Source of the DNA: Mycolicibacterium sp. TY81
GTDB lineage: Bacteria > Actinomycetota > Actinomycetes > Mycobacteriales > Mycobacteriaceae
Direction: 5' to 3'
Assembly: GCF_018326285.1 (NCBI RefSeq)
Contig: NZ_AP023362.1
Coordinates: 2,728,001 to 2,792,000, forward strand
DNA length: 64,000 nucleotides
The notes under the pieces were generated by a model. That model was not told the DNA's origin, did no database searches, and was given only the letters and a program-made list of their open reading frames with translations. Both the position numbers and the translations under genes were made by a program. Shown here piece by piece: positions 1-64,000 of this stretch (the stretch's first letter is position 1; each line of letters starts with the position of its first letter).

Positions 1-492
1 GCTCAGCCCGGTATCTCGGTCGCGGTGGCGGCCATCTTCTTCGGTGCGTATCTGCTCGTCACCGGCATCGGCCAAGTGGTATTCGCGTTCAGCCTGCACG
101 TCGCGGCCGGTGGTCGGGTGCTGGCCTTCATCAGCGGCGCGGCGTCCCTGGTGCTCGCGGTGCTCGCGTTTCGCCACATCGGTGATGCCGTACTGCTGCT
201 GGCCATCTGGATCGGCATCGGCTTCATCTTCCGCGGCGTGGCCACCACGGTGTCGGCGATCAGCGATCCCGGCCTGCCCGGCCGCGGCTGGAACATCTTC
301 CTCGGCATCATCAGTCTGATCGCCGGCTTCGTGGTGCTGGGTTCGCCGATCGAGTCGATCGGCACGCTGGCGCTGGTGACGGGCATCTGGCTCGTGGTCA
401 CCGGTGTCGCCGAAGTGATCACCGCGTTCGGAATCCGTAAGGGCGCCAAGGCCGTTGACAAGGCCATCAACGGGGCGGCGACCAACGTCTGA
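1..492 (+). CDS. HdeD/DUF308-type membrane protein (5' end outside window)
   Basis: The frame is open from base 1, so the gene begins upstream; about 163 codons are visible. The product is almost entirely hydrophobic, with about five or six alternating membrane segments and short Gly-rich turns, the pattern of the HdeD/DUF308 acid-resistance-like membrane family. It ends in a short charged tail (KGAKAVDKAINGAATNV). It lies just upstream of cydA in the same direction, in the position of M. tuberculosis Rv1624c (recalled gene order). A strong hairpin after the stop suggests it is transcribed separately from cydABDC. Function is not known beyond an inner-membrane location. Confidence 0.7.
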   Translation, partial: AQPGISVAVAAIFFGAYLLVTGIGQVVFAFSLHVAAGGRVLAFISGAASLVLAVLAFRHIGDAVLLLAIWIGIGFIFRGVATTVSAISDPGLPGRGWNIFLGIISLIAGFVVLGSPIESIGTLALVTGIWLVVTGVAEVITAFGIRKGAKAVDKAINGAATNV

Positions 493-512
493 GTACGCCG
501 GCAGGCTGAACT

Positions 513-546
513 GTGTGGCCGGGCGCACGTGTGCGCCTGGCCACAC
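513..546. terminator. Strong hairpin after the HdeD-type gene
   Basis: Inverted repeat GTGTGGCC / GGCCACAC (513-520, 539-546) nested around GGCGCAC / GTGCGCC (522-528, 531-537) with a 2-base loop. There is no T-tract, as is common for actinobacterial terminators. It separates the upstream membrane gene from cydA. Confidence 0.6.
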
Positions 547-553
547 AATTCGG

Positions 554-585
554 TGTGGACCGTCGCCCACATGAACTACTACAGT
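554..585 (+). promoter_or_regulatory. Candidate cydA promoter with inverted repeat
   Basis: The inverted repeat TGTGG-N8-CCACA (554-571) lies just upstream of a possible -10 hexamer TACAGT (580-585), about 43 bases before the cydA start. The spacing is 2 bases longer than the CRP consensus TGTGA-N6-TCACA, so it is not called a CRP site. A Shine-Dalgarno-like GGGGAAGG precedes cydA. Confidence 0.35.
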
Positions 586-627
586 AAGTCGTAGACGAAT
601 CCCTCCGGCTCGGGGAAGGCCCACCCA

Positions 628-2076
628 ATGGACGCACTGGACGTATCGAGGTGGCAGTTCGGGATCACCACCGTCTACCACTTCATCCTGGTCCCGCTGA
701 CCATCGGCCTGGCGCCGCTGCTGGCCGTCATGCAGACCGTCTGGGTGGTGACGGGCAATCCGGCCTGGTACCGGCTGACCAAGTTCTTCGGCAAGCTGTT
801 CCTCATCAACTTCGCTCTCGGCGTGGCCACGGGCATCGTGCAGGAATTCCAGTTCGGGATGAACTGGAGTGAGTACTCACGATTCGTCGGCGACGTCTTC
901 GGCGCACCGCTGGCCCTGGAGGGCCTCGCGGCGTTCTTCTTCGAATCCACCTTCATCGGGCTGTGGATCTTCGGCTGGACCAAGCTGCCCCGCCTGGTGC
1001 ACCTGGCGTGTATCTGGATCGTCGCGTTCGGCGTGAACGCGTCGGCGTTCTTCATCATCTCGGCCAACTCGTTCATGCAGCATCCCGTTGGCGCGCACTA
1101 CAACCCGGAGACCGGCCGGGCTGAGCTGACGAGCATCTGGGAGCTGCTGACCAACAACACCGGCATCGCGGCGTTCACGCACACGGTCGGCGGCGCCATC
1201 CTGACGGCCTCCACCTTCGTCGCGGCGATCAGCGCGTGGTGGATGGTGCGCAGCGGCAACACCGAGGAATCGCGCACCATGTTCCGCCCCGCGACCCTGC
1301 TGGGCTGTTCCGTCGCCTTGGTCGCGGCCGCCTCGCTCACGCTCACCGGGGACGCCCAGGGCAAGCTGATGTTCGTCCAGCAGCCCATGAAGATGGCGTC
1401 GGCAGAATCGTTGTGCCACACCGAAACCGACCCGGATTTCTCGGTGCTGACCATCGGCACCCACAACAACTGCGACAGCGTCATGCACGTCATCGAGGTG
1501 CCGTACGTGCTGCCGTTCCTCGCCGAGAGCAAGTTCGAGGGTGTTCGGCTCGAGGGCGTGCAGGACCTGCAGAAGGCGTACGAAGCCAAGTACGGTCCGG
1601 GTGACTACCGGCCCAACCTGTTCGTGACCTACTGGTCGTTCCGCATGATGATCGGATTGCTCGCATTCCCAGGGCTTTTCGCGCTCACCACGCTGTGGTT
1701 GACCCGCAAGGGCCGCATCCCCACGCAACGCTGGTTGAGCATCTTCGCCCTGGTGACACTGCCCATGCCGTTCCTCGCCAACAGCGCGGGCTGGGTCTTC
1801 ACCGAGATGGGCCGGCAGCCCTGGGTGGTCGCCACCAACCCGACCGGCGACCCGAACCTGCACCTGACCATCCGGCAGGGCGTGTCGGCGCACAGCGCGG
1901 GCACGGTCTGGATCTCGCTGATCACCTTCACCGCGCTCTATGCGCTGCTCGCGGTCATCTGGTTCTGGTTGATCCGCCGCTACACGCTGGAAGGGCCGCT
2001 CGAACACGATGCCGAACCGGCGCCGCCCACCCCACCCGGCAGCGACGACGTCGCCCCACTGTCGTTCGCGTATTAG
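628..2076 (+). CDS. cydA: Cytochrome bd ubiquinol/menaquinol oxidase subunit I
   Basis: 482 aa, the usual size for a short-Q-loop CydA. This membrane subunit carries hemes b558, b595 and d and oxidises quinol while reducing O2 to water at high affinity. The N-terminus has the conserved His (H18 in TTVYHF) expected as a heme ligand, and the quinol-site motif GRQPW is at about 395-399. Nine or so hydrophobic segments are visible, and the tail is Pro-rich. The ATG at 628 follows a GGGGAAGG ribosome site. It starts the cydA-cydB-cydD-cydC operon (12-base gap to cydB), so oxidase and its assembly exporter are co-expressed, in mycobacteria typically when the bcc-aa3 branch is limited. Confidence 0.97.
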   Translation: MDALDVSRWQFGITTVYHFILVPLTIGLAPLLAVMQTVWVVTGNPAWYRLTKFFGKLFLINFALGVATGIVQEFQFGMNWSEYSRFVGDVFGAPLALEGLAAFFFESTFIGLWIFGWTKLPRLVHLACIWIVAFGVNASAFFIISANSFMQHPVGAHYNPETGRAELTSIWELLTNNTGIAAFTHTVGGAILTASTFVAAISAWWMVRSGNTEESRTMFRPATLLGCSVALVAAASLTLTGDAQGKLMFVQQPMKMASAESLCHTETDPDFSVLTIGTHNNCDSVMHVIEVPYVLPFLAESKFEGVRLEGVQDLQKAYEAKYGPGDYRPNLFVTYWSFRMMIGLLAFPGLFALTTLWLTRKGRIPTQRWLSIFALVTLPMPFLANSAGWVFTEMGRQPWVVATNPTGDPNLHLTIRQGVSAHSAGTVWISLITFTALYALLAVIWFWLIRRYTLEGPLEHDAEPAPPTPPGSDDVAPLSFAY

Positions 2077-2088
2077 GAAGGGGCAGCC

Positions 2089-3144
2089 ATGACACTTCAG
2101 CATCTCTGGTTCGTCATCCTGGCCGCGCTGTTCCTGGGCTTCTTCGTCCTGGAGGGGTTCGACTTCGGCGTCGGCATGCTCATGGGGTTCTTCGGCCGCG
2201 CCGCCGACGGTGACGAGGGCGACGCGGAGCAGTACCGCCGCGCCGCGCTCAACACCATCGGACCGGTGTGGGACGGCAACGAGGTCTGGATCATCACCGC
2301 GGGCGCGGCGATGTTCGCGGCGTTCCCCGGGATGTACGCCACGGTGTTCTCCGGCCTCTATCTGCCGCTGCTCGCGATCCTGGTCGGCATGATCGTGCGG
2401 GTCTGCGCCATCGAATGGCGCGGCAAGATCGACGACCCGCAGTGGCGCCGGTGGGCCGACATCGGCATCGCCATGGGTTCCTGGCTGCCGGCCGTGCTGT
2501 GGGGCGTGGCCTTCGCCTCCATCCTGCGCGGCCTCCCCGTCGACGCCCGCCACCAGATTCAGCTGTCGTTCGGCGACGTGCTGAACCCGTACTCCCTCCT
2601 CGGCGGTATCGCCACGGCCGGTCTCTTCGCGTTCCACGGTGCGGTGTTCGTCACCCTCAAAACCGAAGGGGCCGTGCACGACACCGCGCGCCGCTTCGCC
2701 ACCCGCCTGACCGTTCCGGTGACCGTGATCGTCGCCGTGTTCGGTATCTGGACACAGGTGGCGTACGGCAACGACGTCACCTGGATAGCACTCGGCGTCG
2801 CCGTGGTGGCCCAGTTCTCGGCGGTCCGGCTGGTGTGGACGCGCCGCGCCGACGGGTGGGCGTTCGCCGCGACGGCCATCGTCGTCGCCGCCGTGGTCAC
2901 ACTCCTGTTCAGCTGCCTGTACCCGAATCTCGTTCCCTCGACCCTCGATCCGGCGTGGAGCCTGACCATCCACAACGCGTCGTCGACGCCGTACACGCTC
3001 AAGGTGATGACCTGGGCCGCGCTGCTGCTCACCCCGCTGGTGATCTGCTACCAGGGGTGGACGTACTGGGTTTTCCGGCAACGGATTTCGGCCGCACACA
3101 TCCCGGCTTCCATCGGGTTGTCCCGAAACGGCGGATCGCACTGA
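2089..3144 (+). CDS. cydB: Cytochrome bd oxidase subunit II
   Basis: 351 aa. CydB is the structural partner of CydA in the membrane and carries no catalytic heme ligand motif of its own. The N-terminal stretch LEGFDFGVGM and the following GPVWDGNEVW are hallmarks of the CydB family; eight or more membrane segments follow. It starts 12 bases after cydA with an AAGGGG ribosome site and is followed 23 bases later by cydD. Confidence 0.97.
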   Translation: MTLQHLWFVILAALFLGFFVLEGFDFGVGMLMGFFGRAADGDEGDAEQYRRAALNTIGPVWDGNEVWIITAGAAMFAAFPGMYATVFSGLYLPLLAILVGMIVRVCAIEWRGKIDDPQWRRWADIGIAMGSWLPAVLWGVAFASILRGLPVDARHQIQLSFGDVLNPYSLLGGIATAGLFAFHGAVFVTLKTEGAVHDTARRFATRLTVPVTVIVAVFGIWTQVAYGNDVTWIALGVAVVAQFSAVRLVWTRRADGWAFAATAIVVAAVVTLLFSCLYPNLVPSTLDPAWSLTIHNASSTPYTLKVMTWAALLLTPLVICYQGWTYWVFRQRISAAHIPASIGLSRNGGSH

Positions 3145-3167
3145 CCCGATCGTCGACCAACCCCCGC

Positions 3168-4787
3168 ATGACCGCCGGTCTGCGGCGGCACCTGGCGGCC
3201 ACGGTCGGCAGTGGCGTCGTCATCGCCGCCGCGACGCTCGCCGCGGCAGTGGTCACCGCGCAGGTCGTGGCCGGGGTCATCACGACCCGTGCGCCGTTGT
3301 CGCACTGGATACCTCAGCTGTTGGCGCTTGCCGCACTCTGGTCGCTGCGCGCCGGCGCCCAGTGGTGGCAGGCCAGGCTCGGCCAGCACGGCGCCACCGC
3401 CATGATCGCCGACCTCGACGCGCAGGTGCTGTCCGCCGTCACCGCGCTGCCGCCGCATCGTCGGCAGGCGGTGCACGATGAGGCCGCGATCCTGCTGACC
3501 CGCGGACTCGACGGCCTGCGACCGTACTTCACCCGATATCTGCCGGCCGTCGTGATGTCCGTGCTGCTGACCCCGGCCGCCGTCATCGTGATCGCTTGGT
3601 ACGACGTGAAATCCGCGCTCGTCGTGCTGATCGCGCTGCCACTCATCCCACTGTTCATGGTGCTGATCGGTGTCATGACGACCGAGCGGTCCGCGGCCGC
3701 GCTGGCCGCCATGGCCACGCTGCAGTCGCGCCTGCTCGACCTGATCGCGGGTATCCCGACGCTGCGGGCCCTTGGCCGCGCCGAGGGCGCCGCGCCGCGC
3801 ATCACCGAACTGTCTGACGCACACCGGCATTCGGCCCTGGCCACGTTGCGCATCGCGTTCCTGTCGGCGCTCGTCCTCGAACTGCTGGCGACGCTCGGGG
3901 TGGCGCTGGTCGCCGTCGGCGTCGGTCTGCGACTGGTCAGCGGCGGGGTCACCCTGCCGGTCGCGCTGACGGTGCTGCTGCTGGCGCCCGAGGTGTTCTG
4001 GCCACTGCGCCGTGTCGGCGTGGAATTCCATGCCGCGCAGGACGGCAAGGTCGCCTTCGGGCAGGCCTACCGGCTGTTGGAAGACGCCGGGCAACCGGAA
4101 CCGGGCACCGCACGGATCGGGGCGCGGCCGACCATCGACCTGGAGCACGTCAGCATCGACGGCCGGGACGGGCCGGCGCCGCACAATCTGACGCTGCGGG
4201 CCACGCCCGGCTCGGTGACGGTCCTGACCGGCCCCAACGGCAGCGGGAAAAGCACCGCGCTGCAAGCGATTCTGGGTCTGACGACGCCCGATGCCGGCCG
4301 CGTCCGGGTCGGCGACGACGAACAGCGCTGCGACGTCGGCACGCTGGACCGGCAGCACTGGTGGCACCAGATCGGCTGGCTGCCGCAACGGCCCGTACTC
4401 GTCCCGGGGACGGTGCGGGAAAACCTGGAATTGCTCGGCGCCCTCCCCGACCTCGACAACGCCTGCCGCGCATCGGGATTCGACGAGGTGCTGGCCACCT
4501 TGCCCGCCGGACTCGACACCGTGCTGGGGCGCGGCGGGTCCGGGCTGTCGCTGGGCCAGCGGCAGCGCCTGGCGCTGGCGCGGGTACTCGGCCGGCCCAG
4601 CCCGGTGCTGCTGCTCGACGAACCGACCTCACATCTGAATGCCGAGCTGGAGATCCGGGTTCTCCAGGCGATCCGGGCCCGCGCCGCGGCCGGCGCGACC
4701 GTCATCGTCGTCGGACACCGTGACGCCGTGCTGGCCATCGGTGATGAGATCGTCCGGGCGGGAGGTGCTTCCCGTGTCCACAGTTAG
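3168..4787 (+). CDS. cydD: Cysteine/glutathione ABC exporter, CydD subunit
   Basis: 539 aa from the ATG at 3168; a longer reading upstream only overlaps cydB out of frame. Six membrane segments (about residues 15-310) are followed by an ABC ATPase with Walker A GPNGSGKS at 355-362, signature LSLGQRQ and Walker B VLLLDEPTS. CydDC exports thiols or heme-linked reductant to the outer face of the membrane and is needed to assemble cytochrome bd. It overlaps cydC by 14 bases, so the two halves are likely translationally coupled, as expected for a heterodimer. Confidence 0.93.
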   Translation: MTAGLRRHLAATVGSGVVIAAATLAAAVVTAQVVAGVITTRAPLSHWIPQLLALAALWSLRAGAQWWQARLGQHGATAMIADLDAQVLSAVTALPPHRRQAVHDEAAILLTRGLDGLRPYFTRYLPAVVMSVLLTPAAVIVIAWYDVKSALVVLIALPLIPLFMVLIGVMTTERSAAALAAMATLQSRLLDLIAGIPTLRALGRAEGAAPRITELSDAHRHSALATLRIAFLSALVLELLATLGVALVAVGVGLRLVSGGVTLPVALTVLLLAPEVFWPLRRVGVEFHAAQDGKVAFGQAYRLLEDAGQPEPGTARIGARPTIDLEHVSIDGRDGPAPHNLTLRATPGSVTVLTGPNGSGKSTALQAILGLTTPDAGRVRVGDDEQRCDVGTLDRQHWWHQIGWLPQRPVLVPGTVRENLELLGALPDLDNACRASGFDEVLATLPAGLDTVLGRGGSGLSLGQRQRLALARVLGRPSPVLLLDEPTSHLNAELEIRVLQAIRARAAAGATVIVVGHRDAVLAIGDEIVRAGGASRVHS

Positions 4788-6300
4788 ATTCGCGATCGAC
4801 CTGCTCCGGCCCCGGCTCCCCCGCCTCGCGCTGGCCGTCCTCCTCGGTTCCGCGGCGCTCGGCAGCGCCCTCGCGCTGGCCGGGGTGTCGGCGTGGCTGA
4901 TCACCCGGGCCTGGCAGCAGCCGCCGATTCTGGAGTTGACGGTCGCGGTGGTGGCCGTCCGGCTGTTCGGCATCTCCCGTGGCGTGCTGGGCTACTGCGA
5001 ACGCCTGGCATCGCACGACGTGGCGCTGCGCGCTGCCGGGCGGGCCCGCGCCGAGCTGTACCGGCGGCTGTCCGCTGCCCCGCCGGCGACGGTGCTGCGC
5101 CTGAGCAGCGGCGAATTGGTCTCGCGCGCAGGCGCTTCCGTCGACGATCTGGCCGACACCCTCGTGCGCGCCGTGCTACCCGCCGCCGTCGCGACGGTAC
5201 TGTCGACCGCCGCGGTGATCGTCATCGCCGTCATCTCGCCTGCCGCCGCGCTCGCCCTCGCTGCCGGACTGCTGGTGGCCGGGGTCTGGGCGCCATGGCA
5301 GGCGGCCCGCGCCGTGGAAGCCACCGAACGCCTTGCCGCAGCACACCATTCGGACCGCGACGCCGCCGTCATGCTGGCCCTCGACCATGCCGCCGAACTG
5401 GCCGTGGCCGGCCGTCTCGGCGGCGTCATCGCGCAGGCCAACGCGGACCACCGCCGCTGGGGCGAGGCCGCCGACCGCGCCGCCCGCCCCGCGGCCCTGG
5501 CCGGCGCGGTGCCGATCCTGGCCACCGGCGCCAGCGCCATCGCCGCGATCCTGGCCGCCATCTCGCTCACGTCGACCGTCGCACCCACGACATTGGCGAT
5601 CCTCATGCTGCTGCCGCTCTCGGCATTCGAGGCAACCGGCGCCCTGCCGGCCGCGGCCGTGCAGCTGACGCGGGCCCGCATCGCCATCGCACGGCTCACC
5701 GGCATGCTGGCCGAACACCCCGACGACCGCGCCGCCATCGCCGTCCCGCCACTGGACGTCGCACCCGGCGACCGGATCGCTGTGCTGGGCGCCAGTGGGC
5801 GCGGCAAGACCACCCTGCTGCTGTCCACCGCCGACTGCCTCCGCGAAACAGATTCACCGGCAGGGTTTTTCGCCGAGGACGCGCACCTGTTCGACACCAC
5901 GCTGCGGGACAACCTCCTGGTGGCCCGCGGCGACGCCACCGACGGCGAGCTCACCGCGGCCCTGGCAAAGGTCGGCCTGGGACCCTGGCTCGCGACACTG
6001 CCCGACGGGTTGTCCACCCTGCTCTCCGGCGGGGCCGCCGCCGTCTCTGCCGGCCAGCGGCGCCGACTGCTGCTCGCCCGCGCCCTGCTGACCGACTTCC
6101 CCGTCGTACTCCTCGACGAACCCACAGAGCATCTCGATGCAGCGGACAGTCACCGCCTGCTCGCCGAACTCCTCACTCCCGGCGCGCTGTTCGGCGCCGA
6201 CCGGGCCGTGGTGGTGGCCACGCACCATCTGCCTCCGGACCTGCACTGCACGGTGCTGAACCTGGACCTCAGCAAAGACGGGTACCCTGCGCAGTCATGA
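4774..6300 (+). CDS. cydC: Cysteine/glutathione ABC exporter, CydC subunit
   Basis: 508 aa from the GTG at 4774, chosen because GGAGG stands 8 bases before it inside the end of cydD. Membrane half about 1-300, ATPase half from about 315. Walker A is GASGRGKT (339-346) and Walker B VVLLDEPTEHLD. The ATPase looks degenerate: the stretch between Walker A and the Q-loop is short, the Q-loop position reads FAEDAHLF rather than the usual Gln, and the signature reads VSAGQRRR. This could make one ATP site catalytically weak, which is common in heterodimeric exporters. Its stop overlaps the next start (ATGA). Confidence 0.92.
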   Translation: MSTVRFAIDLLRPRLPRLALAVLLGSAALGSALALAGVSAWLITRAWQQPPILELTVAVVAVRLFGISRGVLGYCERLASHDVALRAAGRARAELYRRLSAAPPATVLRLSSGELVSRAGASVDDLADTLVRAVLPAAVATVLSTAAVIVIAVISPAAALALAAGLLVAGVWAPWQAARAVEATERLAAAHHSDRDAAVMLALDHAAELAVAGRLGGVIAQANADHRRWGEAADRAARPAALAGAVPILATGASAIAAILAAISLTSTVAPTTLAILMLLPLSAFEATGALPAAAVQLTRARIAIARLTGMLAEHPDDRAAIAVPPLDVAPGDRIAVLGASGRGKTTLLLSTADCLRETDSPAGFFAEDAHLFDTTLRDNLLVARGDATDGELTAALAKVGLGPWLATLPDGLSTLLSGGAAAVSAGQRRRLLLARALLTDFPVVLLDEPTEHLDAADSHRLLAELLTPGALFGADRAVVVATHHLPPDLHCTVLNLDLSKDGYPAQS

Positions 6301-6749
6301 GCATGTATCCCGGTGGCGGGTATCCCCCGCCGCCACCGCCGCCGTACGCCAACCAGGGATACGGGGCGTACACGTCGGCTCCGCGGAACGGCATGGGAAC
6401 CGCCGCACTGGTTCTGGGCATCGTGGGACTGCTGACCTCATGGTCGGTGGTCGGTGGACTGCTGTTCGGGCTTGGCGCCGTGGCGTGCGGCGTCCTCGGC
6501 CGCGGCCGGGTCAAGCAGGGCCTCGCCGACAACGGCGTGGTCGCCGGCGCGGGCATCGTGCTCGGTGCGCTGGCGACCGTGCTGGCGATCGTGTTCGTCT
6601 TCGTCGTGATCGGCTTCTACCGCCAGGTCGGGTTCGGCGACTACACCGACTGCATGACACGCGCCGGGCAGGACCAAAACGCGCAGAACACCTGCGTCCA
6701 GGATTTCCGTGGCCGCATCGAGAAGGAGTTCGGTGTCACGGTCGGCTGA
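6297..6749 (+). CDS. DUF4190-like small membrane protein
   Basis: 150 aa. A Pro/Gly/Tyr-rich cytoplasmic N-terminus (residues 3-20, run of seven prolines) is followed by two membrane segments (about 34-60 and 75-103) separated by a short basic loop, then a soluble C-terminus with two cysteines (TDCMTR, NTCVQD). This is the DUF4190 layout common in actinobacteria. The ATG at 6297 overlaps the cydC stop (ATGA), so it is probably co-translated with cydC. No function is known. The stop codon lies inside a strong hairpin. Confidence 0.75.
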   Translation: MSMYPGGGYPPPPPPPYANQGYGAYTSAPRNGMGTAALVLGIVGLLTSWSVVGGLLFGLGAVACGVLGRGRVKQGLADNGVVAGAGIVLGALATVLAIVFVFVVIGFYRQVGFGDYTDCMTRAGQDQNAQNTCVQDFRGRIEKEFGVTVG

Positions 6750-6767
6750 GCCGGACGCCGTGACACC
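6732..6767. terminator. Bidirectional hairpin between DUF4190 gene and tesB
   Basis: Inverted repeat GGTGTCACGG (6732-6741) / CCGTGACACC (6758-6767), with a smaller CGGC-TGA-GCCG hairpin inside it. It spans the stop of the plus-strand gene and lies 10 bases before the tesB stop, so it can end both convergent transcripts. Confidence 0.65.
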
Positions 6768-6776
6768 CGAAAAGCC

Positions 6777-7637
6777 TTAGCCCGGAAAGTGTTTGACGAT
6801 GCCTTCTTGAGTCACCGTCGCCAGCACCTGACCGGCGCGGTCGAAGAAATGACCCGACGCCAGGCCGCGGGAATCGGCCGCCACCGGTGACGTCGTCGAA
6901 TACAGCACCCACTCGTCGAACTTGATGGGCCGGTGGAACCAGACGGTGTGGTTCATCGTGACCGCGAAAATCCGGTCGTGACCCCACGACAGGCCGTGCG
7001 TGGTGATGATCGAGTCCAGCAGCGTCGTGTCCGACGAATAGACCAGGGCCGCCGCGTGCAGCACCGGATCGTCGGGCATGGCGCCCATGGTCTTGAGCCA
7101 CACGCGGTTGTGGTCGAGCTTGCCGCCCTTGTCCCGCATCACCCAGGCCGGATCGTTGGTGTAACGCCACTCGATGGGCTTGAGCGCCTCGACGAACAGC
7201 GGAACGGTCTCCTCGTAGCCCTTCAACAGGTCGTCAATGGTGGGCAGTGACAACGGATCCGGCACCGCCGGAGCCTTGACCGAGTGCTCGAGGCTGCGCC
7301 CGCCGGCGAGGTGTGACACCAACGCCGTCGCCAGCAGGGTGTCGCCCTGCATGACGTCGACGCGGCGGTTCGCGAAGCGACGTTCGTCGCGCAGCCGGAC
7401 CACCTTGAACTCCAGGTCGCGCTCCGGATCGCCACCGGCGATGAAGTGCGTCGAGAGCGTCGTCGGCGGCAGCTTCGGCGGCACCGTGCGGCTGGCGGCG
7501 ACGAAAGCCTGCGCCATCATCTGGCCGCCGAAGGTCCGGACCGGGTTCCGGCTCGGATGTCCACCGGTGAAGGTGTCGTCGTCGACCTGGGTGACGTCGA
7601 GAACCTTGAGCAGTTCCTCGAAATCAGCAGTCGTCAC
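6777..7637 (-). CDS. tesB: Acyl-CoA thioesterase II
   Basis: 286 aa, a typical TesB double-hotdog length. It hydrolyses medium- and long-chain acyl-CoA to free acid and CoA in the cytoplasm. Family features seen are the N-terminal GGHPSRNPVRTFGGQMMAQA and the second-hotdog motif HTVWFHRP followed by the terminal SSHF-like GLASGHFFDRAGQVLATVTQEG region. The start is GTG at 7637 behind a GGGGG-type ribosome site. It follows pykA by 15 bases in the same direction, as in M. tuberculosis (tesB1-pykA, recalled order), so the two are probably co-transcribed. Confidence 0.93.
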   Translation of the reverse strand: MTTADFEELLKVLDVTQVDDDTFTGGHPSRNPVRTFGGQMMAQAFVAASRTVPPKLPPTTLSTHFIAGGDPERDLEFKVVRLRDERRFANRRVDVMQGDTLLATALVSHLAGGRSLEHSVKAPAVPDPLSLPTIDDLLKGYEETVPLFVEALKPIEWRYTNDPAWVMRDKGGKLDHNRVWLKTMGAMPDDPVLHAAALVYSSDTTLLDSIITTHGLSWGHDRIFAVTMNHTVWFHRPIKFDEWVLYSTTSPVAADSRGLASGHFFDRAGQVLATVTQEGIVKHFPG

Positions 7638-7652
7638 GCGTTACCCCCGGAG

Positions 7653-9071
7653 TTAGTGGTCTTCCTCCCCGATCCGGTGCACATGGATCAGGTTGGTCGA
7701 GCCTACTGTGCCCGGCGGCGCGCCCGCGACGATGACCACCAGGTCACCGCGCTTGTAGCGGTCCAGCTCCAGCAGCGCCTTGTCGACCTCCTGGATCATG
7801 CCGTCGGTGCTGTCCATCTGCGGGACGATGAACGTCTCGGTTCCCCAGGTCAGCGCCAGCTGGCTGCGCACCTCCGGCAGGTCGGTGAAGGCCAGCAGCG
7901 GCAGCGGGGTGTGCAGGCGGGACAAGCGGCGCACGGTGTCACCGGACTGGGTGAACGCGACCAGCGCCTTGGCGTCCAGCCGCTCCCCGATGTCGCGGGC
8001 CGCGTAGGAGATGACACCCCGCTTGGTGCGCGGCACGTGGGTCAACGGAGGAGCGTCCGTGGAATTCGCCTCGACAGCCTTGACGATGCGCGCCATGGTC
8101 CGCACGGCCTCGAGCGCGTACTTGCCGACCGACGTCTCGCCGGAGAGCATCACGGCGTCGGCGCCGTCGAGAATCGCGTTGGCGACGTCCGAGGCCTCGG
8201 CGCGGGTGGGCCGGGAATTCTCGATCATCGACTCCAGCATCTGGGTGGCCACGATGACCGGCTTGGCGTTCTCCCTGGCCATCTGGATGGCGCGCTTCTG
8301 CACCAGCGGCACTTCTTCGAGCGGCAGCTCGACGCCCAGGTCACCGCGCGCGACCATGATCGCGTCGAAGGCCAGCACGATGGCCTCGAGGTTGTCGACG
8401 GCCTCGGGCTTCTCCAACTTGGCGATCACCGGCACCCGGCGGCCGACGCGGTCCATCACCTCGTGAACCAGTTCGATGTCGGCGGGCGACCGCACGAACG
8501 ACAGCGCGATCAGGTCGACCCCGAGGCGCAGCGCGAACTCCAGGTCTTCGACGTCCTTCTCCGACAGCGCGGGGGCCGTGACGTTCATGCCGGGCAGCGA
8601 CATGCCCTTGTTGTTGCTGACCGGGCCGCCCTCGGTGACCTTGCAGACCACGTCGTTGCCGTCGATCTCCTCGACCACCAGGCCGACGTTGCCGTCGTCG
8701 ACGAGCACCCGGTCGCCGGGCTTGGCGTCTTCGGCCAGCCGCTTGTACGTGGTCGACACCCGGTCGTGGGTGCCCGCGCAGTCGTCGACCGTGATCCGCA
8801 CCGTTTCGTCGGTGGCCCAGAACGTCGGCCCGTCGGCGAACCGGCCCAGCCGGATCTTGGGACCCTGCAGGTCGGCGAGAATGCCGACTGCGCGGCCGGC
8901 GGCGTCGGAGGCCGCTCGCACGCGCTTGTATGCCGCCTCATGATCGGCGTGCGCACCATGGCTGAAGTTCAGCCGCGCCACATCCATGCCAGCTTCCACC
9001 AGCGCCATGACGGTGGCGTCGGTGGACGTAGCCGGGCCGAGGGTACAGACGATTTTTCCGCGCCTATTCAC
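7653..9071 (-). CDS. pykA: Pyruvate kinase
   Basis: 472 aa. It catalyses phosphoenolpyruvate + ADP to pyruvate + ATP, the last step of glycolysis. The start RRGKIVCTLGPA, the active-site stretch IAKLEKPEAVDNL and the metal/phosphate motif MVARGDLGVE are clear, and the C-terminal allosteric domain is complete (NLIHVHRIGEEDH end). The only in-frame start that fits the family is the GTG at 9071, which has no ribosome site but has a TATGCT hexamer 8 bases upstream, suggesting a leaderless mRNA. It leads into tesB. Confidence 0.97.
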   Translation of the reverse strand: MNRRGKIVCTLGPATSTDATVMALVEAGMDVARLNFSHGAHADHEAAYKRVRAASDAAGRAVGILADLQGPKIRLGRFADGPTFWATDETVRITVDDCAGTHDRVSTTYKRLAEDAKPGDRVLVDDGNVGLVVEEIDGNDVVCKVTEGGPVSNNKGMSLPGMNVTAPALSEKDVEDLEFALRLGVDLIALSFVRSPADIELVHEVMDRVGRRVPVIAKLEKPEAVDNLEAIVLAFDAIMVARGDLGVELPLEEVPLVQKRAIQMARENAKPVIVATQMLESMIENSRPTRAEASDVANAILDGADAVMLSGETSVGKYALEAVRTMARIVKAVEANSTDAPPLTHVPRTKRGVISYAARDIGERLDAKALVAFTQSGDTVRRLSRLHTPLPLLAFTDLPEVRSQLALTWGTETFIVPQMDSTDGMIQEVDKALLELDRYKRGDLVVIVAGAPPGTVGSTNLIHVHRIGEEDH

Positions 9072-9079
9072 GGTGCATG

Positions 9080-9085
9080 AGCATA
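9080..9085 (-). promoter_or_regulatory. Probable pykA -10 element
   Basis: TATGCT (minus strand) ends 8 bases before the pykA GTG, and no Shine-Dalgarno sequence is present. The arrangement fits transcription starting at or next to the start codon. Confidence 0.45.
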
Positions 9086-9183
9086 GTGGATCGATTCAGA
9101 TAACGACCCCCCGGGAGCGCCGTCGGCGCCTCAACATCTGCCGAACAGCGAGTTGCTGCGGGGTGTCCGCAGCTCAGCGGCGG

Positions 9184-9582
9184 CTAGGGCGGGGTGAACG
9201 TCGGCACCAGCGGGAAGCCCGGCAGATTACGGACCACCGTCCACACCAGCATCGCCACCAGCGCGGTCACGAGCGGCGGCGCCACCGACAGCCGGCGCCG
9301 CCAGCACACCACGAGCCAGACGGTCAGCAGCGGCAATCCCACGAGCGCGAAAACGTTGTCGACCACAGCGGCCGAAAAGTCACCGTGCAACACGTCGTGC
9401 GTCATGCGCAGCCCGCCGCACAGCGGACAGTTCCAGCCGGTGAGGGCCTTGAAGGGGCAGGGCGGAAACCCGAATCCCGGGCGGTGTGGGTCAGCGACGC
9501 CGATGTACGTCAGGGCGGCGACCGCCGCGGCTCCGGTGCCCGCCACGCCCGCCACCTGCGCGACCCTGCCGGCTGACGTCAT
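9184..9582 (-). CDS. DUF2752 membrane protein
   Basis: 132 aa from the ATG at 9582; the longer reading frame upstream lacks membrane or family features. The DUF2752 signature CPLCGGLRMTHDVLHGD is at about residues 47-63, preceded by GFPPCPFKALTGWNC, giving four cysteines near the membrane surface. Hydrophobic segments lie at about 6-26, 72-90 and 96-118. It has the same length and place (between lgt and pykA) as M. tuberculosis Rv1616 (recalled). Function unknown; the CxxC pairs could bind metal or undergo redox change. Confidence 0.8.
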   Translation of the reverse strand: MTSAGRVAQVAGVAGTGAAAVAALTYIGVADPHRPGFGFPPCPFKALTGWNCPLCGGLRMTHDVLHGDFSAAVVDNVFALVGLPLLTVWLVVCWRRRLSVAPPLVTALVAMLVWTVVRNLPGFPLVPTFTPP

Positions 9583-9716
9583 GGGTCCATGATGCCCGGA
9601 GGCCGCGTCGATCGAGGATTTACGTCGTTCGGCTGATGTCCGGAAGTTCGAGAAACTCTGATGGCGCACGAACGTCGGTGACCCCTCGACACCGACGTCC
9701 GCCGCGCGAACCAGCG

Positions 9717-9734
9717 ACAATATTGCCGTATTGT
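9717..9734. promoter_or_regulatory. Inverted repeat between TetR gene and DUF2752 gene
   Basis: ACAATA-N6-TATTGT in an AT-rich island, 135 bases upstream of the DUF2752 start and 38 bases after the TetR stop. It has the size of a TetR-family operator and lies where a promoter for the DUF2752 gene would be. Which protein binds it is unknown. Confidence 0.35.
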
Positions 9735-9771
9735 AACGGTTCGGGCAAACGTAGGCGAGAGTTATCGGCGG

Positions 9772-10392
9772 TTATTGGCGCAACTGGCCGTGCCGGATCA
9801 GCTCGTTGACGGACTCTTCCCACCTGGCCAACTCCGGGTCCGAGGTGAACGACGCGGGCAGGTGCCGGTCGAGATGCCGGCGCAAGATGATCGAGCCCAG
9901 CGTCAGGACCAACGGATTCAGCCCGGCCCAGACCACGTCGAGGCCCTCGGCGGCGTCCCCGGCGTCGACCATGCGCTGCCACCGGTCGATGCCGATCCGG
10001 GCCATCGCGTCGAATATCGCCATCCCGCTTGGGGTTTCAGAAGCCACCGCCCGGCCCAGATAGTCCATGACCACCAGGTGGTCGGTGAGCAGGCCGTGCA
10101 CCGCCCGACCGATCGCGGCCACCGAATCGGGCCCCGGGCTTTCCAGCGCGGCGAACATGGTCGAGCTGATGAGTTTCATCGCCACGTCGTCGACGGCCTT
10201 GATCAAACCGTCCTTGGTGCCGAAATGGTGCTGCACCAACCCCACCGACACGCCCGCGGTATCGGCCACCATCTGCAACGTCGCATCGGACGTGCCCCGC
10301 TGCGCAAACACCGTCAACGCCGCATTGAGGATGCGGTCCTGCCGAGACTGCTGCAACTGCGCTCCGTCGGCTATGTCATCCACAGGAGACAT
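9772..10392 (-). CDS. TetR-family transcriptional regulator
   Basis: 206 aa from the ATG at 10392. The N-terminal helix-turn-helix has the TetR pattern (RILNAALTVFAQRGTSDATL then VGLVQHHFGTKDGLIKAV, about residues 18-68); the C-terminal ligand-binding part is not assignable. It stands alone between lgt and the DUF2752 gene, with its own promoter region containing the inverted repeat AAAGTGC-N9-GCACTTT, so self-repression is likely. Its other targets cannot be read from the window. Confidence 0.85.
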   Translation of the reverse strand: MSPVDDIADGAQLQQSRQDRILNAALTVFAQRGTSDATLQMVADTAGVSVGLVQHHFGTKDGLIKAVDDVAMKLISSTMFAALESPGPDSVAAIGRAVHGLLTDHLVVMDYLGRAVASETPSGMAIFDAMARIGIDRWQRMVDAGDAAEGLDVVWAGLNPLVLTLGSIILRRHLDRHLPASFTSDPELARWEESVNELIRHGQLRQ

Positions 10393-10447
10393 CCAACCAC
10401 CGCACAACCGATAACGACCGGTGACTGAGGAACATACCGTTCGCATG

Positions 10448-10470
10448 AAAGTGCAGCTTGTACGCACTTT
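10448..10470. promoter_or_regulatory. Candidate operator of the adjacent TetR gene
   Basis: Perfect 7-bp arms AAAGTGC / GCACTTT separated by 9 bases (23 bp total). On the minus strand a TATGTT hexamer (10433-10438) follows toward the TetR start at 10392, so the repeat would overlap the -35 region. Confidence 0.45.
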
Positions 10471-10520
10471 TACCTTGGCGCGATTGTGAGGTCGCGAGGA
10501 CTGTGCGCCTACGGTGTGGG

Positions 10521-10553
10521 TTTTGCGCCGTCAGTTCAGGGTCAACGACGAGG
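10521..10553. repeat. Intergenic direct repeat, copy 1
   Basis: A 33-bp unit beginning TTTTGCGCC and ending CGAGG that recurs at 10603-10635 with only 3 mismatches. The stretch 10393-10715 holds no gene apart from the TetR promoter; these repeats are the main structure in it. They could be a chromosomal repeat family or part of a transcript end of lgt. Confidence 0.6.
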
Positions 10554-10602
10554 GGCCGCCCAGCCGCGTTGACTCTGTGCCCACGGCGTTCGCCACTCGC
10601 AC

Positions 10603-10635
10603 TTTTGCGCCCTCAGTTCAGCGTCAACGGCGAGG
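10603..10635. repeat. Intergenic direct repeat, copy 2
   Basis: Second copy of the 33-bp unit, 82 bases after the first, again ending just before CGAGG. The bases before each copy (a CTGTGCGC/CTCTGTGC ... ACGG segment) are also loosely alike. Confidence 0.6.
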
Positions 10636-10715
10636 GCTACCGAGTGTGCACGCAGTGAGTGCTCAGCTCGAGATCTGTGATCTGGATCCACATTCGCGGC
10701 CTCGCGAAGCCGGGC

Positions 10716-12551
10716 TCAGCCCTGACGGCGCCACCAACGACGACGCGGAGCGGGCGGTTCCCACACGGGAACGCCAACGGGCTCAACCTTTTCGGTGGCT
10801 TGGACCTTCGGCGCAGCTTCTTCGGCCGGCTCAGCATCGGCGTCGGCTTCATCGGCAGTTTCGTCGGTGCTGTCGGCGTCTTTGGCTTCGTCAGCGTCTT
10901 CAGCCTCGTCAGCGTCTTCAGCCTCGGAATCCGCTGCTTCCTCGGACTCCTCCGCAGCATCCTCCACGTCAGCGTTGTCGTCGCCGTCGGCGACCTCGGT
11001 CTCCGCGGCGGCTTCCACAGCCTCGGAATCCGTTGCTTCTTCGAGCTCTTCGGCAGCATCCTCGACATCAGCACTGTCATCACCGTCGACGACATCAGTC
11101 TCCGCGGCCGCTTCCACAGCCTCGGAATCCGCTGCCTCGTCGGATTCCTCGACGTCTTCGGCTACCTCGACGTCTTCGGCTACCTCAGCGTCTCCGGCTA
11201 CCTCAGCGTCTCCGGCTACGTCAGCGTCCTCGACATCAGCGCTGTCGTCGCCGTCGGCGACCTCCGTCTCGGCGGTCGCCTCGTCAGGCGCCTCGTCGGC
11301 TTCCGTCGTCCCCTCGGACTCCTCGGCCACCTCGACTGCTTCGGCCTCATCAGCGTCCAGTTCCTCGGCCTCGGCGTCGGACTCGTCTTCTTCCTCGACC
11401 TCGTCGGAATCGACTGGCTCGTCGGCGGATTCGTCGACGGATTCCTCGACAGCCGCCTCGGCGTCGACCGCATCTTCGTCGACCGTGTCCTCAGCGTCGA
11501 CGGCCTGCTCCGCGAGCGCCACGGTCTCGTCGGGTTGCGTCTCGACGACGTCGGCCTCGTCGGCAACGTCGGCATCCTCGCCCGACGCGGCGTCGACCGC
11601 AGCACCGGCGGCCACAGCCGCCGGCACGGCCAACAGCGCGCCCTCGGCGTCGACGTCGGCCTCGTCCTCCGCTTCTTCGGCCTGCCGGCCACCGAGCGTC
11701 GACGGATCCTCACGGCCCCGCGGCGCCACCATCATGTAGACGACGGCACCGATGAACACGAACGTCGAAGTGAACGAGTTGACGCGGATGCCGGCGATCA
11801 GCGTCGCGGTGTCGCTGCGCATCAACTCGACGCCGAAGCGGCCGACGCAGTAGGCGGCGACGTACAGCGCGAACAGCCGGCCGTGGCCCAGCTTGAAGCG
11901 GCGGTCCGCCCACAGCAGGATGAAGAAAACCAGGAGGTTCCACAGCAATTCGTAGAGGAACGTCGGGTGCACGACCTCGTAGACCTGCCCGGTCGAGACG
12001 CCGTTGAGCAGATGCGGGTTCACCACGCCGGAACCGTCGCTGCGCTGGAAGATCTGCAGGCCCCACGGCAAATCCGTCGGGCGACCGTACAGCTCCTGGT
12101 TGAAGTAGTTGCCAAGCCGGCCGATGGCCTGCGCCAGGATGATGCCGGGAGCGATGGCATCACCGAAGGCGGGCAACGGAATTCCGTGCCGGCGGCACCC
12201 GATCCAGGCACCGACGCCACCGAGCGCAACCGCGCCCCAGATACCGAGCCCGCCGTCCCAGATGCGGACCGCGCCCGCGAAACCGGCGCCGCCCTCGGCG
12301 AAGTAGGTGCGCCAGTCTGTCATCAGGTGGTACAGGCGACCACCGATGAGGCCGAAGGGCACCGCCCACAGCGCGATGTCGTAGATGACGCCCGGTTCAC
12401 CACCGCGCGCGACCCACCGGCGATCACCGATGATCAGCGCGGCGATGATGCCGGTGATGATGCAGAGCGCGTAGGCCCGGATCGGTACTGGCCCCAAGTG
12501 CCAGACGCCCTGGGCCGGACTCGGGATGTATGCCAGCAACGATGTGGTCAC
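10716..12551 (-). CDS. lgt: Prolipoprotein diacylglyceryl transferase with long acidic C-terminal tail
   Basis: 611 aa. Residues 1-280 are a complete Lgt: seven membrane segments, IWDGGLGIWG at about 97-106, and the family signature GRLGNYFNQELYGRP at 144-158. Lgt moves diacylglycerol from phosphatidylglycerol to the lipobox cysteine of prelipoproteins. Residues 281-611 are a low-complexity tail very rich in Asp, Glu, Ala and Val, with internal repeats, ending in a Pro/Trp/Arg-rich cluster (PRRRWWRRQG). Mycobacterial Lgt proteins do have C-terminal extensions, but this one is longer than the enzyme. The GTG start overlaps the trpA stop (GTGA), so lgt ends the trp operon. Confidence 0.95.
   Translation of the reverse strand: MTTSLLAYIPSPAQGVWHLGPVPIRAYALCIITGIIAALIIGDRRWVARGGEPGVIYDIALWAVPFGLIGGRLYHLMTDWRTYFAEGGAGFAGAVRIWDGGLGIWGAVALGGVGAWIGCRRHGIPLPAFGDAIAPGIILAQAIGRLGNYFNQELYGRPTDLPWGLQIFQRSDGSGVVNPHLLNGVSTGQVYEVVHPTFLYELLWNLLVFFILLWADRRFKLGHGRLFALYVAAYCVGRFGVELMRSDTATLIAGIRVNSFTSTFVFIGAVVYMMVAPRGREDPSTLGGRQAEEAEDEADVDAEGALLAVPAAVAAGAAVDAASGEDADVADEADVVETQPDETVALAEQAVDAEDTVDEDAVDAEAAVEESVDESADEPVDSDEVEEEDESDAEAEELDADEAEAVEVAEESEGTTEADEAPDEATAETEVADGDDSADVEDADVAGDAEVAGDAEVAEDVEVAEDVEESDEAADSEAVEAAAETDVVDGDDSADVEDAAEELEEATDSEAVEAAAETEVADGDDNADVEDAAEESEEAADSEAEDADEAEDADEAKDADSTDETADEADADAEPAEEAAPKVQATEKVEPVGVPVWEPPAPRRRWWRRQG
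10935..11219 (-). repeat. Tandem repeats coding the Lgt acidic tail
   Basis: Residues 445-468 are four 6-residue units (VAGDAE twice, VAEDVE twice; 18-bp DNA repeats, 11148-11219). Residues 474-539 are two 33-residue units each containing DSEAVEAAAET and ADVEDAAEE (99-bp DNA repeats, 10935-11132). A third partial unit follows. Such repeats can change number by slippage. Confidence 0.85.
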
Positions 12552-13339
12552 GCGGAAACTTTCTGTCGTACTCCGTGGGCCAGTTCTTCGGACAAGGCGC
12601 GGACCGCCGGGAGGCCGCCGTCACCCAGCGCCGACACGAGCGCCGAGCCGACGATGACGCCGTCGGCGTACGCCGCGATCTCGGCCGCCTGTTCGCGCGA
12701 CCGCACCCCGAGGCCGACACCGACAGGGATGTCCGAGACGGCACGCACGCGGGACACCAATTCCGGCGCCATGTTCGACACCGCGTCGCGCGCACCGGTC
12801 ACGCCCATGGTCGAGGCGGCGTAGACGAAGCCGCGCGAGGCCTGCACCGTATTGGCCAGCCGCTCCGGGGTGGACGACGGGGCCACCAGGAAGATGCGGT
12901 CGAGGTTGTGGGCGTCGGAGACGCCGAACCACTCGTCGGCCTCATCGGGGATGAGGTCGGGTGTGATGAGCCCGAGCCCGCCGGCCGACGCCAGGTCCCG
13001 CGCGAAAGCATCGACGCCCCAGCGCAGCACGGGATTCCAGTAGGTCATGACGACGGCGTGCCCACCGGCATTGCTGATGGCCTCGACGGCCTTGAGCGCG
13101 TCGCGGACCCGCACCCCGTTCTGCAGAGCGGTGTTGGTGGCGGCGGCGATGACCGGGCCGTCCATGCCCGGATCGGAGTACGCGACGCCGACTTCGATGA
13201 TGTCGCAACCGGATTCGGTCATCGCGACCATCGCGTCGATCGACGTCTGCACATCCGGGTAGCCGGTCGGCAGGTACCCGATCAGCGCCGAACGCCCTTC
13301 GGCCCGGCACGATTCGAACAATCCAGCCAGTCGGCTCAT
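12548..13339 (-). CDS. trpA: Tryptophan synthase alpha chain
   Basis: 263 aa. It cleaves indole-3-glycerol phosphate to indole and glyceraldehyde-3-phosphate and passes indole to TrpB. Catalytic Glu and Asp are in [16 protein letters not shown] (about 48-63), and the phosphate-binding end [12 protein letters not shown] is present. Start ATG overlaps the trpB stop (ATGA) and its own stop overlaps lgt (GTGA), indicating translational coupling through trpB-trpA-lgt. Confidence 0.97.
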
Positions 13340-14607
13340 GACGCTTCCCCAGTCTCACCGTCCAGTAGACCGAACCACTTCGCGGCGGTCTCGACGTCCT
13401 TGTCGCCGCGGCCGGACAGGTTCACCACGATCACCGCACCCGGGCCCAGTTCGCCACCCAGCTTCAACGCGCCCGCCACCGCGTGCGCCGATTCGATCGC
13501 CGGGATGATGCCCTCGGTGCGGCACAGCAGGCCGAAGGCCTCCATGGCCTCGGTGTCGGTGACCGGCCGGTACTCGGCGCGGCCGATGTCCTTGAGATAG
13601 GCATGCTCCGGACCGACGCCCGGGTAGTCCAAACCGGCTGAGATGGAATGCGATTCGATGGTCTGACCGTCCTCGTCCTGCAGCAGGTACGAGAAGGAAC
13701 CCTGGAACGCACCCGGCGACCCGCCGGTGAAAGTGGCTGCGTGCCTTCCGGTTTCGACTCCGTCGCCGGCCGCTTCGAAACCGACCAGACGCACGCCCGG
13801 ATCGTCGATGAACGCGTGGAAGACGCCGATGGCGTTCGATCCGCCGCCGACGCATGCCGTCACCGCGTCGGGCAGCCGGCCGGCCTGCTCCTGCACCTGG
13901 ACCCGTGCTTCCATACCGATGACGCGCTGGAAGTCGCGCACCATGACGGGGAACGGGTGCGGCCCGGCCGCGGTGCCGAAGCAGTAGTAGGTGTTGTCGG
14001 CGTTGGTGACCCAGTCACGGAAGGCTTCGTTGATGGCGTCTTTGAGGGTCGCCGAACCGGCCTCGACAGACACCACGGTGCCGCCGAGCAGCCGCATCCG
14101 AGCGACGTTCAGCGCCTGCCGGGCCGTGTCGACCGCACCCATGTAGACGACGCACTCCAGGCCGAGCAGCGCGCACGCCGTCGCGGTGGCGACGCCGTGC
14201 TGTCCGGCGCCGGTCTCGGCGATGACGCGGGTCTTGCCCATGCGCTTGGCCAGCAGCGCCTGCCCGAGCACGTTGTTGATCTTGTGAGAACCGGTGTGGT
14301 TCAGGTCTTCTCGTTTGAGGAACAGCCGCGCCCCGCCGGCATGTTCGGACAGTCGCGTCGCTTCGTACAGCGGCGACGGCCGGCCGGTGTAGTGCTGCTG
14401 CAACCGGTCAAGTTCGTCGAGGAACGTCTGGTCGGTGCGGACCTTGTCGTAGGCCGCGGTGACTTCCTCGATGACCGCCATCAGGGCTTCGGGCACCAGT
14501 CGGCCGCCGTAGGCACCGAAGTGCCCCTTGGCGTCGGGGTCGTGGCTTGTGGCTTCGGCGACGGCCGCGCTCATCCGCGGCAATTCGGTACCTGTGTGAT
14601 CAGACAT
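13336..14607 (-). CDS. trpB: Tryptophan synthase beta chain
   Basis: 423 aa. The PLP enzyme joins indole and serine to make tryptophan. The PLP lysine is K109 in [10 protein letters not shown], the phosphate-binding loop is [10 protein letters not shown], and the C-terminal LSGRGDKD segment is intact. The N-terminus has a short extension before [10 protein letters not shown]. It follows trpC by 38 bases and overlaps trpA. Confidence 0.98.
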
Positions 14608-14645
14608 GAGAACTCGGGCTGCTTCTTCGCGCAGGAGCCCGCAAT

Positions 14646-15464
14646 TCAGCGGGCTGGTTTCGGGCAGGACGGGTGCGTGCCGGCAGTCACCAGGTCGGCG
14701 ACGGCGCTGCGGGGGTCACCACTGGTCACGAGGCCTTCACCGACCAGGACCGCGTCGGCGCCGGCACCGGCGTAGGCCAGCAGGTCGGCGGTGCCACGCA
14801 CCCCCGACTCGGCGATCCGGATGATGTTGCTCGGCAGTCCGGGCGCGATACGACCGAAGCAGTCGCGGTCGACCTCGAGGGTCTTGAGGTCGCGGGCGTT
14901 GACGCCGATCACCTTGGCACCGGCCTGGATGGCCCGGTCCGCCTCCTCCTCGGTGTGCACCTCGACCAGCGGGGTCATCCCGAGCGACTCGGTCCGGTCG
15001 ATCATCGAGGTCAGCACCGACTGCTCCAGCGCCGCGACGATCAGCAGCAGCATGTCGGCGCCGTGGGCCCGGGCCTCGTGAATCTGGTACGGGGTGACGA
15101 TGAAGTCCTTGCGCAGCACCGGGATCGACACCGCGGCACGCACGGCGTCCAGGTCTGCCAGCGAACCGTTGAAGCGACGCTCCTCGGTCAGCACGCTGAT
15201 CACCCGGGCACCGCCGGACTCGTAGGCCTTGGCCAGCTTGGCGGGATCGTCGATCTGCGCCAACGCCCCCTTGCTGGGGCTCGCCCGCTTCACTTCGGCG
15301 ATGACGCCGATGCCCGGCTCCCGCAGCGCGGCGAGAGCGTCCTTGGCCGCCGGTGCCTTCTTGGCCCGCTCCTTGACCTCGGTCAGACTCAGCGCGGCTT
15401 CGCGGGCGGCAACATCAGCGCGAACTCCCTCGATGATGGAGTCGAGCACGGTCCCCGAAGTCAT
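14646..15464 (-). CDS. trpC: Indole-3-glycerol phosphate synthase
   Basis: 272 aa from the ATG at 15464; reading further upstream gives residues without family similarity. It closes the ring of CdRP to make indole-3-glycerol phosphate. The phosphate/substrate motif [12 protein letters not shown], catalytic Lys in [12 protein letters not shown] and the C-terminal [10 protein letters not shown] are present. No TrpF domain is fused, and no trpF gene is in the operon; PriA (35537-36268) is the likely source of that activity. Confidence 0.97.
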
Positions 15465-15558
15465 AACGCGTCGTCGTCCTTCCGTGCCGGTTCGGCAAGC
15501 CAGATGATCATCTCGAAGGGTAGTCGCCAGGGCGGCGCAGACTGCCACCGGGCCACAC

Positions 15559-16161
15559 TCATTTGCCGCCGCCATCGTTCTGGGTCGGATCGTGGCCTTC
15601 GTCGAGGGCGTCCCAGATCATCCGTTCGGACATGCCGTCGGCGGCTTCTTCCTGCGCCGCTTCGCGCCGCGCACCCGGCGCGGCGTATTTCGACGTGGTC
15701 GCCGCAGCAGCTCCACGACTGGCCGAACGCATCAGCAATACGGCTCCGACCAGCGTCAACACTGCAGCGGCCAGCGTGACCCCGGCGCCCCAGTAGTGCC
15801 GCTGCGTCCCCACCAGAAACATGACCGCGATCTGCGCCATGTCGGCCGCGCGGACCGAGACGTCGGTGACCGCCCACAGGCTGAGGGCCAGATATCCCAT
15901 CCCGGCGCTCGCGACGGCGACCAGCAGCGCCAGCAGCCGCAGCGCCCAACCACGCACAGCGAGCGCCGCGACCGCGGCGGCGCCGGCCAACAGGGCCAGC
16001 GGGATGAGGGCCGTCGACCAGGCCGCGCCGGACAGCGTCGTCGTCTTCGGCTGGCCCAGCCCGTCGAACGACGACACGTCGACCCAGGCCAGCCGGGACG
16101 CGCTCCACAACATCAGGGCGGCCACGAGCAGCAGCACCTGTGCGGTGCGGGTGGTCCTCAC
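15559..16161 (-). CDS. Trp-operon-associated membrane protein
   Basis: 200 aa. Four hydrophobic segments (about 7-27, 47-67, 73-93 and 121-145) and a polar C-terminus rich in Ala/Glu, ending [17 protein letters not shown]. This matches the actinobacterial family of Trp-biosynthesis-associated membrane proteins encoded between trpE and trpC (M. tuberculosis Rv1610, recalled). The GTG at 16161 overlaps the trpE stop (GTGA), so it is coupled to trpE. Role unknown; a part in tryptophan or anthranilate transport has been assumed for the family but is not shown. Confidence 0.85.
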
Positions 16162-17663
16162 GGCTCGCTCAACGTCTCGGCGGCTGCGATCGCCGCCAGG
16201 ACGGCCTTGGCCTTGTTGGACGACTCGTTGTACTCGTACGGCCCGTTGGAGTCCGCCACGACGCCGCCACCGGCCTGCACGTAGGCGGTGCCTGCGCGCA
16301 TCAGCGCGGTGCGGATCGCGATGGCGAAGTCCGCGTTGCCGGCGAAGTCGAGGTACCCGAGCACGCCGCCGTACAGCCCGCGACGGGTCAGCTCGACCTC
16401 TTCGATGAGCTCCATGGCCCGGACCTTCGGCGCCCCCGACAGCGTCCCGGCCGGGAAGCAGGCAGTGACGGCGTCCAGCGCGGTCTTGTCGTCGGCGAGG
16501 TGGCCGGTGACGGTCGAGACCAGGTGCATGACGTGGCTGTAGCGCTCGATGTGGCTGTAGTCCTCGACGCGCACGGTGCCGGGCTTGCAGACCCGGCCGA
16601 GATCGTTGCGCCCCAGGTCGACCAGCATCAGGTGCTCGGAGCGCTCCTTGTCGTCGGCGAGGAGTTCCTTTTCGAGGAGGATGTCGTCCTCCTCGGTGGC
16701 GCCGCGCCACCGGGTGCCGGCGATCGGGTGCGTCGTCGCCACCCCGTCCTTCACCGTGACGAGCGCCTCCGGGCTGGAGCCGACGACCGAGAAGTCAAGG
16801 CCGCCTTCGGCATTCGGCACGTTGAGCAGGTACATGTAGGGGCTGGGGTTGGTCACCCGAAGCACCCGGTAGACGTCGATGGGATCCGCGGCGGTGTCCA
16901 TCTCGAAGCGCTGCGACGGCACCACCTGGAACGCCTCGCCGGCCTCGATGTCACCGACGAGCTTCTCGACGATGGCCGTGTACTCCTCGACCGTGCGCTG
17001 CTGACGCGGCTGCGGCTGCGGACGGCTGAAGGTCGCGATGCTCGACGGCAGCGGCTCCCCCAACGCCTTGGTCATGACGTCGAGGCGGGCGACGGCATCG
17101 TCGTAGGCCCAGTCGACGCGCTCGTCGGTGCCGTTCCAGTTGACCGCGTTGGCGATGAGGGTGATGGTGCCCTCATGGTGGTCGACGGCAGCCATGTCGG
17201 TGGCCAGCAGCAGCACCATGTCGGGCAGTTTGAGGTCGTCGACCGCCAGCTCCGGCAGCCGCTCAAGGCGCCGCACCATGTCGTACGCGAAGTACCCCAC
17301 CAGCCCGCTCGACAGCGGCGGCAGGCCCGGCACCGGCGCGGTCTGCAACAGGGCCAGGGTGTCGCGCACCGCCTGCAGCGGATCGCCGCCACTGGGTGCG
17401 TCCTGCGGCGTGTTGCCGAGCCAGACGGCTTCACCGTCCCGGACCGTCAGCGCCGACGGGGCGCCCGCACCGATGAACGACCATCGCGACCAGGACCGCC
17501 CGTTCTCGGCCGACTCCAGCAGAAACGTGCCGGGACGGTTGGCGGCCAGCTTGCGGTAGGCCGACAACGGCGTCTCGCTGTCGGCGAGCACCTTGCGCGT
17601 CACCGGCACGACACGGTGCTCGGCGGCCAGCGCCTGGAATTCCTCACGTGAGGTCGTCTTCAC
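16158..17663 (-). CDS. trpE: Anthranilate synthase component I
   Basis: 501 aa from the GTG at 17663, chosen for the GGGAGG ribosome site 8 bases upstream; a TTG at 17693 is possible but has no such site. It converts chorismate to anthranilate with ammonia from a TrpG subunit encoded elsewhere. The feedback-site element LLESAENG, the chorismate-binding [16 protein letters not shown] and [18 protein letters not shown] are all intact. First gene of trpE-(membrane)-trpC-trpB-trpA-lgt. No leader peptide is visible in the 32 bases before the divergent bcpB, so transcription attenuation is unlikely here. Confidence 0.97.
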
Positions 17664-17695
17664 GCGGTCATCCTCCCAGAAGTAGCGTGGCAACC

Positions 17696-18151
17696 ATGAA
17701 ACGTGGTGACCTCGTCGCAGAGTTCAATCTCCCCGACCAGACCGGGACGAACCGCAGCCTTTCCGAACTGCTGGCCGACGGGCCGATCGTGCTGTTCTTC
17801 TACCCCGCGGCCATGACGCCGGGCTGCACCATGGAGGCCTGCCACTTCCGCGACCTGGCGGCCGAGTTCGCCGCCGTCGGTGCCTCCCGGGTCGGGATCA
17901 GCATGGACGCGGTCGAGAAGCAGGACAAATTCGCCGAGAAGCACAGCTTCGACTACCCGCTGCTGTCGGACACCTCCGGCGCGGTGGCCGAGGCGTTCGG
18001 TGTGAAACGTGGCCTGCTCGGCAAGCTGATGCCCGTCAAGCGGACCACGTTCGTCATCGACACCGACCGCAGAGTGCTCGAGGTCATCGCGAGCGAGATC
18101 TCCATGGACTCCCACGCCGACAAGGCGCTCGAGGTGCTCAGAGCGCGTTAG
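17696..18151 (+). CDS. bcpB: Peroxiredoxin, BCP type
   Basis: 151 aa, close to M. tuberculosis BcpB (Rv1608c) in place and size (recalled). It reduces hydrogen and organic peroxides. The peroxidatic cysteine lies in [16 protein letters not shown] (about residues 39-54), with a second Cys five residues on as in two-Cys BCP enzymes. The ATG at 17696 is preceded by TAGCGT and 7 bases, with no ribosome site, so a leaderless transcript is likely; its promoter is shared back to back with trpE. Confidence 0.93.
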
Positions 18152-19811
18152 CCGCCCGGATCACCGCCGCCAGTGACGCGGTGAGCACCGAGTCACTGCG
18201 GCCGCACGACCAGCCGCCGCGGTGTTCGAGGTAGGTGACCGCGGTGGCGCCGATCGACTGCTGGGTGAGGCTCAGAACCTCGACGGGCCGGTCCACGTCG
18301 GCCAGCGCCTGCGTCAGCGCCTCGACGGGCCCGACACCGCGATGGGTACTGGTGCGCGCAATCCCATTGACGGTCACCGTGATCTCGGTGGTGTCGTCGC
18401 TGCTGACGTGCCAGTCCTTCAGCTCGACCGGGCCGCCGCAACCCAGGTAGGTCGCCTCGAACAGGTCGTACAGCTCGGTGGCGGTCACCTCGGCGCCGCT
18501 GCCGTCGGCGTGGGCCTGCACGTGCCGGGCGAAGTCGATCTGCAGCCGGCGCGGCAGGTCCAGTCCGTAACCGGTGTGCAGCAGATAGGCGATACCGCCC
18601 TTACCGGACTGTGAATTCACCCGGATGACCGCGTCGTAGCTGCGGCCGATGTCGGCCGGATCGATCGGCAGATACGGTACCCGCCAATCGATTTCGTGTT
18701 GGTCGCGGTTCTCGGCCGCCGCCCGGGCCCGGTGTTCGGCCAGCCCTTTCTTGATGGCGTCCTGGTGGGTGCCCGAGAACGCTGTGTGCACCAGGTCGCC
18801 CACGTACGGATGGCGTTCGTGGATCGGCATCCGCGTGCAGTGCGACACCGTGCGGGCGATCGCATCGATGTCGGAGAAGTCGATCATCGGGTCGACGCCC
18901 TGCGCATACAGATTCAGGGCCAGGGTGGCGATGTCGACGTTGCCGGTGCGCTCACCGTTGCCGAACACACAGCCCTCGACGCGTTGCGCCCCGGCCAGGA
19001 CTGCCAATTCGGCGCAGGCCACGCCGGTCCCCCGGTCATTGTGCGGGTGCACCGACAGGATCACCGCATCGCGCCGGGCCAGATTCCGGTGCATGTACTC
19101 GATCTGGTCGGCGTATACGTTCGGCGTCGCAACCTCAACGGTGGCAGGAAGATTCAGGATCACCGGCCGGCTCTCGGTGGCGTCCCACAGCTGCGTCACG
19201 GCGTCGCAGATCTCCAGCACGTAATCGGGTTCGGTCAGGTTGAACACCTCGGGCGAGAACTGGAACCGGATGTTCGGCATACCCTCGGTCAAGGTGAGCA
19301 CGTCGAGCGCGCCGTGCAGGATCAGACTGCGCAGCTCGTCGCGGTCCTTGCCCAGCACGGTGTTTCGCCACGTGGGCGCGGTCGCGGTGTACATGTGGAT
19401 GACGACGTCGTTGCGCATGCCCCGCACCGATTCGACGGTGCGCTCGATCAGGTCGCGGCGGGCCGGGGTGAACACCGCGATGGTGACATCCGGTGGCGCG
19501 ATGTCGGTTTCGGCCAACAGCCGCACGAAGTCGAAATCGGTCTGGGACGCCGAGGGGTAGCCGACCTCGATCTCCTTGTAGCCGATGGCGACAAGCTGTT
19601 CGAAGAATCGGCGTTTGCGATCGGGGTCCATCGGCTCGGCCAGGGCCTGGTTGCCGTCGCGCAGGTCGACGGGCACCCACAGCGGCGCGGCAGCGATTCG
19701 GTTACTGGGCCAATCCCGTTGGACCACAGGGATGTCCACCCGATCGAAGACATCGGTGTAACGGTGCCACGGCATGGTTGACGGTTGTTGACGGTTCCAG
19801 GAGGTGCTCAT
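18138..19811 (-). CDS. leuA: 2-isopropylmalate synthase (LeuA, class II type)
   Basis: 557 aa from the ATG at 19811. It condenses acetyl-CoA with 2-ketoisovalerate, the first committed step to leucine. The catalytic-barrel motifs [22 protein letters not shown] and [11 protein letters not shown] and the C-terminal Leu-binding regulatory domain (from about 440) are present. Compared with recalled M. tuberculosis LeuA it is clearly diverged and lacks the repeat insertion, so it may be a second paralogue or a replacement; the rest of the genome would tell. It is preceded by a Leu-rich leader peptide and hairpins. It overlaps the bcpB 3' end by 14 bases. Confidence 0.93.
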
Positions 19812-19842
19812 GAGTGGTCTGCTCTCGGTCAGGTTTGGAGGT

Positions 19843-19880
19843 GACCGGTCGCGACAGAGCCCCACGGCAGGGGGCCGGTC
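19843..19880 (-). terminator. leuA attenuator hairpin
   Basis: Between the leader peptide stop and leuA, an outer stem GACCGG/CCGGTC (19843-19848 with 19875-19880) encloses GCCCC/GGGGC (19859-19863 with 19871-19875). GACCGGTC at 19843-19850 is itself palindromic, so alternative pairings are possible, as attenuators need. Confidence 0.55.
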
Positions 19881-19883
19881 GTT

Positions 19884-19925
19884 TCAGACCCCGCCGCGGC
19901 AGCCAAGGAGAAGCACGCGCGTCAT
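19884..19925 (-). CDS. leuL: Leucine leader peptide of leuA
   Basis: 13-residue peptide MTRVLLLGCRGGV with three consecutive leucine codons CTT CTC CTT. CTT is rare in such GC-rich coding sequence, which favours ribosome stalling when Leu-tRNA is low. It begins 9 bases after a TATAGT hexamer (19935-19940 on the minus strand), so it is probably translated from a leaderless transcript. Leader peptides of this kind before leuA are known in actinobacteria. The hairpin region lies 3 bases beyond its stop. Confidence 0.75.
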   Translation of the reverse strand: MTRVLLLGCRGGV

Positions 19926-19934
19926 GATGGTTAG

Positions 19935-19940
19935 ACTATA
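19935..19940 (-). promoter_or_regulatory. -10 element of the leuL-leuA transcript
   Basis: TATAGT on the minus strand, 9 bases before the leader ATG. It lies only 31 bases from the divergent GntR start, so the two promoters overlap. Confidence 0.5.
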
Positions 19941-19970
19941 CACAACTCCTCAGACAAGTAGAGAGGTTCT

Positions 19971-20638
19971 ATGGTTTCGCAGGTATCGCGTCAGCCCCTG
20001 GCGGCGCAAGCCGCCCAGCTCCTACTGACGCGCATCAAAGACGGTGAATGGCCACTGGGACAACGCCTTCCCGGCGAAACCACGCTGGCCGCCCAGCTCG
20101 GCGTCGGCCGTTCCACCCTGCGTGAGGCCATCCGCGAACTGGCCGGGAAGGGCGTCCTCGACAGCCGTCAGGGCGCCGGCGTCTTCGTCACCGCCCTCGA
20201 TGCCACCGACGACTGGGACACCGTGCTGCGCAGCGCGAACGTCGCCTCGGTGATCGAGGCCCGCATCGCCATCGAGGCCGAGGGCGCCGCCCTCGCCGCA
20301 ACCCGGCGCACACCGGCCGATCTGCGCGCCATCCGTCGCACCCTCGCCGCCCGCGGCGTCACCGGCCAGTCGGTCCCCGAACATGTGGATGCGGACATGG
20401 CCTTTCACCGGGCCGTGATCGCCGCCGCCCACAATGACGTGCTGACCCAACTGTTCGACGCATTCCTGCCCCGGCTGCGGCTGGCCATGATCGACATGCT
20501 GAGAATCCGCCCGATCGCGTCAGAACCGTGCGACCACGCGCTGCATCAGCAACTCGCAGACGCCATCGTCGCGCGCGATCCCGACGCCGCGGCCGCCGCG
20601 AGCCGCACCCACCTGAGCGCTTTGAAGGAGTCCTTCAC

Positions 20639-20642
<4 letters not shown>
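19971..20642 (+). CDS. GntR-family (FadR subfamily) regulator
   Basis: 223 aa. N-terminal winged helix with the GntR pattern (LPGETTLAAQLGVGRSTLREAIRELAGKG in pieces, about 33-61) and an all-helical FadR-type effector domain with VIEARIAIE and the metal/ligand-type HVDADMAFHRAVIAAAHN (about 136-153). ATG at 19971 follows AGAGAGG. Divergent from leuL-leuA and overlapping (ATGA) the ABC ATPase downstream. It may control leuA, the ABC gene, or both; the ligand is unknown. Confidence 0.88.
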
Positions 20643-21436
<794 letters not shown>

Positions 21437-21464
21437 CACACATAGCCGGCCCTGTCCGGTTATT

Positions 21465-21479
21465 GGCAGTACTACTGCC
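21465..21479. terminator. Small hairpin after the ABC gene
   Basis: GGCAGT-ACT-ACTGCC, 29 bases after the ABC stop. The remaining bases up to the Rieske gene (21437-21731) contain this hairpin, the KstR-like palindrome, and an 8-bp inverted repeat GCGTGGAC (21601-21608) / GTCCACGC (21674-21681); no gene was seen. Confidence 0.35.
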
Positions 21480-21570
21480 CAGTACCTTGCCGAGCATCGG
21501 TAATTTACGTGCGCGACAGAGTCTTTCGGTTCGCTTGCGACAGTTGTCGGACTAATGGTCTACTGCGAAC

Positions 21571-21584
21571 TAGAACATGTTCTA
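21571..21584. promoter_or_regulatory. KstR-type operator
   Basis: TAGAACATGTTCTA is a perfect 14-bp palindrome and a full match to the KstR consensus TnnAACnnGTTnnA known from mycobacterial cholesterol-catabolism promoters. It stands in an AT-rich stretch 148 bases before the Rieske oxygenase start, with no other gene start nearby, so it most likely controls that operon. Confidence 0.65.
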
Positions 21585-21731
21585 TTAGCTAGCCACAACG
21601 GCGTGGACGCGGGAACGTAGTCGGGGAAATCTACGGACACGTGCGGGGTTGCCGCATGCCCTTCGCCGGCACTGTCCACGCGTCACCTGTTTCGGATTCG
21701 ACTCCACCGCGCGGACAGCGAAAGGGCTTCG

Positions 21732-22733
21732 ATGACCTCAACGACGGAAGTGACGAGCATCGGCCGGGCCGGCGACGCGTTCCCGCCGTACCCCTACAGC
21801 TGGTATGCGGTGGCGTTCGCCCACGAACTCAAGCCCGGGACGGTGCTGACGCGGCGCTTCCTCGACGGCGAGATCATCGTCTTCCAGACCGCCTCCGGCG
21901 AGTTGTCCGCTGCCGAGCCCTACTGCCCTCATCTGGGCGCGCATATCGGAAAACGGGGCTGGGTCGACGGCGAGGCCGTCGTGTGCCCGTTCCACGAGTT
22001 CAAATTCGCACCGTCGGGCACCTGCATCTCGACCCCGACCGGGGAGCCGCCCCGCGGCGCGGCACTCAAGACCCTGCCCATCCGCAATCACCTGGGCATG
22101 ATCATGGTCTACCACGGTCCACCCGGGCAGCAGCCGGCGTTCGAGCTCGACCTGCCGACGGCCGATCCGGACTGGCACCCGATCGCCACCAAGAAACTGC
22201 ATTTCAAGACCCATCCGCAAGAGGTCAACGAAAACGGTTTGGACCACGCGCATTTCGCGACCATCCACAAATTCCGTGACTTCGTCGTGCCCAAGCCGAT
22301 GGAGATCGACGGTGCCCGGATCTATACCGAATACGGTGGCACCAAACCCATTCCGGTGATCGGCGGCATCAGCTTCCACTTCAAATCGGTTCTGGTCGGT
22401 CTCGGCTTCTCCCTGGTGGAGATCGCCATCCAGGGCGGGCTGACCGTCCGGCAGATGGTGCTGCCCACCCCCGTCGCCGAGCGCAACGTCGACATCTACA
22501 TCGGCATCGCCGCGAAAAGGCATGTGCGCAACCGGCTCGTGCGTGCGTTGCTGGGGCCGATCGAGCGACTGGCGGGCTGGATCGTGCTCCAGGTCGTCGC
22601 TTATGAGGTTCAGCGCGACCAGCTGATCTGGGACGACAAGGTGTACCTCGAGCATCCCAAACTGACACCTGGTGACGGGCCGATCGGCAAGTACCGCCAC
22701 TGGGTACGGCAGTTCTACACGCCGGCGGCATGA
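21732..22733 (+). CDS. Rieske-type non-heme iron oxygenase, possibly steroid-directed
   Basis: 333 aa. The Rieske [2Fe-2S] site is C65-x-H67 ... C85-x2-H88 (CPHLGAH, CPFHEF). The mononuclear iron site fits E168/D171-x2-H174-x4-H179 in NENGLDHAHFATIH. A hydrophobic stretch near 280-300 resembles steroid-active Rieske enzymes of the KshA / cholesterol 7-desaturase (DAF-36) type, but it is shorter than KshA and is not KshA itself. A KstR-type operator upstream supports a steroid or lipid substrate. The reductase partner is not in the window. It overlaps the next gene (ATGA). Confidence 0.8.
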   Translation: MTSTTEVTSIGRAGDAFPPYPYSWYAVAFAHELKPGTVLTRRFLDGEIIVFQTASGELSAAEPYCPHLGAHIGKRGWVDGEAVVCPFHEFKFAPSGTCISTPTGEPPRGAALKTLPIRNHLGMIMVYHGPPGQQPAFELDLPTADPDWHPIATKKLHFKTHPQEVNENGLDHAHFATIHKFRDFVVPKPMEIDGARIYTEYGGTKPIPVIGGISFHFKSVLVGLGFSLVEIAIQGGLTVRQMVLPTPVAERNVDIYIGIAAKRHVRNRLVRALLGPIERLAGWIVLQVVAYEVQRDQLIWDDKVYLEHPKLTPGDGPIGKYRHWVRQFYTPAA

Positions 22734-24130
22734 GCACGGCGATGCCCCGCGCCGAGCGGGTCAGCGGGATGGATGCCTGGCAGCTCTATCAGGAGACCGG
22801 GCTGCAGGTCGGTAACGGCATGTCACTGATTCTCGTCGACCGCAGTTCGGTGGCCGGAAACCTGCGGGACTACGTGGTGTCGGCCCTGGACAACCGGATC
22901 CACCTCATGCCCGCGTACCGCAAGGTGCTCTACGACCCATGGTTCAACCTCGACCGGCCCCTGTTGGTGGCCCGGCCGCAGATCGACGTGGCGGCGCACG
23001 TGACAGCCCTGCCGATGCCCGAACCCGGCGGCGCGGTCGGTGCGGCCAAGGCCTTGGCCGCGGTCCGCGCCATGCACCTGGATCGGCGGGAACCCTTGTG
23101 GCACATGTACGTTCTCGAAGACGATGACACCGAGCACGCGTACCTGATCTCGGTGGTGCATCACCTCCTTGTCGACGGCGACTCGGCAATCGAGGTCACC
23201 GGCTGCTTGATGACCCCGGGTGATCTGAGCATCCGGCCGGCCAAGGCCGTTCCCGAGTCGTCGACGTTCCCGGCGCGGCCGACGGCGATCGTGCGCGACG
23301 CCGCCGCGCGCAAGGCGCAGCGCCTGCGGCGACTCCCCCGGCTCGTGGCCACCTCGGTGCGGGTCCTGCGCGGCAAGTGGGCCGCCCGCCACCTCGATGT
23401 GAAAGCCCCTCGCACGCCACTGAACTGCTCACTGTCGGGTGCCTCGACCGCCGCCGTGGCCGTCCTGCCGCTCGAGGATCTGCAGGCGGTGGCCCAGCGG
23501 TTCTCGGTCACCATCAACCACATCCTGCTCAGCTGTGTGGGCGCGGCCCTGGACGGCGTGCTGCACCGGCAGGGGCGGCGTCCACGGCAGTCGTTGGTTG
23601 CGGCCGTCCCATATGCGATGCGCAGTGCCGACACCTCCGATTACGTCACCGACGGCGTCGGCACCACCACGGTGCTGCGGGTCAACCTCAACACGACGGA
23701 GGCCGACCCGGTGCGGCGCCTGCTCGCCGTCGCCGATCACGCGCGGGCGGTCAAAGCCGTGCAGGAACAGCGCGGGGTCAACCTCTTTCGGCAGTGGAAC
23801 GAGTACGCACCGGGCCGCGCGGTCAACCTGTTGTTCCGCACCATCGAGCGGTTCAGTCTGGCCGAACGGATCTCGTGGCCCTGCAACGTCATCGTGTCCA
23901 ACGCCAGCGGTATCGCGGTCGATGATCCGGTGTTCCTCAACCTGCCGGCCCTGCGCTTCCATCCGGCCGGGCCGCTTTACCACGGCATGGGCCCGAGCGT
24001 CATCGCGATGTCCTGGAACAACAACCTGTGCCTTTCGGTGACAGCGGACTCCCGGCACGTCTCCGACGCCGCTGCCATCACCAAAGGCATCGAGTCCGAG
24101 CTCGCGACCCTACTGGCCGCGGCGCGTTAG
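22730..24130 (+). CDS. WS/DGAT-like acyltransferase
   Basis: 466 aa, the size of mycobacterial wax-ester synthase / diacylglycerol acyltransferase proteins. The catalytic HHxxxDG motif is HHLLVDG at 144-150, and the C-terminal DUF1298-like half contains the NVIVSNASG region that usually reads NVPGP-like in triacylglycerol synthases. Such enzymes esterify diacylglycerol, fatty alcohols or other alcohols with acyl-CoA. Being coupled to a Rieske oxygenase, its acceptor could be a hydroxylated sterol or lipid; this is inference. A GTG-started LLM gene follows after 6 bases. Confidence 0.82.
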   Translation: MSTAMPRAERVSGMDAWQLYQETGLQVGNGMSLILVDRSSVAGNLRDYVVSALDNRIHLMPAYRKVLYDPWFNLDRPLLVARPQIDVAAHVTALPMPEPGGAVGAAKALAAVRAMHLDRREPLWHMYVLEDDDTEHAYLISVVHHLLVDGDSAIEVTGCLMTPGDLSIRPAKAVPESSTFPARPTAIVRDAAARKAQRLRRLPRLVATSVRVLRGKWAARHLDVKAPRTPLNCSLSGASTAAVAVLPLEDLQAVAQRFSVTINHILLSCVGAALDGVLHRQGRRPRQSLVAAVPYAMRSADTSDYVTDGVGTTTVLRVNLNTTEADPVRRLLAVADHARAVKAVQEQRGVNLFRQWNEYAPGRAVNLLFRTIERFSLAERISWPCNVIVSNASGIAVDDPVFLNLPALRFHPAGPLYHGMGPSVIAMSWNNNLCLSVTADSRHVSDAAAITKGIESELATLLAAAR

Positions 24131-24136
24131 GGTTTC

Positions 24137-25105
24137 GTGTTCACCCTGCGGTTCGACATGCGGGCCCCGACCGGTGGCGCGCCGGCGTCGTCGCTGTATC
24201 CCGCCGCGCTCGACATGGCCGCGTGGGCCGAACCGCGCGGCCTGATCCTGCTGGTGGTGTCCGAGCATCACGCCGCCGAAGACGGGTACCTGCCCAGCCC
24301 GTTGCCGATGGCCGCGGCACTGGCCGCCCGCACCACATCGGTGCCCATCGCGGTGAGTGCCCTCATCCTGCCGTTGTAAAACCCGGTGCGGCTGGCCGAG
24401 GACATCGGCGTGCTGGATCATCTCAGCGGCGGACGGATCTCCTACACCTTGGGCGTCGGCTACCGGCCCGAGGAGTTCGAGTCACTCGGCGTGGACTATC
24501 ACCGCCGCGGCGAATTGGCCGAGGAGCATCTGACGGTGTTGCTGAAAGCCCTTGACGGCGCACCGTTTGTGGACAACGAACGCGGCGTACTGGTCCGTCC
24601 CGCACCGGAGCGCAAGGTGCGCCTGTCGTATGGCGGGGGCACCCCGCGGGCCGCACGGCGCGCCGCACGCTTCGGGTTGGGGTTCAACGCGCAGAACAAC
24701 CTGCCGGAGCTGGTGGATGCCTACTACGACGAATGCGCCAGGCAGGGCCGCGTTCCCGGCCGCATGCAGCAACCACGACCCGGGTTTCCGACGACGGTCT
24801 TCGTGGCCGACGACGTCGACCGCGCCTGGGACGAGATCGGCCCGTACCTGCTCCACGACGCCATGACGTACGCCGACGGCCATCACGACCCGCACATCGT
24901 CAGCCTGTCGACCGCGCAGACCATCGACGCGCTGCGTGCCGAAAACGGCAGCCACCGCATCTATTCGGTGGACCAGGCGATCGAGGCCATCGCCCGGGAC
25001 GGCGTCCTGTCCCTGCACCCGCTCTGCGGTGGTCTACCGCCCGAACTCGCCTGGCCATATCTGCACCGTGTCGTGGACGAGGTCATGCCCGCCGTACCGC
25101 GTTAG
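24137..25105 (+). pseudogene. LLM-class F420-dependent oxidoreductase, interrupted by one stop codon
   Basis: A 322-codon frame runs from GTG 24137 to TAG 25105 with a single in-frame TAA at 24377-24379 (codon 81). Both halves are luciferase-like monooxygenase sequence: VVSEHHAAEDGYLPSPLPMA before the stop and NPVRLAEDIGVLDHLSGGR after it. Relatives read LPL-Tyr/His-NP here, so a one-base change from TAC or TAT explains the stop. No frameshift is seen and the remainder is intact, so it is a recent pseudogene, a sequencing error, or a readthrough site. A GTG at 24386 could restart but would lack the N-terminal barrel strands. Third gene of the KstR-box operon. Confidence 0.85.
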
Positions 25106-25980
25106 AAGCGCACACCGGTCAGCGATTCCGCGCAATCCCAAAGTCGCTGCGCGACAAGTGGGTCACGGGCGGCGGCGGCCAACTCGACCTTGACCGGTGC
25201 ACCCGTCATCTGCAGGCGACCGCCCGGGCCGTAGAAGTCACCGGCGGCGGCGCCGGAGTCGGTCGCCGCACGCAACACCGGCAGGGCTCCGGCGTCCGCA
25301 TCCTGCACGAACCATGACGTCGAGAACCGCAGTCGCGGGTGATACGCCAGCTGCTGCCAGCCCTGGTCCCGAAGAATCGCGGTACGGGCGCTGCCGGGAT
25401 GCGCGGCCACACACATGGCCTGGTGCCGCCGGTTGTACTCGGACATGAACAGCAGTTGCGCCAGTTTCGAATTGGCGTACGCCTTGGCGCTGCGGAACTT
25501 CCTGCGGCTCTGCAGATCCTCGAAGTCGATGAGGCCACGGCGGTGCGTCAGGCTGCTCACCATCACGATGCGCGCGGCCCGGTCGTGCAGCAGACCCGTG
25601 AGGGCGAAATGCCCGAGGAAGTTCACCCCGAAATCCCCCTCGAAACCGTCCCTGGTCTCGGTGCGCACAGGATGCATGACGCCGGCGTTGTTGATCAGCA
25701 GGTCGATTCTGCGGTGCCGCGCACGAAGACCCTCGGCGCAGCGCCGTACCGAGGCCAGGTCCGCCAGGTCCAATTCCGCGAATTCGGTTGTCGCGTCGGG
25801 TAGTGCGGCCTGCACCTGCCGAGCGGCGTCGGCATTGCGGCACGCGAGCACCACAGTCGCCCCGAGCCCGGCCAGACCCCTGACGACCTCGACGCCGATA
25901 CCGCTGTTCGCTCCGGTGACCACCGCGACGCGTCCGTCCTGACGGCTTGCGTCGGACAGGGTCCAAGGTGTGCTCGTCAT
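25102..25980 (-). CDS. Short-chain dehydrogenase/reductase (retinol-dehydrogenase-like)
   Basis: 292 aa. NAD(P)-binding TGANSGIG (about 22-29), NNAGVM (about 96-101), catalytic Ser in VMVSSLTHRRG and YxxxK as YANSKLAQ. Classical SDR of the oxidoreductase type common in mycobacteria; substrate unknown. It is the last gene behind allophanate hydrolase (27-base gap) and may be co-transcribed with the nitrogen cluster. Its stop overlaps the convergent LLM stop (TTAG shared). Confidence 0.88.
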   Translation of the reverse strand: MTSTPWTLSDASRQDGRVAVVTGANSGIGVEVVRGLAGLGATVVLACRNADAARQVQAALPDATTEFAELDLADLASVRRCAEGLRARHRRIDLLINNAGVMHPVRTETRDGFEGDFGVNFLGHFALTGLLHDRAARIVMVSSLTHRRGLIDFEDLQSRRKFRSAKAYANSKLAQLLFMSEYNRRHQAMCVAAHPGSARTAILRDQGWQQLAYHPRLRFSTSWFVQDADAGALPVLRAATDSGAAAGDFYGPGGRLQMTGAPVKVELAAAARDPLVAQRLWDCAESLTGVRF

Positions 25981-26007
25981 GTCCGTTGCAGCGTAGCCGC
26001 CACTACC

Positions 26008-27687
26008 TCACTGGGTGGCGAACTCGCGGGCCTGGAGATACGCCCGCCAGCCGCCGAATTCCGAGATGTCGGGCGCCGCGATGGCGGCCTCGTCGGCGCA
26101 CACGAAGCCGGTCTCCCAAGTCCCGTCGTCGAGTTCCACCGCCGCCAGGCCCATCGGCGTCGGGAGGGCGGCCAGGAACGTCCCGAGCGCGGCCGGCGAG
26201 AGCGACCAGCACTCCACCTCGAAGGCCCGCCCGCCATGGGGCAGCCGCACCAGCGCGGGCTTGCCCGACGGTAGCGCCGTCATCCGGTAGCGCTCGGCCG
26301 TGCGCGCCGGCCCGTCCCACCGCGCCCCGAGATCGTGGAGCTGACCGGCCAGCGGCTGATCACGCAGATGCGCTCCGGCCACGACCAGCGTCAGCACCCC
26401 GGCGCCCGCGCGCTCCGGCCAGGACGCCGCCGCGCTGCGCTCACCGCCGCCTAGCCGGGCCGCGATGTCCGCGACCACCGCGTCATCGAAGGCTCGCCCC
26501 AAGACCGTGACGCCGAATTGTGCTGTGGTGCCGTCGGCTTCGGCGACCTCGCCCGCCGGAACCGCGACGCCGCACATGTCGAAGAGATTGCAGAAGTTGG
26601 TATACGTGCCGATCCGGGCATTGACCCCGACCGGGTCGGCCGCCACCTCGGCGAGCGTCGGATGCAGTGGAGCAGTGGGGACGAGCAGCGCGTCGCACTC
26701 CTCCAATGCCCGGAATGCCCGCTCCCGCAGGCGGTCCAGCTCACGACGGTCACGCAACAGCCCGGTCGCGGTGTGGGTGCCACCGGCGGTGATGATGGCC
26801 GCGACCGTCGGGTCCAGACCGGCGTCGGCACCGGCACCACTTATGAAATCCCCCACCGCCTCCGTGCGCTCGGCGACCAGCGCCCCGTCGTACAGCAGCC
26901 GGGCGGCAGCCAGGAAGTCCGTCAGATCGATGGGGACGATGCGCATCCCGGCATCCCGGGCGGCATCGACGGCGCGCTGGAACGCGGCATCCCAGCCGGG
27001 CGCCATCGCGGGCAATTCGGCGGGCACCGCCAGCACCGGCTCGGCCGGGGCGGCCAAGCGCGTCGACGCGGGCCACGGCCGCTGCGTCGTGGTCGCCATC
27101 ACGGCCATGGCGCTCTCCGCCGTGGCCAGGTCACGCGCCAGGATCGTCACGCAGTCATAGCTCGGGCAGGCCGGGACGACGCCTGCCGTCGACACCAGCC
27201 CGATGGTGCCCTTGATCCCGACGAGGCCCTGGTACGCCGCCGGTACCCGGCCGGATCCGGCAGTGTCCGTGGCGATTCCGATGTCGGCCGCACCGATGGC
27301 CACCGCGACGGCCGAGCCCGACGACGAGCCGCCCGATATCCGGTCCGGGCGCCGCGCGTCACGCACCGCGCCGTAGGGACTACGGGTGCCGACGAGCCCG
27401 GTGGCGAACTGATCCAGATTGGTCTTGCCGATCACGACCGCGCCGGCCGCCCGCAGCGCGGCCACCACCGGCGCGTCGGCATCCGGGGTGTAGGCGTAGC
27501 CCGGGCACGCCGCCGTGGTCGGCAGACCCGCGACGTCGACGTTGTCCTTGACCGCCAGCAGCTGACCGGCCAGCGGTCCCTGCGCCTGTGCGACCTCGCG
27601 GCGCACGGTGTCCTCGTCCCGGACGGTGATGAAGGCCTCCGGTCGCTGTGCGATGGCCGCGTAGGCGGCGCTGATCCGGTCCGTCAT
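26008..27687 (-). CDS. atzF: Allophanate hydrolase
   Basis: 559 aa. Amidase-signature domain with Lys K47 (AVKDN), cis-Ser S120 (SGGSSSG) and nucleophile S144 in DTAGSGRVPA, the form typical of allophanate hydrolases, followed by the C-terminal allophanate hydrolase domain (from about 440, EVECWSLSPAALGTFLA). It splits allophanate to ammonia and CO2 in the cytoplasm. The ATG overlaps the stop of the carboxyltransferase gene (ATGA). With that gene and the two DUF1989 genes it completes the second half of a urea or guanidine degradation route. Confidence 0.93.
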   Translation of the reverse strand: MTDRISAAYAAIAQRPEAFITVRDEDTVRREVAQAQGPLAGQLLAVKDNVDVAGLPTTAACPGYAYTPDADAPVVAALRAAGAVVIGKTNLDQFATGLVGTRSPYGAVRDARRPDRISGGSSSGSAVAVAIGAADIGIATDTAGSGRVPAAYQGLVGIKGTIGLVSTAGVVPACPSYDCVTILARDLATAESAMAVMATTTQRPWPASTRLAAPAEPVLAVPAELPAMAPGWDAAFQRAVDAARDAGMRIVPIDLTDFLAAARLLYDGALVAERTEAVGDFISGAGADAGLDPTVAAIITAGGTHTATGLLRDRRELDRLRERAFRALEECDALLVPTAPLHPTLAEVAADPVGVNARIGTYTNFCNLFDMCGVAVPAGEVAEADGTTAQFGVTVLGRAFDDAVVADIAARLGGGERSAAASWPERAGAGVLTLVVAGAHLRDQPLAGQLHDLGARWDGPARTAERYRMTALPSGKPALVRLPHGGRAFEVECWSLSPAALGTFLAALPTPMGLAAVELDDGTWETGFVCADEAAIAAPDISEFGGWRAYLQAREFATQ

Positions 27688-29705
27688 GCGACTTCCTGTC
27701 CTGTTGTGGCGCAGGGCTTCTTGCGTGCGCCGATCTCACCGCTGGCCTCCCAGCGGGCCCGCTCCTCGTTGCGGGCGGCCGTCATACGCTGTCGTACCGC
27801 GGCGATGTCGTCGGCTTCGCTCGAGAGGAAGTTCAGGTAGTCCGCGATGCGGAACTCGCCGTCGGTGATGTCGACCGTCCCGCGTCCGGCGGCGACGTCG
27901 GCCCGCAGATCGGTCAGTTCCTCCGACGACACCGGGTACCACGACACCTGGTCGAAGAATCGCAGCAGCCACGGCTGTTCCGGCTCGAAACCCGGTGCGG
28001 ACAACGGGAACCGGTGGTTCCACACCTGGGTGGTGCGGCCCATCAACTGGTAGCCGCCCGGGCCTTCCATACCGTAGATGCAGAGGTAGGCACCGCCGAT
28101 CCCGACCGCGTTCTCCGGCGTCCAGGTGCGGGCCGGGTTGTACTTGGTGGTGACCACCCGGTGGCGGGGATCGACCGGGGTGGCGACGGGCGCACCGAGG
28201 TAGACGTCCCCCAGACCGAGCACGAGATAACTTGCCGCATGGACGATGTCGAACACCTCCTGCTGCGACTCGAGGCCGTTCATCCGCCGGATGAACTCGA
28301 TGTTGCTCGGGCACCACGGCGCGTCGTCGCGCACACCGTTGCGGTACCGGTCGATGGCGAGCCGGATGGTCGGGTCATCCCAACTCAATGGCAGCCGCAC
28401 CGAGCGGCTCGGCAGCACCAGTTGGTCGACGGGCCCGAGCGCGGACTCGAGGTCGAGCACGAAGGCCGTCATCGCCTGGTGATCGGTGAGCGCGGCGTCG
28501 AATTTGACCTGCAGCGAACGGATTCCGGGTGTCAGGTCGATGATGCCGCGGGGCCGGTGTGCGTCGATCGCGGTGTGCAGCGCGTGCACCCGCGCCCGCA
28601 GCACCAGATCCAGTGTCATCGTGCCGTATTCGACCAGCAGATTGTCATCGCCGCTGCGGCGCAGGGTCATCGACGTCGTCCCGTCACCGGTGACGCCGCG
28701 GTGCAGCACCCCATCGTCGCCGTCGCCGCGCGGGCTGCGCACCACCGGGGACGCCGCGCGCCGCGAGGTGCCCAGGGCCGCCAGCGGTGCCGCGGCACTG
28801 GCCCGCACCGGAACGAAGCGCACCCGGTCGCCGGGCGTGAGCTGCCCGAGCTTCCAGCGGTCCGCCGACGTCACCGTCACGGGGCAGACGAAACCGCCGA
28901 GGCTGGGTCCGTCCGGACCGAGCAGGATCGGGGTGTCGCCGGTGAAGTCAAGGGCGCCAACCGAATACGGCGTGTCATGGATGTTCGACGGGTGCAGGCC
29001 GGCCTCGCCGCCGTCGGGCCGGGCCCACTGCGGCTTCGGCCCGACGAGGCGCACACCGGTGCGGTCGAGGTTGTGGTCCACCAGATACGTGGCCTCGTAG
29101 AGGCTTTCGATGTCGGCTCGGGTGAAGAACTCCGGCGCGCCGTGCGGTCCCTCGGTGACCGCCAGGCGCCATTCGTGGCCGATCGACGGGATTTCCTCAT
29201 CGGTCAGCCGGCGCGGTCGTCCGCCCGGGGTGCCCAGATCGAGACGGTCGCCGGCCGCGAGGGCCCGCCCGCCGGCGCCGAACTTCCCGAGCGTGAACGT
29301 CGAGCGCGAGCCGAGGTACGCCTCGGCCTCGATACCGCCGGCCACCGCGATGTAGATGCGCATGCCGACGCCCTGTACGGCGCCGATCTCGAGCACACCG
29401 CCCTCCGGGACCGCGATGGGTGCCCACTGCCGCGCCGGGACGCCGTCGAGCGTGACCGATACCGGTGCGCCGGTGACGCAGACGACCGTCGCCTCGTCGA
29501 ATCCCAGTGTCGGACCGGCCATCGTGGCCTCGAGGCCGGGTGCGCCTTCGGCGTTACCGACCGCGAGGTTGGCCAACCGCAGCGACAGGTCGTCCATCGG
29601 ACCTGACGGCGGTACGCCCACCTGCCAGTAGCCGATGCGGCCCGGCCAGTCCTGGACGGTGGTGCTCGGCCCGGGCCGCAGCACGGTGAGGGCGGATGGC
29701 GCCAT
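27684..29705 (-). CDS. Stand-alone carboxyltransferase half of urea/guanidine carboxylase
   Basis: 673 aa. Residues 1-310 are an AHS2 (CT A-B) domain (TTVQDWPGRIGYWQVGVPPSGPMD in pieces, then DGPSLGGFVCPVT) and residues 345-640 an AHS1 (CT C-D) domain with VLGLGDVYLGAP, KYNPARTWTPENAVGIGG and GPGGYQLMGRT. These residues match urea-carboxylase CT rather than the PxpB/PxpC 5-oxoprolinase pair. A full carboxylase is about 1200 aa with biotin carboxylase before and a biotin carrier after; both are missing, and no such gene is in the window. The carboxylase and carrier must come from elsewhere, or the protein has another role. AAGGAG precedes the ATG. Confidence 0.85.
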   Translation of the reverse strand: MAPSALTVLRPGPSTTVQDWPGRIGYWQVGVPPSGPMDDLSLRLANLAVGNAEGAPGLEATMAGPTLGFDEATVVCVTGAPVSVTLDGVPARQWAPIAVPEGGVLEIGAVQGVGMRIYIAVAGGIEAEAYLGSRSTFTLGKFGAGGRALAAGDRLDLGTPGGRPRRLTDEEIPSIGHEWRLAVTEGPHGAPEFFTRADIESLYEATYLVDHNLDRTGVRLVGPKPQWARPDGGEAGLHPSNIHDTPYSVGALDFTGDTPILLGPDGPSLGGFVCPVTVTSADRWKLGQLTPGDRVRFVPVRASAAAPLAALGTSRRAASPVVRSPRGDGDDGVLHRGVTGDGTTSMTLRRSGDDNLLVEYGTMTLDLVLRARVHALHTAIDAHRPRGIIDLTPGIRSLQVKFDAALTDHQAMTAFVLDLESALGPVDQLVLPSRSVRLPLSWDDPTIRLAIDRYRNGVRDDAPWCPSNIEFIRRMNGLESQQEVFDIVHAASYLVLGLGDVYLGAPVATPVDPRHRVVTTKYNPARTWTPENAVGIGGAYLCIYGMEGPGGYQLMGRTTQVWNHRFPLSAPGFEPEQPWLLRFFDQVSWYPVSSEELTDLRADVAAGRGTVDITDGEFRIADYLNFLSSEADDIAAVRQRMTAARNEERARWEASGEIGARKKPCATTGQEVA

Positions 29706-29750
29706 TCCGGTACTCCTTCGAATGCAGAACGCGGTGCGAGAGAACGTGGA

Positions 29751-30398
29751 TCAGGACGGGCGGGTGACGATCATCCGCACCGGTGTCGGATCGAAGCCGT
29801 TGCACGGGTTGTTGATCTGCGGGCAATTGGACACCAGCACGAGGACGTCGGTGTCGGCGCGCAGCGCCACCCGCAGTCCCGGCGCCGACAGCCCGTCGAC
29901 GATGCCGAGCGTGCCGTCGGCCTCCACCGGCACGTTCATGAAGAAGTTGAGATTCGGTGCCAGGTCACGCTTTCCGAGGCCGTAGCGGGCGCCTTCGATG
30001 AGAAAGTTCTCGACGCACGCATGCTGATGGCGGGTGTGGTGGCCGTAGCGCAGGGTGTTGGACTCCTGCGAGCAGGCGCCGCCGACGGTGTCGTGATTGC
30101 CGACCTCGTCGGCCACCACGGTCATCAGTGCCCCACCGTCGCTGTCGCGCAACACGGTTCCGGTGCTGACGAACAGCGACTTCTGCGCCGTGATGGTGGT
30201 CTGGGCGCTGTACCGGCGGGACGTGTCGTGCGCCCCGTAGATCAGCGTGTCCACGGCCTGATTGCCGTGCAGGTCGACGATGGTCAGCACGTCGCCTGCC
30301 GCGACGATCGCCGACCAGGGGCCGCGGGCCTCGACGATCTCGTCGAGGATGGTCGTGCCGGACACCAGCGCGGGGACCGAGTCGATGACGGTGCTCAT
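29751..30398 (-). CDS. DUF1989 protein, carboxyguanidine deiminase-type subunit 1
   Basis: 215 aa from the ATG at 30398 (overlaps the previous stop, ATGA; AAGGAG upstream). DUF1989 family, formerly urea-carboxylase-associated protein 1. The Cys/His-rich segment GGACSQESN...HHTRHQHACVENF (about 104-131) and N-terminal DLHGNQAVDTL fit the family. In bacteria that degrade guanidine, the two DUF1989 subunits form a deiminase acting on carboxyguanidine to give allophanate, which AtzF then hydrolyses. The pairing with AtzF and a carboxyltransferase here supports that role. Confidence 0.82.
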   Translation of the reverse strand: MSTVIDSVPALVSGTTILDEIVEARGPWSAIVAAGDVLTIVDLHGNQAVDTLIYGAHDTSRRYSAQTTITAQKSLFVSTGTVLRDSDGGALMTVVADEVGNHDTVGGACSQESNTLRYGHHTRHQHACVENFLIEGARYGLGKRDLAPNLNFFMNVPVEADGTLGIVDGLSAPGLRVALRADTDVLVLVSNCPQINNPCNGFDPTPVRMIVTRPS

Positions 30399-31258
30399 GC
30401 GGGAACTCCTTCGGTGAGATGCAGTGCGGTCCAGACGTCTTCGGTGTTGCGGTGGGCGCGTTCGTATTCGGGTCCGATGGTTTCGGCGCGCGCGGCCAGA
30501 TCGGCGAGGTCGGCGGGAGCCGACCAGGCCAGCACCTCCAGGTCCGAGGTGTTGAAGCTCGGCTCCGGGTCGAGCGGGTGTGCGGTGTTGGCGATCGCCA
30601 CGATCACCGGCAGGTGCACGAGCAGTTCGACCGCGGTGCCGGCTCCGGCCGAGCCCGTCGACACCAGTTGCCCCGCATCGTCGGCCCGGACGCCGTGGAA
30701 GAACGACACGCCGGGGCCTACGTCGCGCGGCCCCAGGCCGTGCTTGAGTGCGGCGAGCACCAGCAACTCGCGGCCGGCCGGGCTGTCCGAGTGCGCGCTG
30801 CCGGCACCGTAGCGGGCTTCGTTCTGGGACCGGGTTGTGGTGCCGCACAGGGCATCGTGGTGGCCCGAGGTGTCGGCGACGATGGTCGCCAGGACCCGGC
30901 CCTGGTCATCGAGCAGCGGGTGCCCGGTGCCGAGATACGCCTGCCACGGCACCTTGACGGTGTCGGCGGTGTTCAGGCGCTCCCAGGGGGCGTCGGCGCG
31001 CCACAGCAGCAGGTGCGCGCACGCGCGGCCCTCGATGTCGGTGAGCCGCAACCGCGTTCCGCGGTCCAGCACCTTGCTGGTGTAGCGGCCGCCGGGCACC
31101 GTCTCGGCCCAGGTCAGGCGGTGGGCATCGACACCGGCCGGCGGTGTCGGCCACTGCGATGCCGGAACGACGGGCATGGCCGCGGTGTGGGTGCCGGCCT
31201 GCGCACGGGCGTGTGCGCGGGCGGCGGCGGTCGTCGAGGTGGTGGACGAAGAACTCAC
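30395..31258 (-). CDS. DUF1989 protein, carboxyguanidine deiminase-type subunit 2
   Basis: 287 aa with an unusual Ser/Thr/Ala/His-rich N-terminal extension of about 45 residues; the DUF1989 core begins near HRLTWAETVPGGRYTSKVLDRG. Conserved stretch TSGHHDALCGTTTRSQNE is at about 130-148. Paired with the gene just downstream, as in guanidine-degradation clusters where the two proteins act together. GTG start at 31258 behind AAAGGA. An ATG at residue 28 (AAMPVVP) is an alternative start that would remove most of the extension. Confidence 0.8.
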   Translation of the reverse strand: MSSSSTTSTTAAARAHARAQAGTHTAAMPVVPASQWPTPPAGVDAHRLTWAETVPGGRYTSKVLDRGTRLRLTDIEGRACAHLLLWRADAPWERLNTADTVKVPWQAYLGTGHPLLDDQGRVLATIVADTSGHHDALCGTTTRSQNEARYGAGSAHSDSPAGRELLVLAALKHGLGPRDVGPGVSFFHGVRADDAGQLVSTGSAGAGTAVELLVHLPVIVAIANTAHPLDPEPSFNTSDLEVLAWSAPADLADLAARAETIGPEYERAHRNTEDVWTALHLTEGVPA

Positions 31259-31292
31259 GAGAATCCTTTCGGCAGTTGTGGATTGGACGGGG

Positions 31293-32801
31293 TCAGAGCG
31301 ACCCGACGGGGCGCGGGTGGGTCCGGCGGTACGGGAAGCACAGGGCGCCGAGCGCGACGATGGCGACGATGGTGAACGGCCCGGCCCACACCAGCAGCGG
31401 CATGGTGCCCGTCGGGTCGTAGATTTCCGGCCGCGGCCAGGCCAGGTTGATCACCATGGCCACGCCGTACACCACGGCGAAGATGTTGACCGGCAGGCCC
31501 CAGCGACCCAGCGAGAACAGCGGCCGGCCACCGGCGTCGGTAACCGAAGCGTCCCAGCGCATTCCGCGCAGCCGGTGCGCCAGGAGCGGCGCCGTCACCA
31601 GCAGGTACGCGATGTAGATCGCGATGATGCAGACGCTGGCCAGGGTCGCGAAGATCGCGGAGTTGCCGACGTTCACCAGGAGCACACCGACGCACGCGAC
31701 ACCGACCACGATCGCGGGCGGAATCGGCGTCCCGGTAGCCGGATTGACGCGCGACAGCAGCGCCGAGAACGGCAGCCGCTGGTCGCGTGCCATGGAGAAC
31801 ATCAGGCGGGTGGCAGCGGTCTGAATTGCCAAGGTGCAGATGAAGATCGCGATGGCCACATCGATGAGGAGCAGCGTGCCCCAGGGCGAGGACAGCACCG
31901 CACCCAGCACGTAGGGCAGGCCTTCGGTCGCCAGACGGCCGTCGGTCAGGCTCGGCGCCGCCATCAGTGCGCCGACGATCATGAGACCGCCACCGAGTGC
32001 CGAGACGGTGAGCGCCGACCGGATGGTGCGCGGGGCGACGCGGCGCGCGTCGCGCGTCTCCTCGGCGAGTTCACCGGCCGAGCCGAAGCCGACCATGACG
32101 TAGGCGGCCATCAGACCCGAGGCGATCCAGGCCCAGCCGTAGCCCGAACCCGCGCCACCGGTGTCGAAGACGACCTGCGGACCGCGCTGTGCGTGCGTGA
32201 AGAAGACTCCGACGACCGCGATGACGCCGACGATCTCGCAGCAGACACCGATCGTCGCGACGCGCGACATCCAGCGCACGCCGATGCAGTTGATCGTGGT
32301 GGTGATGATCAGCAGCGCGGTACCCAACAGCACGGCGTTGGCGGCGCCATCGGCCGACGTGAGTGCGGTATCGGTGCCGATGATCTGGAAGCCCGGCCAC
32401 ACCGCCGGCAGCACCACCTGCAGCGCGATGGCCGCGGCGGATGCGGTGATGATCTGGGCGACGATCATGAACCAGCCACCGAACCAGCCGACCACCTCAC
32501 CGCCGAGGCGGCGGGCCCACTGGTAGATGGCCCCCGAGATCGGGTAGCGGGCCGCGAGTTCGGCGAAGCACAAGGCCACCGCGAACTGTCCGATGAACAC
32601 CACCGGCCAGGTCCAGAAGAACGCCGGCCCGCCGAAACTGTATCCGAGGCCGAACAATTGGAAGATCGTGGTGAGGATCGACACGAACGAGAAACCGGCC
32701 GCGAACGAGGCGAACTTGCCCAGCGAGCGGTGCAGCTGTTGGTCGTAGCCGAACTCGGCGAGATCGTCGTGATCTGCCGGCGACGTGTTGGTCAATGTCA
32801 T
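31293..32801 (-). CDS. APC-family permease of the guanidine/urea cluster
   Basis: 502 aa with twelve hydrophobic segments. The N-terminal FGYDQQLHRSLGKFASFAAGFS and the CFAELAARYPISGAIYQWARRLGG stretch are typical of the GABA/amino-acid permease branch annotated as urea-carboxylase-associated permeases. It probably imports the nitrogen substrate (guanidine, a guanidino compound or an amine). First gene of the minus-strand cluster, 34 bases before the DUF1989 pair, and divergent from a TetR gene. Confidence 0.88.
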   Translation of the reverse strand: MTLTNTSPADHDDLAEFGYDQQLHRSLGKFASFAAGFSFVSILTTIFQLFGLGYSFGGPAFFWTWPVVFIGQFAVALCFAELAARYPISGAIYQWARRLGGEVVGWFGGWFMIVAQIITASAAAIALQVVLPAVWPGFQIIGTDTALTSADGAANAVLLGTALLIITTTINCIGVRWMSRVATIGVCCEIVGVIAVVGVFFTHAQRGPQVVFDTGGAGSGYGWAWIASGLMAAYVMVGFGSAGELAEETRDARRVAPRTIRSALTVSALGGGLMIVGALMAAPSLTDGRLATEGLPYVLGAVLSSPWGTLLLIDVAIAIFICTLAIQTAATRLMFSMARDQRLPFSALLSRVNPATGTPIPPAIVVGVACVGVLLVNVGNSAIFATLASVCIIAIYIAYLLVTAPLLAHRLRGMRWDASVTDAGGRPLFSLGRWGLPVNIFAVVYGVAMVINLAWPRPEIYDPTGTMPLLVWAGPFTIVAIVALGALCFPYRRTHPRPVGSL

Positions 32802-32829
32802 CCGATTCCGATTCTGCGAGGCCTAATAC

Positions 32830-32843
32830 CTGTCAACTGACAG
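32830..32843. promoter_or_regulatory. Candidate TetR operator for the permease cluster
   Basis: CTGTCA-AC-TGACAG, arms of 6 bp, 29 bases before the permease start, in the AT-rich part of the 162-base divergent region. It includes TTGACA on the minus strand. No guanidine-I (ykkC) riboswitch sequence was seen between the permease and the regulator. Confidence 0.45.
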
Positions 32844-32963
32844 AATTAATGGGAAGCGTGACGCAGAGGGGTCACCGACGTTTCCGACGTGGGTCGCGAT
32901 GTAACAGTTGCGTTTCACGCGAGCCGACGCTGCGCGAATGACCGCAGGTGGCACAGTAGTGGC

Positions 32964-33614
32964 ATGAGCCGCCCCGGCCGTCCCCGTCATCGCGATGCCC
33001 TACGCCCCGGCAGCACCGCCGTCGAACAGATCCTCGATGCCGCCGGAGAACTGTTTGTGACACAGGGCTTCACGGTCACCTCGACGCGGTCGATCGCCGA
33101 AGCCGTCGGCATCCGTCAGGCCTCGCTGTATCACCACTTCCCCAACAAGGAAGCCATCCTCGAGGCACTGCTCGACGCGACGGTGGTGCCGTCGCTGGAC
33201 TTCGCGCGGCGCGTGACGCGCTCGGTGGACGACCCGAAGGCGGCCCTCTGGGCGGTGACGGCCGGTGACGCGGCCAACCTGCTGTCCGTGCCGTGGAACC
33301 TGGGCCGGCTCTATCTGCTGCCGGAGGTCGACGGCATCGAGGGCTTCCACCGCCGGCGCCGCGAGTTGCACGCCGTCTACCGCGAACTGGCGGTCGACGC
33401 CGTCGGCGGCCGCGACGAGTTCCGCTGCGGCCTGCCGGTGCGCCTGACCGAGACGGTCATCGCGCAGCGCGTCGACGATCCCGAGATCACCGGCGACGAA
33501 GTGGCCGAGGCCATCGCCGATGCCGCCCTACGGGTGCTCGAGATCGAGGTCGACGACGCCCTGCGGGCCGAGGGACGGGCGCTGGTCGAGCAGCACCTGG
33601 CCGAGCCGGATTAG
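32964..33614 (+). CDS. TetR-family regulator, probable controller of the nitrogen cluster
   Basis: 216 aa from the ATG at 32964. Clear TetR helix-turn-helix ([15 protein letters not shown] then [20 protein letters not shown], about 23-72). Divergent from the permease with a TetR-size inverted repeat in between, so local control is likely. Its stop overlaps the convergent hisI stop (TTAG). Confidence 0.87.
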
Positions 33615-33958
33615 GCCTCGGGGGCGAGCAACTGGTCGGCGTCGAAGCAGCTGTGGTCGCCGGTGTGGCAGGCCCCACCGACCTGGTCGACTTCGAGCAG
33701 CACGGCGTCGCCGTCACAGTCCAGCCGCACCGAGTGCACGTACTGCGTGTGGCCCGATGTCAGACCCTTGACCCACTGCTCACCGCGCGAGCGGGAAAAG
33801 TACGTCGCCTCACGGGTTTCCAGAGTGCGGGCCAGCGCGTCGTCGTCCATCCAGGCGACCATCAGCACATCGCCGGTACCCCGCTGCTGCACCACGGCGG
33901 TGAACAGCCCGGCCTCGTTGCGCTTGATGCGGGCGGCGATCCCGGGATCCAGGCTCAT
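33611..33958 (-). CDS. hisI: Phosphoribosyl-AMP cyclohydrolase
   Basis: 115 aa. It opens the purine ring of PR-AMP, step 3 of histidine synthesis. Metal-binding motifs [25 protein letters not shown] (cysteines near 81, 97 and 104) are complete. No HisE domain is fused. ATG overlaps the hisF stop (ATGA). Last gene of the his operon. Confidence 0.95.
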
Positions 33959-34728
33959 CGCACCGTGATCCCTTCGGCCGCCATCGCTTCCTTCACCTGA
34001 CCGATCGTCAGCTCCCGGAAGTGGAAGACGGTGGCCGCCAGGACCGCATCCGCACCGGCCTGCACCGCGGGCGCGAAGTCGCCGACGGCGCCGGCTCCCC
34101 CGCTGGCGATCACCGGCACGCTCACCGCGGCGCGCACCGCCCGCAGCATCGCGAGGTCGAAACCGGCCTTGGTGCCGTCGGCGTCCATGGAATTCAGCAG
34201 GATCTCCCCGACCCCGAGTTCGGCTCCGCGCGTGGCCCATTCGACGGCGTCGATGCCGGTGCCGCGGCGGCCGCCGTGGGTCGTCACCTCCCAGCCGGAC
34301 GGCGTCGGCTCGGATCCTTCGGGCACGGTGCGGGCATCCACCGACAGCACGATGCACTGCGAACCGAACTGCCGCGACAGCTCCGACAGCAGCTCGGGCC
34401 GGGCGATCGCGGCGGTGTTGACCGAAACCTTGTCGGCGCCGGCGCGCAGCAGCGTGTCGACGTCCTCGACCGAGCGCACGCCGCCACCCACGGTCAGCGG
34501 GATGAACACCTGCTCGGCGGTGCGGCGCACCACCTCGAGCATGGTCGAGCGGCCCGACGACGACGCGGTGACGTCCAGGAACGTCAGCTCGTCGGCGCCT
34601 TCCGCGTCATACGCGGCGGCCAGCTCGACGGGATCACCGGCGTCCCGCAGGTTCTCGAAGTTGACGCCCTTGACCACCCGGCCGCCGTCGACGTCCAGGC
34701 ACGGGATGACGCGCGTTGCGAGACTCAC
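33955..34728 (-). CDS. hisF: Imidazole glycerol phosphate synthase, cyclase subunit
   Basis: 257 aa from GTG 34728, which has GGAGG 7 bases upstream and overlaps the impA stop (GTGA). TIM barrel with catalytic Asp in [16 protein letters not shown] and second Asp in [10 protein letters not shown]. It works with HisH to make IGP and AICAR. Conserved order hisA-impA-hisF-hisI. Confidence 0.97.
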
Positions 34729-35540
34729 AGGTAATCCTCCGGAATACCAACGGATTTCACGATCTCCAGCATCCTCTCGTGCACACCGGGTGCGGCGGCC
34801 AACGCAGATTTCGAATCGGCCGTCCACGGCTCGCCGGCGAGGTCGGTGACGATACCGCCGGCGGCCCGGACCAAGGCGACACCCGCGGCGTGGTCCCAGA
34901 TGTGGTGACCGAAGCTGATCGCGCCGCCGAGAATGCCGGCGCCGACGTACGCCAGGTCGAGGCCCGTCGCGCCGTGCATCCGCACCCGCGAGCATTCCCG
35001 CGTCAGGCTCGACAGGACCGCATTGCGCCACCGCCCCGGGAAACGGCCCTTCGAATCGATGTTGAAGGTCTGGATACCGACGATGGATTCGGCCAGCGTG
35101 GTCGGGGCCAGCGGCGGCAAGGCCGTCTCCCCGTCGCGGACGGGACCGTCCACGGTTGCGACGTAGCGCTGGCCCATGAACGGCAGCCACGTCAGCCCGG
35201 CGACCGGGGTGCCCCGCCACAGCAGGCCGAGCAGGATCGCCGCCATGGGCGAACCGGCCGCGTAGTTGAATGTGCCGTCGATCGGATCGAGCACCCACAC
35301 CAGCTCGGAGTCGATGGGCTCGCCACCGAATTCCTCACCGTGCACACCGATTCCGGTGGCCGACGTCAGGGCCGCGACGACCTGGCGCTCGATGGCGAGG
35401 TCGATCTCGGTGGCGAAGTCGTTGCCCTTCTTGCGAACTGCCGCGTCGGCCTGGTGGCCGGCGATGAACGGGGCGACGGCATCGTCGAGGATGCTGGTCG
35501 CGGCCGCGACCAGCTCTGCCAACCTCGCCGGTTCGATCAC
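34725..35540 (-). CDS. impA: Inositol-monophosphatase-family phosphatase in the his operon
   Basis: 271 aa. Metal-site motifs GEEFGGEP (about 69-76), [15 protein letters not shown] (about 82-96) and [15 protein letters not shown]. In M. tuberculosis ImpA occupies the same place between hisA and hisF (recalled order). It may dephosphorylate inositol phosphate or, given its place, histidinol phosphate; the sequence does not decide. GTG start overlaps the hisA stop (GTGA). Confidence 0.9.
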
Positions 35541-36268
35541 TTAACCGCAGCCAGCGCCTCAGGCAGCGTGAACCGCTCTGCGTACAAGGCCTTTCCGACG
35601 ATGGCGCCCTCGACGCCCTGCCCGGTCAGCGTGGCGATGGCGCGCAGGTCGTCCAGGCTCGACACGCCACCCGACGCGATGATCGGCGCGTTGGTGCGGC
35701 CGGCGACGGTGCTCAGCAGGTCCAGGTTCGGACCGGTCAGCGTGCCGTCCTTGGTGACGTCGGTGACGACGTAACGCGAACAGCCTTCGCTGTCGAGGCG
35801 TTCCAGCACGTCCCACAGGTCGCCGCCGTCGGTCTCCCAGCCGCGGCCGCGCAGGCGCCAACTGCCGTTCTCGAACTGCACGTCCAGGCCGACCGCCACG
35901 CGGTCGCCGTACTCGCCGATGGCCCGCTTGCACCATTCCGGGCTCTCCAGCGCCGCGGTGCCGATGTTCACGCGGGCGCAGCCGGTGTCCATGGCCGCTT
36001 TGAGCGACTCATCGTCACGGATGCCACCGGAAAGTTCCACGGCCACATCGAGTTTGCCGACGACCTCGGCCAGCAGTTCCCGGTTGCTGCCCCGGCCGAA
36101 CGCGGCGTCCAGGTCCACCAGGTGCACCCACTCGGCACCGTCGCGCTGCCAGGTCTGCGCCGCCTCCAGCGCCGAACCGTAATCGGTCTCGCTGCCGGCC
36201 TTGCCCTGCACCAGCCGCACCGCCTTGCCGTCGACCACGTCAACGGCCGGCAACAGAATCAAACTCAT
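35537..36268 (-). CDS. priA: Phosphoribosyl isomerase A (HisA/TrpF bifunctional)
   Basis: 243 aa. TIM barrel with general-base Asp in [17 protein letters not shown] and Asp in [13 protein letters not shown]. In actinobacteria PriA isomerises both ProFAR (histidine) and PRA (tryptophan). The absence of trpF from the trp operon at 12.5-17.7 kb fits this double role and links the two pathways in this window. ATG overlaps the hisH stop. Confidence 0.95.
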
Positions 36269-36878
36269 AGCCCCTCAACCCAATTCGCCAACAGCGTCGC
36301 ACCTGCGTCGCCGCTCTTCTCCGGATGAAACTGTGTCGCCGACAACGCGCCGTCTTCGACGGCCGCGATGAACGGCACGTGATGCGTGGCCCAGGTGACC
36401 TTCGCGTCGGCATGGCCGCCCCACTGCTGGGCGGCGTAGGAATGCACGAAGTAGAACCGGGTGTCGGCGTCGAGCCCCTTGAACAGGGTGCTGTCGGCGG
36501 CGGCATCGACGGTGTTCCAGCCCATGTGCGGAATCACCGGCGCATCCAGCCGGGTGACCTCACCGGGCCACTGCCCGCAGCCTTCGGTCTGCACCCCGAA
36601 CTCGACGCCCTTCGAGAACAGAATCTGCATGCCGACGCACACACCCAGCACCGGGTGGCCCGCGGCCAGCCGGTCGGCGATGATCTTCTCGCCGCCGATC
36701 GACCGCAGACCGGTCATGCAGGCCTCGTAGGCGCCGACACCGGGCACAACCAGACCGTCGGCGGCAGCCGCGGCAGCGGCGTCGGCGGTGACCTCGACGT
36801 CAGCGCCGACCCGCTCGAGGGCGCGCTGCGCGGACCGGAGATTGCCCGAGCCGTAGTCCAGAACGACGAGTTTCTTTG

Positions 36879-36882
<4 letters not shown>
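36265..36882 (-). CDS. hisH: Imidazole glycerol phosphate synthase, glutamine amidotransferase subunit
   Basis: 205 aa. Class I glutaminase triad: Cys in GVCVGMQ (about residue 82), His and Glu in QFHPEKSG. It supplies ammonia to HisF. GTG start overlaps the hisB stop (GTGA). Confidence 0.96.
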
Positions 36883-39936
<3,054 letters not shown>

Positions 39937-39980
39937 CCCACTATTCTCCCAGAGCAGGCCAAATCGAATACGGAGGCGTC

Positions 39981-40397
39981 ATGTCAAGCCGTCAGGACCA
40001 CCCCAACAACGCCGCCGGCGTGCCGATGATCTTCCCGGTGTGGTTGGAGAACTTCCAGATCAAGTACATCAACCCGGCGTTGCGCCCGCTTTCGAAGAAG
40101 CTGCCCGGGTTCTCAGTCATCAAGCATCGCGGCCGCAAGTCGGGTAAGGAATTCGAGACCATCGTCACCTCGTACCGCAAGGGCGATGTGCTGGCGATCG
40201 GGCTGGCCCACGGCAAGACCAACTGGGTCAAGAACGTGCTCGCCGCCGGCGAGGCCGACATCCACGTCGCGCGCAAGGATCTGCACCTGGTGAATCCGCG
40301 CATCCTGCCCGCGGGCACCGATGACCCGTCGTTGCCGCGGATCGCGCGGATCGTGGCCAAGCGCAGCGGCGTGTTCGTCGCCGACATCGCCCACTGA
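39981..40397 (+). CDS. Deazaflavin (F420)-dependent nitroreductase-family protein (DUF385)
   Basis: 138 aa, the position and size of M. tuberculosis Rv1598c (recalled). The Ddn/FDOR-B type pattern PGFSVIKHRGRKSGKEFETIVT and LAHGKTNWVKNVLAAGEADIHV is clear. Such split-barrel proteins use F420H2 to reduce quinones or nitro compounds; the substrate here is unknown. ATG follows GGAGG by 4 bases. Confidence 0.88.
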   Translation: MSSRQDHPNNAAGVPMIFPVWLENFQIKYINPALRPLSKKLPGFSVIKHRGRKSGKEFETIVTSYRKGDVLAIGLAHGKTNWVKNVLAAGEADIHVARKDLHLVNPRILPAGTDDPSLPRIARIVAKRSGVFVADIAH

Positions 40398-40400
40398 CAA

Positions 40401-40437
40401 ACCGGGGGCCACGCTGATCGTCAGCGTGGCCCCCGGT
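40401..40437. terminator. Perfect 17-bp bidirectional terminator hairpin
   Basis: Stem ACCGGGGGCCACGCTGA (40401-40417) pairs exactly with 40421-40437 around a 3-base loop. It lies between two convergent genes, 3 bases after the DUF385 stop, and has no T-tract. Confidence 0.85.
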
Positions 40438-40447
40438 CCGTCGACGG

Positions 40448-40996
40448 CTACTTGCAGATGTCGTTGATCTGCTTGCTGTCGGCGCCGGCGTCATCCAGGC
40501 GCACCTTCTGCTGCGGATCGTCGGTCTGAGCGCCGGCCGTCGCCGCGGCCCCGATGTCCAAGAGGGTGTTGGCGTACTTGCGCGCCGCCGTCGCGAGGTC
40601 GGCCGGGGCGGCCGGGTCGATCCGGTTCAGCAGGTACTGGCCACCGGTGATCAGCGCCAGACGCGCGTTGGCGGCCACGGCCAGGGCACCCGTGGTGTCG
40701 TCCGGCCCGCCGGGGACCGCCAGGTTGGTGTTGATCGCGATGCCCTTGCTGACGGTCTTCATGGCGTCACAGAGCGCGATCTTGGCCGTGTCCTGCTCGG
40801 CCTCGGTGTACTTCTTGTCCTGGTTCTTCACCGCGTACAGCGCGTAGCCGCCGATGCCGGCGGCGATCAGGCCGATGACCACGGCCGCAATCGCGATGAT
40901 CTGCGTGACGGACATCGAACCCGACGTCTCGTCGGTGTCCTTTGCGGCTTTGCTCAGTGTGGTGGTCTTGTCTTCGGTCTTCTCGTCTTCCGCCAT
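40448..40996 (-). CDS. Single-pass membrane protein of unknown function
   Basis: 182 aa. A charged cytoplasmic N-terminus (Asp/Glu/Lys/Thr, 1-30), one membrane helix (about 32-54, IIAIAAVVIGLIAAGIGGYAL), then an outer domain of about 125 residues with Cys near 76 and at 181, which could pair. This is a common mycobacterial layout, similar to Mce-associated proteins, but no family is assigned. It follows nadC by 22 bases in the same direction and may be part of the nad transcript. Confidence 0.75.
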   Translation of the reverse strand: MAEDEKTEDKTTTLSKAAKDTDETSGSMSVTQIIAIAAVVIGLIAAGIGGYALYAVKNQDKKYTEAEQDTAKIALCDAMKTVSKGIAINTNLAVPGGPDDTTGALAVAANARLALITGGQYLLNRIDPAAPADLATAARKYANTLLDIGAAATAGAQTDDPQQKVRLDDAGADSKQINDICK

Positions 40997-41018
40997 GCTC
41001 GTGATAGTAGCGGCCGAG

Positions 41019-41876
41019 TTACGTATCGAGGCCGACGTCGAGCACCCGCACCGAATGCGTCAGCGCACCGATGGCGAGGAAGTCGACACCGGTCGAGGCG
41101 TAGGCCGCGGCCGACTCCAGGCTGAGCCCGCCCGACGATTCCAGCTTGGTGCCGGGTGCGCGGGCGTCACGGCGCTGCACCGCGATCTGCGTCTGCCAGA
41201 CCGGGAAGTTGTCCAGCAACACCAATTCGACGTTCTCACCGAGGATTTCGTCGAGTTGCTCGAGCGAATCCACCTCGACCTCGCACGGCAGATCCGGCGC
41301 CACCGCACGGACCGCCTGCAGGGCCGCGAGCACCGATCCGGCAGCCGCGACGTGGTTGTCCTTGATCAGGGCGGCATCGCCCAGACCCAGCCGATGGTTG
41401 ACACCGCCGCCGACGCGCACCGCGTACTTCTGCAACAACCGCAATCCGGGCAACGTCTTTCGGGTGTCACGGATGGCGGCCTCGGTCCCGGCCACCTCCT
41501 GCACCCAGCGCGCCGTCTCGGTGGCGATGCCCGAAAGGTGGCAGACGATGTTCAGCATCGTGCGTTCGGCCGTCAGCAGGGCCCGTGTCGGCGCTTCGAC
41601 GGTCAGCACCGCATCGCCGGGCTTGACCTCGGTGCCGTCCTCGGCTCGGTCGCGGATCTTGTAGGCGCCCTCCCCGATCACCTTGTCCAGCACCAGAACC
41701 GCGATGTCCAGACCCGCGATGACGCCCTGCTGTCGCGACACCATCGACGCGACCGTGGTGGCGTCGGCCGGCACGGTCGCCACCGAGGTGACGTCCGGCC
41801 CGTAGCGCAGATCCTCGTCGAGCGCGCGATCGATGATCGCGTGCGCGTCGGCCAATTCGGCTGCGGTCAATGCCAT
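41019..41876 (-). CDS. nadC: Nicotinate-nucleotide pyrophosphorylase (quinolinate phosphoribosyltransferase)
   Basis: 285 aa. It converts quinolinate and PRPP to nicotinate mononucleotide. RDTRKTLPGLRLLQKYAVRVGGGVNHR in parts (about 135-161), KDNH and EVEVDSLEQ motifs are present. ATG shares bases with the nadB stop (TGATG type), so nadA-nadB-nadC are one coupled unit. Confidence 0.97.
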   Translation of the reverse strand: MALTAAELADAHAIIDRALDEDLRYGPDVTSVATVPADATTVASMVSRQQGVIAGLDIAVLVLDKVIGEGAYKIRDRAEDGTEVKPGDAVLTVEAPTRALLTAERTMLNIVCHLSGIATETARWVQEVAGTEAAIRDTRKTLPGLRLLQKYAVRVGGGVNHRLGLGDAALIKDNHVAAAGSVLAALQAVRAVAPDLPCEVEVDSLEQLDEILGENVELVLLDNFPVWQTQIAVQRRDARAPGTKLESSGGLSLESAAAYASTGVDFLAIGALTHSVRVLDVGLDT

Positions 41877-43471
41877 CAGTTACACGCTCCTATCGGCAGG
41901 GCGGCCACGGCGCGCCCGGCGGCGTCCAGCCGCACATCGATCGATACCCCGAACGCCGGATCGCGGTCCGGTCGGTCACTGCGGTGGTGGCAGCCACGGG
42001 ATTCCGCACGGACGGCTGCCGCGGCAGCAACCGCCGACGCCGTCACGGTCAGGGCCGCATCCTCGACGGCCGCCCGGTCCGACATGGCCATACCGCGGGC
42101 GCCGGCGAGCAACTCGCTCAGCCGGTCCAGTCCAGCGGCGTCGCGCACCACCGAGGCGTACCTGGTCATGTCGCGTTGCAGGGCATGCCGATCCAACGCG
42201 GGCCGCTTGCCCAGATCCGGCTCCGGCACGCGGTTTCCACCGGCATCGCGGGCCTGCTCGGCCGCCGCACGACCGGCGCGGCCGCCAACCACCAGTCCTT
42301 CCAGCAGGCTGTTGGAGGCCAGGCGATTACCGCCGTGCATACCGGTGCGTCCGACCTCACCGGCGGCGTACAGGCCGGCCATCTCGGTGCGGCCGTACAC
42401 GTCGGTGACCACACCCCCGCAGCTGTAATGGGCGCCCGGCACCACCGGAATCGGTTGGCGCGCAGGGTCGATGCCGGCCGCCAGGCATGCGGCCGTGACC
42501 GTCGGGAATCGGGCGGCGACGTCGGGGACGCCACGGGCATCGAGGAAGACGTAGTCGTCGCCGGTGGCCGCGAGGCGGGCATCGATGGCGGCGGCCACGA
42601 CGTCGCGCGGGGCCAGGTCGCCCATCGGGTGCACGCCGTCGGTCACCGAGTCGCCGCGAAGGTCACGCAGGATGGCCCCTTCGCCGCGCAAGGCCTCGGT
42701 GATCAGCGGGCACCGGCCGCCGGCCGCGCCGGTGTACAGCATGGTCGGGTGAAACTGGACGAATTCGATGTCGCGGACCGGCAATCCGGCGCGCAGCGCC
42801 AGGGCGATGCCGTCGCCCGTCGAACCGTCCGGGTTGGTCGTCGCGGTGTACAGCTGCCCCAGGCCACCGGTCGCCAGGATCACCGACGGCGCCGTCAGCA
42901 CGCCAGGTCCGTCCGGGCTCAGCACCAGCAGGCCGCTGACCGCTCCGTCGTGGTGCAACACCTGCAGCGCAACATGATTGGGCCGGATGTCGAGCGTCTG
43001 GGTGGCGGCGGCCAGGGCACGCTGCACCTCGGCGCCGGTGGCATCGCCACCGGCGTGGATGATGCGGCGGCGGCTGTGTCCACCCTCGCGGGTCAGGGAC
43101 CAGGCCCCCGGCCCGACTTCGTCGAAAGCCGCACCGGCACCGACCAATTCACGCACGGCGGCATAGCCGTCGGCGACGATCGAGGTGACCGCGTCGACAT
43201 CGCACAAGCCGGCTCCGGCCGCGACGGTGTCCGCGACGTGCGCCTGCACCGAGTCATCGGTGTCGGGGATGACGACCGCGATGCCCCCCTGGGCGTAAGC
43301 GGTGGCCGTCTCGCCGGACTTGCCGACGACCACGACGCGGCTGCCGGCCAGTTGGGCGGCACGCGCCGCCGCCAGGCCCGCGACCCCCGTACCGACGACG
43401 ATGACGTCGGCGCGCTGGCGCCAGTAGCCACGGCCGCCGCAGGCGACCGAACGGCCCGCGTGGGCGCTCAC
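41876..43471 (-). CDS. nadB: L-aspartate oxidase
   Basis: 531 aa. FAD enzyme making iminoaspartate. Dinucleotide motif VVGTGVAGLAAA (about 25-36), AQGGIAVV, HAGGDATGAE, and active-site QFHPTMLY / EALRGEGAILRD; C-terminal YSCGGVVTDVYGRT and GGNRLASNSLLEG. The first 22 residues are an odd Cys/Gly/Arg-rich extension. GTG start 1 base after the nadA stop. Confidence 0.95.
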   Translation of the reverse strand: MSAHAGRSVACGGRGYWRQRADVIVVGTGVAGLAAARAAQLAGSRVVVVGKSGETATAYAQGGIAVVIPDTDDSVQAHVADTVAAGAGLCDVDAVTSIVADGYAAVRELVGAGAAFDEVGPGAWSLTREGGHSRRRIIHAGGDATGAEVQRALAAATQTLDIRPNHVALQVLHHDGAVSGLLVLSPDGPGVLTAPSVILATGGLGQLYTATTNPDGSTGDGIALALRAGLPVRDIEFVQFHPTMLYTGAAGGRCPLITEALRGEGAILRDLRGDSVTDGVHPMGDLAPRDVVAAAIDARLAATGDDYVFLDARGVPDVAARFPTVTAACLAAGIDPARQPIPVVPGAHYSCGGVVTDVYGRTEMAGLYAAGEVGRTGMHGGNRLASNSLLEGLVVGGRAGRAAAEQARDAGGNRVPEPDLGKRPALDRHALQRDMTRYASVVRDAAGLDRLSELLAGARGMAMSDRAAVEDAALTVTASAVAAAAAVRAESRGCHHRSDRPDRDPAFGVSIDVRLDAAGRAVAALPIGACN

Positions 43472-43472
43472 G

Positions 43473-44486
43473 CTATTCCCCGCCGCCGGGCTGCCCGATC
43501 CCGATCATGCGCTGCACGCTCAACCGAGCTGCGGCCGCGACATCTTCGTCGACGTGAACTTCGTCAGCACCGTCCCGCAGGCAGCGCAGCAGCGCGGCCG
43601 GCGTGATCATCTTCATGTACGGGCAGGAGGCCCGATCGTTGACGGCGAGGAACTCGGTTTCCGGTGCGGCACGGCGCAACTGGTGCAGCATGCCGATCTC
43701 GGTGGCGACCAGGACCTGCTTGGCGTGGGTCTCGCGGGCGGCGTCGAGCATGCCGCCGGTCGACAGGATCTTCACGCGGTCGTCGGGTACGGCACCCTCG
43801 CCGGCCAGATAGAGAGCCGAAGTGGCGCAACCGCATTCGGGGTGCACGAAGAGTTCGGCGTCGGGATGCGAGCGGGCCTGGTCGGCGAGTTCGTCACCGT
43901 TGATGCCGGCGTGTACGTGGCATTCGCCGGCCCAGATGTGCAGGTTGTCCCGGCCCGTCATGCGGCGCACGTGCGCGCCGAGGAACTGGTCCGGGCAGAA
44001 CAGCACGGTCTTGTCCGCGGGGATCGAGGCGACGACCTCGACCGCGTTGGACGAGGTGCAGCAAATGTCGGTGAGGGCTTTGACGGCCGCGGTGGTGTTC
44101 ACGTAGGACACCACGACGGCGTCCGGGTAGTCGGCCTTCCAGGCCCGCAGGTCGTCGGCGGTGATCGAGTCGGCCAGCGAGCAGCCCGCCCGCTGGTCCG
44201 GGATCAGCACGGTCTTGGAGGGCGAGAGGATTTTCGCGGTCTCGGCCATGAAGTGCACACCGCAGAACACGATGGTGTCCTCGGCGGCGTCCGCGGCGAT
44301 GCGCGACAGTGCCAGCGAGTCGCCCACGTGGTCGGCGATGTCCTGAATCTCGGGCAGCTGGTAGTTGTGCGCGAGGATTGTGGCGTTGCGCTCCTTGGCA
44401 AGGCGACGCACTTCGTCTGCCCACTGCCCGTCGGCGACCACGTCGCCGAAACCTTCGAACTCCGCCGCACGGTCCAGAACCGTCAT
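43473..44486 (-). CDS. nadA: Quinolinate synthase
   Basis: 337 aa from the ATG at 44486, with GGAGA upstream; the frame extends further but only through the operator. It condenses iminoaspartate with DHAP on a [4Fe-4S] cluster. Cluster cysteines are in [21 protein letters not shown] and [11 protein letters not shown]. First gene of nadABC under an NrtR-type operator at 44512-44534. Confidence 0.96.
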
Positions 44487-44500
44487 GGCCGTCTCCTTTG

Positions 44501-44514
44501 AACCTGGCCAGGTT
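44501..44514. promoter_or_regulatory. Palindrome in the nadA leader
   Basis: AACCTGGCCAGGTT is a perfect 14-bp palindrome that shares 3 bases with the NrtR site and lies 14 bases before the nadA start. It could bind another regulator or fold as a hairpin in the mRNA next to the ribosome site. Confidence 0.45.
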
Positions 44515-44534
44515 TTCGACTTATGATCGAAAAC
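44512..44534. promoter_or_regulatory. NrtR-type operator of nadABC
   Basis: GTTTTCGA-N7-TCGAAAAC, the same repeat and spacing as at the nrtR start (45676-45704). On the plus strand it also contains TATGAT (44522-44527), the -10 of the nrtR remnant that follows. Confidence 0.8.
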
Positions 44535-44603
44535 ATGCCACATACTAGCACTGCACATGGAATGTTCACCTTCGTGTACCGCGTGCGACAGCAGCCGGCC
44601 TGA
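44535..44603 (+). pseudogene. Remnant of the nrtR 5' end
   Basis: ATG starts a 22-codon frame ending TGA at 44601. Its residues [13 protein letters not shown] align with [13 protein letters not shown] at the start of NrtR, and the preceding promoter layout (operator, TATGAT, 7 bases, start) matches nrtR exactly at an offset of 1167 bases. The remnant stands divergent from nadA, where nrtR itself stands in recalled M. tuberculosis order. It shows that the glycosyltransferase gene was inserted here with duplication of the nrtR start, or that an older nrtR was cut off. Whether the peptide is made is unknown. Confidence 0.75.
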
Positions 44604-44653
44604 CGGTCACCCGCCCTACCAGCAAAGACGGCGCCGGATGACCGGGCCGATCC

Positions 44654-45511
44654 TCACTCGGCGTCGATCTCGGGACGATTCCGATAGTCCTGCCAGGTCT
44701 GCCGAGTCTGGGCCGCGATGGCGTCGTTCGCAGCTCCGCTGCCGTCCCACAGTCCCCGGGCGGAAACCAGCACGATGGGCCAGAAGTACGCCGCGACATC
44801 GCGCACCTGGCGGATCGGGATGCCCGTGGCCACGGCGGCGTAGTGCAGCCAGTAGTCGTCCGCCCGGGGGCACACGTGAGCGAACGCTTCACCCCGATCC
44901 CGCAGCGCCCCAAGCAGTTCCGGCGGATAGGCCACACCGGACACACCTGTCGCGAACACCGTCTCGGAGGCTTCGGTCGTGGTGCACATCGGCCAGGTTC
45001 GGTACGGACCGTCGCTGCGCATGCGCGCACGGAACGCGGTGACCTCGCCGGGCCGGTGCGCTGCGAGCAGCTCCGCGAGCCAGGTGGGCGGGTAGTAAAC
45101 GTCGTCGTCCGCCGCGACAAGGGTGCGGCCGGGTTCGTCCGGCAGTACCTCGTTGGTATACGGGAAGTACTTCTTGTGCGGCCCATAGTCGCGGCAATGA
45201 CGAATTTCCAGCCCACGTGCCTGCAACCGCTTCAATGTCGCCGGCGGATCGACGCACGCGTCGCGGTCATCGAGCCACAGAATCAGCCGACGCGGCTTGA
45301 CGGCGCCGGCGCCGATGGTCTCGATCGTTTGCCACACCGTGGCAATCCGCTTGCCATAACTCGTCAATGACACATTGGCGGCACCGGTGCCGACGACCGG
45401 CTCAACGGACCTGTGGTTTCTGGCGAGCAGGCGCGGACCGAGTGTGCCCAGCTCGGCGAGGGTGCAAATCCACCCCAGCGGGTCTCTTGGCCGAATGCCG
45501 ACATTGCGCAT
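44654..45511 (-). CDS. Glycosyltransferase (GT-A type), inserted between nadA and nrtR
   Basis: 285 aa. N-terminal NVSLTSYGKRIATVWQTIETI and LILWLDD resemble GT2-like transferases; DDDVYYP at 135-141 is the likely metal/nucleotide-sugar DxD site. No membrane segment is evident. Start ATG behind GGGGGAAGG. It interrupts the nadA-nrtR pair and is flanked by two copies of the nrtR promoter region, so it is probably acquired. Donor and acceptor sugars are unknown. Confidence 0.72.
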   Translation of the reverse strand: MRNVGIRPRDPLGWICTLAELGTLGPRLLARNHRSVEPVVGTGAANVSLTSYGKRIATVWQTIETIGAGAVKPRRLILWLDDRDACVDPPATLKRLQARGLEIRHCRDYGPHKKYFPYTNEVLPDEPGRTLVAADDDVYYPPTWLAELLAAHRPGEVTAFRARMRSDGPYRTWPMCTTTEASETVFATGVSGVAYPPELLGALRDRGEAFAHVCPRADDYWLHYAAVATGIPIRQVRDVAAYFWPIVLVSARGLWDGSGAANDAIAAQTRQTWQDYRNRPEIDAE

Positions 45512-45675
45512 GGCCCACCGGCCTTCCCCCGCACGACGAACACGAAGCTTTGCTGCAATCGAGCGTGAGTCTACTGGCTGGGTGGAGATTCTTCTTTTCG
45601 AAGATCACGCGCCTTGGCTCGCCGGGATTGCCGTTTCGCCCGGCCGCCTCTCCCCGTGCGCCACTTTTGATCTCC

Positions 45676-45704
45676 CACGTTTTCGACTTAAAATCGAAAA
45701 CGTG
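45676..45704. promoter_or_regulatory. NrtR-type operator overlapping the nrtR promoter and start codon
   Basis: CACGTTTTCGA-N7-TCGAAAACGTG, 11-bp arms. It covers the -10 hexamer TAAAAT (45689-45694) and ends with the GTG start codon itself, 7 bases further on. Binding would block both RNA polymerase and any leaderless initiation, giving tight autoregulation. Confidence 0.82.
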
Positions 45705-46394
45705 ACGGATGTGGGTACTGCGCATGAAGTGCTCGCCGTCGTCTTCCAGGTGCGCGACCTGGACAGCAAGAGGCCGCAGCTCAGCGTGCTGCTCTGGGAG
45801 CGCGCCATGGAGCCGCAACGCGGCGCGTGGTCCCTGCCCGGCGGTCAGCTGCGGCACGACGAAGACATGGTCAGTTCCGTCCGGCGTCAGCTCGCCGAGA
45901 AGGTCGACCTGCGCGAACTGACGCACCTCGAGCAGCTCGCGGTCTTCTCCGAGCCCAAGCGCGTGCCCGGGCCGCGCACCATCGCGTCGACCTTCCTGGG
46001 CCTGGTGCCCTCCCCCGCCACACCGGAACTGCCGGGCGACACGCGCTGGCATCCAGTGTCAGCGCTGCCACCCATGGCCTTCGACCACGGCCCGATGATC
46101 ACGCACGCGCACGCCCGGCTGGTCGCCAAGATGTCGTACACCAACATCGGATTCGCCTTGGCGCCAAAGGAATTCACCCTCACCACCCTGCGGGACATCT
46201 ACGCCGCCACGCTGGGCCACCAAGTCGATCCGACCAATCTGCAGCGCGTGCTGGCCCGGCGCGGCGTCATCACCCCGACCGGCACGACGGCACGTTCCGG
46301 CCGCAGCGGCGGCCGACCGGCCGCGCTGTACCGGTTCACCGACTCGACATACCGCGTCACCGACGAGTTCGCCGCGCTACGCCCACCTAGTTAG
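45702..46394 (+). CDS. nrtR: NrtR, Nudix-related repressor of NAD synthesis
   Basis: 230 aa from GTG 45702. A Nudix-like domain (about 8-135) contains [26 protein letters not shown], in which the catalytic REUxEE pattern is degraded (RRQLAEK), as in regulators that sense ADP-ribose rather than cleave it. The C-terminal winged helix (about 145-230) has [33 protein letters not shown] in sections. NrtR represses nad genes in actinobacteria, including mycobacteria. Operators of one type are at its own start and at nadA, which supports that role. Confidence 0.9.
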
Positions 46395-46456
46395 TCACTC
46401 TACGCACCGTGACGTAGGTCACTTTCCGGCCACATTTCGCGAGCCGGAATTGGTTT

Positions 46457-46471
46457 TTAAGGGTTCCTTAA
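46457..46471. promoter_or_regulatory. Inverted repeat before the lipase gene
   Basis: TTAAGG-GTT-CCTTAA in an AT-rich spot 15 bases before the lipase ATG. It is placed like an operator over the promoter of that gene; the binding protein is unknown. Confidence 0.4.
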
Positions 46472-46485
46472 GACATGATTTCCCG

Positions 46486-47814
46486 ATGACCATGGGCAAT
46501 GCAGCCAGGGCGTTCGACGCCGAGTGGATCGGCCAGCCGTACCACGAGGAACTCCAGTCCGGCATCCGCCCGCTGCGGCCCAGCGACGACGCGTTCTACG
46601 TGCCGCCCGTCGGCTTCGAACTCACCGCACCCGGCACCGTCCTGCGGTCCCGCGACGTCGAGCTCGGATTCATGGGCGTCATCCCCCAGGGCGTCACCGC
46701 CACACAGCTGCTGTACCGCAGCACCGACCTGAGCGGCAGCGCGCAGGCCGCCGTGACCACCGTCCTGCTGCCCGTCGGCCACAACGCCGACATGCGCTGC
46801 CCCATCGTGTCGTACCAGTGCGCCATCGACGCCGTCTCCGACGCCTGCTTCCCGTCCTACGCCCTCCGCCGCCGCGCCCGCGCCCTCGGCTCGGTCGCGC
46901 AGCTCGAGTACATGCTCGTCGCCGCGGTCCTGGCGCAGGGCTGGGCGGTGTCCATCCCGGACCACGAAGGCACCGACGGCATCTGGGGCGCGCCGCACGA
47001 GCCCGGGTACCACATCCTCGACGGCCTGCGCGCCGCCATCAACACCGAATCACTCGGCCTGCACGCCGACGCGCCGATCGGCCTGTGGGGCTACTCGGGC
47101 GGTGGCCTCGCCAGCGCCTGGGCCGCGGAGGAATACGCCAACTACGCGCCCGAGCTCAACGTCGTCGGCGCTGCCCTCGGCTCGCCGGTCGGTGACCTGG
47201 CCGAGGTGTTCCGCCAGCTCAACGGCACTTCCAAAGCCGGCCTGCCCGCCACGGTGATCGCCGCCCTCATGCACATCTACCCCGGCCTCCAGCGCGTCAT
47301 CCATGAGCACGCGACCGAGGCCGGCAAGGCCATGCTGCGCAACATCGAGGGCATGACCACCGGCGAGGCGGTGCTGCGGCACGCCGGACTCGACTTCGAC
47401 ACCTTGCTGAAGTCGCCGCTGCAGGAGGTGCTCGACACTCCGGAGGTGCAGCACGTCTTCGAGAGCATCAAGCTCGGCAAGACCGCGCCCACCCCGCCGC
47501 TGCTGATCATGCAGGCCGTGTACGACCAGATCATCTCCGTCGGCAACATCGACGAGCTGACCGACACCTACGTCATGGGCGGCTCGCACGTGACCTACCA
47601 CCGCGACATCCTCAGCGAGCACATCGCGCTGCACCCGCTGGCCGCGCCGATGACGCTGAACTGGCTCGCCGAACGGTTCGACGGCAAGCCGCTGGGCCCG
47701 ACGGTGCGTACCTCGTGGCCGGCCCTGCTGAACCCGGCGACCTACCTCGGCCTGCTCAAGCTGGGCGTCGTCAGCACGAAGGTTCTGCTGGGACTTCCGA
47801 TTGGGCGTCGGTAG
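46486..47814 (+). CDS. Secretory-lipase-family alpha/beta hydrolase
   Basis: 442 aa from the ATG at 46486 (matches the size of M. tuberculosis Rv1592c, recalled; upstream codons to 46450 lack support). Nucleophile Ser in [17 protein letters not shown] (about 189-205), Asp region [10 protein letters not shown] and His in GSHVTYHRD / [13 protein letters not shown]. It resembles the LIP family of triacylglycerol lipases. No clear signal peptide is visible. Its 3' end overlaps the convergent DUF2567 gene by 44 bases. Confidence 0.85.
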
Positions 47815-48442
47815 CCACCGGAGCGGCGGCGGCCGGTAGCCGGACCGGCGCCGGCTCCACCGGCGGCCAGGCGCCCAGATCGTCGCGCTTGGTCGCCAGC
47901 GTGCAGAACAGGTAGACCAGCGCGGCGATGCCGGCCGGGAAGATCAGCGTCGTGGCGATGACCCACGGCGAGTGGCCGAAGAACACCGGCGGCGCCTCGA
48001 CGAGGTAACCCACCCGATGCTCGGGAGACAACGGCGCGCCCGCGAGATCCGGTGTCCCGTAACGCCAATGCGCGACGACAGCGCCCACGCCCGTGAGCGC
48101 GCCCGCGGCAGCCACATTGCCGAGCGCCAGCGCGCCGGCCAGCAGCGGCCCGCGATGCGCGCGCCACTGCCACACCAATGTCGCGGCCACGACGGCGATC
48201 ACCGTCAGCAGACCGACCGCCAACGCACCGCCCAGGAACACCCGGTCCGATTCGTCACCGAAGTAGCCGTGAATGCGCTGACCTTTCTTGGTCAGCGCAA
48301 CGACGGCGTCGACCGGCGGCGCGAGAAAGGCCCACACCACGCCGCCGAGCGCACCGGTCAGCGCCAGGCCGATGACGACCCGCAGCGCCGCGGCGCGATG
48401 CGAAAGCGTTGGCGCCGAGGCTGTTTCAGCGGGCTGAGTCAC
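47771..48442 (-). CDS. DUF2567 membrane protein
   Basis: 223 aa from the GTG at 48442, which overlaps the bsaP stop (GTGA). Four hydrophobic segments (about 20-41, 72-95, 104-125, 165-190) and Pro/Ala-rich tail. Same place as M. tuberculosis Rv1591 (recalled). It is the last gene of the bioB-bsaP transcript; a link with biotin is not shown. No function known. Confidence 0.78.
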
Positions 48443-48678
48443 CGTTGAGTTTCCAGGTCCTTCGAGTCCACCACCCCGTGCCGCGAGCACTTGGCCCACC
48501 AACCGTCGGGGCGTACCTGCACCACCATGCGTCGGCCGCATTCGGCGCACCAGCGGGGCGCCTCCAGACCGAGCTGAGCCGTGGTCGGCATGACGTCGCC
48601 GTCGACGGCATCCGCCGCGACACCGGTGTACACGTTGAACTTGCCGGCACTGACGGGTGCGGGCAATTCTCTGGTCAT
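48439..48678 (-). CDS. bsaP: Biotin synthase auxiliary protein-type small Cys protein
   Basis: 79 aa from the ATG at 48678 (a GTG one codon upstream is also possible). CAECGRRM and KCSRHG give a Cys-x2-Cys ... Cys-x2-His metal or Fe-S site, with [29 protein letters not shown] in front. It directly follows bioB (11-base gap) as in M. tuberculosis Rv1590. The mycobacterial family has been reported as an iron-sulfur helper needed for BioB activity; the name rests on that knowledge and on position. Confidence 0.78.
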
Positions 48679-48689
48679 CACGTCCAGCT

Positions 48690-49706
<1,017 letters not shown>

Positions 49707-49735
49707 TTACTTCAGGCCGACTGCGGCCTACAACT

Positions 49736-49748
49736 TGAACGGTGTTTA
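49736..49748. promoter_or_regulatory. BioQ-type operator between bioB and bioQ
   Basis: TGAACGGTGTTTA, one mismatch from the palindrome TGAAC-N3-GTTCA described for mycobacterial/corynebacterial BioQ. On the plus strand TAGGAT (49747-49752), the bioQ -10, overlaps its end; on the minus strand TATCCT (49748-49753) serves bioB. One bound repressor would block both promoters. Confidence 0.75.
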
Positions 49749-49758
49749 GGATACAGAC

Positions 49759-50346
49759 GTGCAACTGCACCGAAGCGACGTGGTGGCCAAGGCCGCCGAA
49801 ATCCTGGACAACTACGGGATCGCCGACCTGACCATGCGCAGGCTGGCACGTGAACTGAGCGTCAGCCCTGGCGCTCTGTACTGGCATTTCGCCGACAAGC
49901 AGGAGCTGCTGGGCGCCGTCGCCGACCGCCTGCTGGCCACCGCGGCGACCGTTCCGGCCGGCGGCGAATGGCCGGACCGCATCGTCGGCCTGTGTTCGGC
50001 GCTGCGCGACGCGCTCCTGTCGGCGACCGACGGCGCCGAGCTGGTCTCGGCCAGTTTCTCCGCCGGGCGATCGGCCGAACTGAGCCGCATCGTGGCGGCC
50101 CTCACCGACGCCTGTATCGAATCGGGGCTCACGGCGCACGACGCCGACCTCGCCGCGCGCACCATCGTCTACTACGTGCTGGGCTTCACCGCCGACGAGC
50201 AGTCCCGCATCCAGTGGGACGCGGCGGGCGCGACGGTGGCCGACAGCGACACGGTGTGGTCCGAAAATGCCGGTGGCCGTTTCACTTTCGGCCTCGGCCT
50301 GCTCGTCGACGGGCTCGCGGCCCACGCCATCAGCCGCCGCGGCTGA
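49759..50346 (+). CDS. bioQ: BioQ, TetR-family repressor of biotin genes
   Basis: 195 aa. N-terminal helix-turn-helix TMRRLARELSVSPGALYWHFADKQELL in parts (about 24-50) and TetR_C-like ligand domain. Divergent from bioB with the operator between, and the same operator lies at bioF (52919-52931), which fits BioQ. GTG at 49759 stands 6 bases after TAGGAT with no ribosome site, so a leaderless mRNA is expected. Confidence 0.83.
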   Translation: MQLHRSDVVAKAAEILDNYGIADLTMRRLARELSVSPGALYWHFADKQELLGAVADRLLATAATVPAGGEWPDRIVGLCSALRDALLSATDGAELVSASFSAGRSAELSRIVAALTDACIESGLTAHDADLAARTIVYYVLGFTADEQSRIQWDAAGATVADSDTVWSENAGGRFTFGLGLLVDGLAAHAISRRG

Positions 50347-50400
50347 GGCGGGCTGTCGGGGTCACTCCCACTCCCGACCGCAAACGAATCCCGTTGGAAA

Positions 50401-50525
50401 GTACGTGATTTCAATCGGCGGGCCATCCACCGGGAGTCACTGCACCCAGGGACGCCTGGCCGCCTGAAAGAGTCCCTGGCTTCAGCCGAAGTGGCGGCAA
50501 CCGCCTCGTGCTAGACGTCACGCAC
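50401..50525. ncRNA. Candidate structured RNA in the bioQ/2H-gene intergenic region
   Basis: The 201-base gap between two convergent genes holds nested complementary segments: closing stem 50401-50408 with 50518-50525 (7 of 8 pairs); stem 50417-50425 with 50457-50464 (8 pairs, one bulge); CCAGGGAC 50446-50453 with GTCCCTGG 50472-50479, which reaches out of the loop of the former stem and so forms a pseudoknot; CTTC-AGCC-GAAG at 50480-50491; GGCGG-CAA-CCGCC at 50493-50505. No T-tract and no known class recognised. Strand is undecided: on the minus strand it would be the 3' end of the bioF-bioD-2H transcript. Confidence 0.4.
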
Positions 50526-50547
50526 ATTTCCGGCCGGCACGGGCACG

Positions 50548-51057
50548 TCAGCCGAGCAGAATCTCCGTGCGGGTGTCACCGTTCCACAGCCGCAGTCGGG
50601 TCGCGGTGGCGCTGATCTCCGCCGGCCGGCCGGCGACACCGAGCGCCCGGGCAAGCCGGTCCGGCGGGATGCGACGCGCGAGGGTGACGTGCGGCGTCCA
50701 GTCACCCGGCTCGGCGTGCGGCATGGGACCCGGCCGTAGATACGGCGCGGCGAGCGCGCAGACTTCGGCGTGCAGGTCGAGCAGGTCAGCGCTGGGCACC
50801 ACGAGACGGGCCAGAACTCCGGCGGAGCGGCCGAACACCAGCGTGGCGCCGAGACGGGCCCGGAACGGGAACCTCCCGGCGACACCGGCCAACGCCGGCA
50901 CCACCGCCTCGTCGATCCGCTGGGCGACACACAAGGTGGCGTGCGGGCGAGCGGCGGGCGGCTGAGCGGCGATCCCCGCCGCGTGCAGATCGTCCCAGGC
51001 GCGCCTGATCACGGCCTCGGTGTCGAGGTCGAACAGCAGCTCGACCGAGTGCACCAC
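50548..51057 (-). CDS. 2H phosphoesterase / 2'-5' RNA ligase-like protein
   Basis: 169 aa from the GTG at 51057, 1 base after the bioD stop; reading further upstream enters bioD. Two HxT motifs, HATLCV and HVTLAR, about 87 residues apart, define the 2H superfamily (RNA ligase/cyclic phosphodiesterase). Same size and place as M. tuberculosis Rv1571 (recalled). Substrate unknown; it is part of the bioF-bioD transcript. Confidence 0.82.
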   Translation of the reverse strand: MVHSVELLFDLDTEAVIRRAWDDLHAAGIAAQPPAARPHATLCVAQRIDEAVVPALAGVAGRFPFRARLGATLVFGRSAGVLARLVVPSADLLDLHAEVCALAAPYLRPGPMPHAEPGDWTPHVTLARRIPPDRLARALGVAGRPAEISATATRLRLWNGDTRTEILLG

Positions 51058-51058
51058 G

Positions 51059-51751
51059 TCAGCCGACCAGACTCGAAACCCATTGCGGATCAAACGCTTT
51101 CGCGCTCACGGCAGCGAAGTCCCGGGTCGACAACCGGCCTGCGCCGGCGGGCAGCACGGCGCGCACCGGCGCGATGTCCTCGAGCGCACCCCGGTTGGAC
51201 GACTCCGCGAGCCCCGGCTCCTGCGGCCAACTGCCGATCACCAGTCCGGCGCACGCGATGCCGTGTGCGGCAAGCGACTCGACGGTCAGACCGGTGTGGT
51301 TGAGGGTGCCCAGGCCCGGTGCGACGACGACCAGGACCGCGGCCCCGAGTTCGACGGCCAGGTCGCGCAACGTCGTGCCGTCGGCACCGAGTTGGACGAG
51401 CAGTCCCCCGGCGCCCTCGACGAGGGTCAGCTGACGGGGCCGGTCGACGTTGCGGACCAGAGCGACCAGCTCGTCGCGCGTCGGCAGCTCCATGCCGGCC
51501 AATTCGGCGGCCGCGACGGGCGCGAGCGGTTCGGGATAGCGCCAGCCCGGCACGAGCGACGTGACGTCCGCCAGACGACCCACCTCGGCCAGATCGTCAT
51601 CGCCGTGGCCGGCGGCCGGCGAGATGCCGGTCTGTACCGCCTTGCACACCGCGACGTCCAGACCGGCCTGGCGGGCGGCACTGGCCAGCGCCGCGGTGGC
51701 GATGGTCTTGCCGACGCCGGTGTCGGTCCCGGCGACCAGCAGCAGCGTCAC
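51059..51751 (-). CDS. bioD: Dethiobiotin synthetase
   Basis: 230 aa. ATP-dependent ring closure of DAPA to dethiobiotin. P-loop GTDTGVGKT (about 8-16), catalytic Lys in CKAVQTGI and [14 protein letters not shown] start overlaps the bioF stop (GTGA). Confidence 0.96.
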
Positions 51752-52890
51752 GACTGCACCAGCGCGAGCACCTCGCCGAGCACCCGCCCGGCCAAATCCA
51801 GTTCGGTGTCGTCGAGCGACGCGCGCGCCGTCAGACGCAGGCGCGAGGTGCCGACCGGCACCGACGGGGGCCGGAAGCAGCCGACCCGGACCCCGCGGTC
51901 CAGGCATGCCGACGCCGCGGCCAGCGCGACCTCGGGGTCGCCCAGGATCACCGAGACGACGGCCGAATCGGGCGTGTGGACGGCGCCGCCGAACCGGGCC
52001 AGCGTCGCGGCGTGCGTCAGCACGGCCTGCGCCCGCCAGGGCTCGGCGATGAGGACGTGCAGCGCAGCCTGGGCGGCGCCGACGGCGGCCGGAGCCAGAC
52101 CGGTGTCGAAGATGAACGTGCGCGCGGCATCGATGAGGTGCGCCCGCACCGCGGCGGGCCCGAGCACCGCGCCACCCTGGCTGCCCAGCGACTTGGACAG
52201 CGTCGTCGTCACCACGATGTCGGGCTCGCCGGCCAGGCCGACCTCGTGCACCAGGCCGCGGCCGCCCGTGCCGCGCACGCCGAGACCGTGGGCCTCGTCG
52301 ACGATCAGCAGCGCGCCGTGCCGCCGGCAGACCTCATGCAGGGCACGCAAGGGCGCGAGGGCACCGTCGGTGGAGAACACCGAATCGGTGATCACGACGG
52401 CCCGCTCCTCGGACCGGCTCACCAGCGCGGTCTCGACGGCGCCGACGTCGTTGTGCGGGGACACCACCACACGGGCTCGGGACAGCCGACAGGCGTCCAC
52501 GAGTGAGGCGTGGCTGTAGGCGTCGGACACCACCAGTGAGCCCGGCCCCGACAGCGCCGCCACCGCCGCGATGTTGGCGGTGTAGCCGGACGAGAACACC
52601 AGCGCCGACTCGGCGCCCATGAAGCCGGCCAGCTCGGCCTCGAACTCCTCGTGCAGTTCGGTGTTGCCGGTGACCAGGCGCGATCCGCCGGAACCCGCGC
52701 CCCAGGTGTGCAGCGCCGTCACGCCGCCCGCGATGACGTCGGGATGCTGCGTCAGACCGAGATAGTCGTTGGACGCCAGGTCCAGTTCGGTGGCCACCGC
52801 GGGCCGGACCCGCAGCGACCGGCGCAGCCCCGCGGCCCGGCGCTGGCGTTCGACATCGGCGAGCCAGGCCAGCGGCGAGTGATCGGTCAT
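51748..52890 (-). CDS. bioF: 8-amino-7-oxononanoate synthase
   Basis: 380 aa from ATG 52890 (GGAGAG upstream). PLP enzyme joining pimeloyl thioester and alanine. [28 protein letters not shown] and PLP-Lys in [13 protein letters not shown] are present. It has its own promoter with a BioQ site between it and bioA. Confidence 0.96.
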
Positions 52891-52918
52891 CGGCGCGCTC
52901 TCCTGACTCCAGTGCAAT

Positions 52919-52931
52919 TGAACGGTGTTCA
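52919..52931. promoter_or_regulatory. BioQ-type operator between bioA and bioF
   Basis: TGAACGGTGTTCA, a perfect TGAAC-N3-GTTCA palindrome. It overlaps the bioA stop codon (52929-52931) and abuts the minus-strand hexamer TAACCT (52931-52936), the same -10/operator layout as at bioB. It shows that bioFD can be controlled separately from bioA. Confidence 0.8.
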
Positions 52932-54221
52932 GGTTAACGCACGGGCAACGGCGACCACAGCAGAGGTGACCTGGTCGATCTCGTCGGGCGTGCAGATGAA
53001 CGGCGGCATCACGTACAGCAGCTTCCCGAAGGGCCGCAGCCACACCCCGTGCTCGATCGCGGTGACGGTGGCCAGCGGCATGTCCACGGGCTCGCGCATC
53101 TCGACGACGCCGATGGCGCCCAACACGCGCACGTCGGCGACAGACGGCAGGTCGGCGGCCGGTGCCAGGCCGCGCCGCAGCCCGTCCGCGATGGTCGCCA
53201 CGCGCGTCTTCCAGTCCTCGCTCAACAGCAGCTCGACGGCCGCCACCGACACCGCGCACGCCAACGCGTTGGCCATGAACGTCGGCCCGTGCATGAGGGC
53301 TCCCGGCTCCCCCGAGCTGATCACCCGCGCGATCTCGGCGGTGCACAGCGTCGCCGCCAGCGTCACATAGCCACCGGTCAGCGCCTTGCCGACGCACATG
53401 ATGTCGGGGCTGACGCCGGCGTGGTCCGCGGCGAACAGCTCACCCGTCCGCCCGAAACCGGTCGCGATCTCATCGAAGATCAACAGCACGTCGTGCCGGG
53501 TGCAGATGTCGCGCAACGCCGTCAGGTACCGCGGGTCGTGGAACCGCATGCCGCCGGCGCCCTGGACAACGGGCTCGACGATGACGGCTGCGAGCTCATC
53601 CACATGGGCGGCCAGCTGGGTCTCGAAGGCCGCGACGTAGGCCGGGTCGAACTCCGTGGGCACCCGCGGCGCGAAGATCTGGGGCATCAGGACATCGGTC
53701 CAGATCGAATGCATGCCGCCATCGGGGTCGCACACGCTCATCGGGGTGAAGGTGTCGCCGTGGTAGCCGCCGCGCCACGTCATCAGCTTGTGCCGGCCGG
53801 GAAGGCCGCGGCTGCGCTGGTACTGCAGCGCCATCTTGGCGGCGACCTCGACGGAGACCGAACCGGAGTCCGAGAAGAACACCGTGTCGAGACCGGCCGG
53901 GGTGATCTCGACGAGCAGCTGCGCCAGGCGCGCCGCGGGCTCATGGGTGAGGCCGCCGAACATGACGTGGTTCATGCGGCTCAGCTGCCGGGTGATCGCG
54001 GCGTCGAGCACCGGATGCCCGTGCCCGTGCACCGCCGTCCACCACGAGCTCATCGCGTCGATGACCTGCACCGGCCGGCCCTCGTGGATGAGGGTCAGCA
54101 TGATGCCGTGCGCCTCGGTGGCAACCACCGCCGGCAAAGCCTCGGCGCCGATGGTGCTGTACGGATGCCAGATGTGGGCGGTGTCGATCGCCGAGATTTC
54201 GGCAGGGTTCAGCGCTGGCAC
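52929..54221 (-). CDS. bioA: Adenosylmethionine-8-amino-7-oxononanoate aminotransferase
   Basis: 430 aa from the GTG at 54221, where the family starts ([20 protein letters not shown]). PLP enzyme making DAPA with SAM as amino donor. [27 protein letters not shown] and PLP-Lys in [16 protein letters not shown] lies 8 bases before the GTG, and no ribosome site is seen, so the mRNA may be leaderless. No full BioQ palindrome was found upstream of it. Confidence 0.95.
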
Positions 54222-54245
54222 GAGGACCGAGCCTAATCGCCCGCC

Positions 54246-54269
54246 GAGCACGTCGAAACGGGCGTGCTC
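54246..54269. promoter_or_regulatory. Inverted repeat between bioA and the acyltransferase gene
   Basis: GAGCACG-N10-CGTGCTC in the 112-base divergent region, 25 bases before the bioA start. Possible operator for either gene; no regulator assigned. Confidence 0.3.
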
Positions 54270-54333
54270 AGCACGCGGGCGACTCGCCGTTACATGAACG
54301 TGGCCTGGATCTTGGGTAGATTGACATCCGACC

Positions 54334-56487
54334 ATGACGACTCTTGCAGCACCGCGGCCGGCGTCGCAGCCCGGGTCGGGCAACGCCGCGCGCGTCACCG
54401 ACAGCGGTGCGGACGCCACGGCGGGCAATGCGCCGAGCGCGTTCTACCGCCACGACCTGGACGGCCTGCGCGGCATCGCCATCGCCATGGTCGCGGCCTT
54501 TCACGTGTGGTTCGGCCGCGTCTCCGGCGGTGTCGACGTCTTCCTTGCGCTGTCCGGCTTCTTCTTCGGCGGCAAACTCCTGCGGATCGCGCTGACGCCG
54601 GATGCGCCCTTGTCCCCCGGTCCGCAGCTGCGCCGCCTGGTCCGTCGCCTGCTGCCGGCGCTCATCGTCGTGCTCGCCGCCGGCGCCGTGCTGACCATCG
54701 TGATCCAGCCCCAGACCCGCTGGGAGACGTTCGCCGACCAGAGCCTGGCCAGCCTGGGCTACTACCAGAACTGGGAACTCGCCGAGACCGCGTCGAACTA
54801 CCTGCGCGCCGGCGAATCCGTCAGCCCGCTGCAGCACCTCTGGTCGATGTCGGTGCAGGGCCAGTTCTACGTCGCGTTCCTGGCGCTGATCTTCGGCTTC
54901 GCCTACCTGTTCCGGCGCAGGCTCGGCGACCGGCTCCGGCCGGCCTTCATCGCGCTGCTCAGCGTGCTGACCGTCGCGTCGTTCGTCTACGCGATCTTCG
55001 CGCACCAGGCCGACCAGGTCAGCGCCTACTACGACAGCTTCGCCCGGGCCTGGGAGCTGCTGCTCGGCGCTCTCGTCGGCGCGCTGGTGCCGTCCGTCCG
55101 GTGGCCGATGTGGCTGCGCAACGTGGTGTCGGCCGTCGCGCTGGCGGCGATCCTGTCGTGCGGCGCCCTGATCGACGGCGTGCGGGAATTCCCCGGCCCG
55201 TGGGCGCTGGTTCCGGTCGGCGCGACCATGCTTTTCATCCTCAGTGCCGCAAATCACACCGAGCGGCTGCCGGCGCCGAACCGGCTCCTGGCCACCGGCC
55301 CGTTCCTGTCGCTGGGCACCATGGCGTACTCGCTGTATCTCTGGCACTGGCCGCTGCTGATCTTCTGGCTGGCCTACAGCGGCCACAGCCGGGCCCACTT
55401 CGTCGACGGCACCGCCGTGCTACTCGTCTCCGGGGTGCTGGCGTGGCTCACCACCCGCTACGTGGAGAACCCGCTGCGCCGGCCGTCGACGGCGGGTTCA
55501 CCCGGATTCGCCGGGCTGCGGCGGCCCACCGCGGTGCTGGGGACGCTTGTCGCGGTGATGGGCGTGACGCTCACCGCGACGGCCTTCACCTGGCGCGAGC
55601 ACATGAACATCGAGCGGGCCAACGGCAAGGAACTCGCCACGCTCAACCCCGTCGACTACCCGGGAGCGCGCTCACTGCTGCGCCATCTGAAGGTGCCCAA
55701 ACTGCCCTTCCGCCCGACGGTGCTCGAGGCCAAGGACGACGTGCCGGCCACGACGGCCGACAGCTGTATCGCCGACTTCGACGACCTGTCGATCCGCAAC
55801 TGCTCGTACGGCGACACCGCGGCCACGCGCACCGTGGCGCTGGCCGGCGGCTCGCACGCCGAACACTGGATCACGGCGCTGGACCTGCTCGGCAAGCGGT
55901 ATCACTTCAAGGTCGTCACCTATCTGAAGATGGGCTGCCCACTGTCGACCGAGCAGAACCCACTGGTGATGGGCGACAACCGGCCATACCCGAAGTGCTA
56001 CGAGTGGAACGAACTCGTCATGCCGAAGCTGGTGGCCGACCACCCGAGCTTCGTCTTCACCACCTCGACACGCCCCTGGAACATCAAGTCCGGTGACGTG
56101 ATGCCCGGCACGTACATCGGTATCTGGCAGCGCCTGTCCGATGCGAACATCCCGATTCTGGCCATGCGTGACACTCCGTGGCTGGTCCGGGACGGTAAGC
56201 CGTTCTTCCCGGCCGACTGCCTTGCCAGCGGCGGCAATTCGACGTCCTGCGGCATCGCCCGCTCCGAGGTACTGTCCGACCACAACCCGACCCTCGATTT
56301 CGTCGCGCAGTTCCCACTGTTGAAACCGCTCGACATGAGTGACGCGGTGTGCCGCCCTGACATCTGCCGCGCTGTGGAGGGAAATGTGTTGCTGTACCAC
56401 GACTCTCATCACCTGTCCGCCACCTACATGCGCACCATGACCGCCGAACTCGGCCGCCAGGTCGGGGCTGCCACCGGCTGGTGGTGA
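54334..56487 (+). CDS. Acyltransferase-3 / SGNH-domain membrane protein
   Basis: 717 aa. Residues 1-40 polar; ten membrane segments of an acyltransferase-3 (OafA) domain follow (about 45-420) with [19 protein letters not shown] and [11 protein letters not shown]; residues 450-717 form an outer SGNH hydrolase-like domain with nucleophile in [12 protein letters not shown] and catalytic pair in YHDSHHLS. Such proteins O-acetylate surface polysaccharide or peptidoglycan. Same place as M. tuberculosis Rv1565c (recalled). treX follows 9 bases on. Confidence 0.88.
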
Positions 56488-56496
56488 GCTGCCTTC

Positions 56497-58620
56497 ATGG
56501 TTGTTGGCGTCTGGCCGGGTAGCGCCTATCCCCTCGGTGCGACCTACGACGGTTCCGGCACCAATTTCTCGGTGTTCTCGGAAGTCGCCGAGCGCGTCGA
56601 GCTGTGCCTGATCGCGAAGGACGGCACCGAGGAACGCGTCAACCTCGACGAGGTCGACAGCTACGTGTGGCACTGCTACCTGCCGGCCGTGACGCCCGGG
56701 CAGCGCTACGGATTCCGGGTGTACGGGCCGTGGGACCCCGCGAACGGACACCGCTGCGATCCGAGCAAGCTGCTGCTCGACCCCTACGGCAAGTCCTTCC
56801 ACGGCGACTTCGACTTCGGCCAGGCGCTGTACTCGTACGATCTGGCCGAGCCGTCGGCCACCGGCGAACCCGCAGGCGTTGATTCGCTGGGGCACACCAT
56901 GACCAGCGTGGTGATCAACCCGTTCTTCAACTGGGACAACGACCGGCTGCCCCGAACGCCGTACCACGAGACGGTGATCTACGAGGCCCACGTCAAGGGC
57001 ATGACGCAGACGCACCCGGCGATCCCCGAGGAACTGCGCGGCACCTACGCCGGACTCGCCCACCCGGCGATCATCGAGCATCTGCGGTCGCTCGGCGTCA
57101 CCGCCATCGAGCTGATGCCGGTGCACCAGTTCCTGCACGACCACCGGCTACTGGACCTGGGGCTGCGAAACTACTGGGGCTACAACACGTTCGGCTTCTT
57201 CGCGCCGCACTACCAGTACTCGTGGAACCAGCACGCCGGCAGCGCCGTCGCCGAGTTCAAGACCATGGTGAAGTCGTTCCACGAAGCCGGCATCGAAGTC
57301 ATTCTCGACGTGGTCTACAACCACACCGCCGAAGGCAACCACCTCGGCCCGACGCTGAACTTCCGCGGCATCGACAACGCCGCCTACTACCGGCTCGATG
57401 ACGACGACCTCTCGCTCTACAAGGACTTCACCGGCACCGGCAACAGCCTCAACGCCCGCCACCCCCACACCCTGCAGCTGATCATGGATTCGCTGCGGTA
57501 CTGGGTACTGGAGATGCACGTCGACGGCTTCCGGTTCGACCTCGCCTCCACGCTGGCCCGGGAGTTCTACGACGTGGACCGCCTCTCGGCGTTTTTCGAT
57601 CTGGTGCAACAGGATCCGGTGATCAGCCAGGTGAAACTGATCGCCGAGCCGTGGGATGTCGGCGAGGGCGGCTACCAGGTCGGCAACTTCCCAGGTTTGT
57701 GGACCGAGTGGAACGGGAAATACCGCGACACTGTGCGCGACTATTGGCGGGGCGAGCCCGCGACCCTGGGCGAGTTCGCCTCGCGGCTGACCGGTTCCTC
57801 GGACCTGTACGAGGCGACCGGCCGGCGGCCGAGTGCGAGCATCAACTTCGTCACCTGCCACGACGGCTTCACGCTGACCGACCTGGTGTCCTACAACGAG
57901 AAGCACAACGAGGCCAACGGCGAGGACAACCGGGACGGCGAGAGCCACAACCGCTCCTGGAACTGCGGTGTCGAGGGCCCGACCGACGACCCCGAGATCC
58001 TCGAGCTGCGGGAGCGGCAGCGCCGCAACATCTTCGCGACGCTGATGCTGTCGCAGGGCACCCCGATGATCAGTCACGGTGACGAGATCGGGCGCACCCA
58101 GCAGGGCAACAACAACGTCTACTGCCAGGACAACCCACTGTCGTGGATGGACTGGACCATGTGCGAGACCAACGCGGCGCTGCTGGAATTCACCCGCACC
58201 GTGGTGGCGTTCCGGCGCAAGCACCCGGTGTTCCGGCGCCGCCGGTTCCTGGCCGGGCAGCCGGTGCGCAGCACCGGGCAGGTGCGCGACATCGCCTGGC
58301 TGACCCCCGCCGGCGACGAGATGACGCTCGAGGACTGGGATTCCGGCTTCGGCAAGAGCATCACGGTGTTCCTCAACGGCGACGCGATACCCGAACCCAA
58401 CGCCCGCGGTGAACGGGTCACCGACGACTCGTTCCTGCTGTGCTTCAACGCCCACGACGAGGCACTCGATTTCGTGATTCCCGGCGCGGACTACGGAGCG
58501 AGCTGGGCGGCGGCGCTGGACACCGCGGACCCACACGGCCACACCGAACTGGTGGCCGCCGCCGGTGAGACGATCTCCCTGCAGGCCCGTTCACTACTGG
58601 TGTTGCGTAAGACGGCGTGA
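56497..58620 (+). CDS. treX: Glycogen/maltooligosaccharide debranching enzyme (TreX/GlgX)
   Basis: 707 aa. Starch-binding N-terminus, GH13 barrel and C-terminal domain. Catalytic nucleophile D348 in VDGFRFDLAS, acid/base Glu in LIAEPWDVG, stabilising Asp in VTCHDGFTLTD. It removes alpha-1,6 branches from glycogen so that treY and treZ can act. First of treX-treY-treZ, a trehalose-from-glycogen route. Confidence 0.95.
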   Translation: MVVGVWPGSAYPLGATYDGSGTNFSVFSEVAERVELCLIAKDGTEERVNLDEVDSYVWHCYLPAVTPGQRYGFRVYGPWDPANGHRCDPSKLLLDPYGKSFHGDFDFGQALYSYDLAEPSATGEPAGVDSLGHTMTSVVINPFFNWDNDRLPRTPYHETVIYEAHVKGMTQTHPAIPEELRGTYAGLAHPAIIEHLRSLGVTAIELMPVHQFLHDHRLLDLGLRNYWGYNTFGFFAPHYQYSWNQHAGSAVAEFKTMVKSFHEAGIEVILDVVYNHTAEGNHLGPTLNFRGIDNAAYYRLDDDDLSLYKDFTGTGNSLNARHPHTLQLIMDSLRYWVLEMHVDGFRFDLASTLAREFYDVDRLSAFFDLVQQDPVISQVKLIAEPWDVGEGGYQVGNFPGLWTEWNGKYRDTVRDYWRGEPATLGEFASRLTGSSDLYEATGRRPSASINFVTCHDGFTLTDLVSYNEKHNEANGEDNRDGESHNRSWNCGVEGPTDDPEILELRERQRRNIFATLMLSQGTPMISHGDEIGRTQQGNNNVYCQDNPLSWMDWTMCETNAALLEFTRTVVAFRRKHPVFRRRRFLAGQPVRSTGQVRDIAWLTPAGDEMTLEDWDSGFGKSITVFLNGDAIPEPNARGERVTDDSFLLCFNAHDEALDFVIPGADYGASWAAALDTADPHGHTELVAAAGETISLQARSLLVLRKTA

Positions 58621-60893
58621 TGACAGTGCCGGTCTCGCCCGTAGTCGCCACGTACCGGCTGCAGATGCGCAGCGACGGAATGACTTTCGACGAGGCGGTG
58701 GCGCTACTGCCCTACCTCGACGATCTCGGCGTCTCGCACCTGTATCTCTCGCCGGTCCTGACCGCCGTGACCGGCTCGACGCACGGCTACGACGTCACCG
58801 ACCCCACCGCGGTGTCGGCGGAACTCGGCGGGCCAGAGGGCTTTTCCCGGCTGTCCGCCGCGGCGCGGGCGCGCGGCATGGGGCTCGTCATCGACATCGT
58901 GCCGAACCACGTCGGCGTCGAACAGCCCGAGCAGAATCCATGGTGGTGGGACGTCTTGACCCACGGCCAGGCATCGCGCTTCGCCCGGTACTTCGACATC
59001 GACTGGGACCTGGACCCCGACGGCCGAATCGTGTTGCCGGTGCTGGGTTCCGACTCTGACGTCGACGATCTCGCCGTCGACGGTGACGTGCTGCGACTGG
59101 GTGACCGGACCTGGCCGATCCGTCCCGGCACCGGCACGGGCACAGCCGCCGAGGTCTACGCCAGGCAGGCGTACCGGCTGACGGGCTGGCAGTCCGGCTC
59201 CTGTGGCTACCGACGGTTCTTCTCCATCACCTCGCTGGCGGCGGTGCGCCAAGAGGACCTCGACGTGTTCGACGCCAGCCACGCCGAGATCGGGCGCTGG
59301 TTCCGCGAGCACCTGGTGGACGGGCTGCGGGTCGACCACATCGACGGGTTGACCGATCCCGCAGGCTATCTCGCCCGGCTGCGCGAACTGGCCGGAGACG
59401 ACGCCTGGATCGTCGCCGAGAAGATCCTGGCCGCCGACGAGCCGCTGGACCCCGGCCTGCCCATCGCGGGCACCACCGGCTATGACGCGCTACGGGAAAT
59501 CGGCGGACTCTTCGTCGACCCGGACGGGGCCGCCACGCTCACCGAGCTGGCCCGCGAAACCCGTTCCGATGCCGCGGAACTCAAGATCAGGGTCGCCACC
59601 GAGACGCTGGCGAGCGAACTGGCCCGGCTGCATCGCGCGATCGTGCGGGCAGCCGGGGCCGACGATCCGGCCCTACCGACTGCCATCGCCCAACTGGTCA
59701 GCCGCGTCGGCGTGTATCGCACCGACTATCGGGTGCTGTCCGCGGTGCTGCCCGAGGCCATCAACGAAACCATCGAAGCGGCACCAGAACTGGCATCGGC
59801 TCTGCAACTGGTCGTCACCGCACTCGAGCAGCCCGAACCGGCGGCCCGGTTGCAGCAGTTGTGCGGTGCGACGACGGCCAAGGCGATCGAGGACACCCTG
59901 TTCTACCGTGACGCTCGGCTGGTGTCGCTGAACGAGGTCGGTGGCACACCGGAACGATTCGGGATGAGCACGGCCGAGTTTCACCAGCGCGCCGCCGCGC
60001 GCGCCCGCGACTGGCCGACGACCATGGTGACGCTGTCCACCCACGACACCAAACGCGGCGAGGATGTGCGGGCCCGCATCACGGTGCTGTCCCAGTGCGC
60101 GGAGCCATGGGCCCAGCGCGTGAACCGCTGGAACACGGTGTGCGTGCCGCCCGACGAGGGCACCGGATTGTTCCTGTGGCAGAACATCATCGGCGTGTGG
60201 CCGGCCGCCGGCGAAGTCGGAGACACCGTCCGCGCGCGGCTGCACTCCTATGCGGAGAAGGCGATCCGCGAAGCCGAGCTGCACACCAATTGGGAACAGC
60301 CGGACCGCGAGTTCGAAGATGCTGTCCACGACTGGATCGATGCGCTGATCGACGGGCCGATAGCGGGCGAGGTCACCACGTTCGTCGGTCAGCTCGACGA
60401 GGCCGCACGTTGCGACGCCGTCGCGCAAAAGCTGCTCGCGCTGACGGTGCCGGGCATCCCCGACATCTACCAGGGCACCGAACTCTTCGACGACAGCCTG
60501 GTGGACCCCGACAATCGCCGTCCGGTGGATTTCGCTCTCCGACAGAGTGAGCTCGACACCTTGCACCACCCCAAGATTCGGGTCGTCGCGGCAGCGTTGC
60601 GGTCACGCCGGGAGCGGCCGGCGACGTACCTGTCGGGCGAGTACACGCCCGTCACCGCCGACGGTCCCGCCGCCGACCACGTGATCGCGTTCCAGCGGGG
60701 TACCGATGTCCTGGTTGTCGTCCCCCGCTGGACACTCAAGCTCGACGAATCCGACTGCGCCGAAACCACTCTCGCACTGCCCGCCGGCGACTGGACCGAC
60801 CGGCTGACCGGCCGCACCTGGTCGGGCACCGTCACCGCCGACGCACTGTTCGCCGAACTGCCGGGCGTACTTCTGGAGAAAGCCCGTGGCTGA
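58620..60893 (+). CDS. treY: Maltooligosyl trehalose synthase
   Basis: 757 aa from the ATG at 58620, which shares a base with the treX stop (a GTG one codon earlier is also possible). It turns the reducing-end glucose of a maltodextrin into an alpha,alpha-1,1 linkage. GH13 motifs IVPNHVGV, LRVDHIDGLTDP and IVAEKILA and late TLSTHDTKRGEDVRAR are present. The stop overlaps treZ by 8 bases. Confidence 0.95.
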   Translation: MTVPVSPVVATYRLQMRSDGMTFDEAVALLPYLDDLGVSHLYLSPVLTAVTGSTHGYDVTDPTAVSAELGGPEGFSRLSAAARARGMGLVIDIVPNHVGVEQPEQNPWWWDVLTHGQASRFARYFDIDWDLDPDGRIVLPVLGSDSDVDDLAVDGDVLRLGDRTWPIRPGTGTGTAAEVYARQAYRLTGWQSGSCGYRRFFSITSLAAVRQEDLDVFDASHAEIGRWFREHLVDGLRVDHIDGLTDPAGYLARLRELAGDDAWIVAEKILAADEPLDPGLPIAGTTGYDALREIGGLFVDPDGAATLTELARETRSDAAELKIRVATETLASELARLHRAIVRAAGADDPALPTAIAQLVSRVGVYRTDYRVLSAVLPEAINETIEAAPELASALQLVVTALEQPEPAARLQQLCGATTAKAIEDTLFYRDARLVSLNEVGGTPERFGMSTAEFHQRAAARARDWPTTMVTLSTHDTKRGEDVRARITVLSQCAEPWAQRVNRWNTVCVPPDEGTGLFLWQNIIGVWPAAGEVGDTVRARLHSYAEKAIREAELHTNWEQPDREFEDAVHDWIDALIDGPIAGEVTTFVGQLDEAARCDAVAQKLLALTVPGIPDIYQGTELFDDSLVDPDNRRPVDFALRQSELDTLHHPKIRVVAAALRSRRERPATYLSGEYTPVTADGPAADHVIAFQRGTDVLVVVPRWTLKLDESDCAETTLALPAGDWTDRLTGRTWSGTVTADALFAELPGVLLEKARG

Positions 60894-62604
60894 CCACGAA
60901 TTCTCGGTCTGGGCGCCCACACCCGACAACGTGACTCTCGACGCCGACGGGGCCCGCTACCCCATGACCCGCTCCGACGACGGGTGGTGGCGCGTCACCG
61001 TCGACGTGCCGGCCGACGCCCGCTACGGCTTCGTCGTCGACGACTCCGAACCGCTGCCCGACCCCCGCTCGCCGCGGCAACCTGATGGCGTACACGGACT
61101 TTCACAGCTGTGGACGCCCGCGCCGCCGGCCCCCTGGCCCGGCCGCACCATCGACGGCACGGTGATCTACGAACTGCACGTCGGCACGTTCACCCCGGCC
61201 GGCACGTTCGACGCCGCCATTGAACGGCTGGACCACCTCGTCGGCCTCGGCGTGGACTTCGTCGAACTCATGCCGGTCAACGCCTTCAGCGGCAGTCACG
61301 GCTGGGGCTACGACGGCGTGCTGTGGTACGCCGTGCACGAACCCTATGGCGGCCCTTCGGGTCTCGTGCGCTTCGTCGACGCCTGCCACCAGCGGGGCCT
61401 GGGCGTGCTGCTCGACGCGGTGTTCAATCACCTCGGCCCATCGGGGAATTACCTACCCAAGTTCGGGCCGTACCTGACCGTGGGCCGGACGCCGTGGGGC
61501 GAGGCGATCAACATCGCCGCCGCCGACTCCGATCCGGTGCGCCGGTACATCATCGACTGCGCCCTGCGCTGGATGCGGGACTTCGGCATCGACGGCCTGC
61601 GGCTGGATGCGGTACACGCGCTGGTCGACACCACAGCCGTTCACCTGCTGGAAGAGCTGGCCGCCGAAACCGATGCGCTGGCAACCGAACTCGGCCGCCC
61701 ACTGGCACTGATCGCCGAAAGCGACCTCAACGACCCGCGGCTGATCACCCCGCGGGACCAGGGCGGCTACGGACTCGCCGCCCAGTGGGACGACGACATC
61801 CACCACGCCATCCACACCGCGGTGTCCGGAGAACGACAGGGCTACTACGCCGATTTCGGGTCGATGCAGACGCTCGCCACCACCCTGGCCCGCGGCTTCT
61901 TCCACGCCGGCACCTACTCGTCGTTCCGCCGCCGGCGCCACGGCCGGGCGCTGGACACCACGAGCATTCCGGCCACCCGGCTGCTGGCCTACACCTGCAC
62001 GCACGACCAGGTGGGCAACCGGGCGATCGGTGACCGCCCGTCGCAGAACCTCGACTTCGGGCAGCTGGCGATCAAGGCCGCGCTGGTCCTCGGATCGCCC
62101 TATACGGCAATGCTTTTCATGGGCGAGGAGTGGGGCGCGTCGACACCGTTCCAGTTCTTCAGTTCACATCCCGAACCCGAACTCGCGCGCGCGACGGCCG
62201 AGGGCCGCAAGGCCGAGTTCGCCGATCACGGCTGGGCCGCCGACGACATCCCCGATCCGCAGGATCCGGCGACGTTTCAGCGTTCCAAACTCGACTGGGA
62301 CGAGGTCGGCACCGGCGAGCACGCCCGCCTGCTGCAGCTCTACCGCGACCTGATCACGTTGCGGCGCACCGAACCCGACTTCGCCGACCCGTGGCTGGAC
62401 CACCTGCGCGTCGAGTTCGACGAGGCCGACCGCTGGATCGTGATGCATCGTGGTGCGTTCGCCGTGGCGTGCAACCTCGGCGAACAGCCCGTTGCCGTAC
62501 CCGTCACCGGTGAGTCGGTCCTGTCCTCGGCCGAGCCTCAGATCGGGACAACCGCCACGACACTGCCCGGCCACAGCTTCGCGGTCCTCCGTCGACGCCC
62601 CTAG
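60886..62604 (+). CDS. treZ: Maltooligosyl trehalose trehalohydrolase
   Basis: 572 aa from GTG 60886 (GGAGA 8 bases upstream, within treY). It releases trehalose from maltooligosyl trehalose. Motifs ELHVGTFTPAGTF, DAVFNHLG, GLRLDAVHAL, IAESDLND and CTHDQVGNRA. Its stop overlaps the convergent ilvA stop (CTAG). Confidence 0.95.
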   Translation: MADHEFSVWAPTPDNVTLDADGARYPMTRSDDGWWRVTVDVPADARYGFVVDDSEPLPDPRSPRQPDGVHGLSQLWTPAPPAPWPGRTIDGTVIYELHVGTFTPAGTFDAAIERLDHLVGLGVDFVELMPVNAFSGSHGWGYDGVLWYAVHEPYGGPSGLVRFVDACHQRGLGVLLDAVFNHLGPSGNYLPKFGPYLTVGRTPWGEAINIAAADSDPVRRYIIDCALRWMRDFGIDGLRLDAVHALVDTTAVHLLEELAAETDALATELGRPLALIAESDLNDPRLITPRDQGGYGLAAQWDDDIHHAIHTAVSGERQGYYADFGSMQTLATTLARGFFHAGTYSSFRRRRHGRALDTTSIPATRLLAYTCTHDQVGNRAIGDRPSQNLDFGQLAIKAALVLGSPYTAMLFMGEEWGASTPFQFFSSHPEPELARATAEGRKAEFADHGWAADDIPDPQDPATFQRSKLDWDEVGTGEHARLLQLYRDLITLRRTEPDFADPWLDHLRVEFDEADRWIVMHRGAFAVACNLGEQPVAVPVTGESVLSSAEPQIGTTATTLPGHSFAVLRRRP

Positions 62605-63884
62605 GTCAGGTAACGGTACGCCGGTGACCCCGGCTCCAACGGCTCCACGTGGATGCCCGAATTGTGCATCCGCTCGAGCAGTCCGTCGAAGTTGGCGGCC
62701 GACCCGAGTTCGATGCCGACGAGCGCCGCGCCGGTCTCCCGGTTGTTGCGCTTGACGTATTCGAACAGGGTGATGTCGTCGTTGGGCCCGAGCACCTCGT
62801 CCAGGAACCGCCGCAGCGCGCCGGGCTCCTGCGGGAAGTCCACCAGGAAGTAATGCTTGAGACCCAGGTGCACCAGTGACCGCTCGAGCACCTCGCCGTA
62901 GCGCGAGACGTCGTTGTTGCCACCGGAGATCAGGCACACGACCGTCGAGCCGGCCTCGACACCGTTCTCCATCAACGCCGCCACGGACAGCGCGCCCGCG
63001 GGCTCGGCGATGATGCCCTCGTTCTGGTACAGGTCGAGCATCGCGGTGCACACCGCGCCTTCGTCGACGGTCGTCACCGACACCATGTCGCCGGCCGCGG
63101 CGAGCGCCGCGTAGGTCAGCTCCCCGGCCCGCGCCACCGCCGCGCCGTCGACGAACTGGTCGACGTGCTCCAGCGTGACCGGCTCGCCCTTGGCCAGCGC
63201 CGCGATCATCGACGCCGCACCGGCGGGCTCGGCGCCGAGCACGGCGGTCGCCTTGGTGTGCGCGGTCAGGTAGGTGGTGATGCCGCTGATGCAGCCGCCG
63301 CCGCCGACCGGCACGATCACCAGGTCGGGCTCGCCGTCCAGCTGCTCGAGGATCTCGACGGCGATGGTGCCCTGCCCGGCCATGGTGCGCAGGTCGTCGT
63401 ACGGCGGGACCAGCGTGGCCCCCGTCCGGGCGACGTCCTCGAGCGCGGCCTCGGCGGCCAGGTCGTAGGTGGCGCCGCCGACGATCAGCTCGATGAAGTC
63501 ACCGCCGTGGTAGCGGATGCGGTCCCGCTTCTGTTTGGGGGTCTTGGCCGGGACGTAGACGCGGCCGTGCACACCCATCGAGCGGCAGGCCAGCGCGAAA
63601 CCCTGGGCGTGGTTGCCCGCCGACGAGCACACCACGCCGGCGGCCTTCTCCTCGTCGGAGAGCTGCATCAGCAGGTTGTAGGCACCCCGCAGTTTGTACG
63701 AGCGCACCGCCTGCAGGTCCTCACGCTTGAGGTACACCTGGGCGCCGGTCAGCGCCGACAGCCGATCGCTGTACTGCAGCGGGGTGCGGGTGACCACCGA
63801 GGAAATTCGCCGGGCAGCCGCATCGATGTCGGCCGCGGCAAGCGGCGACGTCCTGTGGGTTCCCTGGCTCAGCTCGGCAGACAC
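62601..63884 (-). CDS. ilvA: Threonine dehydratase (biosynthetic)
   Basis: 427 aa. PLP enzyme making 2-oxobutyrate for isoleucine. PLP lysine K64 in RSYKLRGAYN, CSSAGNHAQGFA, PVGGGGCISGI. Only a single ACT-like regulatory segment follows (from about 335), shorter than E. coli IlvA, as usual in actinobacteria. GTG start at 63884 without a ribosome site. Confidence 0.95.
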   Translation of the reverse strand: MSAELSQGTHRTSPLAAADIDAAARRISSVVTRTPLQYSDRLSALTGAQVYLKREDLQAVRSYKLRGAYNLLMQLSDEEKAAGVVCSSAGNHAQGFALACRSMGVHGRVYVPAKTPKQKRDRIRYHGGDFIELIVGGATYDLAAEAALEDVARTGATLVPPYDDLRTMAGQGTIAVEILEQLDGEPDLVIVPVGGGGCISGITTYLTAHTKATAVLGAEPAGAASMIAALAKGEPVTLEHVDQFVDGAAVARAGELTYAALAAAGDMVSVTTVDEGAVCTAMLDLYQNEGIIAEPAGALSVAALMENGVEAGSTVVCLISGGNNDVSRYGEVLERSLVHLGLKHYFLVDFPQEPGALRRFLDEVLGPNDDITLFEYVKRNNRETGAALVGIELGSAANFDGLLERMHNSGIHVEPLEPGSPAYRYLT

Positions 63885-63920
63885 CGTCTAATGGTGTCAT
63901 CTCGGTGCAAAACTGAGCGC

Positions 63921-64000
63921 ATGGACCCCACTCCAGAACCCTTGCCGCCGGCGGTCAGGACATTCGTCGAGCGCACCCACCGCCTGACGAGCAGCGCGGA
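63921..64000 (+). CDS. Start of an unidentified gene (3' end outside window)
   Basis: ATG at 63921 opens a frame of 26 visible codons (MDPTPEPLPPAVRTFVERTH...) that runs off the window. It is divergent from ilvA with 36 bases between them. Codon use is normal for the region, but too little is present to assign a family. Confidence 0.45.
   Translation, partial: MDPTPEPLPPAVRTFVERTHRLTSSA

Follow-up and report, generated by a model that had tools for sequence, protein, structure and literature searches.

A free-standing carboxyltransferase of guanidine type in a putative mycobacterial guanidine-scavenging operon, with acyl-CoA carboxylase alpha subunits as candidate carboxybiotin donors

Bacterial guanidine assimilation has been described for a system in which guanidine carboxylase acts with CgdAB and allophanate hydrolase, and in which the biotin carboxylase (BC), biotin carrier (BCCP) and carboxyltransferase (CT) parts of the carboxylase share one chain. 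The K. lactis urea carboxylase/amidolyase (PDB 3va7 and 5i8i) also combines a homologous CT with BC, BCCP and, in 5i8i, AH domains. PxpB and PxpC (MSMEG_0435-0436, YbgJK) contain the same two CT subdomains with no BC on the chain, distributed over two separate chains; these 5-oxoprolinase relatives use ATP without biotin, and CT relatives have also been viewed, as KipI/KipA, as regulators or scaffolds. In mycobacterial acyl-CoA carboxylases, one BC-BCCP alpha subunit (AccA3) serves several beta subunits, being common to AccD4, D5 and D6 in passages of PMC4347857 and PMC11001197. The beta subunits belong to Carboxyl_trans (PF01039), a family that, according to a passage of PMC3199775, shares no homology with the CT of urea carboxylase.

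Here we analyze a locus in a stretch of 64,000 nucleotides from Mycolicibacterium sp. TY81 (the window). Its UAAP1-UAAP2-CT-AtzF gene order and APC permease are like those of the bacterial guanidine carboxylase system, and its CT corresponds to the known one over the whole length, with both diagnostic Asp residues. Unlike the known enzyme, this CT stands alone, without the BC, BCCP and AH domains of the K. lactis proteins, and unlike the acyl-CoA-carboxylase beta subunits it is not a Carboxyl_trans protein acting on acyl-CoA. The pathway is known, while the enzyme architecture is new: the titles and abstract openings of the literature searched describe no guanidine or urea carboxylase lacking BC.

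Anatomy of the locus and its carboxyltransferase

The permease, two DUF1989 proteins, the 673-aa CT protein and AtzF lie in a single minus-strand unit with a divergent TetR gene, and profile matches placed all of them where the sequence-only reading had put them (Table 1). That reading had counted an SDR in the same unit. The SDR does adjoin the operon. Across the 91 fetched CT loci, however, just one SDR match appeared, a weak one (52 bits) and distant from the operon (L144), so the gene is not conserved there and probably lies outside the pathway. The DUF1989 pair had been proposed to be of carboxyguanidine deiminase type, and both proteins indeed exceed the UAAP1 and UAAP2 cut-offs. UAAP2 starts at an ATG near 30398, overlapping the UAAP1 stop, and not with the longer GTG ORF (30848). 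The identity of AtzF holds as well, with TIGR02713 above its cut-off and the C-terminal domain present; its start overlaps the CT stop. The permease is probably the guanidine importer.

Table 1. Features of the locus, in positions of the window
Feature	Position	Strand	Evidence
SDR oxidoreductase	25102-25980	-	NF004846, 309 bits; adjoins operon
Allophanate hydrolase AtzF, AH_C at C-terminus	26008-27687	-	TIGR02713, 607 bits (cut-off 511); AH_C, 136 bits
CT protein, 673 aa, guanidine type, free-standing	27684-29705	-	CT_A_B then CT_C_D; TIGR02712 partial
UAAP2 (DUF1989), carboxyguanidine deiminase-type subunit	29751-30398	-	TIGR03424, 325.6 bits (cut-off 284.7), scored on the longer ORF
UAAP1 (DUF1989), carboxyguanidine deiminase-type subunit	30395-31258	-	TIGR03425, 293.9 bits (cut-off 205.95)
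APC permease, urea-carboxylase system	31293-32801	-	TIGR03428, 855 bits (cut-off 740)
Palindromic operator, perfect CTGTCANNTGACAG type	32830-32843		between permease and TetR genes
TetR-family regulator, divergent	32889-33614	+	TetR_N, 59.6 bits

The operator is the only exact copy in the window. Its layout, CTRT-N6-AYAG with A/T-rich flanks, fits the AmtR-box type CTAT-N6-ATAG, the C. glutamicum box being given in a passage of PMC2723105 as tttCTATN6AtAGat/aA. With at most two mismatches it occurs upstream of 82 of the 87 CT-only operons that are distinct and have a placeable start, and of 38 of 62 operons with full-length enzymes, the other 24 being without it. A matching TetR protein (34-57% identity) is present in 68/91 fetched CT loci. 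Its profile match is TetR_N, with no AmtR model among the matches; the operator, together with the gene order in a passage of PMC4222082, suggests that the regulator is probably AmtR-like. The same passage describes msmeg_2184-2189 of M. smegmatis, similar in gene order to the present operon, as GlnR-controlled and AmtR-repressed. A search for guanidine riboswitches gave no match reaching the gathering score, either in the window or in 18 related loci.

Against the urea carboxylase model TIGR02712, the CT protein scores 924.1 bits (cut-off 1303.85, not reached) and covers model positions 446-1115 of 1201, with CT_A_B and CT_C_D in order on one chain. Profile searches found no BC and no BCCP domain on this chain, and none of the genome's five Biotin_carb_C or nine Biotin_lipoyl matches falls inside the window. 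They thus agree with the earlier claim that only the carboxyltransferase half is present, its other parts missing at both ends and from the window. Residues 3 to 651 are homologous to 3va7 (E 9.3e-164), and a fold search with the predicted structure returned 5i8i and 3va7 as best matches; the prediction, with a mean pLDDT of 63.4 and values under 50 in the active-site part (490-611), served for fold confirmation only and not for residue-level reading. Scores against the PxpBC families fall far below their cut-offs (NF045499, 114 of 500; TIGR00370, 32 of 145.6 bits).

A passage of PMC11410670 gives Asp at K. lactis positions 1330 and 1584 as diagnostic of guanidine carboxylase. Read from an alignment, the window CT has Asp at both (D253 and D500), including position 1330, where Asn would be expected of a urea carboxylase as in the K. 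lactis enzyme. Both Asp residues also occur in 62/62 rows of the CT-only clade and 31/31 UAAP-linked full-length rows, whereas Asn is found in seven of the eight full-length rows whose stretch contains no UAAP. Since the pair is present throughout the clade, the substrate signature is that of guanidine and not urea, and guanidine itself is the predicted substrate. The sequence-only reading had left the locus as guanidine/urea type; its guanidine half stands and its urea half does not.

Conservation of the carboxyltransferase among relatives

CT proteins without BC form one clade (62/103 tree rows, support 99) beside the full-length enzymes, among which we counted L328 (at a contig edge) and L359 (with a BC present more than 200 bases off). 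The same arrangement is seen in 94 fetched loci, in every one of which UAAP2 is the next gene upstream of CT, with a median gap of 15.5 bases and a largest of 475. Only four loci (L053, L057, L069 and L077) have a BC within the fetched stretch, about 5 kb away. In both that were compared, G016 (L077) and G073 (L057), it is a pyruvate carboxylase by sequence, and we take its presence as an insertion-site effect. One CT-only relative (L186) also has a split BCCP-BC-CT_C_D-CT_A_B operon.

The CT-only gene is under purifying selection, with dN/dS of 0.04-0.20 in the 11 pairs computed, next to 0.077 and 0.081 in two full-length pairs. Recurrence in 94 loci together with these ratios rules out a pseudogene or an assembly error. 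Judged from these relatives, the truncation is an old trait conserved in the family, with no local damage. A set of 31 full-length enzymes has 201 positions with at least 97% conservation; in the clade, 181 of these are still at or above 97%, 15 lie at 80-97%, five fall below 80% and none has switched. For comparison, the consensus of seven full-length urea-type enzymes keeps 179 of the 201, whereas the genome's own PxpB/PxpC pair retains fewer than half of the residues common to guanidine-type CTs (PxpC keeps 45/93 and PxpB 32/105).

Source of the carboxyl group

The reading we favor, and consider reasonably probable, is a free-standing guanidine carboxyltransferase fed by acyl-CoA-carboxylase alpha subunits within a guanidine-scavenging operon of AmtR/GlnR type. 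The permease would bring guanidine in, and the 673-aa protein would transfer a carboxyl group from carboxybiotin to it, the predicted ATP-dependent carboxylation yielding carboxyguanidine. UAAP1/UAAP2 would then deiminate carboxyguanidine to allophanate, and AtzF would convert allophanate to ammonia and CO2. A single loss, in an ancestor belonging to the family, would have removed the BC and BCCP domains, carboxybiotin being supplied in trans since then. That an enzyme without BC is kept in many related bacteria suggests that activated CO2 comes from another enzyme of the cell.

The genome encodes five BC proteins, assigned by domains and neighbors as two pyruvate carboxylases (Pyc) and three acyl-CoA-carboxylase alpha subunits; none is of urea or guanidine type. 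AccA1 and AccA2 are labels given in this analysis, and the AccA3 label was assigned from a match to the chain that PDB 9yx5 and related entries call the alpha3 subunit. A search for a BC-BCCP protein without CT, suggested earlier as a check, thus does return candidates, namely the three AccA-type proteins, two of which adjoin their own AccD; seven AccD-type proteins are present in all. No dedicated BC-BCCP gene for the CT was found elsewhere in the genome, all five BC proteins being assigned. A precedent is 9yx5, by its title a long chain acyl-CoA carboxylase complex of M. smegmatis with MSMEG_0435-0436 bound, whose chains include AccA3 and an AHS1/AHS2 pair homologous to the window CT; the pair is of 5-oxoprolinase type and not the window protein, and binding is not carboxyl transfer. 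With this precedent, a borrowed alpha subunit is the best-fitting proposal among the three options of the sequence-only reading. A split enzyme encoded elsewhere was not found in this genome by BC and biotin-carrier profile search, and a route from another substrate found no positive evidence.

The donor in this genome would most likely be AccA3 (or AccA2), and donors may be exchangeable between species. Among 22 CT-only genomes, picked for small size and genus spread, AccA3 was found in 21 (not G154), AccA2 in 21 (not G213), AccA1 in 20 (not G154 or G183) and Pyc in 17 (not G153, G163, G165, G278 or G324), so that no BC family is common to all 22. The search of these genomes gave 103 matches, and 92 fetched stretches were compared, a few covering one gene twice; absences are claimed only for the eight genomes named here, where every match was compared. 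The absence of AccA3 from G154 and of AccA2 from G213 means that neither can be the sole possible donor unless the records are defective. Biotin carriers above 50 bits in G154, a lipoyl protein aside, are AccA2 and Pyc.

Four other readings were weighed. One is that the pathway runs as described, with an N-substituted guanidine or some related compound, in place of guanidine, as its natural substrate. Consistent with this, CT and UAAP1/2 are kept in Mycobacterium genomes with no adjoining AtzF: 15 of 24 have no allophanate hydrolase above cut-off anywhere, and seven of those 15 have no strong urease match either, which means that these genomes cannot run the complete pathway in the form given above. 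In vitro, AmtR is released by neither urea nor amino acids, according to a passage of PMC4222082; the compounds that this passage names do not include guanidine. Both guanidine-carboxylase diagnostic residues are nevertheless conserved, and the conserved positions match those of full-length guanidine-type enzymes, which makes another substrate unlikely.

A CT that works without carboxybiotin, either with ATP activating guanidine or bicarbonate or by catalyzing a different step whose substrate is a carboxylated or N-substituted guanidine, seems to us quite unlikely. It would agree with the lack of a shared BC family in the 22 genomes and of a BC gene in the fetched stretch of 90/94 CT-only loci, and PxpB/PxpC are homologous and stand alone. 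Changed chemistry would be expected to mark the active site, however, and the retention in the clade of residues of biotin-dependent full-length enzymes, in contrast to the genome's own PxpB/PxpC, therefore counts against it.

A dedicated, unrecognized carboxybiotin partner is distinctly unlikely. A candidate would be the 73-aa biotinyl protein that stands alone at C1:3292018, charged by some BC, and the L186 operon is an example of an AHS-type CT whose parts are encoded separately. Against such a partner, the genome's BC proteins are all Pyc or AccA, the BC genes compared near CT are Pyc, and a small free-standing carrier was not found in CT-only G154 and G183, where the matches were weak, at 23 and 28 bits. 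Lost catalysis, with the protein kept as a regulator or scaffold that binds acyl-CoA carboxylase, could account for the bound pair in 9yx5 and for the 15 genomes without AtzF above cut-off, but it is very improbable given signature residues in every clade row, a carboxyguanidine-deiminase-type UAAP2 adjoining CT in every locus and an operator identical in type to that of full-length enzymes.

Implications for annotation and carboxybiotin use

Among the best 120 matches, proteins of this kind are annotated as 'urea amidolyase' or 'urea carboxylase' in mycobacteria, rhodococci, gordonias, williamsias and tsukamurellas, and they carry these names without two of the three parts that such an enzyme needs. 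If the CT is fed by an acyl-CoA carboxylase, nitrogen assimilation would also draw on a carrier hitherto linked with the synthesis of lipids and the catabolism of amino acids, and it would be worth re-examining what AHS-type proteins do when bound to this complex in mycobacteria (9yx5). If it instead has no need of biotin, the accepted view of this family of carboxyltransferases would fall. We give about even chances to the broader proposition that a single BC/carrier protein from lipid or amino-acid metabolism charges, in addition, a carboxyltransferase from an unrelated family, with carboxyguanidine made from acyl-CoA-carboxylase carboxybiotin in many species of one bacterial family. Were this so, carboxybiotin would serve as a common currency for which one donor could replace another, and the scavenging of nitrogen would be directly coupled to the synthesis of lipid precursors.

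Architecture, spread and origin of the BC-less enzyme

Permease, DUF1989 pair, carboxyltransferase (CT) protein and allophanate hydrolase (AtzF) form one minus-strand unit with a divergent TetR gene, as the sequence-only reading had described. From the promoter, the order is permease (TIGR03428), UAAP1, UAAP2, CT protein and AtzF, with UAAP2 and AtzF each overlapping the preceding gene. The SDR gene begins 27 bases past AtzF, and among 91 fetched CT loci it has a single match, weak and distant. That reading's other observation, that the biotin carboxylase (BC) and biotin carrier (BCCP) parts are missing, also held: compared with a full-length relative, the 673-aa protein begins with its first residue at the CT domain start and ends just short of the stretch leading to the BCCP. 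Against TIGR02712 it covers model positions 446-1115 of 1201 and scores 924 bits, the cut-off being 1304.

Coordinates of the features discussed (positions in the window unless a locus or contig is named)
Feature	Location	Strand
Window	2,728,001-2,792,000 of a 6.14-Mb contig; genome of 4 contigs
Locus under study	25102..33614
CT protein (CT_A_B + CT_C_D)	27684-29705	-
Palindrome, permease/TetR intergenic	32830-32843
AHS1/AHS2 pair matching PDB 9yx5	L172:7312-8878
Split AHS-type carboxylase	L186 (G242:C3:466369-469692), 242-3322
CT match in 11,950-aa open frame	G192:C15:197422-199338

The BC-less architecture is a trait of the bacterial family, not of this genome alone. A close CT is found in 52 of 148 genomes of the genus, one of the 52 being a fragment at a contig edge; 38 genomes carry the BC-less form (the window and 37 fetched loci), 15 the full-length form, and one genome both. 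Across the family, a close CT, defined here by an E of at most 1e-100, occurs in 140 of 201 genomes and 24 of 31 genera, and the 39 loci chosen and fetched comprise 25 BC-less and 14 full-length enzymes. In a scan of named genomes, taken over the top 80 of at least 592 relatives, 32 loci are BC-less and belong to Mycobacterium, Mycolicibacterium, Mycolicibacter, Williamsia, Gordonia, Rhodococcus, Rhodococcoides, Nocardia and Skermania. The remaining 48 of these 80 (46 labelled full-length and 2 reclassified) are mostly from other actinomycetes. Across the phylum, 14 of 346 genomes have CT matches. One CT match lies inside an 11,950-aa open frame that looks like a record artefact.

In a CT tree of 103 rows with SH-aLRT support, 62 BC-less rows including the window form one clade (support 99), so BC and BCCP would most simply have been lost once in this family. 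Its sister group consists of 21 full-length enzymes, also from this family (pair support 96, sister group itself 94). The window CT is closer to its nearest rows, L127 and L128 (74-75% identity), than to Mycobacterium relatives (63-69%), and the operon may therefore derive from a rhodococcus by transfer. L128 is probably Rhodococcus phenolicus.

Substrate signature and retained residues

An Asp at Kluyveromyces lactis position 1330 sets guanidine apart from urea carboxylases, with Asp 1584 also required, according to work on comammox (PMC11410670), and a review likewise assigns Asp to guanidine and Asn to urea carboxylases (PMC12186494). The window CT has Asp at both positions (D253 and D500). 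Within the 103 rows, Asp/Asp is found in 62/62 members of the BC-less clade and in 31/31 full-length enzymes with UAAP; those without UAAP have Asn in 7 of 8 cases and Asp in one (L097). The DUF1989 pair exceeds the UAAP1 and UAAP2 cut-offs, and both carboxyguanidine deiminase subunits are placed in PF09347, i.e. DUF1989 (PMC11410670). The two distant phylum matches, L173 and L174, are BC-less yet fall outside the clade as outlying rows on long branches. L174 (genome G450, outside the family) has Ile/Asp, with Ile at the guanidine position, and UAAP1/2 and AtzF as neighbours; L173 (G432, also outside the family) has Ala/Glu and neither UAAP1/2 nor AtzF beside it.

At 201 positions, the 31 full-length guanidine-type enzymes are at least 97% identical. 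The BC-less clade still reaches 97% at 181 of these, lies at 80-97% at 15 and below 80% at 5, and has switched to another fixed residue at none of the 201. Two controls were compared: 179/201 remain in a consensus built from 7 full-length urea-type enzymes, and 45/93 and 32/105 in the genome's own 5-oxoprolinase subunits PxpC and PxpB. Values of dN/dS are 0.04-0.20 in 11 BC-less pairs, and a low-confidence predicted CT model (mean pLDDT 63.4) finds its best fold matches in K. lactis urea amidolyase and urea carboxylase. Judged by its conserved residues, the BC-less protein is probably still a carboxyltransferase.

Putative operator and nitrogen control

The permease/TetR intergenic region holds a perfect palindrome, CTGTCA-ac-TGACAG, which occurs in exact form nowhere else in the window. 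Across 158 loci, the 400-base regions upstream of the operons contain 30, 78 and 66 sites at 0, 1 and 2 mismatches, against 0.38, 0.54 and 1.10 expected from how often such sites occur in the remainder of those loci. With repeated genomes removed (the remaining relatives are not independent), a site precedes 82/87 BC-less and 38/62 full-length operons, and A/T-rich flanks beyond the searched core are common to both. The layout fits the AmtR box, given as tttCTATN6AtAGat/aA (PMC2723105). The M. smegmatis genes msmeg_2184, 2185, 2186, 2187 and 2189, similar in gene order to the window operon, are reported to be induced 48-, 13-, 32-, 3- and 4-fold under nitrogen starvation (PMC4222082). As described there, these genes seem GlnR-dependent (GlnR site, PMC3662644), and AmtR, encoded away from them, represses those tested; msmeg_2187 is named urea amidolyase or urea carboxylase (PMC4222082, PMC3662644).

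Candidate carboxyl donors and end of the pathway

The genome encodes two CT_A_B proteins (the CT protein and one PxpC) and five with Biotin_carb_C. Two of the five are pyruvate carboxylases (Pyc; PYC_OADA and HMGL domains), and three are AccA-type, two of these with a BT_MCC_alpha domain. An AccD adjoins AccA1 and AccA2; AccA3 has none beside it but one ~14 kb off. Biotin_lipoyl has nine matches, among them one free 73-aa carrier.

A borrowed acyl-CoA-carboxylase alpha subunit is supported by three points: AccA3 is described as common to AccD4, D5 and D6 in mycobacteria (PMC4347857, PMC11001197); this genome has seven AccD-type proteins versus three AccA; and PDB 9yx5, titled as an M. smegmatis long chain acyl-CoA carboxylase complex with MSMEG_0435-MSMEG_0436 bound, includes, by its chain names, both AccA3 and an AHS1/AHS2 pair of 5-oxoprolinase type. 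This pair, whose role there deserves a look, has a close match in our genome (529 and 320 bits).

Of 22 BC-less genomes, all but G154 have AccA3 (21) and all but G213 have AccA2 (21). AccA1 occurs in 20, with G154 and G183 lacking it, and Pyc in 17, the exceptions being G153, G163, G165, G278 and G324. This profile counts against a single fixed donor; therefore the donor is exchangeable, or is not a biotin protein, or one record is incomplete. By the profile AccA2 and AccA3 are equally good candidates, and 9yx5, known by title and chain names, favours AccA3. In G154 (3.16 Mb, one contig, listed 99% complete) no AccA3 was found and the BC proteins comprise just an AccA2-type protein and Pyc, which, besides a two-lipoyl protein, are also its only carriers above 50 bits. 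Genome G242, which also has a BC-less CT, encodes a split AHS-type carboxylase in separate frames (82-aa carrier, 450-aa biotin carboxylase, CT_C_D, CT_A_B). In eight CT-only genomes (G152, G159, G166, G213, G242, G246, G294, G295), the open frames that hold BC matches are 1827-2025 aa long and may encode fused acyl-CoA carboxylases; the four compared show only 38-42% identity to AccA proteins.

We searched for allophanate hydrolase in 24 Mycobacterium genomes where CT and UAAP occur without an adjacent AtzF, and in 15 none exceeds the cut-off anywhere. Eight of the 15 have a strong urease match; there, allophanate could fall apart to urea, which urease would then use. For the other seven, with BC-less CT and UAAP1/2 (G069, G073, G101, G086, G130, G016, G022), detoxification or a different product has to be weighed.

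The pathway is already known, and the literature searched yielded no description of the BC-less architecture. What donates the carboxyl group to the BC-less enzyme is a testable question, and its answer is possibly surprising.
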